From Pseudomonadales bacterium (GTDB lineage Bacteria; Pseudomonadota; Gammaproteobacteria; Pseudomonadales; Azotimanducaceae), in contig JAJECH010000025.1 in assembly GCA_022822135.1 (NCBI GenBank), forward strand, positions 186,001 to 250,000: DNA of 64,000 nt, written 5' to 3'. A program made the translations under genes and the position numbers. This document shows, piece after piece, positions 1-64,000 of this stretch; the first letter of the stretch is position 1; each line of letters opens with the position of its first letter. The notes below the pieces were generated by a model. The model was given only the letters and a program-made list of their open reading frames with translations, made no database searches and was not told where the DNA came from.

Positions 1-241
1 CATCGATCAATATCACGCCGCCAGCGTCTTTCACAACCTCGATGTGAGCTTTTGGATCTAAGAAGCCACGCTTAATGTTGCCTACGTACGATGGAGCCAT
101 GACCACGCCATGTGAATCGTGTCCCTTCAGGTTTGCAAGAACAAGATGCTCCGCAGTCTGGACTGCGTCAGCTCGATCTGCACCCGCAGCTACGAATAAA
201 TCCGATGTAAAAAGCTCCAAAGTCTCGGCGGCGATTCTCAT
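1..241 (-). CDS. Malate/L-lactate dehydrogenase family (Ldh_2), 5' part only
   Basis: Reading the minus strand from an ATG at 241 gives 80 codons that run off the left edge. The peptide begins MRIAAETLELF and carries LKGHDSHGV, the typical early motif of the Ldh_2/YlbC-type NAD(P)-dependent 2-hydroxyacid oxidoreductases, in which the Asp-Ser-His-Gly stretch helps form the active site. About three quarters of the usual 330-360 residues lie outside the window, so substrate cannot be judged. It is divergent from the ABC importer at 400, with 158 bp between. The family call rests on one motif and the general N-terminal pattern. Confidence 0.75.
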   Translation of the reverse strand, partial: MRIAAETLELFTSDLFVAAGADRADAVQTAEHLVLANLKGHDSHGVVMAPSYVGNIKRGFLDPKAHIEVVKDAGGVILID

Positions 242-399
242 AGTAAACACTGTTCAGAACTGAGGCGGCGGAAATTATCGTGACCGATTTACGTGCTTTA
301 AACCGCATTGAAGCCGCGCAAATTGACCTTGCGAGGGCTACTCACCCATGCTGGTAACATGACCACGTTACACATGTACGTCTCGCGAAGGGGAGTTCC

Positions 400-2364
400 T
401 TGCGCGAAAGCACTAGAAAATCAAGTAGATATATTGTTGTTGCCCTACTAACAATTCTTGTTGGCGGGCATGCTTCCGCCGAGGAAGAAGAAGAATGGCC
501 TGAGGAGTGGTATCAGCCATTCAAAACAGCGTCACAAATTGGCTTAACCAATTTCAGCGATAGCCCAATACTCCACTCTGGAAAAATCGAACACCCGCAC
601 TTCCAGAATCTACCGCCAGTCGAGCAACGCCTACCGAAAGACCCAATCGTCGTATACCCGCTCAAGGAAACAGGACACCATGGCGGGACCGCACGTCTAA
701 CGAATCACGATCTTTGGCAGTTTTTTAACTGGGAAGCGGCGTTCACGATTTCCGCCGACATGCGAACATTCTTCCCTAACTTAGCGGAGTGGTTCGAGCT
801 TAGTGAAGATGGTCTAAGTCTCACCATCAAGCTTCGGGAAGGATTACGGTGGTCAGATGGCGAACCACTAACAAGCCACGATTTCGCATTCACATTCAAC
901 GATCTGTGGAATAACGATGAATATTCACCGGAAGCGTACAAGATCGTTGACGGTTCTAGGGTTGTGGTCGTTGACGACCTTCTATTTCGCTACGACTTTC
1001 CTACGCCACGGCCGTTATTTATCAATTTTGTAGCGCAGTATGGCGATTTCATGATCGACCCGTCTCACTACATGAAGCGTTTTCATCCCTACTACACCAC
1101 GGAAGAAGAACTCGATCAACGGATCAAGGATTACGAAGCGCTGAATTGGACACAACTGGTCAACGATATTCGTCGTGAGGGATCAGACGACAGCGTTGAG
1201 GTGCCAACCCTACGTGCGTTCAAGTTGGTCGAACGTTCGTCCATGAAACGCAAATACATCCGCAATCCCTATTACCCGAAAGTAGATCCAGAAGGTCGTC
1301 AGCTACCGTACATCGACCAGATCAATATGGAAACGGTTGAAAACGCCGAAATCATGGCTGCCATGGCGTCTACTGCACAGGTGGACTTCGCAGCATTTGC
1401 ACTCAGAACACAGGACATTCCGCTCTTGAAGCTAGGAGAACGCAATGGCGCTATCAAAGTGCACATATGGCAGCGCCTCCACTCGAGCGATGTTGCGATT
1501 CAACCAAATTACAACTACGAAGACGAGAGATACCAAGAGCTCTATTGGGATATTCGCTTTCGTGCCGCACTTTCTCATGCGATCAACCGCGACGAGCTAA
1601 ACCAGATCATCTACTTCGGTCGCGGCTTCCCGCGTCAAGTCACCGTACATCCAACCAGCTCGTTCTACAAGGAAGAGTGGGAGAAAAGGTATCTCGAATA
1701 TCGACCTGAATACTCAAATGAGCTACTTGATGAGATCGGTCTCATTGATGTTGACGGCGATGGCTACCGCGAGTTCGCGGACGGATCACGTCTCACTATC
1801 ACGCTGGAGTTTTACGACTTCGAGACCCCCAAAGGAATTACGATGGAACTCGTTCAGGAGTATTGGCGGCAGATTGGAATTGATTTGAGACTAAAGCTAG
1901 TTGACGGTAACTTGCAGCGTGAGCGCGCCGTTGCTGGCGAGATGCAGATGACCCTCTGGCATGCGGACCGCGTAACCGATGTGCTGTTTCCATTGTTCCC
2001 AGATTGGTGGGTGGCTCGATCGATCAGTTGGGATCGTGGAATGTGGAATGACTGGTCGCGATGGTACATGAAATCAGGCGAAGCAGGGGTCGAACCACCA
2101 GCCGTCATGCGCCAACTACAAGATTGGGTCGATGAGATGTGGGTTGCGATGGATGAGGACGAGCGCCACGTCATTGGTCAGAATATCCTCGCTACCGGGT
2201 CTGAGTATCTGTGGGTTATCGGAACAATCGGTCTAGCGCCGCACCCTGTTGTAGTTTCATCGCGCCTTAAAGGTGTGCCGCTGAAAGGCATCTGGGGTTG
2301 GGATAACAGATGGACGCTGGCGAACCATCCCGCGTCGTGGTATCTCGAAGAATCTGCGCCTTAG
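400..2364 (+). CDS. ABC importer periplasmic solute-binding protein (SBP_bac_5 family)
   Basis: A 654-residue extracytoplasmic binding protein of the peptide/nickel/oligosaccharide class (DppA/OppA fold). It starts with TTG at 400, preceded by GAAGGGGAG at a suitable distance. Residues 1-27 form a signal peptide (basic start, hydrophobic core, cleavage after HASA), followed by an acidic EEEEEW stretch. The body shows family features such as LSEDGLSLTIKLREGLRWSDG-type text near residue 140. At about 650 residues it is longer than E. coli DppA (about 535), a size seen in Opp-family proteins that bind oligosaccharides as well as peptides. It is first of five co-directional transporter genes. The ligand cannot be read from sequence. 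Confidence 0.92.
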   Translation: MRESTRKSSRYIVVALLTILVGGHASAEEEEEWPEEWYQPFKTASQIGLTNFSDSPILHSGKIEHPHFQNLPPVEQRLPKDPIVVYPLKETGHHGGTARLTNHDLWQFFNWEAAFTISADMRTFFPNLAEWFELSEDGLSLTIKLREGLRWSDGEPLTSHDFAFTFNDLWNNDEYSPEAYKIVDGSRVVVVDDLLFRYDFPTPRPLFINFVAQYGDFMIDPSHYMKRFHPYYTTEEELDQRIKDYEALNWTQLVNDIRREGSDDSVEVPTLRAFKLVERSSMKRKYIRNPYYPKVDPEGRQLPYIDQINMETVENAEIMAAMASTAQVDFAAFALRTQDIPLLKLGERNGAIKVHIWQRLHSSDVAIQPNYNYEDERYQELYWDIRFRAALSHAINRDELNQIIYFGRGFPRQVTVHPTSSFYKEEWEKRYLEYRPEYSNELLDEIGLIDVDGDGYREFADGSRLTITLEFYDFETPKGITMELVQEYWRQIGIDLRLKLVDGNLQRERAVAGEMQMTLWHADRVTDVLFPLFPDWWVARSISWDRGMWNDWSRWYMKSGEAGVEPPAVMRQLQDWVDEMWVAMDEDERHVIGQNILATGSEYLWVIGTIGLAPHPVVVSSRLKGVPLKGIWGWDNRWTLANHPASWYLEESAP

Positions 2365-2391
2365 ACGCGTAGCCGACTAGCGGAAACAGGA

Positions 2392-3375
2392 ATGCTTCAT
2401 TACGTCATAAAGCGCATGGGCACTATGGTGCTGACGCTTGCATTCATTTCCGTGATTGTCTTCGTTGTTATCCAGCTCCCGCCAGGCGACATCGTAACTT
2501 CCACACTCGAACGCATGGAAGCGTCGGGCATGCAAGCGTCCGATGAATACGTACAAAACCTAAGAGCACGCTACAACCTCGACAAACCTCTCTATCTTCA
2601 GTATTTAAACTGGATTTTCAATTTCGTACAAGGTGATCTCGGCTATTCATACATCTATTCGAAACCAGTAAACGAGCTAGTCTGGGAGCGCCTCGGCTAC
2701 ACGCTTCTCATAACAATTTCGGCCGTGATATTCACGTGGGTAGTCGCTGTACCCTTCGGTATCTATTCGGCGGTACGGCAATACTCTATCGGCGACTACT
2801 TCGTGACCGTGGTCGCCCTTGTCGGACTCGCCACCCCTAATTTCCTCCTCGCATTGCTCGTGATGTTCTTTGCGTGGGAATGGTTTGGAATATCGATCGG
2901 TGGGTTGTACTCAATGGAATTCCGAGATCAACCGTTCTCAATTCCGAAACTCTTCGACCTACTGTCGCGGCTATGGATTCCAGGAAGCGTCGTTGGAATG
3001 GGCGGCACCGCGGTGACCATGAGAATCCTGCGCGCGAACCTTCTCGACGAACTCAATAAACCTTATGTCGTTACGGCTCGAGCGAAGGGTGTAAAACCTA
3101 TCAAGCTCATCTTCAAATATCCGTTACGAATCGCGATCAACCCATTCATCAGCACATTAGGTCTGCTCCTTCCAACCTTAATTTCCGGCGAAGCGATCGT
3201 CTCGATGGTTCTCAACCTACCAACCACGGGTCGGATGCTACTGCAAGCATTGCTCGCGCAGGATATGTACCTGGCAGGTAGCTTCCTCATGTTGCTCGCG
3301 ATTCTGACGGTCGTCGGAATGTTGATTTCAGATTTGATACTTGCTTGGTCTGACCCAAGGATTCGATATGAGTGA
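2392..3375 (+). CDS. ABC importer permease, DppB/OppB type
   Basis: A 327-residue inner-membrane permease of the BPD_transp_1 family. The N-terminal helix (about residues 9-30) is followed by the usual periplasmic segment with YLQYLNWIFNFVQGDLGYS, then five more hydrophobic segments. The cytoplasmic EAA-type coupling loop that docks the ATPases is visible as ARAKGVKPIKLIFKYPLR near residue 230. Length matches DppB/OppB. It lies 27 bp after the binding-protein gene and overlaps the next permease by 8 bp, so it belongs to one operon and should pair with that protein as the transmembrane heterodimer. Confidence 0.93.
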   Translation: MLHYVIKRMGTMVLTLAFISVIVFVVIQLPPGDIVTSTLERMEASGMQASDEYVQNLRARYNLDKPLYLQYLNWIFNFVQGDLGYSYIYSKPVNELVWERLGYTLLITISAVIFTWVVAVPFGIYSAVRQYSIGDYFVTVVALVGLATPNFLLALLVMFFAWEWFGISIGGLYSMEFRDQPFSIPKLFDLLSRLWIPGSVVGMGGTAVTMRILRANLLDELNKPYVVTARAKGVKPIKLIFKYPLRIAINPFISTLGLLLPTLISGEAIVSMVLNLPTTGRMLLQALLAQDMYLAGSFLMLLAILTVVGMLISDLILAWSDPRIRYE

Positions 3376-4522
3376 AGCAGTCCTCGAGCGACCTCAACCG
3401 ATCACTACTGAGACCCAAGAAGAACTCAATTTTCTAACGCCTCGTCAGCTCGCGTGGCGTCGCTTCAAACGACACAAACTCGCTTTGATAAGTGGCATCG
3501 TCCTGATCGTCATGTATTTAGTGACCGGCTTCGCGGAGTTTTTTGCGCCCTACGCAACTACGTCTCGAAATGTTGGCGCAATCAACGCGCCGCCGATGAA
3601 CGTACGCTTTTTTGAGCATGATGGGACATTTCACTTGCGGCCGTTCGTATATGGCTATGACTTACACATTAACGAAGAAACTTGGGCACGCGAGTACACA
3701 GAGAACCCAGAAAAGATCTATCCAATACGATTTTTCGCACGCGGCGAAACCTACGAGCTTTGGAATCTAATTGAAGGAGATATTCACTTCTTCATTGCCG
3801 AAAACGACGAAGGCGAAGGCTACATTCATTTCTTGGGTACTGATCAGTTAGGTCGAGACGTATATTCCCGTGTGATTTACGGCGGTCGTATTTCCCTGTC
3901 GATCGGCATGCTTGGCATTGGTCTGACGCTGTTCCTCGGTGTCCTATTCGGCGGCTTCGCGGGTTACCTCGGCGGTTGGGTCGATCGCATCGTTCAACGC
4001 ATGATCGAGGTGCTGCAATCGTTACCAACGTTACCGTTGTGGATGGCGCTTACTGCGGCATTACCAGCCCATTGGAGTTCACTCCGAATCTACTTCGGCG
4101 TCACGATCATTCTTTCGCTATTCGGTTGGACCGCACTAGCGCGCCAGGTCCGGGGACGCTTTCTCGCGTTGCGAAATGAGGACTTCGTGATCGCAGCACG
4201 GCTTATTGGCAGCGGTCAGAATCGGATCATTTTTAAACACATGATGCCGAGCTTCCTAAGTCACACCATCACGACGGCAACTCTTGCGGTTCCTGGCGTA
4301 ATCTTGGGGGAAACCGCACTTAGCTTCCTGGGAATCGGGATTCGACCGCCCATCGTCAGCTGGGGTGTGCTGATGGAACAAGCGCAAAACTATCAAGTGA
4401 TATCGATGACGCCCTGGATTCTGTATCCAGGACTCTTTGTCGTAATCGCTGTGATGGCATTCAACATACTCGGCGATGGCTTGCGAGACGCTGCTGACCC
4501 CTACAACATAGGCGGTCAATGA
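3368..4522 (+). CDS. ABC importer permease, DppC/OppC type with large periplasmic insertion
   Basis: A 384-residue permease. I chose the ATG at 3368, which overlaps the upstream stop; an in-frame TTG at 3341 would add nine residues lying inside the previous gene. TM1 is about residues 38-58. The conserved FLGTDQLGRDVYSRVIYGG segment that precedes TM2 starts near residue 155, so about 75 extra, acidic and aromatic residues (about 75-150) are inserted in the first periplasmic loop relative to DppC. The EAA coupling loop is ARLIGSGQNRIIFKHMM. The insertion probably contacts the binding protein. Its stop overlaps the next ATG by 4 bp. Confidence 0.93.
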   Translation: MSEAVLERPQPITTETQEELNFLTPRQLAWRRFKRHKLALISGIVLIVMYLVTGFAEFFAPYATTSRNVGAINAPPMNVRFFEHDGTFHLRPFVYGYDLHINEETWAREYTENPEKIYPIRFFARGETYELWNLIEGDIHFFIAENDEGEGYIHFLGTDQLGRDVYSRVIYGGRISLSIGMLGIGLTLFLGVLFGGFAGYLGGWVDRIVQRMIEVLQSLPTLPLWMALTAALPAHWSSLRIYFGVTIILSLFGWTALARQVRGRFLALRNEDFVIAARLIGSGQNRIIFKHMMPSFLSHTITTATLAVPGVILGETALSFLGIGIRPPIVSWGVLMEQAQNYQVISMTPWILYPGLFVVIAVMAFNILGDGLRDAADPYNIGGQ

Positions 4523-5442
4523 AAATGGACAACATTCTTGAAATCCGCAACTTGGGTGTCCGTTTTAAAACTGATACGGGCATAACCAATGCACTGAATG
4601 ACATCAATTTCGATGTCCCGCGCGGCAAGGTCACCGCGATTGTCGGTGAGTCTGGTTCTGGCAAATCCGTTACCGCGAACTGCATCATGCGTCTGCTGCA
4701 ACCTCCCGGCGAGATCGTCAGTGGATCCATTCAGTTCAATCCTTCACGAGCCGAACCATTCGATGTCGTCGCCATTAAGGACCGCGACCCTCGAATCTAC
4801 GATCTTCATGGTGGACTCATCAGCATGGTGTTCCAAGAACCCATGACTGCGCTCTCGCCAGTTCATCGCGTTGGAAACCAGGTCGCAGAAGCGATCCTGT
4901 GTCATCGGGATGTATCGAAAGATGCAGCGATGGCGGAAGCACACGACATGCTGAGTCGGGTGGGCATTCCTGACATTGACACGCGTATCAATATGTATCC
5001 GTTTGAGTTTTCCGGAGGGATGAGGCAGCGTGTGGTCATCGCGATGGCTCTCGTGTGCAATCCTGAAGTGCTTATTTGCGATGAACCAACCACTGCGCTG
5101 GACGTGACGATTCAGGCTGAGATCCTGACGCTCATAAAACACCTGCAGGAGGAGTTGAGCAACTCGATCATTTTCATCACTCACGACATCGGAATCGTCG
5201 CACAGATAGCGGACTATGTCGTAGTCATGTATCAGGGGCGAGTTTTAGAGATAGGCACCGTCAGACAGGTTTTGAAGGATCCTCTGCATCCATACACCAA
5301 AGGGTTGCTCGCGGCTATTCCTGGAAATGTGCCTAAGAACGTAAGACTATCAACGATCGCAACCGCCGTCGGCGATGCGGACATTACGACTCCGTACCCG
5401 CTAAAGGAAGTTGGGGACGGACGATTGGTGAGTCTACCTTGA
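4519..5442 (+). CDS. ABC importer ATPase, DppD/OppD type
   Basis: A 307-residue cytoplasmic ATPase energising the importer. Walker A is GESGSGKS near residue 39, the signature is FSGGMRQR near residue 165, and Walker B with D-loop is LICDEPTTALD near residue 185; the switch His is in ITHDIG. The C-terminal HPYTKGLL piece typical of oligopeptide ATPases is present, but the remaining tail is short. Start ATG at 4519 overlaps the permease stop (ATGA); a second ATG two codons on is possible. It should form a heterodimer with the next ATPase. Confidence 0.94.
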   Translation: MKMDNILEIRNLGVRFKTDTGITNALNDINFDVPRGKVTAIVGESGSGKSVTANCIMRLLQPPGEIVSGSIQFNPSRAEPFDVVAIKDRDPRIYDLHGGLISMVFQEPMTALSPVHRVGNQVAEAILCHRDVSKDAAMAEAHDMLSRVGIPDIDTRINMYPFEFSGGMRQRVVIAMALVCNPEVLICDEPTTALDVTIQAEILTLIKHLQEELSNSIIFITHDIGIVAQIADYVVVMYQGRVLEIGTVRQVLKDPLHPYTKGLLAAIPGNVPKNVRLSTIATAVGDADITTPYPLKEVGDGRLVSLP

Positions 5443-7140
5443 GTGCTTGCGATCATGAATGACGACGACCTGATTCTCAAAGTCCGGCATCTCAGCAAGA
5501 CTTTCGATGAGCACGTCGCTCTTCGAGATGTGTCGTTCGACCTTAAAAAAGCCGATACGCTCGGAGTTGTGGGGGAATCAGGCTCAGGGAAAACGACGCT
5601 TGCGCGATGCATTTTGCGTGCGATTGATCCAGATAGTGGCGGGACGGTAGAGTTCAACAGCGACCAAGGTGGCTGGGTTTCTCTCTCATCTTTGCGTCAC
5701 AAGGAACTGGTGCCTTTGCGGAAAGAGATGCAGATGGTCTTTCAAGACCCCTACTCATCACTAAATCCGCGAATGACCGTTAGACAGATCATTGAGGAAC
5801 CGTTGATCATTCATGACGAGGGGAATAGCAACGAGCGACTTGAGAGGGTTCGCGAAATGCTCGATCTCGTTCAACTAAGCCAGGATTCACTAACGCGATA
5901 CCCTCATGCCTTTTCTGGCGGTCAACGACAACGCATCGGAATCGCTCGCGCGCTCATCTTGAACCCGAATCTCGTTGTATGTGATGAGACCGTTTCTGCT
6001 TTAGACGTCTCGGTTCAAGCACAAATCATCAACCTACTTGAAGATCTACAGAAGACGCTCCAGCTCACGTACATTTTTGTCGCACATGACTTGGCGGTCG
6101 TCCAACACATTTGCAACAACGTTCTCGTCATGCACAACGGGGTTGTAGTTGAGAGAGGTGATGTCGACTACGTGTTCGACCACCCGCAACGCAACTACAC
6201 GAGACTCCTACTTTCTGCGATCCCCTCACCCGACCCAGATATTCGTATGACACCCGAAAATCGAGCGATCTTAGAAGAGCCTGAACCAGTAACGAACGGC
6301 TATGGACTCGTTGAGGGACCGGTCTGGCACGACGATTACGGTTTGATGTTTAGTGACGTCATTTTCGGGGGCGTGTATTCTGTCAACGACCTTAAGGAAG
6401 TTGAGCCCGTTTTTGAACACCGGCGGGGCATCGGCGGCATGGCCGTTCACGCTGAAGGTGGCTTGGTTGTAAGCGGAAAGAACATATCTCTTAAGAGATT
6501 CGGTGAATCCGAGAGCATCCTGCTATTGGACCGGGACCCCGACAACGGGAACGTTGGGTACAACGACTTAACCACGGATACAGCGGGACGCATCTACGTG
6601 GGTTCACTCGGCTCGAGTCCTGTATTCGATGATGGGCTCGAACCTCGAGCTGGGAACCTATACGTCATCGATCTCGATGGCAACAGCCGAATCGTCTCGG
6701 AAGATGTGCAACTCACTAACGGTCTTGGCTTCAGCCCAAATGGACGAGTGCTTTACCACTCTGATTCACGACGCGGGCAGATATTTCGATATGAAGTCGT
6801 ACGTAACGGCGACCTAAAACAGCGAGAGGTTTTTCACGAATTCGAAGACGGTGCACCGGATGGGCTAGCGGTTGCAGAAGATGGTTCGATCTGGGTTGCA
6901 AACGCTGGTGCAGGCGGCGTTGCCGTGATAGACCCGGACGGCAGTCAGCGTTCGTTTATCTCGATACCCGTTCCGATGTGTACGAGTGTGTGTTTCGGTG
7001 GCGCCGGTTTGAGAACGTTGTATATCGTCTCAGGTTCCAATGGAGTCGACGGCGATCGACGTGGCGGCGTTTATCGATACGAAGCCGAGGTAAGCGGCAT
7101 TCCGATACCGCTCGCGCAAATCACGGTACCTGCTTCTTAG
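5443..7140 (+). CDS. ABC ATPase (DppF/OppF type) fused to SMP-30/gluconolactonase-like domain
   Basis: One 565-codon frame carries two domains. Residues 1-262 are a complete OppF-like ATPase: Walker A GESGSGKT (44-51), signature FSGGQRQ (157-163), Walker B LVVCDE (177-182), with the usual DEP as DET. Residues about 285-565 read as a six-bladed SMP-30/LRE propeller: EGPVW (E291), NGLGFSPNG (N426) and PDGLAV (D473) match the Glu/Asn/Asp metal-binding residues of SMP-30 and gluconolactonase, which hydrolyse aldonolactones. The lactonase part replaces most of the C-terminal tail of ordinary OppF. Start may be GTG 5443 or ATG 5455. A lactonase docked on the cytoplasmic face of an importer suggests a sugar-acid or lactone-bearing substrate (inference). 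Confidence 0.88.
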   Translation: MLAIMNDDDLILKVRHLSKTFDEHVALRDVSFDLKKADTLGVVGESGSGKTTLARCILRAIDPDSGGTVEFNSDQGGWVSLSSLRHKELVPLRKEMQMVFQDPYSSLNPRMTVRQIIEEPLIIHDEGNSNERLERVREMLDLVQLSQDSLTRYPHAFSGGQRQRIGIARALILNPNLVVCDETVSALDVSVQAQIINLLEDLQKTLQLTYIFVAHDLAVVQHICNNVLVMHNGVVVERGDVDYVFDHPQRNYTRLLLSAIPSPDPDIRMTPENRAILEEPEPVTNGYGLVEGPVWHDDYGLMFSDVIFGGVYSVNDLKEVEPVFEHRRGIGGMAVHAEGGLVVSGKNISLKRFGESESILLLDRDPDNGNVGYNDLTTDTAGRIYVGSLGSSPVFDDGLEPRAGNLYVIDLDGNSRIVSEDVQLTNGLGFSPNGRVLYHSDSRRGQIFRYEVVRNGDLKQREVFHEFEDGAPDGLAVAEDGSIWVANAGAGGVAVIDPDGSQRSFISIPVPMCTSVCFGGAGLRTLYIVSGSNGVDGDRRGGVYRYEAEVSGIPIPLAQITVPAS

Positions 7141-8162
7141 TCGTTAACGGTCAAATTCTGCGTCGCAAGCCAATCGCGATCAAATAGTCGGGACTGATAT
7201 TTGTTACCCGTGTCACACAACATCGTTACGACGGTGTGACCCGGCCCAAGTTTTTTTGCCACCTCAATCGCGCCACAGATATTGATGCCACTACTCGACC
7301 CCAGAAACCAACCTTCTTCCCGCAATATCCGATACACCAAATCGACCATCTCTTGATCGGGGATTTGCACCGCCCAGTCGACTCGCGCTTCCGCGAAGTT
7401 ATCGGTAACTCGGCTATTGCCGATACCCTCGGTAATCGACGGTCCTTCGCTCATTACCGTCTCACCAGTCATCACGTAGCTATGCAGTGCGCTGCCCATG
7501 CAATCTGAAAGAACGATTTGAATGTCCTTGCTCTGTTCTTTAAGAAATTGCGATACGCCCGCGATCGTGCCCCCAGTACCGACTGAACAGACAAATGCTG
7601 AAACCTCGTGATCTGTATCTCGCCAAATTTCCGGACCCGTTGACTCGTAGTGAGCAAGCGTATTCGCAGTATTGTCAAACTGATTAGCCCAGATGGCGTC
7701 CTGCAGCGTTGCCGCGTAACGTCCAGCTTGTTTCTGGTAGTTGTTGTCGTCCTTGTAAGGCACGGTCGGAACGACACGTACTTCTGCGCCAAGTGTTCGC
7801 AGAATGTCCACTTTTTCAGGCGACTGGTTGTCGGGCATGTAAATAACGCATTTGTAGCCTCGTGCGTTGCAGATGTGGGCAAGGCCGATCCCGGTATTAC
7901 CTGCAGTACCTTCAACTACTGTTCCACCAGGTTGGAGCTCGCCGCTTTTCTCTGCTTCTCGAATCATCCACCAAGCAGCTCGGTCTTTGACAGACCCTCC
8001 GGGGTTTAAGAACTCCGCTTTGCCATATATCTCGCATCCCGTACTTTCTGAAGCTGCTTTTAACCGAATCAAAGGTGTATTACCTATCGATTCAACGAAT
8101 CCTGCCTGATGTGCCGCCACTGTATCTACGTATGAAAAATAGCGGAAAATTGTAGAGACCAT
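7137..8162 (-). CDS. Cysteine synthase family PLP enzyme (CysK-like)
   Basis: A PLP-dependent beta-replacement enzyme, most likely O-acetylserine sulfhydrylase making cysteine from O-acetylserine and sulfide. SIGNTPLIRL opens the fold; NPGGSVKDR holds the Schiff-base lysine; GTAGNTGIG is the substrate/phosphate loop; GTGGT and SSGIN also fit. The open frame extends to an ATG at 8216, one base from the divergent gene at 8218, which would leave no room for promoters. I prefer the ATG at 8162 (341 residues); a GTG at 8120 is also possible. The 3' end overlaps the ABC-lactonase gene by 4 bp, tail to tail. A cystathionine beta-synthase-like role is the main alternative. Confidence 0.88.
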   Translation of the reverse strand: MVSTIFRYFSYVDTVAAHQAGFVESIGNTPLIRLKAASESTGCEIYGKAEFLNPGGSVKDRAAWWMIREAEKSGELQPGGTVVEGTAGNTGIGLAHICNARGYKCVIYMPDNQSPEKVDILRTLGAEVRVVPTVPYKDDNNYQKQAGRYAATLQDAIWANQFDNTANTLAHYESTGPEIWRDTDHEVSAFVCSVGTGGTIAGVSQFLKEQSKDIQIVLSDCMGSALHSYVMTGETVMSEGPSITEGIGNSRVTDNFAEARVDWAVQIPDQEMVDLVYRILREEGWFLGSSSGINICGAIEVAKKLGPGHTVVTMLCDTGNKYQSRLFDRDWLATQNLTVND

Positions 8163-8217
8163 CGAACGAACAGACGGATTAGCAGCTTGCTTCGAATAGC
8201 ACCGACTCAGTTGCATA

Positions 8218-9402
8218 ATGGCGCGCGTAGTTCAGACCTTTCAGGAACACTTTGTGGCTGAAAACGCCCTTCTAAACGCAGGGGTAAACCCTAAGAGACT
8301 TGACGTACTCCGGCAACGTGCGCGGAAGGAAATCGACGATGGATTGCTCCATGCCGCGCAGTATGCCGTCGCAAAAGACGGCGAAGTCATCTGGCAGGAG
8401 TCACTAGGAACCGCGCGTGACGATTCGCTTATTCCGGTGTTTTCAAGCACGAAAGCCGTCATGTCAGCAGCAGCGTGGTTGGTCATCCAAGACGGCCTAT
8501 TGGATATTAATGAAACCGTGGCGGACATCATTCCAGAATTCGCAACGAACGGCAAAGAGTCGATCAAGGTCGTGCAGTTATTTCTGCATATATCCGGATT
8601 TCCGATGGCACCCTTTCGACCGATCGAGTGGGACGATAGGGAGTCACGTCTGTCCAGGTTTTCGAGTTGGCGTCTCAACTGGGATCCTGGTTCGAAATTT
8701 GAATACCACCCCACATCTAGCATGTGGGTTATCGCGGAAATTGTTGAACGAAAGACCAGCATGGACTTTCGCGAGTACATCAGAACCCGAATCGTTGAAC
8801 CCCTCGGACTCGAAGACTTTTTCGTCGGGTTGCCAGCGAGCGAAAACCATCGAGTATTGACCCTAGAGCATGTTGGCGACCCACTTACGAGTGAGGACTA
8901 TGCCCGTCTAGGGTTACCCGAGCCGCCTGTCACAGAAGTGACGGAAGATGCAATCCTCTCGTTTAATCAACCTGACATCCGAGCAGTCGGCGTCCCTGGA
9001 GGCGGTGGCATCATGACAGCAGCCGCGATGACTTTGTTCTATCAAGGGCTGTTGCACGGAGGCTCGCGTGACGGCGAGACTGTTTGGCAGCGTGAAACCC
9101 TTGACTTTGCGCTCAAGGTGATCAGCGGTGACTATGTCGATCCTTTAATGGGACATCGCGTGAATCGAGCGCTAGGAGTCGTCATAGCTGGAAACGAACA
9201 GCAAAATCTCAGAGGTTTCGGCCACTCTAACTCGTCAACCGCATTCGGACATGGTGGCGCTGGTGGGCAAATAGCTTGGGCTGACCCTGCTTCAGGTCTT
9301 TCCTTCTGTTACCTTACCAACGGTCATGATCGAAATCCAATGCGCATGGGTTCCCGCGGAGTCTCACTTTCAAGCAAGGCAGCTTCGCTATTGGAGAACT
9401 AA
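8218..9402 (+). CDS. Serine hydrolase of the beta-lactamase/penicillin-binding fold
   Basis: A 394-residue member of PF00144 (class C beta-lactamases, EstB-type esterases, D-aminopeptidases). The nucleophile motif SxxK is S76-S-T-K79 in PVFSSTKAVMS. The second-motif tyrosine is probably Y163 in FEYHPTS, and a C-terminal GHGGAGGQIAWADP provides the HxG third motif. There is no signal peptide, which favours an intracellular esterase or transferase over a secreted beta-lactamase. A similar gene, cut by the window edge, starts at 63598. Confidence 0.88.
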   Translation: MARVVQTFQEHFVAENALLNAGVNPKRLDVLRQRARKEIDDGLLHAAQYAVAKDGEVIWQESLGTARDDSLIPVFSSTKAVMSAAAWLVIQDGLLDINETVADIIPEFATNGKESIKVVQLFLHISGFPMAPFRPIEWDDRESRLSRFSSWRLNWDPGSKFEYHPTSSMWVIAEIVERKTSMDFREYIRTRIVEPLGLEDFFVGLPASENHRVLTLEHVGDPLTSEDYARLGLPEPPVTEVTEDAILSFNQPDIRAVGVPGGGGIMTAAAMTLFYQGLLHGGSRDGETVWQRETLDFALKVISGDYVDPLMGHRVNRALGVVIAGNEQQNLRGFGHSNSSTAFGHGGAGGQIAWADPASGLSFCYLTNGHDRNPMRMGSRGVSLSSKAASLLEN

Positions 9403-9406
9403 AGCA

Positions 9407-10000
9407 CTAGTTTGAGTCTAGGAGACGTTTGAGCTGTGCTGAATTAGCGTCACACTCCTCGATTCCCGCCGCGATTCCTGCTTCGACATACAAATCACGT
9501 GCTTCTCGCCAGTAGTGAATTGCTTTCGGTGTATCACTGAGCTCGGCGTACAAGATAGCGATCGGGCGATAAGCGTTCCCCAAGGAAAGTGACGACGTCT
9601 CGGGATCCGACTTGAGAGATTCCAACGCTCGCCAATAAATGGGTTCAGCCTCATCTAGCCTGTTTTCGCGACGTAAGTGATCCGCCCAATGGCGCAATGC
9701 TTCACCTTCAAGCAGACCACTCTGTGCGCGGCGCCCAGCGTCGGCAGCTTCGCGTAATAGATTGATCGCTACTGCATGCCCGTCAAGATCGCCGCGCAAG
9801 TGAGCCAGCTTGTTGAGTGCATACGCTAAACCATAGTTGTCGTGTTCACTATTGGCTACCTTCGTCGCCTTTTCGAGCAATTCAATGCACGTAGAAGCAA
9901 TGCGTGATGCTTCTTCGCCGGACTTTCGTTTTTGAATAGCGTTCGCGCGCAATCGCCAAGCTCGGTCGGCGAGTTCAATTGCTTTCGACATGATTTGCAT
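9407..10000 (-). CDS. Tetratricopeptide-repeat-like protein
   Basis: A 197-residue, strongly helical, soluble protein. Repeating pairs such as AYALNKLAHLRGDLDGHAV, EALRHWADHLRRENRLDEAE and YRPIAILYAELSDTPKAIHY have the TPR spacing of small and aromatic residues. No catalytic domain is visible, so it is probably a protein-interaction scaffold of unknown partner. Starts at 10000 (MQIM) or 9991 are both possible. It diverges from the gamma-glutamyltransferase gene with 52 bp between, and its 3' end abuts the serine hydrolase gene. Confidence 0.7.
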   Translation of the reverse strand: MQIMSKAIELADRAWRLRANAIQKRKSGEEASRIASTCIELLEKATKVANSEHDNYGLAYALNKLAHLRGDLDGHAVAINLLREAADAGRRAQSGLLEGEALRHWADHLRRENRLDEAEPIYWRALESLKSDPETSSLSLGNAYRPIAILYAELSDTPKAIHYWREARDLYVEAGIAAGIEECDANSAQLKRLLDSN

Positions 10001-10052
10001 GATTGTGTAGTCTGCGGATCAGAGCATAACCGGATAAACGAAAATTCCCAGC

Positions 10053-11636
10053 ATGCAACGAAGACTAGCTCAGGAACATTGGACCATCCGTAAACCCGCG
10101 GTTGTCGGTCGTGGTGGAATGGTCTCCACACAACACTACATCGCATCCGAAATTGGCGCAGAGGTTCTGCGCGATGGAGGCAATGCTGTCGACGCCGCGA
10201 TCGCCGCGGGTTTGGCAATCGGTGTTGTTGAACCGTGGCATAGTGGTATAGGGGGTGGCGGCTATATGACCGTTCACTTAGCCGACAGTCGAACCACCAA
10301 AGTTGTCGAATTCGGCATGCGAGCGCCATTTGCATCTACGCCCGATGACTACCCTCTCGATCCAGATCAAGGCATCACTGGTGCTGGGAGTTTCAACTGG
10401 CCCGCTGTCAAGGGTCACGTGAATGTAAGCGGACCACTATCCATCGCAGTTCCTGGATACATCCGCGGGGCAGCTCTTGCCATAGAGAGATTTGGCAGCA
10501 AATCCTGGGAAGAGATCATTGAACCCGCATGCCGACTCGCCGAAGAAGGCCTACCGATCGATTGGTACGCCACAATGCACATAACGAATTTCGCTCGTGG
10601 ACTGTCGAGATTCGACGGTTCGAAATCGATATATCTACCCGATGGATACCCACCATTGGGCGCTGGTGAAGGATTCGTTAACCGTTTACCCTTAACTCAA
10701 CTGGCGAGGACGTATCGCTCAATTCAAAGCGAAGGACCCAATGCGTACTACGAGGGATCGTTGGCAGAGCGCATCGTGTCGGACCTAAATGAATTAGGCA
10801 ACAAAATCTCGCTTTGCGATTTGAAGGAATACCAACCGTTCGTCCGCGAGCCGATCACATCCGATTATCGAGGCGCTACCGTCCAAACACCGAGCAATAT
10901 GACGGCCGGACCAAGCATGCAGCAGTCACTAGGCATCCTCAAACACCACACATTCGCCAGTGATCGACCAAGCGCCGATGACGTTATCGCGTATGTAGAA
11001 GCTTTGCGACAGACCTATGAGTATCGACTTTCGAACTTGGGCGAAGGCAAAACACAAACAGAGGAAACCCATACCTCTCACCTATCAGTAGCCGACGACT
11101 TCGGCAACATGGTTGCTCTTACCCAAACCGTCATGTCGCCATTTGGTTCACAAGTCGTGCTGCCAGAAACTGGTCTCACAATGAACAACGGCATGATGTG
11201 GTTCGACCCATTACCGGACCGTCCTAATTCTCTGGTCGGTGGCCGTCACCCGTTGTGCAACATGTGTCCGACATTGCTATTCCGTGAGGACGGAACACGC
11301 TTCGCGGTTGGCGCATGTGGCGGCAGGAAGATCTTCCCTTCCGTCCTTCAACTCACCTCGTTCGTTCTTGACTTCGGTATGACAATCGACGAGGCTGTCC
11401 ATCAACCGCGGGTCGACGTCTCAGGCAATGAAAACGTGTGGGCGATGGCTCACTTTAGCGACGATATTCTCGACGCACTTCATGCTGAATACGAAACTAC
11501 CAAAGTTCGAAAGAATGGGCTTGGCGGTAATCAGTTCGCCGTACCGCAGATGGTCGCTGCTCAACCAGACGGACGTTTTGAAGGAGGTTGCTACGTGCCT
11601 TCACCGCATGCTGCGGCCGTAGCGGTGACCAACTAA
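10053..11636 (+). CDS. Gamma-glutamyltransferase family Ntn-hydrolase
   Basis: A 527-residue proenzyme of the GGT family, which self-cleaves before a threonine that becomes the N-terminal nucleophile. The N-terminal GGNAVDAAIAAGLAIGVVEP and GIGGGGYM blocks are classic GGT. HTSHLSVADDFGNMVALTQT contains the predicted nucleophile T341, giving subunits of about 340 and 187 residues; FGSQV, TGLTMNNGM and PLCNMCPTLL follow in the expected order. No signal peptide is seen, unlike periplasmic E. coli GGT, so it may be cytoplasmic and act on a substrate other than glutathione. Its end overlaps the convergent PhyH gene by 4 bp. Confidence 0.9.
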   Translation: MQRRLAQEHWTIRKPAVVGRGGMVSTQHYIASEIGAEVLRDGGNAVDAAIAAGLAIGVVEPWHSGIGGGGYMTVHLADSRTTKVVEFGMRAPFASTPDDYPLDPDQGITGAGSFNWPAVKGHVNVSGPLSIAVPGYIRGAALAIERFGSKSWEEIIEPACRLAEEGLPIDWYATMHITNFARGLSRFDGSKSIYLPDGYPPLGAGEGFVNRLPLTQLARTYRSIQSEGPNAYYEGSLAERIVSDLNELGNKISLCDLKEYQPFVREPITSDYRGATVQTPSNMTAGPSMQQSLGILKHHTFASDRPSADDVIAYVEALRQTYEYRLSNLGEGKTQTEETHTSHLSVADDFGNMVALTQTVMSPFGSQVVLPETGLTMNNGMMWFDPLPDRPNSLVGGRHPLCNMCPTLLFREDGTRFAVGACGGRKIFPSVLQLTSFVLDFGMTIDEAVHQPRVDVSGNENVWAMAHFSDDILDALHAEYETTKVRKNGLGGNQFAVPQMVAAQPDGRFEGGCYVPSPHAAAVAVTN

Positions 11637-12493
11637 TTCGCTGGTTCTTGTTCAAGGATCACCTCTTCCTGGTCTACCGGCACGTAGAAATACGAGCCAG
11701 GCCGGAAGTCGTAACCCAAGTCACCTAAGAGCCGCCTCTGACGCGGCGTGCACCATTCAGCGATATTTGACGTTACTTGAAAATCGTATTGGCGCATGAA
11801 CAACTGGCAGTAGTTGTAAAGCAGCGTCTTTCGTGGCGAATCGGAGTCGTTTCGACACGGACCATGCCACATGGCATGCGGGAATAAAACACAATCACCC
11901 GCTTGTGCGAGTATCTGCTTTGAACCATCTGAGTACGGGTTAACTGGTTCAGTAGCGTCATATGGAATCTGCCGTTTATGGCTGCCCGGAAATATCGTGA
12001 GGTTTCCCATCTCCGGTTCCGACGTATCGGTGAGGAAATAAAGCGCCTTCATCGCTAGTGGAGGACACGAATCCGATACGCGAATGCGGCGTAGTGCTTC
12101 ACCGCCATCGGTATGTGTGTATCCCGGAAACTTACTAGTCGGCGCACGAACAATCGCCTGCGACATGCTCAACGTGATGTACGGACCCATGATGTCGACC
12201 ACGAGATCAAAGATATTGGGACGGTCAACCAAGTCAACGAAGTGCTTTCCATAAGGTAGCAAATCGCGTCGGTCCATGAACTCGCTGTTATCCAGACTCG
12301 CCGCATGTGGTAACCATCCGTAATGACCTATCGGAACGTTTTCACCACGAATTGGTTCGTAACCCGGGACGGTCCGAATGCGATCTATTTCTTCGCTGAA
12401 AAACGCGACTTCATCCGAGCTCAATGCACCTCGAATGATGAGATATCCATCAGTTTCCCATTGCTCACGCTGTTCTGCACTGAGTTTCTGCAC
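11633..12493 (-). CDS. Phytanoyl-CoA dioxygenase (PhyH) family Fe(II)/2-oxoglutarate oxygenase
   Basis: A 286-residue cupin-fold oxygenase. The iron triad is H127-T-D129 (in GYTHTDGG) and probably H210 (in PHAMWHGP); R221 in SPRKTLL may bind 2-oxoglutarate. The N-terminal EQWETDGYLIIRGALS is typical of the family, which hydroxylates fatty acyl-CoAs, ectoine and other small molecules. It lies 45 bp downstream of a BCCT-type carrier on the same strand, so a quaternary-amine or similar imported compound is a reasonable but unproven substrate. Confidence 0.88.
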   Translation of the reverse strand: MQKLSAEQREQWETDGYLIIRGALSSDEVAFFSEEIDRIRTVPGYEPIRGENVPIGHYGWLPHAASLDNSEFMDRRDLLPYGKHFVDLVDRPNIFDLVVDIMGPYITLSMSQAIVRAPTSKFPGYTHTDGGEALRRIRVSDSCPPLAMKALYFLTDTSEPEMGNLTIFPGSHKRQIPYDATEPVNPYSDGSKQILAQAGDCVLFPHAMWHGPCRNDSDSPRKTLLYNYCQLFMRQYDFQVTSNIAEWCTPRQRRLLGDLGYDFRPGSYFYVPVDQEEVILEQEPAN

Positions 12494-12538
12494 TATGTCT
12501 TCCGAGCGAAAAATCCGATGTATAAGTTTAGCCTGCTG

Positions 12539-14116
12539 TTAAGTGGTAGCTTTTTGCCGACGAAGATCGTCCTCTTTCAATTCTCGGAATAAAGCAACCG
12601 TAATCAATGTAAATATCACCAATAGCGGCAACGACGCAATGATGGATGCGTTTTTAACCGCCGTCAGATCATCCATATACATCAGCGTTATGGGTAATAC
12701 GATCAACATGAAAGCCCAAAACACGCGATGCCACCGCACTGGATGGTCGCCCGCTTTCAGTTCTCGCGTTGCCATGCCTGCGATCACATAACTTGCCGAG
12801 TCGTATGTCGTTGCGATGAAGATGAAAGCCAAAACCAGATATACAAGAATAGGTATTGGCTGCAACGGCAACGCTTCAACGTACGTGGCGATCGCTACGT
12901 CTTCATCGCCGCCTAGGATCAACTCTTTTAACGCGACGACGTCGTTCAATTCGTACCACATCGCCGTGTTGCCAATCACGATGAAGAATATGGCGCACCC
13001 GAGCGTGCCGAGGCCGATCATCCCCAGAATGACCTCCCGAAGAGTGCGCCCTCGTGAGATGCGTGAGACGAATATGCCCATGAATGGCGCGTACGCTAAC
13101 CACCAGGCCCAATAGAAAACCGTCCAGTCTTCTACAAATCCCGCGTTCGCGGACGGATCAGTCCAGGTATTCATGCGCACGAAGTCTTGGACCAACAATC
13201 CGAGGCTATTGCTGCCAGTTTCCAAGATGAATACGGTTGGTCCGACCGCCAGGATGAAAAGCACGAAAACAAAGCCGACCGATAGATTGATCATGCTCAA
13301 GCGCTTGATGCCCGCATCCAAGCCAAGGTAGACGCTCAGTGCAAATAGCGACATGGCGATGAGTGCAACTGCGGCATCTAACGCCATACTGCCTTCCACC
13401 CCAAACAGCGCACTAATGCAAGCAGCGATCGCAGGCGTCGCGAGTCCCAACGAGGTGCCAGTCCCGGCAACCATCGCGATGATGAAACAGAAATCCACCA
13501 AACGCCCAACGGGGCGCGTTGCGATATCGTCTCCCGCAATGCCACAAAGCGCCGTTGACAGCCTCAGATACGGGATTTTGCGTTGGTAGTAAGGTACGGC
13601 GATCGCCACCGCCGGCAACGCATAGATCGCCCACGCTGAAAACCCCCAATGAAAGATGCCGTACGTCGCGGCTAATTCCACCGCCATATCGCTGTCCTTG
13701 CCAACGCCTAGCGGCGGCGTGTCAAGATAGAACGCCCACTCAATGGGCGTCCAGTAAAGCAATCCGGCTCCGATACCGCTACAAAACAACATGCCCATCC
13801 AAGCAAGTGTCGAGTATTCACGCGGCGTGTCGTCGCCCCCAAGTCGAACTTTCCCGTACTTTCCGAAGGCGATGATGAGGAGAACTACTAGACAACCGAT
13901 TGCAGCCCACTGATACAGCAGACCAAAATCTTGCGTAAGCCAGCTATAGACATCAGATGTAACTCGAATCGCGGCATCGCGATAGAGCAACATCGGAACG
14001 CACGCTGCCAAGATCGTCCCGACCGCAATACCAAAAAGGGTCCAGTCAATCGAGGTTCGACCCGTGTCCTTAGTCAATAGTTCGACGGTGTCTTTCGGGT
14101 CGGCAATGTCAGTCAT
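12539..14116 (-). CDS. BCCT family transporter (betaine/carnitine/choline type)
   Basis: A 525-residue inner-membrane protein with about twelve hydrophobic segments. GMLFCSGIGAGLLYW (near residue 110) is the glycine-rich TM3 stretch of the family, and the aromatic WTPIEWAFY and FHWGFSAWAIYA segments match BCCT carriers, which move trimethylammonium or related compounds with Na+ or H+ or by exchange. The substrate cannot be fixed from the motif. The short N-terminus and modest C-terminal tail give no clear osmosensing domain. It sits between an SDR gene and the PhyH gene in the same direction. Confidence 0.92.
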   Translation of the reverse strand: MTDIADPKDTVELLTKDTGRTSIDWTLFGIAVGTILAACVPMLLYRDAAIRVTSDVYSWLTQDFGLLYQWAAIGCLVVLLIIAFGKYGKVRLGGDDTPREYSTLAWMGMLFCSGIGAGLLYWTPIEWAFYLDTPPLGVGKDSDMAVELAATYGIFHWGFSAWAIYALPAVAIAVPYYQRKIPYLRLSTALCGIAGDDIATRPVGRLVDFCFIIAMVAGTGTSLGLATPAIAACISALFGVEGSMALDAAVALIAMSLFALSVYLGLDAGIKRLSMINLSVGFVFVLFILAVGPTVFILETGSNSLGLLVQDFVRMNTWTDPSANAGFVEDWTVFYWAWWLAYAPFMGIFVSRISRGRTLREVILGMIGLGTLGCAIFFIVIGNTAMWYELNDVVALKELILGGDEDVAIATYVEALPLQPIPILVYLVLAFIFIATTYDSASYVIAGMATRELKAGDHPVRWHRVFWAFMLIVLPITLMYMDDLTAVKNASIIASLPLLVIFTLITVALFRELKEDDLRRQKATT

Positions 14117-14198
14117 CTAGTCATTTATAGGGATAACGACGAGTTTTTTATTGTCCATCGACATTTAGTTCTGGACTTTTACTTGCTCGCCTCACGAA

Positions 14199-14915
14199 TT
14201 AAGGCAACAATGCGCCTCCTTCAACGTCTATCGTGCCGCCGGTCATGTAACCGTTTTCTAAGCAAAACAGGATCGCCGATGCAACCTCATCAGCAGTACC
14301 AGCGCGCGGGATGAGCATTCGCTGGGTCGCTTGTGCAAGCATTTGTTGACGAGCTTCGCCCGTTTGTGCAAACATCGGCGTATCGATAACACCTGGGCAA
14401 ACAACATTGATTCGGCGTGGCGCGATTTCCGGCGCGATAGCCCGTACGAATCCCTCAACCGCATTGCCAACGGTAGAGATCGCGGACGAACCTGGGTTGG
14501 ATTTTCGTGCTGGAAAACCGCTAACTAGGACGATCGCGCCATCTTCCGGAAGGTACTCGGTCCCGAGACGAACGGAGTTGGTGTAGCCCCACAGTTTTCG
14601 GAATGAACCTTGAAACCCATCTAAATCCATTTGCAGAAACGGTCCAGACGCACGCGCACCACCTGTCGCGCAATTGACCAGAAAGTCGTAAGGTGCTTCC
14701 TCGCTGAACAGAGTCGCTAGGCCTTCCCGATCTAACACATCAATCTCACGGTAATTCACTCGCTCAGATGTCGTTGCCTTCGCAGTTTCAATGTGTGCGA
14801 GGTTTCGACTTCCCGCGACCACGGTAACGCCCGCTTCGTCCAACTGCTGCGTCGTAGCCAAACCGATTCCGGACGTGCCGCCCAGAACGATCGCCTTTTT
14901 TCCTTCAAGTTTCAC
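14199..14915 (-). CDS. SDR-fold protein lacking the catalytic Tyr/Lys
   Basis: A 238-residue short-chain dehydrogenase/reductase fold. The dinucleotide motif GGTSGIG (12-18), the N-N-A-G equivalent NCATGG (81-86), the Ser strand VLVSG and CPGVIDTPM are all present. Where classical members read SAYSASKAALEGF this protein has SAISTVGNAVEGF, so the catalytic Tyr is I146 and the Lys is G150. It may bind a nucleotide without classical redox chemistry, or be a degenerate paralogue. It lies in the minus-strand series between cinA and the BCCT gene. Confidence 0.85.
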   Translation of the reverse strand: MKLEGKKAIVLGGTSGIGLATTQQLDEAGVTVVAGSRNLAHIETAKATTSERVNYREIDVLDREGLATLFSEEAPYDFLVNCATGGARASGPFLQMDLDGFQGSFRKLWGYTNSVRLGTEYLPEDGAIVLVSGFPARKSNPGSSAISTVGNAVEGFVRAIAPEIAPRRINVVCPGVIDTPMFAQTGEARQQMLAQATQRMLIPRAGTADEVASAILFCLENGYMTGGTIDVEGGALLP

Positions 14916-14967
14916 GAGCTACTCCTTGCTCTTTGCCCTGTAGATGAGTTCATGCTGCCACGTGTCA

Positions 14968-15717
14968 TCATTCGTCCACTTCACCTGGTTCGGATCCTCG
15001 CGATCGGATGAGTCCGCGAATTTCTTCGACCGTCGACTCTACCTCTTGCAGCTGTGTGCCCCGAACAACCAACGTGGTTCCGTAAATTCCCTCACGATGA
15101 AACGGATAACTTCCGATATCAACACTTGGCATTCGAGCTTGAAGCTCGCCGAGTTGCGTAGCAATCTCACTTTCGCCCATGAATGCTCGTACAGACCGGG
15201 ATTTAACCGTATCCCCGCCACTAAATTCAATGTTTGGCAACATCGCTTGTAGTACCGCGGGGATTCCCGCCATGACATGCACGTTCGCCATCGAGAATCC
15301 TTGTGGACCACCCGTTGAGTTTTCGATCAGCGACGCTCCTTCAGGTACTCGCGCCATCAGTAATCGACTTTTCATAACGTCAGGTGGGGCTTCTCGAGCG
15401 CGTATCCTCTGTTCGATCTCCGGGTCGTTGACGAGAGGTACGCCAAACGCCTTTGCAATGCACTCAGCCGTAATGTCGTCATGGGTCGGACCGATACCTC
15501 CAGTCGTTAATACGTAGTCGTAGCTCGCTCTTGCGTAATTCACTGCGTCGACAATGACGTCGTGGTCGTCTGGAATAACCCGCGCTTCTTGAACCGTTAC
15601 GCCTTGTTCCCCTAGCGTCTGTGCGATGTATTGAAGATTCAGGTCTTGAGTTCGACCCGACAGGATTTCATTGCCAATGATCAATACGCAGGCTGAAACG
15701 ACGTTTGGACTATCCAT
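14968..15717 (-). CDS. CinA-like molybdopterin-binding-domain protein
   Basis: A 249-residue protein matching the N-terminal MoCF-biosynthesis domain of CinA/YfaY. ACVLIIGNEILSGRTQDLN and VLTTGGIGPTHDDITAECIA are diagnostic. The C-terminal amidohydrolase (PncC) domain of full-length CinA is absent, so this is the stand-alone form; related proteins have ADP-ribose or NAD-cleavage-product pyrophosphatase activity. It is 12 bp downstream of the crotonase gene and so probably co-transcribed with the acyl-CoA genes. Confidence 0.88.
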   Translation of the reverse strand: MDSPNVVSACVLIIGNEILSGRTQDLNLQYIAQTLGEQGVTVQEARVIPDDHDVIVDAVNYARASYDYVLTTGGIGPTHDDITAECIAKAFGVPLVNDPEIEQRIRAREAPPDVMKSRLLMARVPEGASLIENSTGGPQGFSMANVHVMAGIPAVLQAMLPNIEFSGGDTVKSRSVRAFMGESEIATQLGELQARMPSVDIGSYPFHREGIYGTTLVVRGTQLQEVESTVEEIRGLIRSRGSEPGEVDE

Positions 15718-15729
15718 AGATCGTTGAAC

Positions 15730-16530
15730 CTAGTTTCCAGAGAAATTTGGTCGGCGTTTCTCCGCAAAAGCGTTGCGACCTTCTTTGTAATCAGATGAAT
15801 CGAAGCAATCACGAACCAGCGTTCGAACCGCGCGAACTTCTTCCGCATTACCGCCATTCTCATAGGCGTTGACGGCAGCTTTTGCAGCCTTGATCGTGAG
15901 CGGCGCGTTACCTCCGATCCGCTCACAATATTCTCGTACTTCAGCGTCTATCTCGTCGCGTTCGACGACGAACTGAACAATCCCTGCGTCATAGGCTTCC
16001 TCGGTCGTCAAGAAACGCGCCGAAAACAAAATGTCTCTCGCTCGCGCAGGGCCGCAAATGCGTGAGAGTTTGGCTAATCCCTCGTAGTCGTAGCCGAGAC
16101 CGAGTTTCGCCGCAGGAATTCCAAAGGTGCTATCGGGCGTAGCGAATCGCACATCGGCTTGCAGTGCAGTCGCCAATCCGCCGCCAATGCAATAGCCCGT
16201 GATCTTCGCGATGAGCGGCTTGGTCATCGTCGTTAGCGCTCGAGAACCACGTGCAGATGCTTGACCGTACGTTTCAGCTTGAGCCGCGTTTCCACGCACT
16301 TTATTGAACTCGCTGATATCGGCTCCTGACACAAATGCCTTACCACCCGCACCGCTCATGACGACCACGCGGATATCAGGATTTGCTTCAAAATGTTCGA
16401 TGATGTCCGCAATGCCTGCCCACATTTCAAGTGATAGCGCATTGTGTCGCGGTGGATTGTTGAATGTCATGTAACCGATCGGACCTTCGGTATGCGCGAG
16501 CATCCGATCGGTGTTGAGTTTTAAGTTCAT
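15730..16530 (-). CDS. Enoyl-CoA hydratase/isomerase (crotonase) family protein
   Basis: A 266-residue crotonase-fold protein. The CoA/oxyanion segments SGADISEF and GYCIGGG are clear. The two glutamates of classical enoyl-CoA hydratase are replaced: the GGGCE position reads GGGLA (A120) and the GQPE position reads GIPA (A140). Chemistry other than simple hydration is therefore likely, for example isomerisation, decarboxylation or C-C cleavage. Start ATG at 16530 overlaps the upstream lyase stop by 4 bp, so the genes are coupled. Confidence 0.87.
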   Translation of the reverse strand: MNLKLNTDRMLAHTEGPIGYMTFNNPPRHNALSLEMWAGIADIIEHFEANPDIRVVVMSGAGGKAFVSGADISEFNKVRGNAAQAETYGQASARGSRALTTMTKPLIAKITGYCIGGGLATALQADVRFATPDSTFGIPAAKLGLGYDYEGLAKLSRICGPARARDILFSARFLTTEEAYDAGIVQFVVERDEIDAEVREYCERIGGNAPLTIKAAKAAVNAYENGGNAEEVRAVRTLVRDCFDSSDYKEGRNAFAEKRRPNFSGN

Positions 16531-17432
16531 GCGTCTCCTATTTCTTCAGCCCGCTGAAGCAAGTCCTTCGCCTGTGAAAGGTGCGGTGCGTCCACCATCT
16601 GACCTTCAAAGCGGAATGCATTACGACCCTCACGACGGGCTTCTTCGAATGCTTCGATTAAACGATGTGCTCGTTGCACCGCAGCGGCGTCTGGCGAGAA
16701 TGCTTGATTGACCACAGGAATTTGGTTGGGATGTATGGTCAATTTTCCCGTAAAGCCGATCTCACGCGAGTTTCGGCATTCCGCCTGAAGTGCGAGTTCG
16801 TCATCCAATTGCACGAAAACCGAGTCGATTGGCTGTACACCATTCGATCTTGCAGCCAACACGGTTCGATCAGCGCACGAGGCGAACAAAGGTAGATACT
16901 GCCCATTCGAATCGCGATTAGCGGATGCACCAATCGCGGCCGCAAGATCCTCAGCGCCCCATGTCAGCGCGCGGACGCGTGGTTCGCTCGCGAGAACGGG
17001 TAGATTGTCGACACCCATCGGCGTTTCGCTACCTATCAACATCAAACCGACGGTTGAGTTCACCGAAGCGTGTCTCATCTCGTGTTTCGTGATCAGAGAA
17101 TCGAGTAGTTGAAGACCTGACAACCGTTCAGATTTCGGGATCATGTAAAGATGCGGTGGTGCCGCCATCGTGGCATCCAAATCGTCTAATCCCCAAGGTG
17201 TATCGAGCGCATTGAGTCGGATTGCGACTTCCTTACGACCGAAGTCAACCGTATCTAGCCAATCCGAAATGATCTTTCGAGCAGCGACCTTTTCGTCAGG
17301 GGCGACGGCATCCTCGAGATCGATGACCAGCGTATCCGCTTCGCTTTCGAGCGATTTTGTCAGCATCTTCTCATTTGGTCCCGGTACGAAGTGCACCGAG
17401 CGTCTCGCGCGATTGGGATTGGGATTTCTCAC
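16527..17432 (-). CDS. HpcH/HpaI aldolase family, CitE-like CoA-ester lyase
   Basis: A CitE/malyl-CoA/citramalyl-CoA lyase-type TIM barrel. RRSVHFVPGPNEKM opens the domain, VIDLEDAV is the Mg-binding strand, and GSETPMG and LTWGAEDLAAAIGA are typical. I chose a GTG at 17432 that overlaps the MaoC stop as GTGA (301 residues); an ATG at 17471 would add 13 residues lying over the upstream gene. Next to MaoC and crotonase genes it may cleave or form a beta-hydroxy-dicarboxyl-CoA such as citramalyl- or malyl-CoA (inference). Confidence 0.87.
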   Translation of the reverse strand: MRNPNPNRARRSVHFVPGPNEKMLTKSLESEADTLVIDLEDAVAPDEKVAARKIISDWLDTVDFGRKEVAIRLNALDTPWGLDDLDATMAAPPHLYMIPKSERLSGLQLLDSLITKHEMRHASVNSTVGLMLIGSETPMGVDNLPVLASEPRVRALTWGAEDLAAAIGASANRDSNGQYLPLFASCADRTVLAARSNGVQPIDSVFVQLDDELALQAECRNSREIGFTGKLTIHPNQIPVVNQAFSPDAAAVQRAHRLIEAFEEARREGRNAFRFEGQMVDAPHLSQAKDLLQRAEEIGDA

Positions 17433-17878
17433 GTTTTTCGTTGCATCATGGCACCACGTTCGCAAAGGCAAACAATTTCACCTCGCTGATTGACCCCTCG
17501 ATGCTCAAACGTCACGATGCCACGATCAGGTTTGGTACGACTTTCACGTTTGGTAATCACTTTCGAAGAAACCGTGATCGTATCGCCGATGAAAACTGGA
17601 TTCGGGAACGTTGTCTTGTCAAACCCTAAATTTCCGAGTGTCGTGCCTAAAGTCGTGTCGCCTACGGATAAGCCCACCACCAAGCCTAGAGTAAAAATGC
17701 TGTTAACAAGGATCTGACCGTGAATCGAGTCTTTAGCAAATTCCGCGTCCAAATGCAGCGGCTGCGGATTCAACGTCAGTGCAGTGAACAACAGGTTGTC
17801 TGTTTCGGTTACGGTACGACTGGGTTCGTGCTGAAACTCCATCCCGATTTCGAGCTCCTCAAAGAACTTGCCTGACAC
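17429..17878 (-). CDS. MaoC-like hotdog-fold dehydratase
   Basis: A 149-residue single-hotdog R-type hydratase. FFEELEIGMEFQHEPSRTVTETDN and the NPQPLHLDAEFAKDS stretch match MaoC proteins of the mesaconyl-CoA/itaconyl-CoA hydratase group; the Asp/His pair would activate water. It is the first gene of the minus-strand acyl-CoA operon, 44 bp from a divergent acyl-CoA dehydrogenase, and overlaps the CitE-like gene. Together they fit reversible hydration of a branched enoyl-CoA followed by lyase cleavage. Confidence 0.87.
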   Translation of the reverse strand: MSGKFFEELEIGMEFQHEPSRTVTETDNLLFTALTLNPQPLHLDAEFAKDSIHGQILVNSIFTLGLVVGLSVGDTTLGTTLGNLGFDKTTFPNPVFIGDTITVSSKVITKRESRTKPDRGIVTFEHRGVNQRGEIVCLCERGAMMQRKT

Positions 17879-17922
17879 CCAAGCGTACCCTTACCACCAT
17901 TCGAATCTTCATATTTTGATCT

Positions 17923-19089
17923 ATGGACTTTGCGCTAACCGAAGAACAAGACATGATCCGGGACGCGATTCGCCGGATATGTACTGATTTTCCCGACGAA
18001 TATTGGGCTAAATGCGATGAAGAACACACGTTTCCGTGGGACTTCTATAACGCACTCGCCGCTGGCGGTTGGATCGGAATCGCAATACCAGAAGAGTACG
18101 GTGGTAGTGGCAAAGGCATCACCGAAGCATCAATCATTCTCGAAGAGGTATCAGCATCCGGTGCCGCTATGAACGGTGCAAGCGGGATACACCTTTCGAT
18201 CTTTGGCATGCATCCGGTTGTCAAATACGGGTCTGAGGAGATGAAACAGAAATATCTACCTCGAGTAGCTAACGGCGACCTTCACGTTGCGTTCGGCGTC
18301 ACGGAACCTGACGCCGGAACTGACACCACGTCAATCACGACCACTGCTACACTCGACGGCGATCACTATATCGTCAAAGGTCGAAAAGTCTGGACAACGA
18401 AAGCACTTGATTCAGAGCGCGTTCTACTGCTCACGAGAACGAAGAGTAAAGAAAAGGTTGAGCGTCGATCGGAGGGCATGACTCTGTTATTCGCCGAGTT
18501 GCAACGACCTGAAGTCTCAATCTCACCGATACCGAAGGTAGGTCGTAATGCAGTCGCTACTTGTGAGGTCGTGTACGACAACCTACCGGTTCATGTGACC
18601 GACCGCGTTGGCGAGGAAGGGAAAGGATTTCGACACATTCTTGATGGTCTTAACGCGGAGAGAATTCTTGTCGCATCAGAAGCTCTCGGAATCGGTCGTG
18701 CGGCTTTACGTCGCGCCGTCAACTATGCGAACGAACGCGTGGTATTCGGAAGACCTATCGGACAAAACCAGGGCGTTTCGTTCCCCCTCGGGGAGGCCAG
18801 AATGCGCTTGGACGCTGCCGAGCTGATGATTCGAAAGGCGTCGTGGTTACTCGACCAAGGTCTACCTTGTGGTGCCGAAGCCAACATGGCCAAGTGGTTA
18901 GCTGCGGATGCTTGTTTTCAGGCGGCAGACCAAGCGGTTCAGACCCACGGGGGATTTGGTTACGCGAAAGAGTTTCACGTCGAACGGTACTGGCGCGAAG
19001 CTAGATTAATGCGCATTGCGCCAATCAGTCAGGAAATGGTGCTCAATTACGTCACTGAGCACGTGCTGGATCTTCCTCGTTCCTATTAG
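17923..19089 (+). CDS. Acyl-CoA dehydrogenase
   Basis: A 388-residue FAD-dependent dehydrogenase forming the alpha,beta double bond of an acyl-CoA. FGVTEPDAGTDT and GRKVWTTKA are the flavin/substrate motifs and QTHGGFGYAKEF is the C-terminal FAD motif. The usual C-terminal catalytic Glu position reads RIAPISQE, without Glu; E246 in LNAERILVAS lies where isovaleryl-CoA dehydrogenase keeps its base. A branched or unusual acyl-CoA is therefore plausible. It shares a 44-bp divergent promoter region with the MaoC operon. Confidence 0.91.
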   Translation: MDFALTEEQDMIRDAIRRICTDFPDEYWAKCDEEHTFPWDFYNALAAGGWIGIAIPEEYGGSGKGITEASIILEEVSASGAAMNGASGIHLSIFGMHPVVKYGSEEMKQKYLPRVANGDLHVAFGVTEPDAGTDTTSITTTATLDGDHYIVKGRKVWTTKALDSERVLLLTRTKSKEKVERRSEGMTLLFAELQRPEVSISPIPKVGRNAVATCEVVYDNLPVHVTDRVGEEGKGFRHILDGLNAERILVASEALGIGRAALRRAVNYANERVVFGRPIGQNQGVSFPLGEARMRLDAAELMIRKASWLLDQGLPCGAEANMAKWLAADACFQAADQAVQTHGGFGYAKEFHVERYWREARLMRIAPISQEMVLNYVTEHVLDLPRSY

Positions 19090-19156
19090 CTACTTGTGCT
19101 CTTGACGAACGAAATACCGCAATCTTCGGCATGACTACTTTTTAATCGTCTTTTAC

Positions 19157-21019
19157 TCAGCTAGAAGTAGCGGACGATAGGTCAGCCATGTATCGCGCCG
19201 CCTGAGCGGAGAACATCGCCGTATAGAGACCGTTTTTAGACATCAATTCAGTATGGTTGCCTGTTTCCACTACACGACCGTCGTCTAGCACCACAATGGT
19301 GTCCGCCATACGAACTGTGGAAAACCGATGTGAAATGAAAACTACCGTTCGCCCTTCTGTAGCTGATACGATCCGTTCGAACAGTTCGCTTTCTGCTAAA
19401 GCGTCTAAGGCGGAAGTTGGTTCATCAAGAACGAGCAGAGACGGCTCATTCGCGTAAGCACGAGCAATTGCCAAAGCCTGCCATTGGCCACCTGAAAGAT
19501 CGGTCCCTTCATCAATGGCTTTACCTAGAGCTGTTTCGTACCCTTTATCTAGTTTTTGAATATGTGTATCAACTCCAGACGCTTCTGCCGCGCGAACAAT
19601 TTGCTTTAGATCACCGTTTTGTTCTGACAACGACAGGCTAATGTTCTCCGCGACGGTCATGTCCATCTTCAGAAAGTCCTGGAACGTGACTCCCACTTTA
19701 CGGCGAACATCTGAGACGTCAAACTCTCGCAGATCGATGCCGTCAATCATGATTGACCCTTCACTAGGGTCATATAACCTGCAAAGAAGCTTTACTAGCG
19801 TCGATTTACCAGCGCCGTTCTTTCCGACGACGGCTATGCGTTTCCCGGCGGGAATGTCAAACGACACATTGGTCAGCGCTAACTCCTCCGATCCTGGATA
19901 CTGAAACGACGCCTGACGTAACGAAATCTCCCGGTTCAAGCTAAATCTTCTAGTCGACTTTGTTGTTTGTGTCAGTGCTCCTTCAATTGTTGACGGCTTG
20001 ATTTGCAAGAAGCCAAAGAACCGGCTGACGAACAGAGAATTACCATACACATTACCCAATGCAGATATCAAATCTCGCAGTTGCCCTTGCGCTTGTTGGG
20101 AGACTTGGAAAACCAGCGCGAGATCGCCTAAGCTGATCTGAGACGTCGCAGCTTGCTGTATGCCGTACAACCATACGGCTGCGACCCCGCCGAGCGCCAA
20201 TAAATCAAAGAGTATTTCGAGCTTCACGTGATACTCGAAATATCGTTTGTGCATGTTAATTAAGACGTCTGCATGGTGACGAAATCTTCTGAGTAATGGC
20301 GCGATGACAGGAAAAGCTCGGATCTCTTTTGCGCTAAACCGTGAAGTGAGCAAATCTCGAACGTAATTTGCCATTCGCTCATGCCTTATGAATCTGGCAA
20401 TGTAAGTAAACTCGCGATTTGCGACGCGTCCTTCCATTAATACTCGCGGAGAAACCGTGACCAAAACGACGACGACAGCAAGAGGATGGATCGTTGCTAA
20501 CAAGCCAAACGTAGCGCACATCCCTAGTATCACACAAGGGAACTGGATTGATGCAAGCGTGATGTGGCCAAGCCGCCAAAACTCTTCATTGGCTTGATGA
20601 AGCCAGTCCTGTAGTTTCGGCGAATCGAATAACGCTACATCCAAACTTGCAGTTTTCTCAGCGAGACGCTCCGCCGCTAGAAGACAGAGAGGCTCAGATA
20701 GTATGAGTTTGATCTTGTTTACAACGGATCCACAAGCGCTCTGAACAACCCACAGCCCTAGTACTGTGAGTGCGAAAGGCACCAGTTGATACCAATCCCT
20801 CCCACTACCGGACGTTTCGACAACACCGTCAACGATGAGCTTCGTCATCCAGACAATTCCAGCCGGAATTAGCGCCATCACGATGCTGAACACGATCGTG
20901 ATCAACAAGATCAATGGCTTTGCGTTCCATGCAAACGCGATGACGCTTGGCACGACACTGACGGCCGTGCCCAAACGGTCCATCAAACCTACATCGATAT
21001 CTTCGCTTTGAGTAGCCAT
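19157..21019 (-). CDS. ABC exporter half-transporter (fused TMD-NBD)
   Basis: A 620-residue exporter with six hydrophobic segments in the first 350 residues and a C-terminal ATPase. Walker A GKNGAGKST lies near residue 400, the signature LSGGQWQ near 508 and VLDEPTSALD near 530; ISHRFSTV carries the switch His. There is no N-terminal peptidase domain. The NBD resembles exporters of peptides and lipids, but no precursor or modifying enzyme is recognisable nearby. It probably works as a homodimer. Upstream on the same strand lies a fic gene, 359 bp away. Confidence 0.9.
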   Translation of the reverse strand: MATQSEDIDVGLMDRLGTAVSVVPSVIAFAWNAKPLILLITIVFSIVMALIPAGIVWMTKLIVDGVVETSGSGRDWYQLVPFALTVLGLWVVQSACGSVVNKIKLILSEPLCLLAAERLAEKTASLDVALFDSPKLQDWLHQANEEFWRLGHITLASIQFPCVILGMCATFGLLATIHPLAVVVVLVTVSPRVLMEGRVANREFTYIARFIRHERMANYVRDLLTSRFSAKEIRAFPVIAPLLRRFRHHADVLINMHKRYFEYHVKLEILFDLLALGGVAAVWLYGIQQAATSQISLGDLALVFQVSQQAQGQLRDLISALGNVYGNSLFVSRFFGFLQIKPSTIEGALTQTTKSTRRFSLNREISLRQASFQYPGSEELALTNVSFDIPAGKRIAVVGKNGAGKSTLVKLLCRLYDPSEGSIMIDGIDLREFDVSDVRRKVGVTFQDFLKMDMTVAENISLSLSEQNGDLKQIVRAAEASGVDTHIQKLDKGYETALGKAIDEGTDLSGGQWQALAIARAYANEPSLLVLDEPTSALDALAESELFERIVSATEGRTVVFISHRFSTVRMADTIVVLDDGRVVETGNHTELMSKNGLYTAMFSAQAARYMADLSSATSS

Positions 21020-21378
21020 AACTATCGAATCACCTTCAAGACCGGTCGTATCAAAATCTGGACGACTGCCGACACAGGGTTATTGACCACAAAGAAAGCC
21101 ATGAAGGTTAGCAATCTCGATCGCATATTCCAACGATCGCGTACATCTACTAAGTCAGATCAGCTTGAATCAATGGGATCTGATATTCGATGATTGTGTT
21201 CGATACACATCGAAAGCTGCGAGGAAATTGATACGGAATTGGCACGTTGTAATGGCTATTCCGTTAAGCGGAACGACTTCCTGACTCATGTCCAATCCAA
21301 ACATTTCGCCAATCAATATTTCATCTTCGGTCGCTCGATGAGGTCATTGGGCGTCTCGAACTTTAGAACAACCAATCT
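21020..21378. other. 359-bp gap between fic and the ABC exporter
   Basis: No convincing gene. The most coding-like piece is a 44-codon minus-strand frame from an ATG at 21304 to a TGA at 21170 (MFGLDMSQEVVPLNG...), on the same strand as fic and the exporter. It has no clear ribosome-binding site and no family I recognise. The rest presumably carries the exporter promoter. Plus-strand frames here look like shadows. Confidence 0.4.
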
Positions 21379-22941
21379 CTAGAGCGTATCCATCGTCGAA
21401 TCCAAATACCGCCCTACAAACTCTGCGAAAGGCACAATGTTCCGCCCCACACTCGCTGCTTCGAGAGCTGCCATATACGCCTGTCTATCTTCCACGCGGA
21501 TCGTTACCCAAGGATATCCACCTGATGCCAGCATCACGTTCATCAAGAAACGAGCCATTCGTCCGTTACCATCCGGATAAGGGTGTATATATCCGAACAG
21601 CCAATGACCTAACACCGCTCGAACAATCGGCTCGCGTTCCTTCGCTAATAACTCAAACAAGGTGTCCATACATTGTCCAATGAGTTCAACACGAGGAGGT
21701 ACGTGTCGCGATCCTCGTATAAACACTGGCCGGTTGCGATATCCCGCAAGATCGCCTACATCGTTCAGTCCAGCCGCCACGAAAGGCTGAAACATTTCAA
21801 AGTACCACCGGCCATGGCTCGATCGGAACACGATACTCGGATCGGTACGGGTTAAGATCTCGTCTATGTCTGCCCGTACCGCTTGGAACGCCTGCCAGTA
21901 GCCTCGTGCTGCCAGTGCGTCCTGCTGTTGTCGATCATTGACCACGGACTCGGGATTCCAGACTCCAGACCGCACTTGCTCAATCAGTTCAGGCGTAACA
22001 CGGTAACCTTCGATCGACAGGGAGTGATACGCGTCTTCAAGATATGCCTCCGACACGTCGTCAAGATACCGTTGCCTATCAGTGTCGTTCGACGGTAAAT
22101 TCTCTGCTCCAGGAAGACGGGAGAGGACGGACACGCGCGAAAGCGACCATAGTTCCTGTAGACGACCTACGATTGGAATCTCGAACGTTCGCGAGGAAAC
22201 AGTCGCGATATCCCGATCTGCTAGTTCATCCGAAAAAGGGTTCGATTCACGAAAACTGTCGTGCTCCGTATTTCTCATCGCATAGCCAATTTCGTCGGCA
22301 AAATCCACGCGTCCAATGTGTCTAAACGCGCCGGCGAGCCTCCCAGCGACCGTTGTGCGACTCTGCGCTAATAGGCGACGAACGATACCCCCTAGCTGTT
22401 TCACTCCCGTCAATACAGTTCGAGCTTCCACGGGAAAGTCTCGAAAGAACCGTGCCTGAACTTGCACTAAAGCGGCATCCACCGTATATATTTGCAGTCC
22501 TTGCCATTCGCAGATATCCTCCGATTCAACGATAGTCGTGGTTTTTAGGTCGAACAATGAAGTGTCAAAAGGCAACTGCACTACGTTATTTCGGCCGGTT
22601 TGCGCATATACGATCACCTGTGTCGGAACGCTTGTGTCTTCAGCGTGAAGCCTGAGAGAAAGACCCGGTGAGAGATACCACTGATTCCCAAACCGGTGAT
22701 TACAGTAACGTGCGCAAAATTCCCAAAATGACGCATACCACGCCGTCGTATCTTGTGTCGGCGCGTCTGGATGCGCTAGCATCAGCCAGCCTTTCATCAC
22801 CGACCGAAGGTAACCATTTCGTACCAGTCGCTCGCGGTGCACTCGAGGAAACTGTCCCGACCGGAAAATACGCTCTCCCCCACTTTGAAGTTTGGAGAGT
22901 ACCATCAGCGAGTTCGCTAGTTTTTCGTTTGGAGACGCCAT
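21379..22941 (-). CDS. Fic family AMP-transferase, class II, with N-terminal winged-helix-like region
   Basis: A 520-residue protein using the ATG at 22941, preceded by AAAGGA at good spacing (an ATG at 22983 lacks one). The Fic core motif is HPYPDGNGR (about 453-461), where His activates the target hydroxyl for transfer of AMP. S307-LSI-E311-G312 matches the inhibitory (S/T)xxxE(G/N) helix placed before the core, as in class II Fic proteins. The first 50 or so residues (LMVLSKLQSGGERIF ... LRSVMKGWLML) resemble AbiEi-type winged-helix DNA-binding domains. A repeated operator lies immediately upstream, so self-repression is likely (inference). Confidence 0.87.
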   Translation of the reverse strand: MASPNEKLANSLMVLSKLQSGGERIFRSGQFPRVHRERLVRNGYLRSVMKGWLMLAHPDAPTQDTTAWYASFWEFCARYCNHRFGNQWYLSPGLSLRLHAEDTSVPTQVIVYAQTGRNNVVQLPFDTSLFDLKTTTIVESEDICEWQGLQIYTVDAALVQVQARFFRDFPVEARTVLTGVKQLGGIVRRLLAQSRTTVAGRLAGAFRHIGRVDFADEIGYAMRNTEHDSFRESNPFSDELADRDIATVSSRTFEIPIVGRLQELWSLSRVSVLSRLPGAENLPSNDTDRQRYLDDVSEAYLEDAYHSLSIEGYRVTPELIEQVRSGVWNPESVVNDRQQQDALAARGYWQAFQAVRADIDEILTRTDPSIVFRSSHGRWYFEMFQPFVAAGLNDVGDLAGYRNRPVFIRGSRHVPPRVELIGQCMDTLFELLAKEREPIVRAVLGHWLFGYIHPYPDGNGRMARFLMNVMLASGGYPWVTIRVEDRQAYMAALEAASVGRNIVPFAEFVGRYLDSTMDTL

Positions 22942-23341
22942 TGCAGAGCGTCCTTTCACCTGAGATTCACGTGAAGTAATCATAGATAATGTTGTTGCTA
23001 CACGTAAATTATGTGTTTCTTTTACACGTAAATACTGTGTCCTGACTACACGTGAATTATGCGCGTCGATTAGACGTATTTGATGCAGAATTCCGTACGC
23101 AAAACACCATTTCCATAATCAATTCAGGGTGTATCGAGCATACGAAGAAGGACCGAAAAAAAGTGTTATTACCCAGTACCTATCGCTTTCCTCGCTTGAT
23201 TCAAAACCTTGATAGAAAAACGACTAGAAAACCTCTCATTTTTAGGATGCTATACCGTCATACCGCGATAGTGAATCACGTGTGGATGTCTCCAATCTCT
23301 TCACGGCGTATCGTAGAAGACGTTGTCTGCTAGTTCGCCAA
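22942..23341. other. 400-bp regulatory gap between fic and the VWA gene
   Basis: The gap holds the fic leader and its operator array (22966-23095). From 23096 to 23341 I see no gene, hairpin terminator or repeat. The VWA gene ends at its right border, so any terminator for the AAA/VWA operon would lie here, but no GC stem with a T-run is evident. Confidence 0.6.
22966..23095. promoter_or_regulatory. Operator array upstream of fic: 24-bp-period repeats plus a palindrome
   Basis: Four units begin at 23000, 23024, 23048 and 23072, exactly 24 bp apart. The first three start ACACGTAAAT, ACACGTAAAT and ACACGTGAAT; the fourth (AGACGTATTT) is weaker. Unit 1 contains ACACGTAAATTATGTGT, a near-perfect 17-bp palindrome with one mismatched pair; units 2 and 3 are progressively less symmetric. 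A further perfect palindrome, TTCACGTGAA, sits at 22966-22975 in the fic 5' leader. Equal spacing of symmetric cores is what cooperative repressor binding would need. Confidence 0.7.
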
Positions 23342-25345
23342 TTAGTGGATTTTGCTTCGCTTACCGGTAATGTAGTCAACTAAAACGTACTCACCGAGTC
23401 TCCTCGGGTTCGTATAGAACACGCGTCCACCATTGATTTTCGTCACTTCGTCAATGAAATGGGCGAAGTATCCACCTGCATCAAGCATGAAGGTGTTTAT
23501 CGCAATGTCCTTTTTCGTACACCGTTGGACCGCTCGATAGGTTGCTCGTAACGTTGCTCTAGTTGGAGGATAGTTGAATTGTGTCCGACCGTTTACAAAA
23601 TGAACCGTAGGCTCACCATCCGAAATAAGGATCACTTGCTTGGTACCGCTCTTGTGTTGTGAAAGCAGCTTCTCCGACAGCAGGAGTGCATGTTCCATGT
23701 TCGTTCCGGTCATATATTCGTCCCACTGCAGATAAAGCAGTTCGTGAGGCTTCACCTCGCGTGCGAGGACATCGAATCCAATCACGTAAAACGAATCGTG
23801 TGGGTACTGCGAAGTAATCAAATGCTGTAGTGCGAGTGCAACCTTCTTCGCAGATTGAAACGCACCTCGCATAGCCATTGACGTTGAGAGGTCGAGACAC
23901 ATGACGGTGTGAGTCGAAGATTTGAGTTCAGACCGATGAATTTCGAAATCATCTGCATTCAAATCAACTGGTGTACCCGGGCCTTTTCTCACGATGGCGT
24001 TGTAGATCGTCTTTGGCAGATCGAGATGTAACGGATCGCCGTATTCATACGCCTTCGTCTCTGACTGACGGTCGCCGAAACGACCTTCCTCAGGCATCGA
24101 ATGTGAACCAAGTCGAGCCTGTCGCAGTCTTGCGTATATCTCCGACAGTGCTTTGAAACCTAGCTTTCGAGCACCTACCGGTGTGAGCTCCCATTCGTTG
24201 TCATTGACCTGACGGATGAGTCCCGAATCTTTCAGCATGTCGCGGATCCGTTGAAGGTCAACCAGCTCTTCTTCGGCTTCGTCGCCTAATATCTCCTTGA
24301 TCAGATCACGATCAATCTGTTCGAGATCACCCGAGCGTTCCGCGGTAAGGATTTGCTCCTTTAAGCGTTCATACTCATGCATCTGTTCCATGAGGCGTCG
24401 CGCAGCTTCAAGGTCGAGCTCTTCTTCTCCTCGAAATCCGAATGACTTGCCAGGCGGCAACAGATACTCGAGCTCCTTCCGTAGTTTGTTGAACTCCGAG
24501 TTAAGATCGGAATCATTGAAACGGTCATTCAGCAAGTCGGCGAGTTGATCTCGCTGTGACTTGGACATCGACCACAATAGTGATTGAGCAGCCGCCATCT
24601 GTTGTTGCATCTGTTGCAGCAACTCATCCAGTGACTCGGGTGGCTGATCGCCAAACATATCGCCAAATTCCTTCATGAATTCGTCGAATCCAGTGTCTTC
24701 GTCACCGGCGATCTTCTTGACCAGCATGTCGTTAAGCGCTTTCATCATGTCTTTCAAGCGCTGCATGTCTTCAGGTGACATGTTGTTGATGCGATCCGAT
24801 AAATCCTTGAAGAACGAATCCGTTACCGCATCCCGTAATTGTTTGAGTAACTCTTGGAACTTGCGCTGCGCCTCCGGATCAAGGAAGTCGTAGTCCTTCA
24901 GTGCTTGCATTCGTCCTGCAGCATCCGGTGGCAGCTGACTCAATTCGTCTTCTTTCTTGTCCGCGATTGCACGAAGCGCATCATCCGTAAAGTCGTTTTC
25001 GTCGTCGCTCAGCTCGTCCCGCATGCGCTCAATTGCGCCACGTTCTAAATCAAGGATTTCGTCGAGCTGCCTTTCAATGTCCTTCATGACACTTGAAAGA
25101 TCGAAACGACGAAGTTGCTCATTCTGGCGCTCACGAAGCGACCGCAACATATGGTTCAAACCGCGGCGTTGACCGCCATCAGGTTGTCGAATACCACGCG
25201 ACATTAATCGACGCAATGCATCCGACAAGTCACCGTATTCAGCGAGATCATCAGCGAGCTGCTGCATAACCTCGTCTACGTTGAGCTTAGCTGCTCTGGT
25301 CCCGTCCCATTCAAAGTAACGGTGGCGAGATTGAATCTGTCGCAT
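23342..25345 (-). CDS. VWA-domain protein, chelatase-D-like partner of the adjacent AAA+ ATPase
   Basis: A 667-residue soluble protein. Residues 1-430 are highly charged and helical, with Gln-rich stretches such as LLQQMQQQMAAAQS. The C-terminal VWA domain has a complete MIDAS: DLSTS near residue 485, a Thr in TGTNMEHALL and ISDGEPT. It lies 9 bp downstream of a MoxR/BchI-like ATPase. Known pairs of this kind (ChlI/ChlD, RavA/ViaA, CbbQ/CbbO) use ATP to insert metals or remodel target proteins; the target here is unknown. Confidence 0.87.
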   Translation of the reverse strand: MRQIQSRHRYFEWDGTRAAKLNVDEVMQQLADDLAEYGDLSDALRRLMSRGIRQPDGGQRRGLNHMLRSLRERQNEQLRRFDLSSVMKDIERQLDEILDLERGAIERMRDELSDDENDFTDDALRAIADKKEDELSQLPPDAAGRMQALKDYDFLDPEAQRKFQELLKQLRDAVTDSFFKDLSDRINNMSPEDMQRLKDMMKALNDMLVKKIAGDEDTGFDEFMKEFGDMFGDQPPESLDELLQQMQQQMAAAQSLLWSMSKSQRDQLADLLNDRFNDSDLNSEFNKLRKELEYLLPPGKSFGFRGEEELDLEAARRLMEQMHEYERLKEQILTAERSGDLEQIDRDLIKEILGDEAEEELVDLQRIRDMLKDSGLIRQVNDNEWELTPVGARKLGFKALSEIYARLRQARLGSHSMPEEGRFGDRQSETKAYEYGDPLHLDLPKTIYNAIVRKGPGTPVDLNADDFEIHRSELKSSTHTVMCLDLSTSMAMRGAFQSAKKVALALQHLITSQYPHDSFYVIGFDVLAREVKPHELLYLQWDEYMTGTNMEHALLLSEKLLSQHKSGTKQVILISDGEPTVHFVNGRTQFNYPPTRATLRATYRAVQRCTKKDIAINTFMLDAGGYFAHFIDEVTKINGGRVFYTNPRRLGEYVLVDYITGKRSKIH

Positions 25346-25354
25346 GATCGATAC

Positions 25355-26755
25355 CTATTCGCGAGCCATGTAACGCCCTCGATGCGCGTACGACTCCTTG
25401 CTTACAAGGTCATGCAGATACATACCTTCGAGGAGAAATTCAAGCTCTGAAGCAAGTGAAGCAGATTCTGGTGCATAGTTCTTTAACGTACTTCGTAATG
25501 CTTCTGATGAGGCTACGCAGGAGGCGTAGACATCAAGCGGGACGTCAGCCCCAACTTCGACAGATTCTGTATTCTCGAAATACTCCATCATCGCCTCCAT
25601 CTCATCCAAGTCGTACATACGATCCCAAACGTTTTGCACGGCGGTATTGATCAATTTCGTTACGACGGCATCTTCCTCACTCTCGTCGAAGACCTCGAAC
25701 TCGAGCTTCCCGTACAGAGCCGCTAGGATGTACTGGAGATCCGAGATTCTCGGAACCACGACTTTCTCGTCGAGCTGCAACGCTCGACGAAAGGCATTCG
25801 CAAGCATCGTCTCGTAAACCGTGATCGATGTCCGCACTGAAACACCCGATCGTTGATTGATGTCAGCAGAATCCCTGGCGAGGTGTGTTATCTCAACCGC
25901 GATTCTTCCCATAAAGTCTGGTACATCGAGCGAGCGATCCTGTAAGTCCAACGGCGTCGCTTCCTGATGCACGATGCGTAATTCATCGCCCGTCGACTGG
26001 GGGTAGTGGGTGCGAACCTGAGACCCGAATCGATCTTTCAACGGCGTGATTAAGCGACCACGATTTGTATAGTCCTCCGGGTTAGCGGTAACCACAAGGA
26101 ACACATCCAAAGGCAATCGAATCTTGTGTCCGCGGATTTGAACGTCTCGTTCTTCGAGGATGTTTAACAACCCGACCTGAATCCGTTCAGCGAGGTCTGG
26201 TAACTCGTTGATTGCGAAAATCCCGTGATTCACTCTCGGAATAAGCCCGTAGTGAAGGGTCGATTCATCCGCCAAGTATCTGCCTTCGGCGATTTTGACA
26301 GGGTCGATCTCACCGAGGAGGTCGGCGATCGTTATGTCAGGTGTCGCCAGTTTTTCAGCGTAACGATCTTCGCGATCCAACCAACGAATAGACGCGTCAT
26401 CGCCTTGATCAGCGACGATTGCCTTCCCCAACTTAGTGATTGGTGTGAATGGTGACTCAGGAATCTCCGCGTCCGCGAGAACCGGGAGTGCATCGTCGAG
26501 TAATGACCCCAGGCTTCGAACGATCTTTGACTTTGCTTGACCCCTTTCGCCAAGCAGGATCAAGTCTTGACAGCTCAGCAAGCCGTTAACGAGTTGCGGT
26601 ACAACGGACTCGTCATACCCTATCACGCCCGGAAACAGATCGTCTCCCAATCTCAGCTTGCGGATGAGATTCCGACGCATCTCCTGCTTCACTGGTTGAA
26701 ACTCATATCCAGAAGCCTTTAGGTCGCCTAATGTGGTTGGTTGAGTTTCACTCAC
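25355..26755 (-). CDS. MoxR/magnesium-chelatase-I-like AAA+ ATPase
   Basis: I start at a GTG at 26755 because AAGGAG lies six bases before it; an ATG at 26794 would add 13 basic residues. The 466-residue product has Walker A GERGQAKS (69-76), the GxxGxAKS form of MoxR/RavA proteins, a Walker B-like FAINELPDL with Asn in place of the usual Asp, LLNILEERDVQIRGH and sensor-1 VTANPEDYTNRG. It is transcribed with the VWA gene as a two-gene chaperone-like system. There is no porphyrin pathway gene in the window, so magnesium chelation is not supported. Confidence 0.88.
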   Translation of the reverse strand: MSETQPTTLGDLKASGYEFQPVKQEMRRNLIRKLRLGDDLFPGVIGYDESVVPQLVNGLLSCQDLILLGERGQAKSKIVRSLGSLLDDALPVLADAEIPESPFTPITKLGKAIVADQGDDASIRWLDREDRYAEKLATPDITIADLLGEIDPVKIAEGRYLADESTLHYGLIPRVNHGIFAINELPDLAERIQVGLLNILEERDVQIRGHKIRLPLDVFLVVTANPEDYTNRGRLITPLKDRFGSQVRTHYPQSTGDELRIVHQEATPLDLQDRSLDVPDFMGRIAVEITHLARDSADINQRSGVSVRTSITVYETMLANAFRRALQLDEKVVVPRISDLQYILAALYGKLEFEVFDESEEDAVVTKLINTAVQNVWDRMYDLDEMEAMMEYFENTESVEVGADVPLDVYASCVASSEALRSTLKNYAPESASLASELEFLLEGMYLHDLVSKESYAHRGRYMARE

Positions 26756-26985
26756 GGATAGCTCCTTGCTTCGTCGGCGCAAACTAAAACGCATCTAACA
26801 ATATAGCCTATAACGTTTCAGTCACTTCTATTCTAGATAGAGCCTTGCAAATCGTCACAGCCAACTGTCGACTTCCTGAAGGCGCTAACGTCGCAATACT
26901 CTGATGGCTCCATCGAATCCCAAATCTAAACAAATTCGATATTCCTAGAATCTCTTATCTGGTCTTAATCCAAATCTCATTACCA

Positions 26986-27831
26986 GTGGCAGAGAATCTA
27001 GCGACAAAAGACACGACCCCGTGTGCAGAAGTGTCGGCGGCACAGAATGAACCAATGATTGGAAGTGCGCCACAAGTCGGACTGTGGATTCTCTTGGAGG
27101 TGCGAGACGTTTGGGAGCCTAAAAACCTTGAGACTAACTCACTGCCTGACGTTGCAAATTCATGGCTTGATGACGCGATGCTGCGAGGTGAGGCAGAAGG
27201 CTTGATGCCTCGCGCACAGTTCATTCGGCATAGACGAAGGGCGACAGACCCATTAACCGTGATGACTTTTCGGGACGGCGAACTCAGACGGCAGGAAATT
27301 AGCGACTATAGCGAACTCGCCGAGATCGATCCGCTCGGTAAACAAATGCCTCGAACCGAGGAAATACTCTATTTCGTATGTACTCATGCACGTCGCGACA
27401 TCTGTTGCTCACGAGAAGGTTTGCCGACATGGCAGCGCCTCGATTCTCTTTCTGACGGTCGAGCGTGGCAAACCACACATCTCGGCGGTCATCGGTTTGC
27501 GCCCAACGTGCTGACGCTTCCAAGTGCTCGCAGTTATGGCCGTGTTCGCGTCGGCGAGGTCGATGCATTTTTCGCCGATATCGAATCTGGTACAGTCCCG
27601 ACCAGATTTCTAAGAGGTAACTCGTCGTTACCACCGGATGCACAAGCGTGTGAACCTACCATCCTGCTGAAAGGCGGAATCTACCTAAGCCTATCGGACA
27701 GCGAAGTGACGTACGAGACTGATTCCGGCATCGAATCCACACCCATACCTAATAAATCCGAGCTCGAAATTCTGGCCGGGTGTCGTGACCGTGAGTGGAA
27801 GACAGTAGAAATCTACGAAGCAGCGAGCTAG
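26986..27831 (+). CDS. Sucrase/ferredoxin-like (Apd1-type) thioredoxin-fold iron-sulfur protein
   Basis: A 281-residue protein from a GTG at 26986 (a later ATG at 27055 is possible). CTHARRDICC (C132, C140, C141) and THLGGHRFAPNVLTLPS with H165 and H169 match the family that includes yeast Apd1, in which Cys and the HxGGH histidines bind a [2Fe-2S] cluster. Redox or stress roles are known for relatives; the bacterial role is not clear. It stands alone, divergent from the AAA/VWA operon and convergent with the acyltransferase gene. Confidence 0.8.
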   Translation: MAENLATKDTTPCAEVSAAQNEPMIGSAPQVGLWILLEVRDVWEPKNLETNSLPDVANSWLDDAMLRGEAEGLMPRAQFIRHRRRATDPLTVMTFRDGELRRQEISDYSELAEIDPLGKQMPRTEEILYFVCTHARRDICCSREGLPTWQRLDSLSDGRAWQTTHLGGHRFAPNVLTLPSARSYGRVRVGEVDAFFADIESGTVPTRFLRGNSSLPPDAQACEPTILLKGGIYLSLSDSEVTYETDSGIESTPIPNKSELEILAGCRDREWKTVEIYEAAS

Positions 27832-27835
27832 CCGC

Positions 27836-28693
27836 CTACGCGCTAAACCTCCTCTGACCTGATCGAAGGTCTGTCAAGACGAAATTTCGCACGCGTTCTG
27901 TCATGTCAGTGATATCGACTTTTTGATCCAATCGGAACGGTTCGCCAACCGTGATCCTGTATGGTCTTCCTTCTTTTCTCACGATTTCTCGGAACAGCGT
28001 CATGTCCTTCAGTTCCGTGTTGATGTACCACGTAATGTAATAAAAAATCGTGTTCTCACCCTTAATGTGCATCGGAATGACTGGTACTTCATTCCGCCGA
28101 GCGAAACTCAATGCTGTCGTCTGCCAGGGGCGCTCTTTTAGACCTCGAATGGTTGGCTCAGCCAACCGACCCGACGGGAAAATCACAACCAATCGCTCGT
28201 CTTTGAACGCCTGATTAATTGCACGGACGGTTTCGCGAGTTTTTTGGGCGTTGCGCTCTTCGACTCGCCATTCAACAGGGATGATGATGTCCGCAAGACC
28301 TGCCGATGCTCTGATCGCATCCCTATTCGCAACGAAACACATATCGTCGCGAATGTGTTTAAACGCATCGAAAACCGCAATCCCATCAGCGATTCCTGCT
28401 GGATGGTTCGGGGTTACCAATGCTGGTCCGGACGCTGGAATGTGCTCACTACCACTCACGGTAACTTCAAGATGGAGCAGATCGGACATGTAATCCATGA
28501 TTTCGCGCCCAGACATCCCCTGCGTCGCATCGATCATCTCGACGGCACGGTTGTAACCAAGTATCCCTTTACAGACAGATTTCAATAACGGCCACAAGTA
28601 ACGATGCTGCCTAAGGTGTTCTGCGCGTTCATCGATGAGAATATCGACGATGTGTCGAGGTCGATCCTTATGAGAGGCCGCTTCAAGCGCCAT
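27836..28693 (-). CDS. PlsC-type lysophospholipid/glycerolipid acyltransferase family protein
   Basis: A 285-residue acyltransferase using the ATG at 28693; an ATG at 28723 would extend it into the upstream gene. NHPAGIAD (about 96-103) is the NHx4D catalytic motif and IFPSGRLAEP is the acceptor-phosphate motif. The product probably acylates a glycerol- or lyso-phospholipid at the membrane. It overlaps the alpha/beta hydrolase gene by 11 bp and ends a three-gene operon, so a shared lipid-related role is possible. Confidence 0.82.
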   Translation of the reverse strand: MALEAASHKDRPRHIVDILIDERAEHLRQHRYLWPLLKSVCKGILGYNRAVEMIDATQGMSGREIMDYMSDLLHLEVTVSGSEHIPASGPALVTPNHPAGIADGIAVFDAFKHIRDDMCFVANRDAIRASAGLADIIIPVEWRVEERNAQKTRETVRAINQAFKDERLVVIFPSGRLAEPTIRGLKERPWQTTALSFARRNEVPVIPMHIKGENTIFYYITWYINTELKDMTLFREIVRKEGRPYRITVGEPFRLDQKVDITDMTERVRNFVLTDLRSGQRRFSA

Positions 28694-29486
28694 GCGTCGT
28701 CCCATCCGACAGATCGTGTACAAACGCCTCTACATGCGTATTGAAGGCATCAGCCGCTTCCATGTTGACTGCATGCCCCGCAGGTAGGTCATGAACGACG
28801 AGATTCGGTAGATTCACTGCCGCATACTCTCGCAACGGTTGAAACCTGCGTTCATAGGAGCCACATATCAGCATGGATGGAACCGTCGATTGCGCTAGAT
28901 CCAACCGCACAGAAGCGAATGGACTGGTCCATCGCATTGTTCCTGCAATCCCTTCGACTGTGTGGGATTCCCCGTCTTCAAGAAGCGCTTTTTTCACCGT
29001 TGCCGGTAATCGCTTCGCGTGTCGTGGATGAACCGGAATCCGCTCTACGGAGGTCATTCCACCTCGCATCAATCCTTCGTAGGACGCCGCACTGCTTGCC
29101 TGCCATTTGCGACAGGTGTCGGGGTCCGCAAAAGCCGATGAGCTGTTCGTCAAAAACTGACCAATGACACGATCCGGATGACTTATCGAGTACCGCATGG
29201 TTAACGCTCCGCCAAGCGAACATCCACCGACGAACCAACGTTCAATTCCCAAGCGTTCACGGATTGCTTCAAAGAGCTGTGTGTAGTTTGCTGGCTTATA
29301 CGCTTCCGGGTCAGATGGCGAAGGTGAAAGATGGTGCCCCCATAGCTCCACTGTTACAGGTGTCGTACAGGTCGATAGCATCGGCAAATTGAGTAACCAT
29401 TGCGCACGACTTGCCAACATACCGTGCACCAACAGCAACGGTGGGCCTTGTCCTTCATGGACGACGACACTTAGTTCTTCGGTCAC
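28683..29486 (-). CDS. Alpha/beta hydrolase
   Basis: A 267-residue hydrolase. LLLVHGMLAS gives the oxyanion loop, the nucleophile elbow is GGCSLGG with S90, and LPAGHAVNMEAADAF carries the catalytic His. No signal peptide. Substrate unknown; the fold covers esterases, lactonases and C-C hydrolases. The start overlaps the preceding dehydrogenase stop as ATGA, and the stop overlaps the acyltransferase. Confidence 0.85.
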   Translation of the reverse strand: MTEELSVVVHEGQGPPLLLVHGMLASRAQWLLNLPMLSTCTTPVTVELWGHHLSPSPSDPEAYKPANYTQLFEAIRERLGIERWFVGGCSLGGALTMRYSISHPDRVIGQFLTNSSSAFADPDTCRKWQASSAASYEGLMRGGMTSVERIPVHPRHAKRLPATVKKALLEDGESHTVEGIAGTMRWTSPFASVRLDLAQSTVPSMLICGSYERRFQPLREYAAVNLPNLVVHDLPAGHAVNMEAADAFNTHVEAFVHDLSDGTTHGA

Positions 29487-30541
29487 AGTACGTCCGCAAC
29501 CGCCTGCACCATCGCGGACGTTGAGGCGTTGCCACCTTGGTCAGGGGTTAGCGCTGTGCCGTCCGAATATACCTGCTCGATCGCACGTTCCAAACGCGTA
29601 GCAAATTCGCTAAAGCCCAGATATTCCATCATCATACCTACGGTCATCAGAGTAGCGGTCGGATTGATGATGTTCTTACCCGCGATATCAGGTGCCGTAC
29701 CGTGCGCAGGTTCGAAATACGCATAGTCACTCCCGTAGCAACCACTTGCTGCAAGCCCCAAACTGCCCAGTAGTCCACCCGCGGCGTCAGAGAGCAAGTC
29801 ACCGTAGAGGTTCGGCATAACGATTACGTCAAATCGCTGCGGCTCTCGGATCATGCGGCAGGCGAAGTCGTCAACGATGAAATGATCGAATTCGACATCT
29901 CCGTTCACTTCTGCGACTTCGTTCGCCACCTCGAGGAAGAAGCCATCGCTTTCGCGCAGCATGTTGTGTTTTACGACGCAAGTGACCTTGTTCTGTTTTG
30001 CGCGTTTCCGTGCTAGATCAAACGCAAAGCGAACGACTCGTTCCGTGCCTTCGCGTGTGATCGCCTTTATCGCATAGCGTCCCTCGCCCAGCTCTCGGAT
30101 TGGTTTTCGCGTCGTACGGCCGGGTTTGTCTAAAAACTCTAACTCTGACAAGTCGCCTTCCACCGCAACGTACAGATCTTCAAGATTCTCGCGTACGATT
30201 GTGAAATCGATGCCGTCCGGTTTAAGTAGCGGACTTGCGATGCCTGGAAAATACCTACACGGACGGACATTCGCAAACGTGTTCTTGCCCCATCGCAGAT
30301 ACATAAGTGCCGCGCCCGATGGGCCGCTTGTCGCACCAAAGAGTGTCGCATCACTTGAGTCAATGCACTCTTTCGCTTCCGCGGGGAATGCGGTACCCGC
30401 GCTGTCGATCGCGGGCTGACCAACCTCCGGATAGACTAATGAAACCGGCAGGTTTTGGTTTTGCAATAACTGGATCACGGGACGCATGGCTTCAGGCGCT
30501 GCGTCGTCTCCTTCAATTACTGCAACCTGTTTCAACAACAC
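29483..30541 (-). CDS. Isocitrate/isopropylmalate dehydrogenase family protein
   Basis: A 352-residue NAD(P)-dependent beta-decarboxylating dehydrogenase. NVRPCRYFPG, IVRENLEDLY and NLYGDLLSDAAGGLLGSLGL are family signatures, the last providing the Mg-binding Asp residues. The substrate loop does not clearly match LeuB or Icd, and no leu genes are nearby, so tartrate/malate or homoisocitrate-type activity are alternatives. It heads the operon with the hydrolase and acyltransferase. Confidence 0.85.
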   Translation of the reverse strand: MLLKQVAVIEGDDAAPEAMRPVIQLLQNQNLPVSLVYPEVGQPAIDSAGTAFPAEAKECIDSSDATLFGATSGPSGAALMYLRWGKNTFANVRPCRYFPGIASPLLKPDGIDFTIVRENLEDLYVAVEGDLSELEFLDKPGRTTRKPIRELGEGRYAIKAITREGTERVVRFAFDLARKRAKQNKVTCVVKHNMLRESDGFFLEVANEVAEVNGDVEFDHFIVDDFACRMIREPQRFDVIVMPNLYGDLLSDAAGGLLGSLGLAASGCYGSDYAYFEPAHGTAPDIAGKNIINPTATLMTVGMMMEYLGFSEFATRLERAIEQVYSDGTALTPDQGGNASTSAMVQAVADVL

Positions 30542-30655
30542 CGTCCCCAGCTAAATCAACACTCTGTCACATCGCGCAGTATGCGCCAGCATAACGACGC
30601 AAGTTTATCGGATGTTTTGGAGACACCCCTCAATAAAATCCGAACCGACAATCCC

Positions 30656-30685
30656 TTGACACAAACGCTAGCCGCGTAGTAGTGT
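30656..30685 (+). promoter_or_regulatory. Possible sigma-70 promoter
   Basis: A perfect TTGACA at 30656-30661, then 18 bases, then TAGTGT (30680-30685) as a weak -10. Transcription would start about 30-35 bases before the GTG at 30724. The -10 match is poor, so this is tentative. Confidence 0.35.
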
Positions 30686-30723
30686 CTTATAGCTGTACTT
30701 GCACTCCTCATGAATACCCTCTT

Positions 30724-31584
30724 GTGAAGCGTACTTTCCTAACGGCAATATTCACGATCGCCTTTCTTCCGATCGTTGTCGGCGCACAGATTACGTCTGA
30801 AATCCCAGATAAGGAAGAGGAGCTGATCACTGACGCGAGTCGTGGATGTCCGATGTCACCTTACATCGATGTCATGATGCCACTCCTTGACGAGGATGAT
30901 CAGAAGCTCGTTCGCGATGCTCTAAATCTTGACGGGACACACCTATTCCCTGTGTGCGCGTTTCGAGCGACCAACAATTCAAATGAGCGTGACAACTGGT
31001 TAGAACAGTACACCCCGTCAGATGAAGTGGCTGAGGATCCGAAAGACCAAGACCAAGTCGGATGGCATCTTGTGAGTGTCGAAGGACGGGAGCCGACTGA
31101 AAGGGATTTTGAAGAGTACGAACACCGTGGTGGAAGGTTGTACCCGTACTTGGAACTCTACGAGTTAGTGGACTTCGATCATCTTCAAGTCGCCGAGCGT
31201 AGTCCGAATCGGATTGTCTTTGAAACGAAACCGACTATTGCGTTTCTTGAGAAGAACGACGCAGGTATGTTGGATGACCATGTCACGACCACCTTGGTGA
31301 TCGATCCTGATTCACGACGCCTTGATTTCGTTACAACCAAGCTCAACGAAGAGTTCAAACCCAATGCATTCATGCGTGTCTACGAATTCGATCAATCTTT
31401 GGACTATGAATTCATACCCGAAGTTGGGGAAGTGATTCTTACCGGACTACGGATGCAGGCAGACGTGAAATTTGTCGTTATCCGGAGGCGATTTCATCTG
31501 AACGCGGATTTATCCGATTTCAGCTGCCCGATCGTACTGCAGCCTGCGACTTGCGAAGACATACCCTCACTCGTCGCGGACTAG
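30724..31584 (+). CDS. Secreted protein of unknown function
   Basis: I take the GTG at 30724: the product then begins VKRTFLTAIFTIAFLPIVV, a clear signal peptide with cleavage near VGA, leaving about 265 periplasmic residues. An in-frame GTG at 30682 would place non-hydrophobic residues before the signal. The mature part has an acidic EIPDKEEELI start, four Cys (two near each end, perhaps disulfides), and alternating strands such as TTLVIDPDSRRLDFVTTK, suggesting a beta-rich fold. I do not recognise the family. It lies 25 bp before prmA on the same strand. Confidence 0.7.
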   Translation: MKRTFLTAIFTIAFLPIVVGAQITSEIPDKEEELITDASRGCPMSPYIDVMMPLLDEDDQKLVRDALNLDGTHLFPVCAFRATNNSNERDNWLEQYTPSDEVAEDPKDQDQVGWHLVSVEGREPTERDFEEYEHRGGRLYPYLELYELVDFDHLQVAERSPNRIVFETKPTIAFLEKNDAGMLDDHVTTTLVIDPDSRRLDFVTTKLNEEFKPNAFMRVYEFDQSLDYEFIPEVGEVILTGLRMQADVKFVVIRRRFHLNADLSDFSCPIVLQPATCEDIPSLVAD

Positions 31585-31609
31585 TTGCTCTAGTCCATCC
31601 CGCTCCAGC

Positions 31610-32446
31610 ATGGCCCTGTTCCACGAAATGTCCGTGCGCTGCAGCGCTGATCGCGTCGCAGAGGTTGAAGCGGAATTAAACCGAGTAAATGCAATCGCCG
31701 TCTCTCTTCGAAACGGCGATGAAAACGAAAGAAATATTGATGGTGAATGGACGCTCACCATGGTCATCGCCTTGCTACCTGAACAGGCAGACTTGCACAA
31801 AACCGAAGTGGCTTTATCGAAACTCGGATGCGATAGCTTTCACGTCGAAACTCTGGATGAGTCTCAATGGAGAGAACATCTCACTCGGCCAACCCCAAAA
31901 CTGACTATAGGACCTTTCCTAATCGGTGGTTCTCTTTCGAACGTTAAAACACCTCAAATACCGCTACATATCCCCGCCGGTCTCGCGTTTGGCACAGGGG
32001 AGCACGAAACTACCGCCCTGTGTCTGGATTGGCTCACCAGACAGAGCCTGAGCGAAAAACGCGTACTTGATCTCGGTTGCGGGTCAGGCATCCTCGCAAT
32101 CGCTGCGATGAAATTGGGTGCGGCGTCAGCGACTGCGATCGACAACGATCCAGACGCATTGGCGGTTACTGCAACGAACGCGTCGAAGAATGAAGTCGAT
32201 CTAACGATGTTGCATCAACTAGATTTAGAAAGTAATTACGACTTAATCGTCGCCAACATCTTTGCCGACACGCTGATCGAGTACGCCAAAAACGTACAGC
32301 GCGTCCTTAATCCAGGTGGCACGCTTTCACTGTCTGGAATTCTCGAAAGCCAGTCAGAGCAAGTGAAACGATCCTACTCAGATATCCAATTTGATTCGAT
32401 CGAAGTACGAAACAATTGGGTATTACTCTCCGGCTATAAACAGTGA
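31610..32446 (+). CDS. prmA: Ribosomal protein L11 methyltransferase
   Basis: A 278-residue SAM-dependent methyltransferase that methylates lysines and the N-terminus of L11. The N-terminal recognition domain ends before GLAFGTGEHETT, a PrmA hallmark; VLDLGCGSGILAIAA is motif I, AIDNDPDA the acidic ribose-binding strand and VANIFAD the motif IV equivalent. In many gammaproteobacteria prmA is followed by dusB and fis; here it is followed directly by purH after 111 bp. Confidence 0.93.
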   Translation: MALFHEMSVRCSADRVAEVEAELNRVNAIAVSLRNGDENERNIDGEWTLTMVIALLPEQADLHKTEVALSKLGCDSFHVETLDESQWREHLTRPTPKLTIGPFLIGGSLSNVKTPQIPLHIPAGLAFGTGEHETTALCLDWLTRQSLSEKRVLDLGCGSGILAIAAMKLGAASATAIDNDPDALAVTATNASKNEVDLTMLHQLDLESNYDLIVANIFADTLIEYAKNVQRVLNPGGTLSLSGILESQSEQVKRSYSDIQFDSIEVRNNWVLLSGYKQ

Positions 32447-32470
32447 GGCAAAAAGATAATTCGCCTCGCG

Positions 32471-32514
32471 TTCACCTACCGGTTCAGTGAAATCCAATTC
32501 CTCAGCTAGGTGAA
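32471..32514. promoter_or_regulatory. Inverted repeat in the purH leader
   Basis: TTCACCTA at 32471-32478 and TAGGTGAA at 32507-32514 form an 8-bp perfect inverted repeat, with a short symmetric TTCAGTGAA at 32483-32491 in the loop. It lies 43 bp before the purH start in the only gap between prmA and purH. It could be a DNA operator or an RNA stem; it lacks the T-run of a terminator. Confidence 0.35.
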
Positions 32515-32557
32515 TTGAGAACACTGCAAATTTACTACCAATTTACTCGCATCGCTC

Positions 32558-34075
32558 GTGCCGAAAGCTCTCATTAGCGTCACCGACAAGACAGGGGTAG
32601 TCGAACTCGCTCGTACCCTGACCAAGAATGGATACGACGTACTGAGCACGGGTGGCACAGGTCGTTTACTTCAAGACAACGACATCCCGACGACCGAGAT
32701 CGCGGAGTTCACTGGATCCCCAGAAATGCTCGGCGGTCGGGTCAAGACACTACACCCTCGAGTCTTTGGCGGCATCTTGGGTCGACCGAATCTTGATGGG
32801 GATGAATTCCGAACCCATGAGTTAGAACCGATCTCAATCGTCGTGGTGAACCTGTACGAATTCGAAAAGACGATCCGCGACGCCGGCACGACCCAGGAAG
32901 AAGCGATAGAACAAATCGATATCGGAGGAGTTTCCTTAATTCGTGCCGCCGCCAAAAACCACGAACACGTACTCGTTGTCGTTGATCCGAACGACTACGA
33001 CGCGGTCTGTACGCGAGTTGTTAAAGGTCAGATCGATGCTTCGTTTCGTGAACTGATGGCCGCTAGAGCTTTTCGGCATACCGCAGCCTACGATGCGGAA
33101 ATTGCTCGTTATCTTTCCTCGAACGAGAAATTCCCTGAGCAGCTCACCCTTACATATCGGCGAGATGCCTTGATGAGATACGGCGAAAACCCTCATCAAG
33201 ATGCGGCGCATTACCGGGATTCTGCACAGACCACTGAAATGACCCAGTTGCAGGGCAAAGCCATGTCCTACAACAACATCGCGGATACGGATGCGGCTCT
33301 ACAGTGCCTACATGGTCTTACGGCTCCCGCATGTGCTATCGTCAAACATGCAAATCCCTGCGGACTCGCAGTCGGGAGTTCGCTTCAAGATGCGTATGAA
33401 AAGGCATTTCGTACCGATCCGACGTCCGCGTTCGGCGGCATCATCGCGTTCAATCAAGAACTAGACGCCGATACGCTTGCACAAATTCTTGACAATCAAT
33501 TCGCTGAAGTGATCGTGGCACCTTCCATTGACGCCAATGCGCCAACAATCGCCAAACGCAGCAAATCTTTACGCCTACTGACCGTAACTGACCGAGAGGC
33601 GAGCAAATCCAAACTAAGTGTGACTACGGTTAGCAACGGCGCGTTAGTTCAAGACGTAGACACCGCCGAACTCGACGATGGCGATTGGTCCGTATTGACC
33701 GAGCGCGAGCCTACTGAGGAAGAAATAGAAGACTTGCGTTTTGCTTGGCATGTGGTTAAGCATGTGAAGTCAAACGCGATCGTATTTGTGCGTGATAGCA
33801 CGACGGTTGGCATCGGTGCAGGACAACCGAATCGCGTAATGAGTGTGCGGATCGCCTCGATACGTATGAACGAAGAAGGGCTCGGCGACGCTGGCTGCGT
33901 GATGGCGTCTGATGCGTTCTTCCCGTTTCGAGATGGCGTCGATCACGCTGCCGACGCCGGTGTAACCGCAGTCATTCAACCCGCCGGCTCAATCCGCGAT
34001 GACGAAGTAATCAAGGCTTGTAACGAACGCGGATTAGCAATGGTTGCTACCGGAATACGCCACTTTAGGCACTAG
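32558..34075 (+). CDS. purH: Bifunctional AICAR transformylase/IMP cyclohydrolase
   Basis: A 505-residue enzyme for the last two steps of de novo IMP synthesis. It starts with GTG at 32558. The N-terminal MGS-like cyclohydrolase has SVTDKTGVVELA, LSTGGTGRLL and GGRVKTLHP. The C-terminal transformylase has LRYGENPHQ-type text (MRYGENPHQDAA), KHANPCG with the catalytic Lys-His, and TDPTSAFGG. Followed 7 bp later by purD. Confidence 0.95.
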   Translation: MPKALISVTDKTGVVELARTLTKNGYDVLSTGGTGRLLQDNDIPTTEIAEFTGSPEMLGGRVKTLHPRVFGGILGRPNLDGDEFRTHELEPISIVVVNLYEFEKTIRDAGTTQEEAIEQIDIGGVSLIRAAAKNHEHVLVVVDPNDYDAVCTRVVKGQIDASFRELMAARAFRHTAAYDAEIARYLSSNEKFPEQLTLTYRRDALMRYGENPHQDAAHYRDSAQTTEMTQLQGKAMSYNNIADTDAALQCLHGLTAPACAIVKHANPCGLAVGSSLQDAYEKAFRTDPTSAFGGIIAFNQELDADTLAQILDNQFAEVIVAPSIDANAPTIAKRSKSLRLLTVTDREASKSKLSVTTVSNGALVQDVDTAELDDGDWSVLTEREPTEEEIEDLRFAWHVVKHVKSNAIVFVRDSTTVGIGAGQPNRVMSVRIASIRMNEEGLGDAGCVMASDAFFPFRDGVDHAADAGVTAVIQPAGSIRDDEVIKACNERGLAMVATGIRHFRH

Positions 34076-34082
34076 GTCCGTC

Positions 34083-35366
34083 ATGAATGTGTTGGTTATC
34101 GGTTCGGGTGGTCGTGAACATGCCTTAGCCTGGGTTATCGCACGCGATGACTCGGTTGATCGCGTCTTCGTAGCGCCTGGAAACGCAGGTACTGCGTATG
34201 AATCGAAATGTACCAACGTAACGATCCCGGTTACAGATTTCGATGCGCAAATCGAACTGTGTCGCAGGGAACAAATCGACTTGACCATCGTTGGTCCAGA
34301 GGATCCTCTGGTGAGCGGTATTCGAGAACACTTCGATACAGCGGGGCTAAAGTGCTTTGCGCCTAGTCGCGAAGCTGCGCAACTCGAAGGCTCAAAGGGA
34401 TTCGCGAAGGCATTTATGCATCGCCACGGTATACCCACTGCTGCGCATTTGACAACCAGCCAACTCGACGAAGCCGTCGCGCATATCGAAGCTCATGGTA
34501 GTCCGATCGTCGTCAAAGCCAATGGACTAGCGGCAGGCAAAGGCGTTGTGGTCGCGCAGACTAACTCCGAAGCAATCAAAGCCGCGACCTTGATGTTGTC
34601 GGGCGATCAATTCGGCGATGCTGGTCGCGAAATTGTGATCGAGGATTTTCTCGAAGGCGAGGAAGCAAGCTACATCGTGATGTCCGATGGCGAATCCATC
34701 TTGCCATTCGCTAGTTCGCAGGACCATAAACCGGTCTTCGATGGCGGGCGTGGTCCTAACACGGGCGGTATGGGTGCGTACTCGCCTGCACCCGTTGTTG
34801 ACGAGATTGTTGAAGCCAAGATTCTGGACCAGGTCATTCGACCCACCATCGAAGGTATGGCTGCAGATGGCATTCCGTTCCGTGGATTTCTATACGCTGG
34901 GTTGATGATCTCCAAGAACAATGACGTACACGTTGTTGAGTTCAACTGTAGGTTCGGCGACCCTGAAGCACAACCTGTCTTGTATCGCTTGCGATCAAGT
35001 CTGACAAGTCTGTGTCTCGCCGCGGTGGACGGGCAATTAGGCGAACACGCGATTGAGTTCGATGACCGTGCTGCGGTGGGCGTTGTCGTTGCCTCAGGTG
35101 GGTACCCCGAACAATACGAAACCGGACACGTAATCTCAGGTCTCGATCAAATCCCAGCTGGTGTAAAGACCTTTCATGCCGGAACCCGAATTCAGGACGA
35201 TGAAATTCAAACTTCTGGCGGTCGAGTCGTATGTGTCGTCGGTGCCGATTCAGATTTCATGCATGCACGTCGACTTGCTTATCAAGGTGTCGATGCCATC
35301 CGGTTTAAAGACCAACACTTTCGAACCGATATCGGTTATCGTGTCATTGAGAGATTTCGGAATTAG
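34083..35366 (+). CDS. purD: Phosphoribosylamine--glycine ligase
   Basis: A 427-residue ATP-grasp enzyme making glycinamide ribonucleotide in purine synthesis. I start at the ATG at 34083, giving MNVLVIGSGGREHALAW, the canonical N-terminus; an upstream in-frame start at 34044 lies in purH. IVGPEDPL, VVKANGLAAGKGVVVA, GGRGPNTGGMGAYSP and EFNCRFGDPEAQ are the signature blocks in order. Probably co-transcribed with purH. Confidence 0.96.
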   Translation: MNVLVIGSGGREHALAWVIARDDSVDRVFVAPGNAGTAYESKCTNVTIPVTDFDAQIELCRREQIDLTIVGPEDPLVSGIREHFDTAGLKCFAPSREAAQLEGSKGFAKAFMHRHGIPTAAHLTTSQLDEAVAHIEAHGSPIVVKANGLAAGKGVVVAQTNSEAIKAATLMLSGDQFGDAGREIVIEDFLEGEEASYIVMSDGESILPFASSQDHKPVFDGGRGPNTGGMGAYSPAPVVDEIVEAKILDQVIRPTIEGMAADGIPFRGFLYAGLMISKNNDVHVVEFNCRFGDPEAQPVLYRLRSSLTSLCLAAVDGQLGEHAIEFDDRAAVGVVVASGGYPEQYETGHVISGLDQIPAGVKTFHAGTRIQDDEIQTSGGRVVCVVGADSDFMHARRLAYQGVDAIRFKDQHFRTDIGYRVIERFRN

Positions 35367-35381
35367 GCGTCAAATACACAG

Positions 35382-36389
35382 ATGAAAGTTGATGTTGGCG
35401 TCAACAGCGATCCATTACTCATCGGTAAAGCCGTACAAGCTATGGAACGGGTTGGATACGACGGCATCCGCGTGTCCGAAACAAACCGCGATCCGTTCAT
35501 ACCGCTAGCAGTCGCCGCCGCAGAAACGTCCTCCATTGAGCTCGTAACCTCAGTGGTTGTCGCGTTTGCACGGAATCCAATGTCACTTGCGCTACAAGCA
35601 CATGAACTGAATCGCCTAGCTCAAGGGCGTTTGGTATTAGGTATTGGCTCGCAAGTGAAGCCTCACATCGAACGTCGTTTTAGTATGCCGTGGCACAAGC
35701 CCGCACGTCAGATGCGGGAGTTCATTGACGCGATGAATGCGATTTTCGCATGTTGGTACGACGGCGTACGACTGGACTATCAAGGCGAGTACTACCAGCA
35801 TACGTTGATGCCCTCAACCTTTACTCCGCCAGACATCGATCCAGCGTACAAACCTGACATTCTGTTGTCCGCAACCGGTCCGTTGATGACGAAGGTGGCA
35901 GGTGAAGTTGCAGACGGCTTAATCACGCATCCGTTTTCTACAGAGCGCTACTTGAAAGAAGTCACGGTACCAGCCGTCGAAGAGGGATTGACGAAACGCG
36001 GTAGAAGCCTTGAATCGTTTCAAGTCGACTACGCGCCGATGCTGGCGATCGGAACCACGGACGAAGAACTGGAAAAGGCGATCGCGGTTGTTAGAGACCG
36101 GATTGCGTTCTACGGTTGCACAGTGGCGTATCGACCCGTGCTTGAGCTTCACGGTTGGGGCGCATTACAGGACGAACTAATCCCACTGAATCGAGCACAT
36201 CGTCGAAGCGACATGGTCAGGTTAATTGACGATGATGTCCTTCAAACGATTGCGATCATCGGGTCACCACAGGAAGTCGTAACTGAAATGAAAAGACGCT
36301 TCGCTGGCGTCGTCAGCCGCACTGGTTTTGGGGGATCCGCGATCAATCGCGAAGAATTGGCAGAATTACTGTCAGCGCTCAAGAGTTAG
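35382..36389 (+). CDS. LLM-class (luciferase-like) oxidoreductase, TIGR03617-like
   Basis: A 335-residue TIM-barrel flavin/F420 oxidoreductase. AMERVGYDGIRVSET, LVTSVVVAFARNPMSLA and RLVLGIGSQVKPHIERRF match the TIGR03617 subgroup of the luciferase-like family, described mainly from F420-using actinobacteria. Whether it uses F420 or FMN here is unknown, as no F420 biosynthesis gene is in the window. It sits between purD and coq7 with 15-bp and 5-bp gaps and is probably in that operon. Confidence 0.85.
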   Translation: MKVDVGVNSDPLLIGKAVQAMERVGYDGIRVSETNRDPFIPLAVAAAETSSIELVTSVVVAFARNPMSLALQAHELNRLAQGRLVLGIGSQVKPHIERRFSMPWHKPARQMREFIDAMNAIFACWYDGVRLDYQGEYYQHTLMPSTFTPPDIDPAYKPDILLSATGPLMTKVAGEVADGLITHPFSTERYLKEVTVPAVEEGLTKRGRSLESFQVDYAPMLAIGTTDEELEKAIAVVRDRIAFYGCTVAYRPVLELHGWGALQDELIPLNRAHRRSDMVRLIDDDVLQTIAIIGSPQEVVTEMKRRFAGVVSRTGFGGSAINREELAELLSALKS

Positions 36390-36394
36390 TAGTC

Positions 36395-37024
36395 GTGTTC
36401 CGAGAGTTACTTGATGAGATTGTTCTTGTCATTGACAACGGCCTTCGTACGTTGACCGATACGCACCAAGACTCCGTCGACGACTCAAAGTACCCATCAC
36501 CTAAAGAACTTTCGCCTCCCAACCGTCGCACTGCCGCTTCAATCATGCGGATTAACCACTGCGGAGAAGTGTGTGCTCAAGCTCTCTACGAAGGACAAGC
36601 ATTGACCGCTCGAACACCGAGTGTTCAACGTCAATTGAAGCAAGCCGCTTCCGAGGAACGAGAACACCTCGCGCTATGTCGTACACGATTGAATGAACTG
36701 GACGCAAATCCCAGTATCTTCGAACCCTTGTTCTTCGCTGCATCGGTCGGTATCGGTGCAATCGCTGGTCGATTGGGCGATCGAGTTAGTCTCGGATTTG
36801 TCGAGGCTACCGAGGACGAAGTGTGTAAACACTTGGATCGCCATATCGATGAGTTAGGCGACAGAGACGAGCGTACTAAAGCGATGCTCGAATCGATTCG
36901 AGCAGACGAAGCGCAACACCGATCAGCGGCATACGAGCAAGGTGGCCTCGTGTTTTCGAAACCGATAAAGTCGGGTATGGCGCTCGCGGCAAAGGTTATG
37001 ACACGCACGACCGCCATTTTTTAG
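36395..37024 (+). CDS. coq7: Ubiquinone-synthesis demethoxyubiquinone hydroxylase (Coq7 type)
   Basis: A 209-residue di-iron hydroxylase for the late ring hydroxylation in ubiquinone synthesis. It starts with GTG at 36395. Iron ligands are visible as two E...ExxH-type sets: NHCGEVCAQALYEGQ and SEEREHL in the first half, EATEDEVCKHLDRH and RADEAQH in the second. The short hydrophobic patch AASVGIGAIAGRLG fits the membrane-associated surface of Coq7. The 3' end overlaps the convergent VOC gene by 4 bp. Confidence 0.92.
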   Translation: MFRELLDEIVLVIDNGLRTLTDTHQDSVDDSKYPSPKELSPPNRRTAASIMRINHCGEVCAQALYEGQALTARTPSVQRQLKQAASEEREHLALCRTRLNELDANPSIFEPLFFAASVGIGAIAGRLGDRVSLGFVEATEDEVCKHLDRHIDELGDRDERTKAMLESIRADEAQHRSAAYEQGGLVFSKPIKSGMALAAKVMTRTTAIF

Positions 37025-37431
37025 CTCGTGCTTGTCTCACTAAGAGGTGGGTGATAGATCACTTGCACCTGAACGCCGGATGGATCCACACAATAGAAAC
37101 TCCGTGCACCATCGCGATGCGTACGCGGCGAAGCCGCCATTTCGACATTACGCTCTGCTAGATACTCATACCAAGCATCAACATCCATCGGTTTTGGAAC
37201 GATAAACCCGATGTGATCCAGAAGCTGCGGAGTGTTGGTACTTTCTGCAACACGATGGATCGCCAAGTTGTCGGTCCCGCTTGTTAGATAGACGTTGTCA
37301 TTGTCCGGCTCCCACTCAATTTCCATACCAAAAATATCGACATAAAACGCTCGCGTTGCTTCGTAGTTACTGGTGCGCAGTGCTACGTGATGTAAGCCTA
37401 AAAGCTCGGGGCGAGCGCTACTGACTGTCAA
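37021..37431 (-). CDS. VOC (glyoxalase/bleomycin-resistance fold) protein
   Basis: A 136-residue two-module VOC protein: LGLHHVALRTSNYEATRAFY begins module one and LLDHIGFIVPKPMDVDAWY module two. His residues typical of metal binding are present in both, but the usual final Glu strand reads GVQVQVIYH. The reaction is unknown; lyases, isomerases and resistance proteins share the fold. Its start overlaps the osmC-like stop by 4 bp, at the distal end of the trpGDC operon. Confidence 0.85.
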   Translation of the reverse strand: MTVSSARPELLGLHHVALRTSNYEATRAFYVDIFGMEIEWEPDNDNVYLTSGTDNLAIHRVAESTNTPQLLDHIGFIVPKPMDVDAWYEYLAERNVEMAASPRTHRDGARSFYCVDPSGVQVQVIYHPPLSETSTS

Positions 37432-37859
37432 AGATCTACTACCTCGTATTCGTGCGTGACATCCACACCCGCACGCTGCATAAGAATCGAAGCGGAGCAG
37501 TATTTTTCTGCACTCAGCTCAATCGCTCGCTCCAACTTCCGCTCTGTCAATCTCTCACCCGCTACTTTAAATATCAAATGGATTGCAGTAAATACTCGCG
37601 GCTCTTCGTTAGCTCTTGTCGCATCCACCGTTACATTGCAGAGTTTCACGCTGACTCGACCTTTCGTCAGAATGTGTACGACGTCGGTCGCAGCGCAACC
37701 CGCAATACTCAGCAGCATGAGTTCCATCGGTCGCGTGCCTGCGTTCGTGCCACCAAGGTCAGGCGGTCCATCGATCTCGATTTCATGACCACTATCTGCA
37801 CGAGCAGCGAAATGGACTGCCTCATGCCAATTGAGATTGACGCGCATGTCTTTCTGCAC
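37428..37859 (-). CDS. OsmC family protein (YhfA-like)
   Basis: A 143-residue OsmC/Ohr-fold protein. LMLLSIAGCAATDVVHILTK holds the family's central Cys; the second Cys lies in SAEKYCSASIL, as in thiol peroxidases of this group. Organic peroxide or persulfide detoxification is possible. It lies 2 bp after trpC, so it is read from the trp transcript. Confidence 0.87.
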   Translation of the reverse strand: MQKDMRVNLNWHEAVHFAARADSGHEIEIDGPPDLGGTNAGTRPMELMLLSIAGCAATDVVHILTKGRVSVKLCNVTVDATRANEEPRVFTAIHLIFKVAGERLTERKLERAIELSAEKYCSASILMQRAGVDVTHEYEVVDL

Positions 37860-37861
37860 AC

Positions 37862-38662
37862 TTAACCTAGTGATGAATCACGGACAGAACCGAATATCTC
37901 GCTCATCGCTCGACCGGGATCATTCGCTCGCATAAATGCTTCTCCTACGAGAAATGCGTTTACACCGCACTCGAGCAATCGACTCACATCCGTTCGATTA
38001 TGGATGCCACTTTCTGAGACGATCTGAACCGACGGGGGGATTTGCGGGACCAGTCGTTCAGTGACCGAGAGATCGGTGTGGAATGTCTTGAGATTGCGAT
38101 TGTTAATTCCGATGAGCCGAGCATCTATGGCTAATGCTTCGTCAAGTTCTCTTTCATTGTGGACCTCTACCAACACGTCCAACCCAAGTCCTAAGCCGAT
38201 TTCATGAAACGATTTAAGGGTCGAATGGTCAAGAGCGGCTACGATCAACAGTAAGCAATCAGCGGGTAACACGCGCGTTTCAAAAATCTGATACTCGTCA
38301 ACGATGAAATCTTTTCGGAGAACTGGCAACTGTGTTTTATCTCGCGCGGTTCGAAGCGCTTCATCATTGCCCTGAAAAAAGTACTCGTCGGTTAGTACGG
38401 ATAAACACGACGCACCATGCTCTTGATAACTTAGCGCGATAGAGGATGGATCAAAATCCTCACGAATCACGCCTTTGCTCGGGGATGCCTTCTTAATCTC
38501 AGCGATTACGGCCGCGTCACGTTCGCTGAGCGCTGCACAGAACCCACGGAGCGGTGGTGAATTCCGCGCTGTTTTCAGAGAATTGAGCGAGATCCTTTGT
38601 TTGCGGGTATCTAACTCAGATTGTTTTCGGGCAATGATCTCGTCAAGGATGGTTGCGCTCAT
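37862..38662 (-). CDS. trpC: Indole-3-glycerol phosphate synthase
   Basis: A 266-residue TIM barrel converting carboxyphenylamino-deoxyribulose phosphate to indole-3-glycerol phosphate in tryptophan synthesis. VIAEIKKASPSKGVIREDFDP holds the catalytic Lys, then LSVLTDEYFFQG, LRKDFIVDEYQ, GINNRNL and SESGIHNR follow in canonical order. Monofunctional (no fused TrpF). Start overlaps the trpD stop by 4 bp. Confidence 0.95.
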   Translation of the reverse strand: MSATILDEIIARKQSELDTRKQRISLNSLKTARNSPPLRGFCAALSERDAAVIAEIKKASPSKGVIREDFDPSSIALSYQEHGASCLSVLTDEYFFQGNDEALRTARDKTQLPVLRKDFIVDEYQIFETRVLPADCLLLIVAALDHSTLKSFHEIGLGLGLDVLVEVHNERELDEALAIDARLIGINNRNLKTFHTDLSVTERLVPQIPPSVQIVSESGIHNRTDVSRLLECGVNAFLVGEAFMRANDPGRAMSEIFGSVRDSSLG

Positions 38663-39687
38663 GAAGCCGAAATTGCTTTGGTGAGTGCGACGAATTCCTT
38701 GAACTTCTCCGACGCTTGTCCGGTGATGATCAAGTCTTGTGCCATTGCCACGCCGTTTGCCAAACTCCCCGCAACGTCAGCTGCGTATAAGGCCGCACCC
38801 GCGTTTATCGCAACCAAATCTGAGGCAGCCTGGTTTTCGTCGCCATTCAGTGCGGACTGGATCATCGCCAAACTTTCCTTCGGCGAGTTGCACGACAACC
38901 CACTGACATCGTGCTCATCTAGCCCGAAATCAGCGGGTTCAACTGTGTATTCCTCTATGTGCCCCTCTCGCAATTCCACGATTGAGCTAGCACCAGAAAC
39001 AGTTAATTCATCCAATCCGTCAGCATGAACGACAAGCACATGTTCTGCACCTAACTGTGCCAGTACCTTAGCCAACGGGCGCTGCATGTCTGCGGCAAAC
39101 ACGCCGAGGACTTGGCGCTTGGCTGACGCGGGATTTGTGAGTGGGCCTAGTACATTGAAGACAGTTCTTACACCGAGTTCTTTGCGAACTGGACCAGCAA
39201 AGCGCATTGCGGGATGGTGCGACATTGCAAATAGAAAACCTACTCCTACTTCCGTAATGCAGCGTGCGACCTGCTGAGGGTTTAACTCAAGATCTACACC
39301 CGCGAGCTCAAGTACATCCGCACTACCACTCTTACTCGACGCTGCGCGGTTGCCGTGCTTAGCGACGTTTGCGCCCCCGGCTGCCGCTACAAAGGCGGCG
39401 GCGGTTGACACATTGAAGAGCTTATGGGTACCCGACCCGCCTGTGCCACACGTATCGACGAGGTTTTCAACTTCAACCTCCACTTTCACCGAAGCATCTC
39501 GCATTGCCGTTGCAGCACCTGCGATTTCTTGTACCGCTGCACCTTTCGTTTGCAACGCCATTAGCACGCCGCCGATTTGGCCTGGCGTCGCTTCACCGGT
39601 CATGACCAAGTCAAATACTGCTTTCGTTTGGTGAAATGACAGATCTTCACCGGCGGTGAGCGAGGTGAGCGCTTCCACTATGTTCAC
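38659..39687 (-). CDS. trpD: Anthranilate phosphoribosyltransferase
   Basis: A 342-residue enzyme adding phosphoribosyl to anthranilate. [19 protein letters not shown] is the PRPP-binding motif; [19 protein letters not shown] and [10 protein letters not shown] are hallmarks. Overlaps trpG and trpC by 4 bp each, so the three are translationally coupled. Confidence 0.96.
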
Positions 39688-40271
39688 GTCGTAGGAACCT
39701 TCAAGAAATTACGCAATATGTCATGACCTGGATCAGTCTTGATCGATTCGGGATGGAATTGGACACCGAATATCGGATACTCGTTGTGTTTGATTGCCAT
39801 GACTTCATCGACTTCGCCTTGAGAGGTTTCGCTCCAAGCCGTCATCGCTAGCTCGTGTGGAAGCGATTCCCTTTTTACCACGAGCGAGTGATAGCGCGTC
39901 GCCGTAAATCCATCGTCGATGCCGTCAAAAATCCCTGTGCCATTGTGATGAATAGCTGAGAGTTTACCGTGCATGACAGTGTGTGCACGATCGACCTTTC
40001 CGCCAAATGCCTGTCCGATGCATTGGTGTCCGAGACAGACGCCAAGTAGCGGTTTTGCCGTGCCAAAACGTCGTATCACATCGACTGACACTCCAGCTTC
40101 ATTTGGCGTGCACGGTCCCGGTGAGAGCACGATTCGTTCTGGGTCGAGCACCTCAATTTCGTCCAGCGAAATTTCATCGTTTCGATGAACGTCGACTTCC
40201 GCGCCCAGTTCGCCTAGATACTGCACCAAGTTGTAGGTAAACGAATCGTAATTGTCGATCATCAGGATCAT
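39684..40271 (-). CDS. trpG: Anthranilate synthase glutamine amidotransferase subunit
   Basis: A 195-residue class I glutaminase giving ammonia to Trp[50 protein letters not shown] (nucleophile Cys) and [10 protein letters not shown] (His-Glu) are all present. It may also serve aminodeoxychorismate synthase (PabA). It heads the trpGDC block; trpE is 8 kb away. The 115-bp gap before it is shared with a divergent PEBP gene, and I saw no leader peptide or attenuator there. Confidence 0.95.
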
Positions 40272-40386
40272 GGTGCAGGTTAGCTAATTCAGGAAATGGA
40301 AATGAGTTTTTTTGACTGCTGTGCGTTTAGACGAGTCGTTAACATACAACGGATTTTTCGCAATTCTATGACGAGGTAGACGGTCT

Positions 40387-40863
40387 ATGGGTTTCGCGTT
40401 GTCTGATATGCAATTGACAAGTAGCGCATTTTCGGCTGGTGGCGCAATTCCGGCGAAGCACACTGGCGAAGGAGAAGATGTTTCGCCAGCACTCGCATGG
40501 GTGGACGCACCTGAAGGTACAAGATCGTTTGCGATCGTATGCCACGATCCAGACGCTCCTCTACTAACACCGACGGGATATGGCTTCGTACATTGGGTTT
40601 TGTATGGCATTCCCGGCGAAGTCAGAAATCTATCCGAAGGCTCAGGTGATTCCACCCAAGGTAACAACGACTTCGGTAACGGAGGCTACGGCGGTCCTAT
40701 GCCGCCAGAAGGTCATGGAGTCCACAACTACTTCTTCTGGGTACTGGCACTTGACTCAGAAGTTGATTTACCCGCAGGACTGTCGATGTTGGAACTGTTC
40801 GAAAGAGTCGAGCCACACTGCATCGGAATGAATCGGCTAATTGGCACGTATCAACGCGGTTGA
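40387..40863 (+). CDS. PEBP-fold protein (YbhB/YbcL, Raf-kinase-inhibitor-like)
   Basis: A 158-residue protein of the bacterial PEBP family. DVSPALAWVDAPEGTRSFA, CHDPDAPLLTP and FVHWVLYGIPG form the ligand pocket, and GYGGPMPPEGHGVHNYFFW is the second conserved block. Bacterial functions are poorly known. No signal peptide, so cytoplasmic. Divergent from trpG and convergent with the lipase-like gene. Confidence 0.92.
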   Translation: MGFALSDMQLTSSAFSAGGAIPAKHTGEGEDVSPALAWVDAPEGTRSFAIVCHDPDAPLLTPTGYGFVHWVLYGIPGEVRNLSEGSGDSTQGNNDFGNGGYGGPMPPEGHGVHNYFFWVLALDSEVDLPAGLSMLELFERVEPHCIGMNRLIGTYQRG

Positions 40864-40873
40864 CGTGCGTGCT

Positions 40874-41617
40874 CTATTCGCTGTCGGTATCCGCTATTTG
40901 TTCTGCGACGTAGCTAATCGACCAATTGTGGCCTAATCGACGATCACGATATGTCTCGGGTAGCTCGACCACGATGCTATCTGGAATTTCGACTACCATG
41001 GGGTTGTGGTCCATCCGGTTGAAAGCATTGTCGAGTTCGAATCGTGTTCGCCATTGAATGAAACGAACGTCATTCCGCTGCGTCTGAGGTAACTCTCGGG
41101 GGCACTCTTCGTTGAGATTCCCCGTTAGCGCTGTCAGTGGTGCCGCAACGGTGTGTATTGTCAAAGGTACGTCAGCGTTCCATGCATCTGCGAGTTGAGC
41201 GACCACCACGCCACCCAACGAGTGCCCAATAACGGAAACGGATGTATAACCGGGATGGGCGTCAAGCTCATGTTGGATCGATGTCTTTATCTCTTCAACA
41301 ATCTCCAGTTGACATCGACGATCGTTCGTGTCCCAATTGAAAAAGTACATGTGGCGCGCATCGTTATTAATGGTCTGCAATGGATACACCCATTCGTATC
41401 CCTCCGAGCGCCAACCATGCACGCCAACGAATAACTCGCGAGCGTCTACTTCATCAATCTCGAGCTCATGTAACCCAAATTGCAATCCGACCAATCTTGA
41501 TCCAGACTCCTTGACGCCTTCGCCCGCGTCCAGGGAATTCAACCAAGGAAACGTTTCTTCTGCGGCGATTACGCAGCAAAACAGAAGTAGGAGACAGTTG
41601 GGGATCAGACACTTCAT
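40874..41617 (-). CDS. Exported alpha/beta-hydrolase/lipase-like protein
   Basis: A 247-residue protein with a signal peptide (MKCLIPNCLLLLFCCVIAA). ELFVGVHGWRSEG gives the oxyanion region and VSVIGHSLGGVVV the nucleophile Ser; a His late in the chain (RRLGHNWS) may complete the triad. The CC near the end of the hydrophobic core leaves lipoprotein processing uncertain. Substrate unknown. It lies 3 bp from an acyl-CoA dehydrogenase gene on the same strand. Confidence 0.75.
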   Translation of the reverse strand: MKCLIPNCLLLLFCCVIAAEETFPWLNSLDAGEGVKESGSRLVGLQFGLHELEIDEVDARELFVGVHGWRSEGYEWVYPLQTINNDARHMYFFNWDTNDRRCQLEIVEEIKTSIQHELDAHPGYTSVSVIGHSLGGVVVAQLADAWNADVPLTIHTVAAPLTALTGNLNEECPRELPQTQRNDVRFIQWRTRFELDNAFNRMDHNPMVVEIPDSIVVELPETYRDRRLGHNWSISYVAEQIADTDSE

Positions 41618-41620
41618 TGT

Positions 41621-42769
41621 TTAGTCTGGCAGTCCAAGCACACGCTTCGCGATGATGTTAAGTTGCACCTCGTTACTCCCTCCGGCGATCGATCGAGCCT
41701 TTCCTGCGAGCCAAGTTCGCGTCATGGTGAGTTCCGATGATGAATACGGTCCGGACTCGTTACCTAACCCTTGTGTTCCCATTAAAGAAATCTGGAGCTC
41801 AGACCTCTCTTTTGCGAGCGTCGCCCCGTAGTACTTAAAGATCGACGTCGCCGGACCCGGCGTATTGCCTTCCGATTCTTCAACGGTCCGCCGTTGAGTG
41901 AGATTCATGCACTCAGTGTCAATTAGGTTCTTAAGAATGCGCTGCTGCAGGGCTGGATCCGCGTTTTCCGCATACAACGATCTGAGTTGAGGTAAGTCGA
42001 TACCAGCTTCTCTATTGCCTCCCGAAGCGAGCGAGAGCATTCCAGAGCGTTCGTGCTGAAGTAATCGTTTTGCGACTGTCCAACCCTCGTTCTCGTTGCT
42101 GACCAAGTCATCACGGTCTGCAATCGCGTTATCGAAAAATGTCTCGCAAAACGGAGACGCTCCTGAAATCAAGCGAATCGGACGTACCGTAACGCCAGGT
42201 TGATTCATACTGAAAAGGACAAAACTGATGCCTTCGTGTTTCGGAACGTCCGGATTTGTCCGTACAAGACAGAAGATCCAATCCGCGAAATTAGCACCTG
42301 ATGTCCAGATTTTTTGACCGTTTATCACATAGTGATCGCCTTGATTTTCCGCACGGGTCTGCAAGGAAGCGAGATCCGAACCTGACCCAGGCTCGGAATA
42401 ACCTTGACACCACCAGACCTCACCTCTTGCAATACGAGGTAAATGTCTTAGCTTTTGCTCCTCGGTTCCAAACTCAAGCAGCGTTGGACCTAGCATGGAA
42501 ATACCCATCCCAGAAACCGGCGATCGAACGTGTAGATCGCGCATTTCTTCGAGCATGATCACCCATTGGTCTTTTGAAAATCCCGCACCGCCATACTTTG
42601 TTTCCCAGTTCGGTACGGTCAATCCTTCAGCCGCGCAACGATCAAGCCATAAACGTTGCTCGTCTGTCATCGCTGCCTTTGTTCCACCCCCTGGCACATC
42701 GCCTGGACCACGGCAGCTGTCTGGACAGTTTGAATCCAACCATTCCCTGATTTCAGTTCGAAAGGACAC
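41621..42769 (-). CDS. Acyl-CoA dehydrogenase family protein
   Basis: I choose the GTG at 42769 because AAGAGG lies six bases before it; a TTG at 42787 is the longer option. The 382-residue product has YSEPGSGSDLASLQT and NGQKIWTSGANFAD flavin/substrate motifs and ends with SIAGGSNEVQLNIIAKRVLG. The classical catalytic Glu position (YEGT) reads AGGS, as in some sterol- or long-side-chain dehydrogenases. The N-terminus is short compared with relatives. A perfect palindrome lies about 95 bp upstream. Confidence 0.88.
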   Translation of the reverse strand: MSFRTEIREWLDSNCPDSCRGPGDVPGGGTKAAMTDEQRLWLDRCAAEGLTVPNWETKYGGAGFSKDQWVIMLEEMRDLHVRSPVSGMGISMLGPTLLEFGTEEQKLRHLPRIARGEVWWCQGYSEPGSGSDLASLQTRAENQGDHYVINGQKIWTSGANFADWIFCLVRTNPDVPKHEGISFVLFSMNQPGVTVRPIRLISGASPFCETFFDNAIADRDDLVSNENEGWTVAKRLLQHERSGMLSLASGGNREAGIDLPQLRSLYAENADPALQQRILKNLIDTECMNLTQRRTVEESEGNTPGPATSIFKYYGATLAKERSELQISLMGTQGLGNESGPYSSSELTMTRTWLAGKARSIAGGSNEVQLNIIAKRVLGLPD

Positions 42770-42863
42770 GAATAACCTCTTACACAACTTTCGGAAGTGT
42801 TTGGAGAATTATTGTCTCCAGCGGAATCACGATTTACGAGACGGTCAGACTATCCAATCTAAC

Positions 42864-42880
42864 TAAAGAATCATTCTTTA
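42864..42880. promoter_or_regulatory. 17-bp perfect palindrome upstream of the acyl-CoA dehydrogenase
   Basis: TAAAGAATCATTCTTTA has 8-bp arms around a single central base. It lies in the gap between the ATPase stop and the acyl-CoA dehydrogenase start. Size and symmetry fit a TetR- or GntR-type operator; a terminator for the ATPase gene is less likely because there is no T-run. Confidence 0.45.
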
Positions 42881-42924
42881 CCTGTGGCTGCGAATGTCGT
42901 CTCCCGGCCGGGCATGTTCTAGCA

Positions 42925-44295
42925 CTAAAGTAACGCTTTAAACACCGTGTTCGCATCAACGATCTTGGCATTAGGTTCATTGGAAGTGTCCGGAGTGAAT
43001 GTGAGGGGGAGAACAGGAGCATTACCGATTGGTAATGAACCTAAACGAATACTTGGGTTGCCCTCACGTCTATTTGAAATTCGCCATTTGGCTTCACCGA
43101 GTAGTATGTCTGAACCGGTAAGTGATTGAGCGACGATATCCAATTCGCGATCGTCGCGATACCAGTAACGCTGCGCGATACCGAATGGACCTTTATCTGC
43201 GATTATGGGTACAAGAGCATGCAGTTGTGGAACTGCCATTCGACATAACTCTTCCCAAGCATGCGCCTCCAGACTGACACGATGCTTTTCCCAACATAGT
43301 CGCCGGGTCGTAACTGGTGCATCCGCGAGTAATGAACGATTCGGGGCCACCACGCGGAACCAAAACCGCAAAAACGGATCTGCAATCTGGTACAGACTCC
43401 GTTTACCCGACTTTGGATCGCTCCCAAACGGTGTTTCCCGACGAATCATTTCCATTTCCATCAGTGTCGCTAATGACGCGGACAAGCCAGATGCTTGCCG
43501 ACCAAGGCGTCCAGCGATCTCACTCAATCTATGTGCACCGTTACCGATTACGTCAAGAATCGGTCGTAGCGGCATCGCCGTTGGTGTTTCCATTTCCAGT
43601 ATTCGGTCAGGTTCGCGATGCAATGGCGCTTTCGGGTCGAGAATCAGATCGTCCACCGCATCTTCTAAGTTTCCGCCATGCTCCGAAGCGAGTTCTAGAT
43701 AGCGTGGCATACCTCCGAAAACGGCGTATATGGAAACTAACTCTCGAGGTGAGATTGACGGAAAAGCGTCCGCTAGATAACCCGGGCGCAATGGATTCAA
43801 TGGAAACGCTTCGGTAGCTCGCCCGTACAACGGCGAACTTTGATTCAGAATCGCATTTTTCATCATACGAATGCTTGATCCGCTCACCACGACGGCGATC
43901 TGACGTGAAGGAGAATCCAACCAGTTCTGCAAAGTTGCTGAAATCTCTCGCTCTGCAGCTACTAGATACGGGAATTCATCAATGATTAATGGTCCTCGCC
44001 AACCAACTCTTGCGGCTTCTCGATCAAGTCTTCTGAACATCATCCCCCAGTTGGGGTATTCCGCTTCTTCAAAACCGGCAAAGCGTGTTCCCACAGCGGA
44101 CGAAAAATATCGGCGCTGAATGCGTGCCGAGGATTGGTCCGCAACAACATAGAGCCCTTTTTCGCGACGTGCCCATTCAATCAGCATGCGAGACTTCCCC
44201 ACCCGCCGTCGTCCCCATATCACGACGAAACTACGTGGACGATGCAGCGCCGCATCGAGACGACGTATTTCCTGTTTCCTATCTAAGAACTCCAT
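42925..44295 (-). CDS. Archaeal-type ATPase with DUF234-like C-terminus
   Basis: A 456-residue P-loop ATPase (ATPase_2 group, STAND/AAA-related). Walker A is GRRRVGKSRM near residue 30, Walker B is PLIIDEFPYLV near 105, and SGSSIRMM is sensor-like. A winged helix (LSEIAGRLGRQASGLSASL) follows, and the end shows DRELDIVA...ILLGEAKW, resembling a PD-(D/E)xK nuclease core. Proteins of this type are common in archaea and scattered in bacteria, often as lone genes with signs of transfer; function is unsettled. Both flanks are AT-rich and gene-poor. Confidence 0.82.
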   Translation of the reverse strand: MEFLDRKQEIRRLDAALHRPRSFVVIWGRRRVGKSRMLIEWARREKGLYVVADQSSARIQRRYFSSAVGTRFAGFEEAEYPNWGMMFRRLDREAARVGWRGPLIIDEFPYLVAAEREISATLQNWLDSPSRQIAVVVSGSSIRMMKNAILNQSSPLYGRATEAFPLNPLRPGYLADAFPSISPRELVSIYAVFGGMPRYLELASEHGGNLEDAVDDLILDPKAPLHREPDRILEMETPTAMPLRPILDVIGNGAHRLSEIAGRLGRQASGLSASLATLMEMEMIRRETPFGSDPKSGKRSLYQIADPFLRFWFRVVAPNRSLLADAPVTTRRLCWEKHRVSLEAHAWEELCRMAVPQLHALVPIIADKGPFGIAQRYWYRDDRELDIVAQSLTGSDILLGEAKWRISNRREGNPSIRLGSLPIGNAPVLPLTFTPDTSNEPNAKIVDANTVFKALL

Positions 44296-44500
44296 TTCAA
44301 AGATTATTTAGACTAACATTATTTTGTAGAAATTAATTATAGATCTTATCGACTCATTAGATCGACTCTGTTGCTGTTGTTTTATAGTATTGGACGAGTT
44401 CCTTTCACCGGTCAATACCCGCAATCGAATTTGACGACGATGTTAAGCACGCTTCGCCCGACAGAAGATCAGATCTCATCTAGTGTTAACTAACTTCAAA

Positions 44501-47500
44501 TTAAGGCAACGGTTCGAACTTAGGCAAACTAGCGGTACCCTTCGAAGGCCAGATTTCCGTAAGATCGTCTCCACGTCTAATGACGCCGTTTCGAATCACT
44601 AGTTCAATGTCATTACTGGATCGAATATCTTCATAAGGGTTCGAATTTAAGACAACCATATCCGCGAGTTTGCCAACCTCAAGCGAGCCCAAGTCCTCGC
44701 CAATACCCAACATTTCCGCGCCATGACGTGTCGCCGCACGGAGTGCTTCAAAGTTGCTAAACCCGCCAGCGCTCAGTGCCCAAAGTTCCCAATGAAACCC
44801 CAACCCGTTTAGCTGACCATGGGAACCGACACCAACTCGACCACCAGCTTGAACGATCACGTGAGCACGTTCCGCGTGGCGAGCAAAGACATGAGCATCC
44901 TGATGAAACCATGGTCTTCGCAGTAACCTCGCTTCTAACACGGAAGGAGGCGTAAAACGCGCTAATTTGGGATCGTCACGTGGATTCTCATGAATGAAGA
45001 AATGGTTCTCACCGAACGGACCGCCGTACGAAACCAGCAATGTCGGTGTATAGGCCATTCGTGTACTCGCCATCAGCTTGACTACGTCGTCATATATGCC
45101 AACGACTGGGAGACTGTGCTCAAGACCAGTAAATCCATCGATCGCATGGGTAAGCGCCAATTTCAGGTCCAATGCGCCTTCGGTGGTTGGATTCAGTTCG
45201 AGTTCGTGTGCCGCCGACACGATCCATTGACGTTGTTCGCGGTTGCCTGGTAAATAAGACTTGAGATTACGGACACCGTAGTGCTCCTTGTATCGCCGAA
45301 GGACATTCACGGCTTCGCGCTTTGACTTGAACGCCGTATCGCTAAATATGCCTGGTCCTGTCGACATAGTGCGCGGTCCAACCATGCGTCCTGCGTCAAC
45401 TAAGTTCTGGTATTCGATTACGTCAACCGTGCTTGGTTGAACATCAATGGCAGTGGTCACTCCGTAGGCCAGATTTGCAAGTAAAGCCCAAGATTCACCA
45501 CTGACGACGCCTCGATAGATCGGGAAATGGGCGTGCGTGTCGATATATCCAGGGACAATGAACTTACCACCGTAATCGAATTCGTCAGTTCCCTTGGGAA
45601 CGATCAGATCCTTTCCGATTGCAGCGATGCGATCACCATCGATCAGTATGTCGGAATCGAGCAGCATCTCCGCGTTATCCGATGAGACCGTCAACAGAGT
45701 GGCGTTCCGAAGTACAACTGCATTGTCAGGTTCTTTGCGAGCGATGTAGACCTCAATGAGATGCGTCGATACGAATTCATGCTCCTCCGCTAATGGCTTC
45801 TCTGCTTTCTCCTCGTCGTCCTCCTGACCCTCTTCACTCTTTTCATCTGAGAAGACCGTCTCAATCGATCTCCGATGAATCGTATGACCGATCGACCAAA
45901 GAGCATGTGTTCCCGTAGCATCCCACGCAAAATCGTCAACACCAACGTCTGTTAGACGTTCGCACGGCAGCGAGCAGCTAGTTACTCTAGTTTTCACAGG
46001 AGCTGCACGTGTGCCGAACAGCTTCACCACATATAGCTGGTTCGCTTGCTTCACCATGGCATGGCGTCCGTCAGGCGCGATGCGAATGCGGAAAGCTGGA
46101 AGACCGTCCTTGGAGTTGTAGATCCCCGGTCCTGATACATCAAGGTGTTTTCGACGATCTGTACCATCGAATCTCATCGAGTGAAGACCTGCGGCACCTG
46201 CAGCAAACATGCCTGGCCACTCGTAGAGGTACAGGCGTTCGGATTCAGGTCCGTAGTGGGGATCGTAGAAGTGAGGCGCGTGTGTTATCAGCTCAAGCTC
46301 ACCGTTGTCAATCTGCACCTGTATCAGGTCGGTGCCTACGCCTTCGCCAAAATCGGATGCTCTGGTAGCACGTTCGAAGGCCGAGGCACGCAATGCAATC
46401 ACTGTCTGGCCGTCATTTCGCCACAATGGATCAAAATAAAAACCCGGTGCGTTCGTCACGCGGACCGGCTTGGCATTCGCTCTAGTCCGTACTCGCCAAA
46501 TGTGACCCCCTTCTTGCGACCAATCAACAAACGCGACCTGGCGACCATTCGGTGCCCAAGTCGGTTGTGCCGCAAACATCGAAGGTGGCGTTAACTCGAG
46601 AAGATCTCCTGATTCAACGTCGTAGACATATATCTGCGCAAGCGCGGAGAATGCCACCTTTGACCCGTCCGGTGAAGGTTCAAGACCTCGTATGAGCTGG
46701 GCTTTTACCGGGCCAAGCCCAACCCTATAAGGAAATTCAAGGCGTTCGTTTCGCTTGAGTTTCAAAGGAATTTCGAAAGGTACATTGAAGGATGTGCCGG
46801 ATTCAAGCTCAATGCCGTGAATTTCACCGTTCGTCGTGAAATAGAGCACATCGCCGTCGGGGGAAAACACGGGTTTTGGTAAGAGATCCCGAGTGAAACG
46901 CGATTCCTGTTCATCGCGTTGGACCGGGTAGACGAGCCAGTTGTCGTCCCCGGACTGTAGATCCCGAATACGGAGCCCTGTTTTAGTGTCAAACCGCGTC
47001 CCATACACCAGTTTCGAACCGTCTGGCGAAAGGACTGGTCGAAATGCGCTTCCTACCGCAGCAGTCAGTTCAACGTGTTCATTCGTCGAAAGCTCAAGTC
47101 GGCGTATCTGCCACAGCGGCAGCTGCTGGTTGTACCCGAATCCGCCTTCTTTGAACGCATGGTAGATGTAACGACCATCGGTACTGTAAATCGCGCCTGT
47201 AAAGTTCTGTGAGTCTGTCGCAGAGCCGGAGCGTCGCGGGGCTAGCCGGACACCTTTACCACCTGCTAAGTGATACGCCCAGACACGATAGACCCGATTT
47301 TTCCAACCCCCAACTGACACAATCACATGCGATCCGTCCGACGCCCACGAAGGCGACATCAATTCCGAGTCCTTTGACGTATCCGAGAGTTCGCGCGCCC
47401 CAGTACCGTCGGAGCGCATTACCCACAGGTTTTCGTGCCCTGACCTGTCAGAGATAAACGCGATGTGAGAACCATCTGGTGAATAGACTGGTTGAGAATC

Positions 47501-47728
47501 GAACGCCATCCCCGTCGATAGTGGTTCTGCGGTCCCGCCATCAACCGGAAGTGTGTATAGCTCACCGAGGACCTCAAGCACAAAAGTCTGCCCATCCGGC
47601 GAGAGATCGAAAGAGAGCCAAGTAACCGTTGACACGGTGTGTTCAAGTGTTGCACTGCTTTTTAGAGAAAGTTCTGCTGCAGCACAGAGACTCAGAATCG
47701 AAGCGAGAGCCGCAATGGCGCGTTTCAC
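44501..47728 (-). CDS. Exported TolB-like propeller fused to amidohydrolase
   Basis: A 1075-residue exported protein. A signal peptide (MKRAIAALASILSLCAAA) is followed by many PD40 repeats of the type SPDGSHIAFISDRSGHENLW over about 30-620, an acidic linker near 640 (KSEEGQEDDEEKAEK), and an amidohydrolase barrel from about 680 with the metal site VDTHAHFP and the closing LADMVVLNSNPYEDI. Homologous periplasmic propeller-amidohydrolases are known but uncharacterised; a periplasmic peptidase or hydrolase of cyclic amides is a guess. It ends the minus-strand run that includes trpE. Confidence 0.88.
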   Translation of the reverse strand: MKRAIAALASILSLCAAAELSLKSSATLEHTVSTVTWLSFDLSPDGQTFVLEVLGELYTLPVDGGTAEPLSTGMAFDSQPVYSPDGSHIAFISDRSGHENLWVMRSDGTGARELSDTSKDSELMSPSWASDGSHVIVSVGGWKNRVYRVWAYHLAGGKGVRLAPRRSGSATDSQNFTGAIYSTDGRYIYHAFKEGGFGYNQQLPLWQIRRLELSTNEHVELTAAVGSAFRPVLSPDGSKLVYGTRFDTKTGLRIRDLQSGDDNWLVYPVQRDEQESRFTRDLLPKPVFSPDGDVLYFTTNGEIHGIELESGTSFNVPFEIPLKLKRNERLEFPYRVGLGPVKAQLIRGLEPSPDGSKVAFSALAQIYVYDVESGDLLELTPPSMFAAQPTWAPNGRQVAFVDWSQEGGHIWRVRTRANAKPVRVTNAPGFYFDPLWRNDGQTVIALRASAFERATRASDFGEGVGTDLIQVQIDNGELELITHAPHFYDPHYGPESERLYLYEWPGMFAAGAAGLHSMRFDGTDRRKHLDVSGPGIYNSKDGLPAFRIRIAPDGRHAMVKQANQLYVVKLFGTRAAPVKTRVTSCSLPCERLTDVGVDDFAWDATGTHALWSIGHTIHRRSIETVFSDEKSEEGQEDDEEKAEKPLAEEHEFVSTHLIEVYIARKEPDNAVVLRNATLLTVSSDNAEMLLDSDILIDGDRIAAIGKDLIVPKGTDEFDYGGKFIVPGYIDTHAHFPIYRGVVSGESWALLANLAYGVTTAIDVQPSTVDVIEYQNLVDAGRMVGPRTMSTGPGIFSDTAFKSKREAVNVLRRYKEHYGVRNLKSYLPGNREQRQWIVSAAHELELNPTTEGALDLKLALTHAIDGFTGLEHSLPVVGIYDDVVKLMASTRMAYTPTLLVSYGGPFGENHFFIHENPRDDPKLARFTPPSVLEARLLRRPWFHQDAHVFARHAERAHVIVQAGGRVGVGSHGQLNGLGFHWELWALSAGGFSNFEALRAATRHGAEMLGIGEDLGSLEVGKLADMVVLNSNPYEDIRSSNDIELVIRNGVIRRGDDLTEIWPSKGTASLPKFEPLP

Positions 47729-47776
47729 AACTGGTTTGGGCCGTGACCGGAGAACAAGACTGAACCCTCTAATTCG

Positions 47777-48613
47777 TCAGCTAGTCGATTTTTCCGCACC
47801 GACCTGGCTCTCCAATCGATTAAGTGCTTCCCGAATCTCGTGGATTTCCAAGAGCAATGCATCGGTTCTTGACTGTTCGCCTAAGTTCTCGCGAAGTTTT
47901 TCGTACTGCTCGTGTAAACCTTCTTGCGTTGCGCGATCATGATTTGATATGACAACCGCAATGATCAAGTTAAACACCACAAACGTGCCGACCAACACCA
48001 ATGACACGAAGTACATCCATGCCCACCAATACGCAGTCATCGCCGCATACATGATGTCGGTCCAATCCTCGAGAGTGACGATGCGGAACAACGAGAGTAA
48101 CGAAATACCAAGCGAGCGCCAATGTGTCGGATCGACCTCTGCAAATAAGTAATGACCAGCAACACCGTAGACATAAAAGATGACGACCGTCAAGGCGACG
48201 ATATTCAACATTCCGGGCAACGATCGCACCAATACCGTGACGAGTACCCGTAACGACGGGATCACGGATAGTACGCGTAGCAACCGCAATACGCGAGCCA
48301 ACATCGGTATGTAACCTGAACCCGGGATTAGACACAGAACGACCACGATGAAATCGAAGACGTTCCACCCATCTTTGAAGTAATCCTGCATGCGAGGATG
48401 ATGCGCGACGATCTTGATGATCGCTTCAACAACAAAGATGCCAACTGCGATCTGGTTAAACAGGTGGAACCAAAAACCAAACGCATCATTAATCGTGTCA
48501 ACCGTCTCGAATCCGATGACCACGCCATTGACCAGGATCACGGTCGTAATGGCATTCAAGAACCAAGACGAGTCGGCAATCTGTTTCGCTAGGTGAACGA
48601 TCTGAGTCTTCAT
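47777..48613 (-). CDS. Bacterial voltage-gated sodium channel (NaChBac family)
   Basis: A 278-residue six-helix ion channel. S4 has R107, R110 and R113 in ARVLRLLRVLSVIPSLR; the first gating Arg of NaChBac is replaced by Met. The pore reads FRIVTLEDWTDIM, with selectivity filter T180-L-E-D-W184 like marine BacNav channels (TLESW/TLEDW). The C-terminal tail (about 230-270) is a four-helix-bundle coiled coil for tetramer assembly. It overlaps the trpE stop by 4 bp, so it is translated from the same transcript. Roles in motility, pH or Na+ homeostasis are known for relatives. Confidence 0.92.
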   Translation of the reverse strand: MKTQIVHLAKQIADSSWFLNAITTVILVNGVVIGFETVDTINDAFGFWFHLFNQIAVGIFVVEAIIKIVAHHPRMQDYFKDGWNVFDFIVVVLCLIPGSGYIPMLARVLRLLRVLSVIPSLRVLVTVLVRSLPGMLNIVALTVVIFYVYGVAGHYLFAEVDPTHWRSLGISLLSLFRIVTLEDWTDIMYAAMTAYWWAWMYFVSLVLVGTFVVFNLIIAVVISNHDRATQEGLHEQYEKLRENLGEQSRTDALLLEIHEIREALNRLESQVGAEKSTS

Positions 48614-50088
48614 GGAATGCCTTGCTGTGCCAAACTCGCAGCTTGAAACAGTGAACGTGCCTTATTCATACACTCCTTCCACTCCAGTTCAGGAATTGAA
48701 TCAGCGACAATCCCCGCGCCCGTTTCGATATACAGACAATGATCCTTGATCACTGCAGTTCGGATCGCGATCGCCATGTCGAGGTTGCCGTTCCACGCAA
48801 GATAACCAACGGCTCCTGCGTAGACACCTCGTTTTACCGGCTCAAGTTCGTCGATGATCTCCATTGCGCGAATCTTCGGTGCGCCACTCAGTGTTCCGAC
48901 TGGCAAGGTAGCACGGAGCACGTCAATCGCGGATTTATCGTCAGCTAGCTCACCTTCCACATGCGATGCTATGTGAAACACGTGCGCATAACGCTCTATT
49001 TTGAATTCCTCGGTAACGCGCACGCTGCCGATCTTGCAAACTCGTCCGAGATCATTGCGACCGAGATCAACGAGCATGAGGTGTTCTGCGATCTCCTTCG
49101 GATCATCCATGAGCTCCTGCGCCATCGCACGGTCTTCTTCTTCATCCCTTCCACGTCGGCGCGTCCCCGCTAAAGGTCGATTGACGACTCTCCCGTTTTC
49201 GACCTGCGCCAGAATTTCAGGAGACGATCCAACGATATGGAAATCGTCAAGACGCATAAAGTACATGTAAGGCGACGGATTCAAACTGCGCAACGCGCGA
49301 TATAGTTGAATCGACGGAATCTCAAACGGGATCGTCATCCGTTGTGCAAGAACGACTTGCATGACATCACCCGCGCGAATGTACTCACGCGTACGTTCTA
49401 CCGCATCCATAAACGCCTCACGGCCAAAACCGGAAACGAATGCCTCCTCCGGAATAGGTCCCGTACTTGATGGTGACGGTAGGGCATCCACTGTGGCCGA
49501 CATGCCACGAGAGATTTCTTCCAGTCGCTCGTACCCTCGGGCCCGTGCGTCAGTTCGAGACGGATCGACCATCACAATGATCGTGACATGGCTTGTCAGG
49601 TTATCGAAAACCACAACTTCGTCCGACACCATCAACAAGATGTCAGGGGTATGCACATCATCTGGAGGCGTTGAGTCTCGCAGTCGTTTCTCGATAAACC
49701 GAACTGTGTCGTATCCGAAATAACCCACGAGACCACCGAAGAACCTTGGCATGTCTTCGATTTCCGGCACTCGAAATTGTCGTTGGAACGTGTCGATGTA
49801 TTCCAACGGGTCATCGCATTCGATTCGCTCGGTCACGACCCCGTTCACCTCGTGTGTGATGGAGCGACCGACAACACGTAGAACTTGCGCTGCAGGTAAA
49901 CCAATGATCGAGTAGCGAGACCATCGATCGCCACTGCTGGCCGCAGATTCAAGTAGATAGCTAAATGGTTCATCCGCCAATTTACGATAGACGGACAACG
50001 GCGTATCCATGTCGCCGAAAACGGTTAAAGTGAGCGGAATACGGTTGTATCCCTGCTCAGCCAGTGCCTGAAATTCATCTTGATTCAT
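48610..50088 (-). CDS. trpE: Anthranilate synthase component I
   Basis: A 492-residue chorismate-using enzyme for the first step of tryptophan synthesis. I use the ATG at 50088 (MNQDEFQALAEQGYNRIPL); an upstream in-frame start at 50118 adds ten residues. The C-terminal chorismate-binding domain shows SSPEILAQVENG, RPLAGTRRRG, LVDLGRNDLGRV and the GTLSGAPKIRAM block. N-terminal feedback-site text PLSVYRKL is near residue 30. It follows rpe-gph as in Pseudomonas; a 98-bp gap to gph could hold its own promoter. Confidence 0.95.
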   Translation of the reverse strand: MNQDEFQALAEQGYNRIPLTLTVFGDMDTPLSVYRKLADEPFSYLLESAASSGDRWSRYSIIGLPAAQVLRVVGRSITHEVNGVVTERIECDDPLEYIDTFQRQFRVPEIEDMPRFFGGLVGYFGYDTVRFIEKRLRDSTPPDDVHTPDILLMVSDEVVVFDNLTSHVTIIVMVDPSRTDARARGYERLEEISRGMSATVDALPSPSSTGPIPEEAFVSGFGREAFMDAVERTREYIRAGDVMQVVLAQRMTIPFEIPSIQLYRALRSLNPSPYMYFMRLDDFHIVGSSPEILAQVENGRVVNRPLAGTRRRGRDEEEDRAMAQELMDDPKEIAEHLMLVDLGRNDLGRVCKIGSVRVTEEFKIERYAHVFHIASHVEGELADDKSAIDVLRATLPVGTLSGAPKIRAMEIIDELEPVKRGVYAGAVGYLAWNGNLDMAIAIRTAVIKDHCLYIETGAGIVADSIPELEWKECMNKARSLFQAASLAQQGIP

Positions 50089-50186
50089 AAGTTTCTCGAG
50101 CAATCGAAGCGCGACCAATACGGTCGACAGTAGTTGGGTGAAGGATTAGCGAATCCAGCGCCAACGAGGGCGCGGTCGTACGTAAT

Positions 50187-50855
50187 TCACAGCAACTGAC
50201 AAAATGAATCGATGACGTGATCAGCACCTAGTTCGGTAGCTGGTGTGTTGTGGTTGTATCCGTCTCGCATGCACACCACGGGACAACCCGCAGCTCTCGC
50301 GGCTTTCACATCCGTCGTTGAGTCGCCCACAAAAAGCGTCTCAGACGGTACGGAAACCAGCTCATTACACGCGTACAAAATAGGTTGCGGTTCAGGTTTG
50401 CGGACTTGAAGCGTATCACCGCCTACCACAATATTGAAGTACTTATATAGATCGAGCTCGCGCAGGAGTTGCATAGATAGACCTTGGAGTTTGTTCGTAA
50501 CAACACCTAACTTGCGAGTGCGCGAGGCTAATGCGATCAATGAATCGACCACACCAGGATACGGCACACTGTCAACAGCGATTCGTTCACCGTAACGCTC
50601 GAGAAAAAACGCGAAATATTCCTCAAGCTGATCATCACTTAACTTCGACTTACCTTGGTGAACAACCGCTTCCGCAAGCATGACTTTCGCGCCATGCCCT
50701 ACCCAAAGCCGAGTTAAATCAAGCCCCACCTCAGCGTAGCCGGCATGAACGAGCGTGGCATTGAGCGCATACATCAAATCGGGCGCTGTATCGACGAGCG
50801 TCCCGTCTAAATCAAATAGGTACGCATCGTAAGATTGAATTCCGTTCGTCGTCAT
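50187..50855 (-). CDS. gph: Phosphoglycolate phosphatase (HAD family)
   Basis: A 222-residue HAD hydrolase. FDLDGTLVDTAPDL is motif I with the nucleophilic Asp, LGVVTNKLQ motif II, KPEPQP motif III and FVGDSTTDVKAA motif IV. It clears 2-phosphoglycolate from DNA-end repair and oxygenase side reactions. Overlaps rpe by 4 bp. Confidence 0.92.
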   Translation of the reverse strand: MTTNGIQSYDAYLFDLDGTLVDTAPDLMYALNATLVHAGYAEVGLDLTRLWVGHGAKVMLAEAVVHQGKSKLSDDQLEEYFAFFLERYGERIAVDSVPYPGVVDSLIALASRTRKLGVVTNKLQGLSMQLLRELDLYKYFNIVVGGDTLQVRKPEPQPILYACNELVSVPSETLFVGDSTTDVKAARAAGCPVVCMRDGYNHNTPATELGADHVIDSFCQLL

Positions 50856-51529
50856 GCGGCTAATGCGCGTAATTCCGCAATGGTAGAAGCGTAGTCGTCG
50901 CTATTGAATATCGCCGAACCGGCGACAAATATCTCCGCACCTGCCTGCGCAGCAGCGCCAATGGTCGAACGGCTAATGCCACCATCAATTTCAATATCAA
51001 TATCGCGCTCATCACGCCTGATGCTGTCTCTAATACGTGCAAGTTTCGGTAGCACCTCGGGCATGAAGGACTGACCTCCGAATCCAGGCTTTACCGACAT
51101 GACTAAAACGTAATTTAGCTGGTCCCAATAAGACGCCAACACAGACTCGGAGGTTTCTGGATTGAGTACGGCGCCGACTTTCGCGCCACCCGATTCGATT
51201 CGATCCAACACTTCCCCAACGTCCTGGCAAGTTTCAGGATGCACGGAGATCATGGAAGCGCCGACATCGAGAAATTCATCTACAAGTCGTTCTACCGGAT
51301 CGACCATGAGATGCACGTCGAACTCGACGTCTGGAAATCTTTTTCGGAGCGCAGCTAACACCGTTGGTCCAACTGTGAGATTAGGTACGAAATGGTTGTC
51401 CATGACGTCAAAATGGATCAAATCTGCGCCACTCGCTAGTACAGCTTCGACCTCGTCGCCAAGCTGAGCGAAATCTGCCGCCAGAATCGACGGTGCAATC
51501 TTGGGATTCACGGCGGGAATCTTAGACAC
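50852..51529 (-). CDS. rpe: Ribulose-phosphate 3-epimerase
   Basis: A 225-residue TIM barrel interconverting ribulose 5-phosphate and xylulose 5-phosphate. IAPSILAADFAQLGDEV, IHFDVMDNHFVPNLT, DVHLMVDPVE, VMSVKPGFGGQSF and IDGGIS are the canonical blocks with metal-binding His and Asp residues. Lies 4 bp downstream of murU. Confidence 0.96.
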   Translation of the reverse strand: MSKIPAVNPKIAPSILAADFAQLGDEVEAVLASGADLIHFDVMDNHFVPNLTVGPTVLAALRKRFPDVEFDVHLMVDPVERLVDEFLDVGASMISVHPETCQDVGEVLDRIESGGAKVGAVLNPETSESVLASYWDQLNYVLVMSVKPGFGGQSFMPEVLPKLARIRDSIRRDERDIDIEIDGGISRSTIGAAAQAGAEIFVAGSAIFNSDDYASTIAELRALAA

Positions 51530-51533
51530 ACGC

Positions 51534-52199
51534 TTAAAGCATCAAGCGACGTACGCGCTTGAGTTGCTCGTGTGTTCCGATGTCGTACCAAATACCTTCG
51601 TGTGTCTCACCAGTCACACGATTCGCAGCTATCTCACGAAACAAGATCTCACGTAACGAAAAAGGTCGTACCGTCTCTTCCTTAAAGATGTCAGGCTTTA
51701 CGAAAGCTATGCCACTGTAGACCCAACGATTCGAGTCTCGGTGCGCATGACGCATTACACGTGTACCTTCCAAACTCACGTCCCCATGTTCGCGCTCATC
51801 AGGCTTCGGCACGAGAATCAAGTGCATCGTAGCTTCTGGGTCCAGCACCTTACGCGTGAATCGATAGCTGGTCCAAACATCCCCATTGAGCAGCACGAAC
51901 TCTTCCGACCCCAATAGTGGCAGCGCTTTGACGATCCCGCCCCCGGTTTCCAAGAGGACGTCTTCGTTGCTATAGCTGATGTTGACACCAAACTGCCGAC
52001 CGCTACCAAGGTGCTCGCTGATTTGATCACCTAAGTGGTGCAGATTCACCACAACATCAACGATCCCCGCTCGTTTTAACCACCGCAGCTGGTGCACGAT
52101 CAACGGCTCGCTCGAGATTGGAATCATGGGCTTTGGCAGTTTTTCGGTGAGCGGCGCAAGTCGGGTTCCTTTCCCCGCTGCCAAGATCATCGCTTTCAC
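51534..52199 (-). CDS. murU: N-acetylmuramate-1-phosphate uridylyltransferase (MurU-like)
   Basis: A 221-residue sugar nucleotidyltransferase. MKAMILAAGKGTRLAPLTEK and LPKPMIPI are the nucleotide-binding motifs and VLLNGDVWT holds the metal Asp. Paired with an AmgK-like kinase, divergent from lptD, it matches the Pseudomonas cell-wall recycling pair that turns N-acetylmuramate 1-phosphate into UDP-MurNAc. Overlaps amgK by 4 bp. Confidence 0.88.
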   Translation of the reverse strand: MKAMILAAGKGTRLAPLTEKLPKPMIPISSEPLIVHQLRWLKRAGIVDVVVNLHHLGDQISEHLGSGRQFGVNISYSNEDVLLETGGGIVKALPLLGSEEFVLLNGDVWTSYRFTRKVLDPEATMHLILVPKPDEREHGDVSLEGTRVMRHAHRDSNRWVYSGIAFVKPDIFKEETVRPFSLREILFREIAANRVTGETHEGIWYDIGTHEQLKRVRRLML

Positions 52200-53188
52200 A
52201 ATTTCAATCGTTCAAGCGAAGCTCGTAGTTTCGGTCTGACCTGGGAGTCAAGCCATGAACTAAATTCTGATAGTTCGTTTCGGTGAGCGATCTTGATAAC
52301 TCGACTCAGAACGGGCAGCACATAGGGTAAGTGTGTCTGCTTTTGCTGAGTAAACCACAAACGGCAAAAGATGCCGACGGCTTTCAGCATGCGCTGGATG
52401 GCTGTTACTTCCATTGCTCGTACGAATGCTTCCCTCGGCTGAATACAAGGTAGACCTGATCGCTCCGCCAGCAACCGAAATTGATCAATCCAGTTCTCGA
52501 TTTCATCGTGGGCATGTTCAAAATAGCAGTCGTACATCAAAGACGCCAGATCGTATACGCTGGAACCGATAAGCGCATCCTGAAAATCTACAATGCCGAG
52601 TCGTTCTCCGTCCAACAGGAGATTGCGGCTGTGATAGTCACGATGAACCGTGACCTTAGGATGACGGTCTATCTCTGTTGTAAGGGGTTCGGCAATGATG
52701 CCTAACGGTTTTGCACTCTGTCCTAGCATCTTGTCACAACACCATTCCTCAAAAATGTTCAATTCATCAAGTAGGCGCTGGCGGGTATAGGGTGGCACGT
52801 GTGCATCTTGAGTGCGCTGGATCGCCACTAATGCGTCGAGTGCCAGTCCCATCGCTGAACCACGTAGCGTCGGATTCTCGTATACCTCAAGAAACTCAAG
52901 GGAACCGAAATCGTCAACAAGAAAGAACCCTCGTCTCATGTTTCGTGCGTGAATTTGAGGTACAGGCACTTGGTGTTGGCGAAAAACCTGAGCCAATGCG
53001 ACAAACTGTTCATTGTTTTCAGTCGAAGGAGGCGCATGAATCGCCATCCGCGATTGCCCGAGATTGGATTCAACTCGATAGAAGCGTCTGGTGCTCGCCT
53101 CTGGTACGAGCGGATGTAACGTGAATTGGTCTGTTCCTAACGTCCTCACAAGCCAGTTTCTCAAGGCCGGAGGGGGATCGTTAGACAT
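52196..53188 (-). CDS. amgK: N-acetylmuramate/N-acetylglucosamine kinase (AmgK-like)
   Basis: A 330-residue aminoglycoside-phosphotransferase-fold kinase. I use the ATG at 53188 with GGAG upstream; an ATG at 53275 lies inside lptD. VTVHRDYHSRNLLLDGERL holds the catalytic Asp and GIVDFQDALIGSSVYDLASL the Mg-binding Asp. EASTRRFYRVE is the N-lobe strand seen in AmgK. With murU it forms the MurNAc recycling route that bypasses de novo UDP-MurNAc synthesis. Its start codon overlaps the lptD start codon by 2 bp. Confidence 0.88.
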   Translation of the reverse strand: MSNDPPPALRNWLVRTLGTDQFTLHPLVPEASTRRFYRVESNLGQSRMAIHAPPSTENNEQFVALAQVFRQHQVPVPQIHARNMRRGFFLVDDFGSLEFLEVYENPTLRGSAMGLALDALVAIQRTQDAHVPPYTRQRLLDELNIFEEWCCDKMLGQSAKPLGIIAEPLTTEIDRHPKVTVHRDYHSRNLLLDGERLGIVDFQDALIGSSVYDLASLMYDCYFEHAHDEIENWIDQFRLLAERSGLPCIQPREAFVRAMEVTAIQRMLKAVGIFCRLWFTQQKQTHLPYVLPVLSRVIKIAHRNELSEFSSWLDSQVRPKLRASLERLKL

Positions 53189-55406
53189 GGTGCGGTATCT
53201 CCATCGCGAGGTCGCACGACGTCGATGGTGGGTCGGCGCAATACTGTTCGTAGCGATTAACGGGAGCCACAGCACAGCCGCCTCGGATTTTACGGCAGAC
53301 TATTGGCCTGCGAGCCAAGAACATGAAGTCTGCCCGACAGTATTTACTCCTCTGCCCGCGCCTCGATTCGTACCTAAATCCGAGCACAAAGAAAAATCCG
53401 TTGTGCGGAGTGACGAATTTCGCGAAACCAACACTGGAAGTCGCTACTTTACGGGCAACGTCAAGGTCCAAAGTGCCGATTTGCTTCTGACCGCAGAAGA
53501 ACTGGAGTGGCTAAAAGAAGGTCCGTTGGACTTCGAGCATGGCTTAGCCCTATACCACGAGCAGGCAGCGATGGCGATCGATGAAGCCATCTTGGATATT
53601 GAAGCGGACAACCAAATGGCGCGCTTCGGCAATCTGTCGTTTGTCATGTTTGATTTTCCGCTTCAGGGCTCACTTAAATCGTTGAAAGCGGACGAAACTC
53701 GAGTCGAAGCAGCCGATTTACGTTTTAGTGGGTGCGACCCGCGTGCGGAGAGATGGGGATTCCGGATTAAGCACATCGGGATTAACCGAGAAACGACTCG
53801 CGTAAGTTTGCGAGGCATTGGTTTCTACATTGGCAAATTGCCGGTTTTCTATGTTCCGTATTTCACTTTCCGCCCGCAATCTGACCGCAACGGATTTGCC
53901 ACAACACATTTCAGATACCGCTCCGATAACGGTGTGATCATTGAGCAACCTATTCGCGTCTTCGGAAAACACGGTGACTTCGAACTCGCACCAAGATACC
54001 TAGAAAAAAACGGAATTCAATTTGGCGCAGATCTTGACCTGTTCGGGTTTCGTTCGACGTTGGATTGGATTCCGAACGACAAGAAACTTGATCATATTGA
54101 AGATGGTTTCATCGATCCCTCACGATGGCGCGTAAAGGCTAACTACAGTAAGGCATGGGGTGCGGTCGAATCCCTCATCGACTTTACACAACCAAGCGAT
54201 TTCGCGTATCAACACGACTTTGAGTTCGACTCCCTCACCCAACCAGTCTTCTCGACGAATAACACCGCAGCGCTGACCTATAGCTCTCGTGATTGGGACA
54301 TTGGCCTACTCGCGCAACGGATCAACTCGACTTCTGAAGAACTTTTATTGGGCGAACGCTATCCGGAATTTGATGTGAATTGGCAACCTTGGTGGGGAGT
54401 CATAAGCGCAAGTTCTCGTATCAATGGTGCTAGTTATCGAGACTTTCAACTACGTTCACATCGCGGCCACGTTGAACAAGCCATTCATGCGGGTTTCACT
54501 CGTACTTGGGGTGAGATGAGTTTGAGCGCCGCGAAATCCATGACACGATTCTCGATTGACGCTTCTGAGGTATCCAGGACGCATACAAGATACAACGATA
54601 GTCTTCAGTTAGGCGTTGGGGTGTTCTACGACAAGCATCTGGCCGACAAGGTCTATACCATCGAACCAAGGTTGCATTACGTCGATCGAACGTTCACAGA
54701 ATCGCCTCTAGGAATTCCGATCGACCAACCGCGATCAATGCTGAACACAGCGCAGATCTTCGGTGAGACCCGAACGAGCGGGCTCGACCATATACCCGGT
54801 GAACATCGCTTAGCGGCGGGATTTCGATTTCATGTGCTGCCACACACAAATACCCAAAACGTCGTACAAGCGGAAATTGCCCACATGACGCATCTTGACG
54901 GAGCGGATGGGAGGTCGTCCTCATTCGGTGGCTGGGGCGCTTCATTCGGCATTCGAAACAACAACGGCTTTGCGTTAGAACATCGACAGTATCGGAGTCG
55001 TCACAATCCAAGTGCGAACGAATTCGCTACATTGCTGGTCTATGAACCAACCTTAACGAAATCTCTGTACACATCAATTGGCAGGCGACCTCGCGACAAC
55101 ATTCACCAATTCGAAATCGGTTTCAGGTGGCCTCTCACCTCTCGCTGGGAAGCTATCGGTGCGTATGGTTTCGACATCGAAAGTGATCGCGTCACCGATA
55201 CGCATTTGGGAATCGCATTTACAGGGTGTTGTTATCGCACGCTTTTGTTCATTCAACGTGCCACCGATTGGGACTTCGTCGAGGGTCGGTATCGCGTGGA
55301 CCTAGAAAATCGAGTAATGCTCCGTTTTGATCTGATCGGACTAGGCAAGATTGGTCGCAATCGCATAGAATCGCTAATCGACCGCAAACGCTTCGGTTTT
55401 CGTTAA
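53187..55406 (+). CDS. lptD: LPS-assembly outer-membrane protein LptD
   Basis: A 739-residue protein that inserts lipopolysaccharide in the outer leaflet together with LptE. I use the ATG at 53187, after a strong GGAGG, giving a signal peptide (RRRWWVGAILFVAIN). An OstA-type jellyroll (RYFTGNVKVQSADLLLTAEE onward) precedes a beta-barrel of about 500 residues. Cys at 49, 183, 681 and 682 reproduce the spacing pattern of the E. coli disulfides. The organism should therefore make LPS. An in-frame start at 53091 would read through amgK. Confidence 0.95.
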   Translation: MVRYLHREVARRRWWVGAILFVAINGSHSTAASDFTADYWPASQEHEVCPTVFTPLPAPRFVPKSEHKEKSVVRSDEFRETNTGSRYFTGNVKVQSADLLLTAEELEWLKEGPLDFEHGLALYHEQAAMAIDEAILDIEADNQMARFGNLSFVMFDFPLQGSLKSLKADETRVEAADLRFSGCDPRAERWGFRIKHIGINRETTRVSLRGIGFYIGKLPVFYVPYFTFRPQSDRNGFATTHFRYRSDNGVIIEQPIRVFGKHGDFELAPRYLEKNGIQFGADLDLFGFRSTLDWIPNDKKLDHIEDGFIDPSRWRVKANYSKAWGAVESLIDFTQPSDFAYQHDFEFDSLTQPVFSTNNTAALTYSSRDWDIGLLAQRINSTSEELLLGERYPEFDVNWQPWWGVISASSRINGASYRDFQLRSHRGHVEQAIHAGFTRTWGEMSLSAAKSMTRFSIDASEVSRTHTRYNDSLQLGVGVFYDKHLADKVYTIEPRLHYVDRTFTESPLGIPIDQPRSMLNTAQIFGETRTSGLDHIPGEHRLAAGFRFHVLPHTNTQNVVQAEIAHMTHLDGADGRSSSFGGWGASFGIRNNNGFALEHRQYRSRHNPSANEFATLLVYEPTLTKSLYTSIGRRPRDNIHQFEIGFRWPLTSRWEAIGAYGFDIESDRVTDTHLGIAFTGCCYRTLLFIQRATDWDFVEGRYRVDLENRVMLRFDLIGLGKIGRNRIESLIDRKRFGFR

Positions 55407-55434
55407 GCTATCCATTCCTCATCCGGTTAAAAGT

Positions 55435-56778
55435 ATGAATTTGTCAATTCACGGTCGATGCCATCGATGGTTATCCCTCTCTCTATTGTTTCTGACAACG
55501 GCAGCTTTCGCTGAGGTCGAGAAGCTCGACAGCATCGCTGCGGTCGTTAATGACGATGTCGTTTTGCTGTCGGAACTGAACGAACGCTTCAACAGTTTCA
55601 AAGCTCAGCTGACGCCTGCACAAATGCGTCAAGTACCGGACGAAAACGTCATTCTTAGTCAAATACTGGAGCGACTGATCGTCGAGTCTATTCAATTACA
55701 AGAAGCGGAAATGCGTGGTATTGTCATTGATGACGAGGAGATCAATGTAACAGCGCAAAACTATGCCGCAGAACAGAGCATGTCGGTCGAGCAGCTGCAA
55801 GAAGCCCTCCGATCTGAAGGTGTCACGTATGAGATGTTTCTCGCCGAAATTCGACGCCAAATGACCCTCGCTCGGGTACAGCAGATCATGGTCAATCGTC
55901 GCTTGTATGTGTCTCAGCGCGATATTGAGGACTTCCGGAAGTCGCCTTACTTCGAGCAGCTGGCATCCGAAGAGTACCGCATTGGCCACATTCTGCTTGC
56001 AATCGACGACAAAGCGGGTCCCGACGCAGAAGCAAGGGCTAGAGAGACTGCGACATACTTAATTGAAGAACTCCGAGATGGTACGCCTCTCTCCGGACTC
56101 GCAGTGAATTACTCCGCTTCGAACACTGCACTGGAGGGTGGAGACCTCGGTTGGCGCAAAGCATCACAGATTCCCAGTTTATTTAGTGATCAGATACTCG
56201 AGATGGACGTTAGTGAGGTTGCGGAACCGATCCAGAACTCGCTCGGTATTCACATCGTCCAACTCCTGGAGAAACGGGGAGCATCCACAACCACCGGCGA
56301 AAGTTCACTCGTGCGTCATATTCTGGTGTCCCCTTCTGCGATTCGCTCCGAAGAGGAAACGGCTGACCTCGTGCGAGAACTGAAGCAGCGCATTGCGGAC
56401 GGAGAGGAGTTCGCAGTACTCGCCGAAGAGTATTCCGACGATCCGTCATCCGCGTTAGCAGGAGGTGATCTGGGTTGGAATAACGGAGAGAACTTCGTCC
56501 CTGAATTTCAAGCCGCGATGGCGGAAGCTGAAATCGGTGTCGTAACCGAACCGTTTGAAACAGAATACGGTTGGCACATTCTTGAGGTACAAGATCGACG
56601 GGTAGAAGACCTTAGTGAAGACGCTCTTAATGAACTTGCGCTACGAGCGATCTATGAGCGACGGTTTGACGAATTACTTCAAGGCTGGATCAAGGAAGTA
56701 CGCGATGAAGCTTTCGTCCAGATACTGGCAGGAACCGCATCATCAGAGCAAGAAAACGCTTCGGACAGCATTTTTTAA
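55435..56778 (+). CDS. surA: Periplasmic chaperone/peptidyl-prolyl isomerase SurA
   Basis: A 447-residue outer-membrane-protein chaperone. The signal peptide ends AAFA; the N-terminal domain starts VEKLDSIAAVVNDDVVLLSE. Two parvulin domains follow: EYRIGHILLAIDD near 180 and VRHILVSPSAIRSEE near 295, each ending in a GGDLGW block. The C-terminal helix WIKEVRDEAFVQIL pairs with the N-domain, then a 17-residue extra tail extends over the start of rsmA. Downstream of lptD by 28 bp; pdxA, which usually follows, is absent. Confidence 0.95.
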   Translation: MNLSIHGRCHRWLSLSLLFLTTAAFAEVEKLDSIAAVVNDDVVLLSELNERFNSFKAQLTPAQMRQVPDENVILSQILERLIVESIQLQEAEMRGIVIDDEEINVTAQNYAAEQSMSVEQLQEALRSEGVTYEMFLAEIRRQMTLARVQQIMVNRRLYVSQRDIEDFRKSPYFEQLASEEYRIGHILLAIDDKAGPDAEARARETATYLIEELRDGTPLSGLAVNYSASNTALEGGDLGWRKASQIPSLFSDQILEMDVSEVAEPIQNSLGIHIVQLLEKRGASTTTGESSLVRHILVSPSAIRSEEETADLVRELKQRIADGEEFAVLAEEYSDDPSSALAGGDLGWNNGENFVPEFQAAMAEAEIGVVTEPFETEYGWHILEVQDRRVEDLSEDALNELALRAIYERRFDELLQGWIKEVRDEAFVQILAGTASSEQENASDSIF

Positions 56779-57485
56779 CTGATCAAGGCGTCATCGCGCG
56801 AATTCACGACGCGCTAGCGATTCAGCCAAACGAATGCGTGATTGAGATCGGTCCCGGCCGTGGTGCGTTAACGAACGATCTCGTCGAAGCAACCTCACAT
56901 CTCACCTTGATCGAGCTGGATCGCGATTTTGCGGAAGACCTGCAGTCACGATTTCCCGTCGCTGAGCTACGCAGTGTTGACGTCCTTGACGAGCCTCTCG
57001 ATTCCTTCATTGGACATCGCATTGTCGGGAATCTGCCGTACAACATTTCAACGCCCCTTCTTATTCGCCTATTACAGGAACCCAGAATCGTTGATATGCA
57101 CTTCATGCTGCAACGAGAAGTTGCACTACGGTTAGCTGCGTCACCTGGAGAGAAAGCATGGGGGCGCTTGTCCGTAATGGCGCAATACCGGTGTCATGTA
57201 GAACCTCTTTTTACCGTATCCGCCGATGCTTTCCGACCTACACCTAAGGTTGAATCGATGTTCGTACGCTTTACGCCCGTTACCCCGAAACATGAGGTCT
57301 ACGATTTTCAGACGTACTCAAACGTCGTCAGAACGGCGTTTTCGCAACGACGTAAAACCCTCGCCAATAGCCTATCGAGTTTCCAGATCACATGGGAAAA
57401 GTTGGGGGTGGATTCACGTATGCGTGCAGACCATGTCAGCGTGAACGATTACGTATCAATCTCAAACTACATTGATTCACGATGA
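56739..57485 (+). CDS. rsmA: 16S rRNA dimethyladenosine transferase, start codon non-canonical or lost
   Basis: This enzyme dimethylates A1518 and A1519 of 16S rRNA. VIEIGPGRGALT (SAM motif I), NLPYNISTPL (catalytic) and MHFMLQREV identify it. The first ordinary start is a GTG at 56838, but the same frame upstream encodes ARKRFGQHFLTDQG (from 56748), the family's conserved N-terminus, inside the surA 3' end. No ATG, GTG, TTG or CTG exists between an in-frame TGA at 56706 and that block. Two ATC codons at 56739 and 56742, 5 nt after GGCAGGAA, are the best-placed candidates. An indel in the assembly is an alternative. Its stop overlaps apaH. Confidence 0.88.
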   Translation: MIRARKRFGQHFLTDQGVIARIHDALAIQPNECVIEIGPGRGALTNDLVEATSHLTLIELDRDFAEDLQSRFPVAELRSVDVLDEPLDSFIGHRIVGNLPYNISTPLLIRLLQEPRIVDMHFMLQREVALRLAASPGEKAWGRLSVMAQYRCHVEPLFTVSADAFRPTPKVESMFVRFTPVTPKHEVYDFQTYSNVVRTAFSQRRKTLANSLSSFQITWEKLGVDSRMRADHVSVNDYVSISNYIDSR

Positions 57486-58300
57486 GTGCTACCTTCGCGA
57501 TTGGTGACGTACAAGGGTGCTACGAACCTTTGCGCAAACTTATTGCAGCGTTACCGTTTGAACCTGAAACGGATCGTCTTTGGTTCGTAGGTGATTTAGT
57601 AAATCGCGGCCCACAAAACCTCGAGACTCTCCAGTACGTGAGAGATCTCGGACCGCAAGCTACTCTCGTATTGGGAAATCACGATCTTCACCTACTAGCC
57701 ATCGTTTTTGGCGGTAAAACCCCACAGAATAGCGACACGTTTCAGGACGTCTTGGCCTCTGCACACTGCGAGGAACTCTCCCATTGGTTACGAACTCTGC
57801 CACTGATACACCAAGATCGGGAATGGGTCTTGGTCCATGCGGGTATTCCACATATCTGGACCGTGAACGATGCATGTAAGTTCGGGCGGGAAGTTGAGAG
57901 CAAGATCAGCGGACCCGAGTACGTTAGTTTTTTTGAAAACATGTACGGGAAATACCCCGATATTTGGGATAAGACACTGAACGGTATGGATCGCCTGCGG
58001 ATCATCACGAATTACCTGACGCGCATGCGCTTTATCGATGAAGATGGACGTCTCGAGTTCGCTCACAAGACCACACTCGACACGGCGCCAGCTGGTTTTA
58101 GAGGATGGTTTGAATATGAACGTGAACGAGCAAAGACGATCGTGTTTGGTCATTGGGCTGCGTTGGATGGCCAAGTACCTACAGATCGAGTCATTGCAAC
58201 CGACACAGGCTGTGTATGGGGTCGAGGTCTGACCGCTGTTCGACTCGAAGATGGAAAGCGCTTTCACTGGCAGGACGGTGTCGTTTCATGCCAGATTTGA
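57482..58300 (+). CDS. apaH: Symmetrical diadenosine tetraphosphatase
   Basis: A 272-residue metallophosphatase that splits Ap4A into two ADP and removes alarmone-like caps from RNA. FAIGDVQGCYEPL, WFVGDLVNRGPQNLETL, LGNHDLHLLA and VHAGIPH are the phosphoesterase motifs. ATG at 57482 overlaps the rsmA stop by 4 bp. apaG, usually between rsmA and apaH, is missing. Confidence 0.95.
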   Translation: MSATFAIGDVQGCYEPLRKLIAALPFEPETDRLWFVGDLVNRGPQNLETLQYVRDLGPQATLVLGNHDLHLLAIVFGGKTPQNSDTFQDVLASAHCEELSHWLRTLPLIHQDREWVLVHAGIPHIWTVNDACKFGREVESKISGPEYVSFFENMYGKYPDIWDKTLNGMDRLRIITNYLTRMRFIDEDGRLEFAHKTTLDTAPAGFRGWFEYERERAKTIVFGHWAALDGQVPTDRVIATDTGCVWGRGLTAVRLEDGKRFHWQDGVVSCQI

Positions 58301-59367
58301 GAATACCCGGCACTCGTTATCTAGTCGGTGGTGCTGTTCGCGACGAGCTACTTGGAGTAACGCCAAGAGAAAGGGATTGGGTCATCGTTGGCGCAGATCC
58401 TGAGACCATGATCGAGGCTGGATTTATCCCTGTCGGGAAGGCATACCCCGTGTTCCTGCATCCAAAGACGTTTGAGGAACACGCATTGGCACGAACTGAA
58501 ACCAAGATCGGACCCGGTCACGGTGGTTTCAGTTTTAAAAACGATGCCGACGTTACCTTAGAACAAGATCTGCTGCGTCGTGACCTAACGATCAACGCGA
58601 TGGCTAAATCTGCCTCGGGCGAACTGATCGATCCCTACGGCGGTCAGAACGACTTACATGCAAAAAAACTCAAGCACGTCTCCACTGCCTTTGCAGAAGA
58701 CCCATTGCGCTGTTTTCGAGTCGCTCGGTTTGCCGCCAAGTTGCCTAGGTTTGAGATAACCACCGCGACGCTGGATCTGATACGAAGTATGGGCGACCAG
58801 CTGAACGAGCTCTCTGCGGAAAGGGTTTGGAACGAATGGGTCAAGGCACTTGAAGAGATTGCACCATTTCGTTTCTACGAAGTACTGAGAAATGCCCAAA
58901 TTACGGCGCCGTGGTTCAGCGAACTAGCGCTTGATGAACTGGCAGTCGGCCACCGAGACCGCGTTCTGCCGCTGCAAGGCGCGTTCGCACTTATCGGCTG
59001 GCTTCACTCTGAACAGCAACTTAACTCTCTCTTTGATCGATTGATGGCACCAAAGAAAGCGAAATCCCTCGCACTGGAGATTTGCCGTTCTGGTCGACTG
59101 TTTGAGCAATTCGATCAATTAGACGATGAGCGCGCCATCGATTTGCTGGATCAAGCAGGTGCGTTTCACGGCGATGCTCGATTCGAAACGTTTCTAACCG
59201 CCCTGAGCAATGTGGTTGACGTCGATAAGAAACAGTTTCTGAAGCTTCAGAAATCGCTTCGAAGAGTCACCACGACTGGCGAGCAAGGTCCGAAATACGG
59301 TCAATCCCTTCGACATAATCGAATCAAGCAGCTCAATGCAATTCGTGGTGGTGAAGGAACGTTATAG
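58288..59367 (+). CDS. cca: CCA-adding tRNA nucleotidyltransferase
   Basis: A 359-residue class II nucleotidyltransferase adding or repairing the tRNA 3' CCA. I use the ATG at 58288; a start at 58153 lies wholly in apaH. YLVGGAVRDELLG and ERDWVIVGAD hold the catalytic Asp pair; RRDLTINAMA, DPYGGQNDL, FAEDPLRCFRVARFAAKL and ERVWNEWVKAL follow. It lacks the C-terminal HD phosphohydrolase domain of E. coli Cca. Overlaps apaH by 13 bp. Confidence 0.92.
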   Translation: MPDLRIPGTRYLVGGAVRDELLGVTPRERDWVIVGADPETMIEAGFIPVGKAYPVFLHPKTFEEHALARTETKIGPGHGGFSFKNDADVTLEQDLLRRDLTINAMAKSASGELIDPYGGQNDLHAKKLKHVSTAFAEDPLRCFRVARFAAKLPRFEITTATLDLIRSMGDQLNELSAERVWNEWVKALEEIAPFRFYEVLRNAQITAPWFSELALDELAVGHRDRVLPLQGAFALIGWLHSEQQLNSLFDRLMAPKKAKSLALEICRSGRLFEQFDQLDDERAIDLLDQAGAFHGDARFETFLTALSNVVDVDKKQFLKLQKSLRRVTTTGEQGPKYGQSLRHNRIKQLNAIRGGEGTL

Positions 59368-59417
59368 ATGGACGCCCAGGCCGCTTTGAACCGACAGACT
59401 ACCGATCGTTCATAAAA

Positions 59418-60221
59418 ATGCCGTATCACTCGACCAATCAGGAAGCAGACCACGCGGATCGGATCTTTAACGAAGACTGCGTCCTAGGTATGCAGCGTTT
59501 ACCGCCAAATATCGTCGACCTAGTGATTACGGACCCGCCATTTGGTATTGATTTCAGAGCGAAGCGTCCTAACTACAACCGTGTGCCACATCGTGTGCTT
59601 GACGGATATTCAGAAGTTGCGCCAAAGGACTACTTCGAGTTCACAAAATCTTGGTTAACTGAGGTCCATCGAGTACTTAAACCATCCGGGTCGGCATTCA
59701 TATTTTCTGGTTGGAACAACCTTAAGGACATGCTTAACGCGCTGAGTGACATCGGGCTTGAAACGATCAATCACATCATCTGGAAGTATCAGTTCGGTGT
59801 GGCCACAAAACGCAAATTTGTGACCTCTCATTACCACTGCCTTTTTGTCGCAAAAGATGACAAACAACGCTCATTCCACCCGGACTCGCGATTTACACAA
59901 GAAGACCGCACTGAGAACGGCAAGAGCGCACGCTATCGTGATATGGAGGATGTGTGGGTCATAAAGCGAGAATACTGGACCGGCGACATCAAGACGCCGA
60001 CGAAATTGCCTCGCCAGCTTGTTGAGAAGATACTCGATTACGCGTCGAGAGAAGGAGATTTGGTATTGGATCCCTTCCTAGGCTCGGGTCAAGTACCCGT
60101 CGTAGCACAAGAAAACCATCGTCGATTTCTTGGGTACGAGATTGTGCCCGAGTACTTCGAGTTCGCCTCCAAACGCCTTGAGACGCGAAGCTATCGCATT
60201 CCAGATCTAAGCAAAACGTAG
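59418..60221 (+). CDS. Orphan DNA methyltransferase (N6-adenine or N4-cytosine, beta-class)
   Basis: A 267-residue methyltransferase. Motif IV DPPFGID (39-45) comes first and SAM motif I DPFLGSGQV (about 218-226) last, the beta-class order. DPPF is compatible with adenine N6 or cytosine N4 methylation. The target-recognition region lies between about 110 and 200. No restriction endonuclease or specificity gene is nearby, so it may be an epigenetic regulator like CcrM or a leftover of an R-M system. It opens the small accessory island after cca. Confidence 0.88.
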   Translation: MPYHSTNQEADHADRIFNEDCVLGMQRLPPNIVDLVITDPPFGIDFRAKRPNYNRVPHRVLDGYSEVAPKDYFEFTKSWLTEVHRVLKPSGSAFIFSGWNNLKDMLNALSDIGLETINHIIWKYQFGVATKRKFVTSHYHCLFVAKDDKQRSFHPDSRFTQEDRTENGKSARYRDMEDVWVIKREYWTGDIKTPTKLPRQLVEKILDYASREGDLVLDPFLGSGQVPVVAQENHRRFLGYEIVPEYFEFASKRLETRSYRIPDLSKT

Positions 60222-60388
60222 CCGCTTAACTGCACCTAGTCTGGCAGAAGGTAACCCGACATTCCACAATGGTTTTGCGGTAAGAGTCCTGCTCCTTCAA
60301 AGCAACAGCGCTTTCAAGCCGCAATCTAAACTCGTGCTTAGGCATTCTAGAATTGCACGTAATTACATGGCGTCCGTCAGATTAGCCA

Positions 60389-60727
60389 ATGCCTCGTACC
60401 AACTCAGCGCTGAGAATAGCAGTCCCTTACGACGAAATCAGGGTATTTTGCGAAAAGTGGGGACTTACGAAGATGGAAGTGTTCGGTTCCGCAATTCGGG
60501 ATGATTTCGACCCCGAGACCAGTGACGTGGACCTGCTAATTAGCAATCCCGAGAATCCGACAGTAGGAATTTCGTTGTTTGACGAAGTACACATGTGCGA
60601 CGAACTAGCAGAGATTTTTCAGCGCAAAGTAGACCTCGTATGGCGGATAGCGATCGAATCTCACTATAACGAGCGCCGGAAGAAGTCGATTTTGGAGCGT
60701 ACCGAGACTATTTATGTCTCGGCGTGA
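60389..60727 (+). CDS. MntA-type minimal nucleotidyltransferase (type VII antitoxin family)
   Basis: A 112-residue polymerase-beta-fold nucleotidyltransferase. VFGSAIRDDF (G33, S34) and SDVDLL (D46, D48) form the GS...DxD metal motif, and KVDLV (D82) the third carboxylate. In known MntA/HepT pairs MntA AMPylates a Tyr of the HepT RNase and silences it. The adjacent hepT, overlapping by 14 bp, is broken, leaving the antitoxin without its toxin. Confidence 0.85.
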   Translation: MPRTNSALRIAVPYDEIRVFCEKWGLTKMEVFGSAIRDDFDPETSDVDLLISNPENPTVGISLFDEVHMCDELAEIFQRKVDLVWRIAIESHYNERRKKSILERTETIYVSA

Positions 60728-61058
60728 TGACGCCACCTGGGTCGCTGACATGCTTGAAATAGTCTGACGGGTTCTAGACGAAGTCAAAGCCATTTCATAC
60801 GACGAGTACTTAAGGAACTCTCGATTACAGAGAGCGATCCTCTATGAACTCACTGTTTTAGGCGAAGCGAGTGGACAGGTCTCTGATAAATTCAAGCAAA
60901 GGCATGACCATGTCCCGTGACGCGACATGAAGGAATTAAGAAACCGCGTGATTCATGTTTATTTCAGTGTTCGGCATGGGATTGTATGGAGAGTTCTAAC
61001 AGTCGAATTCCCTGCACTTTTGCCTCAAATCGTCGCACTCAATGCGAATCTAGATTGA
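60714..61058 (+). pseudogene. Broken HepT (DUF86) toxin gene
   Basis: Read from the ATG at 60714, the frame encodes HepT-like text interrupted by TGA at 60765 and TGA at 60918, then continues to a TGA at 61056. MKELRNRVIHVYF contains the HepT RNase motif (R...xHxY), and LQRAILYELTVLGEAS is the usual helix before it. The second TGA falls where relatives often have Trp (VP-W-RDMK), so a single G-to-A change explains it. With two stops no functional toxin can be made. Confidence 0.85.
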
Positions 61059-61150
61059 CATCCTCCTCTCCCGAAAGGAAGAGGATTTCTAAAGCGCTCA
61101 AGCATGGTATTGAGCCGTCGCTTGAGTCGCCTCAAGGTTTCTGCTGCTGA
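61059..61150 (-). mobile_element. Probable IS200/IS605-type (TnpB element) terminal remnant
   Basis: Between the hepT pseudogene and rph lies an imperfect hairpin at 61060-61086 (arms beginning ATCCTC and ending GAGGAT, six perfect outer pairs). On the minus strand it reads AAATCCTCTTCC...GAGGATGTCAA, like the subterminal hairpin at the right end of IS200/IS605/IS1341 elements. No transposase or TnpB frame remains. The match is from memory of the end consensus, not a search. A transcription terminator for rph is less likely, as no T-run follows. Confidence 0.4.
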
Positions 61151-61231
61151 CGACTACGGTGGTTCACTTCACAGGCGAACCGGGCATGCCCTGCCCTTAT
61201 TACGTTGATCACGCCGACTACGTGGGTATCG

Positions 61232-61939
61232 TTAAGTTCGTGAATCGCACACTCTCCTTTGATAAGTCTGCAGCTCGCATATTCCTTTCGTCGCGAGATC
61301 AACCAACGCGTTTAGTTCGTCGCGACCAAACGAAGCACCTTCCGCAGTGCCTTGAATCTCAACAAAGGCGTCAGAATTCAGCATTACGACATTCATGTCT
61401 GTATCCGCGTTCGAATCTTCCACGTACTCTAAGTCGAGACATGCTACACCATCTACGATACCTACGGATATCGCACCTACGAAGCCCTCGAATGCACTGT
61501 CTCTACCAATCGCCGAGAGCGCATCAAATACTGCAACCGCCCCACCAGTAATCGCCGCCGTTCTCGTCCCGCCGTCCGCTTGGATGACATCACAATCAAC
61601 ATAGATCGTCGTCCCATCCAGCCGGTGCAAGTCAACACAACGTCGCAACGAACGCCCAATCAATCGTTGAATTTCGATCGTCCGACCAGACTGTTTACCT
61701 CTAGCAGCTTCCCGATCAAACCGCTCCGTCGTGGCTCCCGGCAACATACCGTACTCTGCCGTCAGCCATCCCTGACCCGATCCCCGTAAAAATCTAGGTA
61801 CATCGTTTTCAATTGTCGCGGTACAGATCACTTTGGTCTCACCGACGCTAATTAATACTGATCCTGCCGCATTTTTCGTGAAGCTCCTTTCGATAGAAAC
61901 ATTACGTAATTCATCAAAATTTCGACCATTTGGACGCAT
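61232..61939 (-). CDS. rph: Ribonuclease PH
   Basis: A 235-residue phosphorolytic 3'-5' exoribonuclease trimming tRNA ends. [19 protein letters not shown] opens the protein; [29 protein letters not shown] and [22 protein letters not shown] are diagnostic. It diverges from yicC, 66 bp away, the usual neighbour. Confidence 0.96.
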
Positions 61940-62005
61940 ATGTTCTTAATCACCTATTTATTCGTACATGGAAATCGGCATTATAGGAGCATATAAAATT
62001 TTGAG

Positions 62006-62890
62006 ATGGTTGCCAGTATGACGGCGTTTGCGCGCGCCGAGACCGACATCTGGGTCTGGGAAGTACGCAGCGTCAACCATCGTTTCCTTGATCTTAGTTT
62101 CAACTTGCCATCTGCTGCTCAAGTACTGGAACCAGATCTTCGCGCGCACGCAAAAGACGTATTGAATCGGGGTCGAATTGAAGCGTCACTTTCATGCGCA
62201 TCAACAAGCTCGGAAACAAAACCTTCAATTAACGCTCAAACACTGCGTTCGCTGCTGGTCAACGCACGATTTGTTCAGAACGTGATGGCAGAATTTCAAG
62301 ATTCTGAAGACGCGTCAAACGAATTGCGCGATCAACTTGACGTAATTGATGTCATGCGATGGCCAGGAGTCATCGATGAGCAGATTGACGTATCGCCGGA
62401 CATGCACAAAGAAATATGTCGATCCTTTGCGCAAGCCTTAGTCATGTTAGTCGACAGTCGGAACGTGGAAGGAGATTCCCTATGCCGTTTGTTCCAGTCT
62501 CGACTCGCTTCAATCAAAGAAATTCTCGAAAAATTGGAGTCATTGGCTGGGTCGCAGGTTGAGTTTGTTCGCGAGAAACTAGATCAGCGTCTCAAGAAAC
62601 TCGGTGCAAATGTTGAGCCGAATCGACTAGCACAAGAAGTCGCATTACTCGCTCAACGCGCTGACGTGCAGGAGGAGATCGATCGATTGCGCGTACACAT
62701 ATCCGAATTCGAGAGCTGTCTGGATCGTCACGAACCTCAGGGCAGACGTCTGGGTTTTCTCGTACAGGAAATGGCTCGTGAATCGAACACGCTCGCGGCG
62801 AAGCTCGCACCTCCCAACGCGGTTAATCTCACCGTTGATCTCAAGGTGCTCGTTGATCAAATGCGCGAGCAGGTTCAAAACGTAGAGTGA
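62006..62890 (+). CDS. yicC: YicC/YloC family endoribonuclease
   Basis: A 294-residue protein with the N-terminal MVASMTAFARAETD and VRSVNHRFLDLSFNLP blocks of the YicC family, reported to be an endoribonuclease acting in RNA turnover. The C-terminal DUF1732 part ends GRRLGFLVQEMARESNTLAAK...VDQMREQVQNVE, as expected. The stop overlaps the gmk GTG by 4 bp. Confidence 0.93.
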   Translation: MVASMTAFARAETDIWVWEVRSVNHRFLDLSFNLPSAAQVLEPDLRAHAKDVLNRGRIEASLSCASTSSETKPSINAQTLRSLLVNARFVQNVMAEFQDSEDASNELRDQLDVIDVMRWPGVIDEQIDVSPDMHKEICRSFAQALVMLVDSRNVEGDSLCRLFQSRLASIKEILEKLESLAGSQVEFVREKLDQRLKKLGANVEPNRLAQEVALLAQRADVQEEIDRLRVHISEFESCLDRHEPQGRRLGFLVQEMARESNTLAAKLAPPNAVNLTVDLKVLVDQMREQVQNVE

Positions 62891-63522
62891 CGCGCGAAAT
62901 CTCGTCACACGCTAATTTATTCGTACTCTCTGGTCCGTCCGGTGTCGGCAAAACCACCTTAGCACAAGCAGTCTTCGACAGCCACGCAGACCTTCAACGA
63001 GCGATAACCCACACATCACGTGCACCACGGAGCGGTGAAGTCGATGGACTTCACTATCACTTTGTCAGCGAAGCGCGTTTTCTTGAAATGAAGTCAAACC
63101 AAGAATTTCTCGAAACCGTTCATATTTTTGGTAGCTATTACGGTACGAGCCAAGCAGCAGTGCAACGCAGCCTTGATCAAGACGTTGACACCATGCTCAT
63201 CATCGACTTCCAAGGCGCTCAAAACGTACGTCGTCTCATGCAACGAGTAACTAGCATCTTTTTGCTACCGCCGTCAATCGCGGCGTTGCAGGAACGGCTC
63301 TTAAATCGCGCGGAAGTTAATGATGAATCGATACAGTCAAGAATTGAAAAGGCAAGATATGAGATGTCTCAATATGCGGATTACGACTTTGTGATCGTCA
63401 ATGATTCCTTTGATCGGACGGTTGAACAGCTGCACGAAATAGTTGAATGTGTAAGGTCAAATCAGAAATACGTCATCGGACCAACCGAGGCGGAAATTCA
63501 GTCTATATTGTCAACAGACTGA
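62887..63522 (+). CDS. gmk: Guanylate kinase
   Basis: A 211-residue kinase converting GMP to GDP. P-loop GPSGVGKTT near residue 16; ITHTSRAPRSGEVDGLHYHF is the GMP-binding stretch and FGSYYGTSQAAV follows. It begins with GTG at 62887. In many relatives rpoZ and spoT follow gmk; here a serine hydrolase gene does. Confidence 0.95.
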   Translation: MTREISSHANLFVLSGPSGVGKTTLAQAVFDSHADLQRAITHTSRAPRSGEVDGLHYHFVSEARFLEMKSNQEFLETVHIFGSYYGTSQAAVQRSLDQDVDTMLIIDFQGAQNVRRLMQRVTSIFLLPPSIAALQERLLNRAEVNDESIQSRIEKARYEMSQYADYDFVIVNDSFDRTVEQLHEIVECVRSNQKYVIGPTEAEIQSILSTD

Positions 63523-63597
63523 GGTGGAATCCAGTCACTTCACAACCTCGTTCGCAATAATGCAGCGTTTCTAGATTAGACCTCCAGAGGACCTCCT

Positions 63598-64000
63598 ATG
63601 TCCGACGCGCCTTTACCCATCGGCGATCCAGTTGAACTTGGCTTTGATCCAGAGCGTCTCGCTCAGATCGGTCCGGCCATGCAACATTTCGTTGACAGTA
63701 AAAGAGTTCCGAATCTGGTAACGCTACTTGCGAGGAAGGGCCAAATCGTGCACTACGAAGCTCGCGGTGTACTCGATTTAGAACAAGGCAATCCTGTAGG
63801 CAAGGATTCGTTGTTTCGCATGTTTTCAAATACGAAACCGATCGCTGGCGTCGCGACCTTGATCCTATTTGAAAGAGGAATCCTCACCCCGGACGATCCG
63901 GTCGCGCGTTTCCTACCTGAATGGGGAGATCTTCAGGTCGTTAATCGGAATGAATTGATGATCACCGAGCCTGCGAAGCGACCGTTGACGATTCGTCATT
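63598..64000 (+). CDS. Serine hydrolase, beta-lactamase fold, 5' part only
   Basis: From an ATG at 63598, with AGAGGA upstream, 134 codons run to the right edge. The product begins MSDAPLPIGDPVELGFDPERL and has SLFRMFSNTKPIAGVA, with the SxxK nucleophile motif (S-N-T-K), then ILTPDDPVARFLPEW, typical of PF00144 EstB-like hydrolases. It is related in type to the hydrolase at 8218. The rest of the gene is outside the window. Confidence 0.85.
   Translation, partial: MSDAPLPIGDPVELGFDPERLAQIGPAMQHFVDSKRVPNLVTLLARKGQIVHYEARGVLDLEQGNPVGKDSLFRMFSNTKPIAGVATLILFERGILTPDDPVARFLPEWGDLQVVNRNELMITEPAKRPLTIRH

Follow-up and report, generated by a model that had tools for sequence, protein, structure and literature searches.

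An OppF-type importer ATPase continuing in frame into an SMP-30-family propeller: a conserved fusion, found so far in one genus, that probably arose by operon landing and gene merger

ABC importers are generally described as taking up their substrates in unaltered form, metabolism being a separate process. The locus considered here, in a 64,000-nucleotide stretch of a Pseudomonadales genome (the window), raises the question of whether an importer motor subunit can be permanently joined to a hydrolase and, if so, how the two came together and whether they act on the same compound. A single open frame of 565 amino acids, counted from a GTG, encodes an OppF-type ATPase followed by an SMP-30/gluconolactonase (SGL) propeller, as the sequence-only reading of this DNA had proposed, and both the ABC_tran and SGL domains score above their Pfam cutoffs (Table 1). 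A partial oligo_HPY match at residues 236-269 reaches 25.2 bits, below its cutoff of 27.1. Since the related fused proteins L010-L012 begin with MSNDDDL and the window has MNDDDL at the ATG at position 5455, this is probably the true start rather than the GTG; residue numbers nonetheless follow the 5443 start, as in the earlier reading. The importer context that had been claimed is also borne out: the fused gene is the fifth in an operon of the order SBP-OppB-OppC-OppD-OppF/SGL, a complete importer set at positions 400-7140. The explanation that we favour, and consider probable from sequence comparison, is that the protein is the OppF subunit of a complete Opp/Dpp-like importer with a permanent C-terminal metal-dependent hydrolase domain of the SMP-30 family, acquired when the operon landed beside the hydrolase gene and the two genes then merged.

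Table 1. Features of the importer operon, the fused gene and its 3' neighbours (positions in the window, residues of the fused protein)
Feature	Position	Strand	Basis and remarks
SBP_bac_5 (Opp4A-like) substrate-binding protein, operon gene 1	400..2364	+	Pfam 204.7 bits; Opp4A best NCBIfam match, below cutoff
OppB-type permease	2392..3375	+	Pfam BPD_transp_1; Opp4B best NCBIfam match, below cutoff
OppC-type permease, start probably later	3341..4522	+	BPD_transp_1 and OppC_N; Opp4C best NCBIfam match, below cutoff
OppD-type ATPase without C-terminal Cys cluster	4519..5442	+	ABC_tran, oligo_HPY; tail free of Cys
OppF-type ATPase fused to SMP-30/SGL propeller	5443..7140	+	Open frame, Pfam; start more likely ATG 5455
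ABC_tran domain, residues 27-184	5521..5994	+	Pfam (104.7 bits) and motifs
19-residue linker, residues 267-285, between AIPSPDPD and GYGL	6241..6297	+	Equal length in six species
SGL propeller, residues 291-531	6313..7035	+	Pfam (169.5 bits, cutoff 26.3); metal ligands E291, N426, D473; N374
CysK-like PLP enzyme, convergent, 4-base overlap with SGL	7137..8216	-	PRK10717 500.8 bits, cutoff 387
Serine hydrolase, class C beta-lactamase family	8218..9402	+	Pfam Beta-lactamase

Our comparison with other genomes confirms that the fusion is real and old, and that it is found so far in one genus. A contig scan matched at least 594 stretches and confirmed at least 578, and among the best 80 loci taken from it a single frame crosses both domains in five (L009-L013). 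By their contig coordinates these belong to the five other congeneric genomes that, with our own, carry the full-length fused frame, six species in total (six of the 18 genomes of the genus: G000, G156, G113, G155, G153 and G007). The earlier reading had allowed for a stop or frameshift within residues 262-290 and for a fusion without homologues; the linker is instead open in the assemblies of all six species, and five relatives have the same in-frame fusion. Between AIPSPDPD and GYGL the linker is 19 residues long in every one of the six proteins, with varying letters. The fused protein of L013 (L013:7983-9737) has an 18-residue insert in its propeller that is absent from the other five. In ten pairs among five species (the window, L009, L010, L012 and L013; L011 excluded), dN ranges from 0.009 to 0.087 for the ATPase and from 0.048 to 0.185 for the propeller, while dS for the ATPase either exceeds 1.4 or could not be computed in every one of the ten, and for the propeller either exceeds 2 or could not be computed in nine (0.88 in the tenth). 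Low dN with mostly saturated dS indicates that the frame has been maintained over a long divergence. The five relatives are metagenome-assembled genomes, which can carry errors, and one might suppose that two genes were joined by misassembly or a frameshift; mostly saturated synonymous sites in conserved domains, and a junction that reads through in the genomes of six species, assembled separately and diverged in their DNA, leave that reading practically no probability, and we reject it.

In the trees of both domains the fused proteins cluster together. Built by a quick method with SH-aLRT support and no bootstrap from alignment A1 (62 sequences chosen from the open reading frames of the 80 loci, including 33 of the 46 standalone SGL loci), they place the fused rows on one branch both for SGL (39 rows, SH-aLRT 99) and for the ATPase (29 rows, SH-aLRT 99). 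Under strict thresholds, which would miss a remote independent fusion, wider sampling returned three full-length fusions in 150 genomes of the family, two in 390 of the order (threshold 1e-116) and one in 369 of the class (1e-110), all in this same genus. Two other candidates were discarded. An 876-residue frame listed for a double ATPase plus SGL in G140 would have been a second independent fusion, and the fetched DNA (L120) proved to hold two separate frames. L020 (622 aa) and L029 (621 aa) have SGL in their second half, preceded by about 340 residues without a Pfam match; these extensions are presumably chance open frames ahead of an SGL gene and were excluded from the count of fusions.

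The ATPase half has the strings GESGSGKTT (from residue 44), FQDP (100), SGGQRQR (158), LVVCDE (177), SALD (185) and VAHD (213). We take these to include the Walker A motif (44-52), the Q-loop (100-103), the signature SGGQ (158-161), a Walker B ending in D181-E182 and the H-loop histidine H215, which lies just past the ABC_tran domain; a D-loop is also present. Of 101 near-invariant positions in 23 unfused OppFs, only 2 differ in the fused ATPases, and this half is therefore probably an active F subunit. Named OppF/DppF models of NCBIfam did not reach their curated cutoffs (the best, PRK11308, gave 289.7 bits against 408). With the E. coli proteins (OppF and DppF of OppBCDF and DppBCDF; 8z21_D and 8z1v_D) the protein shares all ABC motifs, the SBP-B-C-D-F gene set and the best Foldseek matches. 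PhnK, an ABC ATPase solved bound to C-P lyase (7z15), is also among the best matches of this half, but that complex consists of separate chains without an importer, whereas the fusion comes with a full importer operon.

The claim that the OppF-like ATPase is complete needs to be divided: the nucleotide-binding domain is complete, and the C-terminal Cys region found in E. coli DppF is missing. In E. coli, DppD and DppF are reported to carry [4Fe-4S] domains at their C-termini, without which the complex falls apart (PMC12136057). A Cys tail was sought in both OppD and OppF of the window and found in neither; unlike its E. coli Dpp counterpart, OppF here continues into the propeller, which sits in the sequence where the C-terminal [4Fe-4S] domain would be. 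Such a domain is not universal in the family, since M. tuberculosis DppD is described as lacking it (PMC12136057) and the Cys region is missing from 13 of the 23 unfused OppF rows, including all eight gammaproteobacterial ones; the other ten, from Bacillota and Chloroflexota, have four or five Cys there. The OppDs of eight relatives (L009, L010, L012, L013, L016, L017, L021 and L031) are also free of the tail, a count from which a ninth, L028, was excluded because the script did not locate its OppD tail. This importer group thus seems to do without [4Fe-4S] domains and, as unfused gammaproteobacterial OppFs and the OppDs of relatives are equally without the Cys tail, its loss probably preceded the fusion. 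Should the protein take the place of the F subunit in the transporter, as we would expect, the propeller would be held on the cytoplasmic face of the importer.

An AlphaFold2 model of the fused protein, made with a 62-row alignment, has a mean pLDDT of 87.2 and a pTM of 0.78, and the values of 88-92 at residues 271-290 hint at an ordered junction between the ATPase and the propeller; the remaining four models average 77.8-80.1. In Foldseek searches, the two halves of the model find E. coli OppF (8z21_D) and the xylonolactonase of Caulobacter crescentus (7plc, 7plb). It could be asked whether a free propeller is still produced, by proteolysis or by initiation at a Met in the linker (codon 6247), with the full-length protein being only part of the output. 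This Met (6247-6249) is found in all six fused proteins, in a position occupied by Leu in the eight gammaproteobacterial unfused OppFs. However, one ancestral substitution could account for it, and inspection of the six sequences found no purine-rich ribosome-binding sequence 5' of the codon, which makes a separate product improbable.

The metal site of the propeller half is intact. The ligands proposed in the sequence-only reading, E291, N426 and D473, are where they were said to be and are conserved as Glu, Asn and Asp in all six fused and all 33 standalone SGL rows of alignment A1, and N374 is likewise kept in 39 of 39. They correspond to Glu18, Asn154, Asp204 and Asn103 of human and mouse regucalcin/SMP30 (3g4e, 4gn7), in which Asn103 is reported as substrate-binding (PMC3551927). 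Arg101 of regucalcin, however, is replaced by Gly (in NVGYND), and for this reason identification as SMP30 or gluconolactonase proper is not supported; Arg101 is reported to bind substrate analogues, and other related enzymes are described as lacking it too (PMC3551927). The best solved match by sequence is xylonolactonase XylC of C. crescentus (7plb, 7plc; 2.8e-30), reported to be an Fe2+ hydrolase (PMC8529709), with which the three metal ligands align; XylC is a free enzyme, and its pocket reads RPND against GYND in the fused propeller. The fold matches SMP30 and XylC chains with a Foldseek TMt of 0.84-0.86. Of 92 positions near-invariant in standalone SGLs, the fused SGLs differ at 6, mostly by mild changes, and in a leave-one-out comparison the 33 standalone rows show between zero and nine departures, a single row exceeding six. 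These departures count against full functional equivalence and allow for shifted or relaxed constraint with the metal ligands intact. Since no other SGL match in the own genome exceeds 31% identity, the genome's only member of this subfamily is apparently the fused one, whose propeller may well stand in for the missing free enzyme.

Free, overlapping and fused states all occur in relatives and allow the sequence of steps to be inferred. L017 (also G150 and L123) has the genes in the order SBP-B-C-D-F-SGL, with OppF and SGL separate and overlapping by one base in TAATG. The ATPase tree puts L017 nearest to the fused set and L016 next (both with SH-aLRT 92, short of the 95 mark). For SGL, the fused proteins group with L017 and the pair L014 and L019 in a nine-row set (SH-aLRT 99) whose inner order is unsettled. 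Elsewhere in the genus, SGL stands as a free gene 3' of a GsiA/YejF-type double ATPase in G040, G063 and G140, and no close SGL was found at E 1e-40 in eight of the 18 genomes, one of which (G154) is 77% complete. SGL of this subfamily occurs in 51 of the best 80 loci, 18 of which have an Ldh_2 gene, within 1.5 kb of SGL and divergent from it in 13; none of the 29 loci without SGL has one, a weak control given that many are from other phyla. The CysK-like gene accompanies SGL in 20 of the 51 loci and the serine hydrolase in 17, all of these neighbour counts being lower bounds because several loci lie on short contigs. Our genome has the order DLH (+), double ATPase (+), Ldh_2 (-), SBP-B-C-D-F/SGL (+), CysK-like (-), serine hydrolase (+). 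Comparison of these neighbourhoods points to SGL as a member of an older cluster; in the simplest reading, the opp operon landed between Ldh_2 and SGL, and oppF merged with SGL afterwards. The hydrolase would originally have been a free enzyme of a catabolic gene cluster, as it would still be in relatives; the opp operon would have come to adjoin its 5' side, between SGL and the divergent Ldh_2; and OppF and SGL would first have overlapped by one base, as in L017, and then become one frame in the ancestor of the six species. The double ATPase of our genome (535 aa, L118:11549-13156) lies two genes 5' of SBP with no permease gene directly adjoining; in five relatives the SGL gene comes directly after a homologue of it.

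Landing beside SGL provides a simple non-adaptive route to the fusion, and two more specific versions of our favoured explanation need to be weighed. According to the first, relocation of the operon put oppF beside SGL, the stop codon was lost, and the halves work as they did before, uncoupled, the tether fixing only their ratio. SGL in relatives occupies the same neighbourhood without the opp operon, and importer and SGL are no more than loosely associated elsewhere. Among 147 unfused genomes of the family, a close OppF (at least 60% identity) is present in 31 and SGL in 74; both occur in 22, OppF alone in nine, SGL alone in 52 and neither in 64 (odds ratio 3.0, Fisher p 0.014, uncorrected for relatedness or genome completeness). 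Presence was read by eye from a table sorted by E-value, leaving out two weak SGL matches, in G055 (partial, with stops) and G071 (44% identity). In the three single-contig genomes that have both, the genes lie 167 kb (G062), 314 kb (G037) and, by coordinates on a 5.1-Mb contig, 3.5 Mb (G078) apart. These counts and the wide spacing indicate that the two are associated and not dependent on each other. On the other hand, the in-frame state has persisted with constant linker length in six species whose dS is mostly saturated, and no descendant with the genes split again was seen among the 18 genomes of the genus. We put such an uncoupled fusion at slightly under an even chance.

In the second version, which builds on the sequence-only reading, a compound bearing a lactone or ester is brought in by the importer and opened on emergence by the tethered propeller; this would trap the compound and begin its catabolism, with Ldh_2 acting at a later step. 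Such vectorial, uptake-coupled hydrolysis would work like group translocation, the compound being opened on leaving the channel. The complete importer operon in the window is consistent with it, as are the recurrence of Ldh_2 and hydrolases as neighbours of SGL and the fact that the same SGL directly follows a different Opp-type double ATPase in L014, L015, L019, L035 and L040, an adjacency that favours a genuine connection to Opp-type uptake. However, the nine of 31 unfused importer genomes without a close SGL, and the 52 with SGL and no importer, count against this coupling, which we consider rather unlikely. The most speculative part of the explanation we favour is that the propeller acts on the compound taken up by the importer or on something derived from it.

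No description of an ABC ATPase-SGL fusion was found in the open-access literature, as judged by titles and the openings of abstracts. The nearest precedent we found is DrSOD of Deinococcus radiodurans, in which an SGL propeller is also C-terminal on an unrelated enzyme, although the partner there is a Cu/Zn-SOD and not a transporter ATPase; its report describes it from one genus only, with weak activity on 2-coumaranone (PMC12362111). A conserved fusion of a motor subunit to a metabolic hydrolase is a concrete case in which to ask whether import and a catabolic reaction can be physically linked. For an uncharacterised SMP-30 subfamily, which in our samples is mainly from Pseudomonadota, it further hints at a functional connection and supplies a candidate importer for the pathway concerned. 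Immediately 5' of the window, a group of genes in the same genome (L118:1-9473) brings together a YcaO cyclodehydratase with an N-terminal winged helix, a Rieske oxygenase, a tryptophan halogenase and a protein with a fatty-acid-desaturase domain, and resembles a natural-product cluster.
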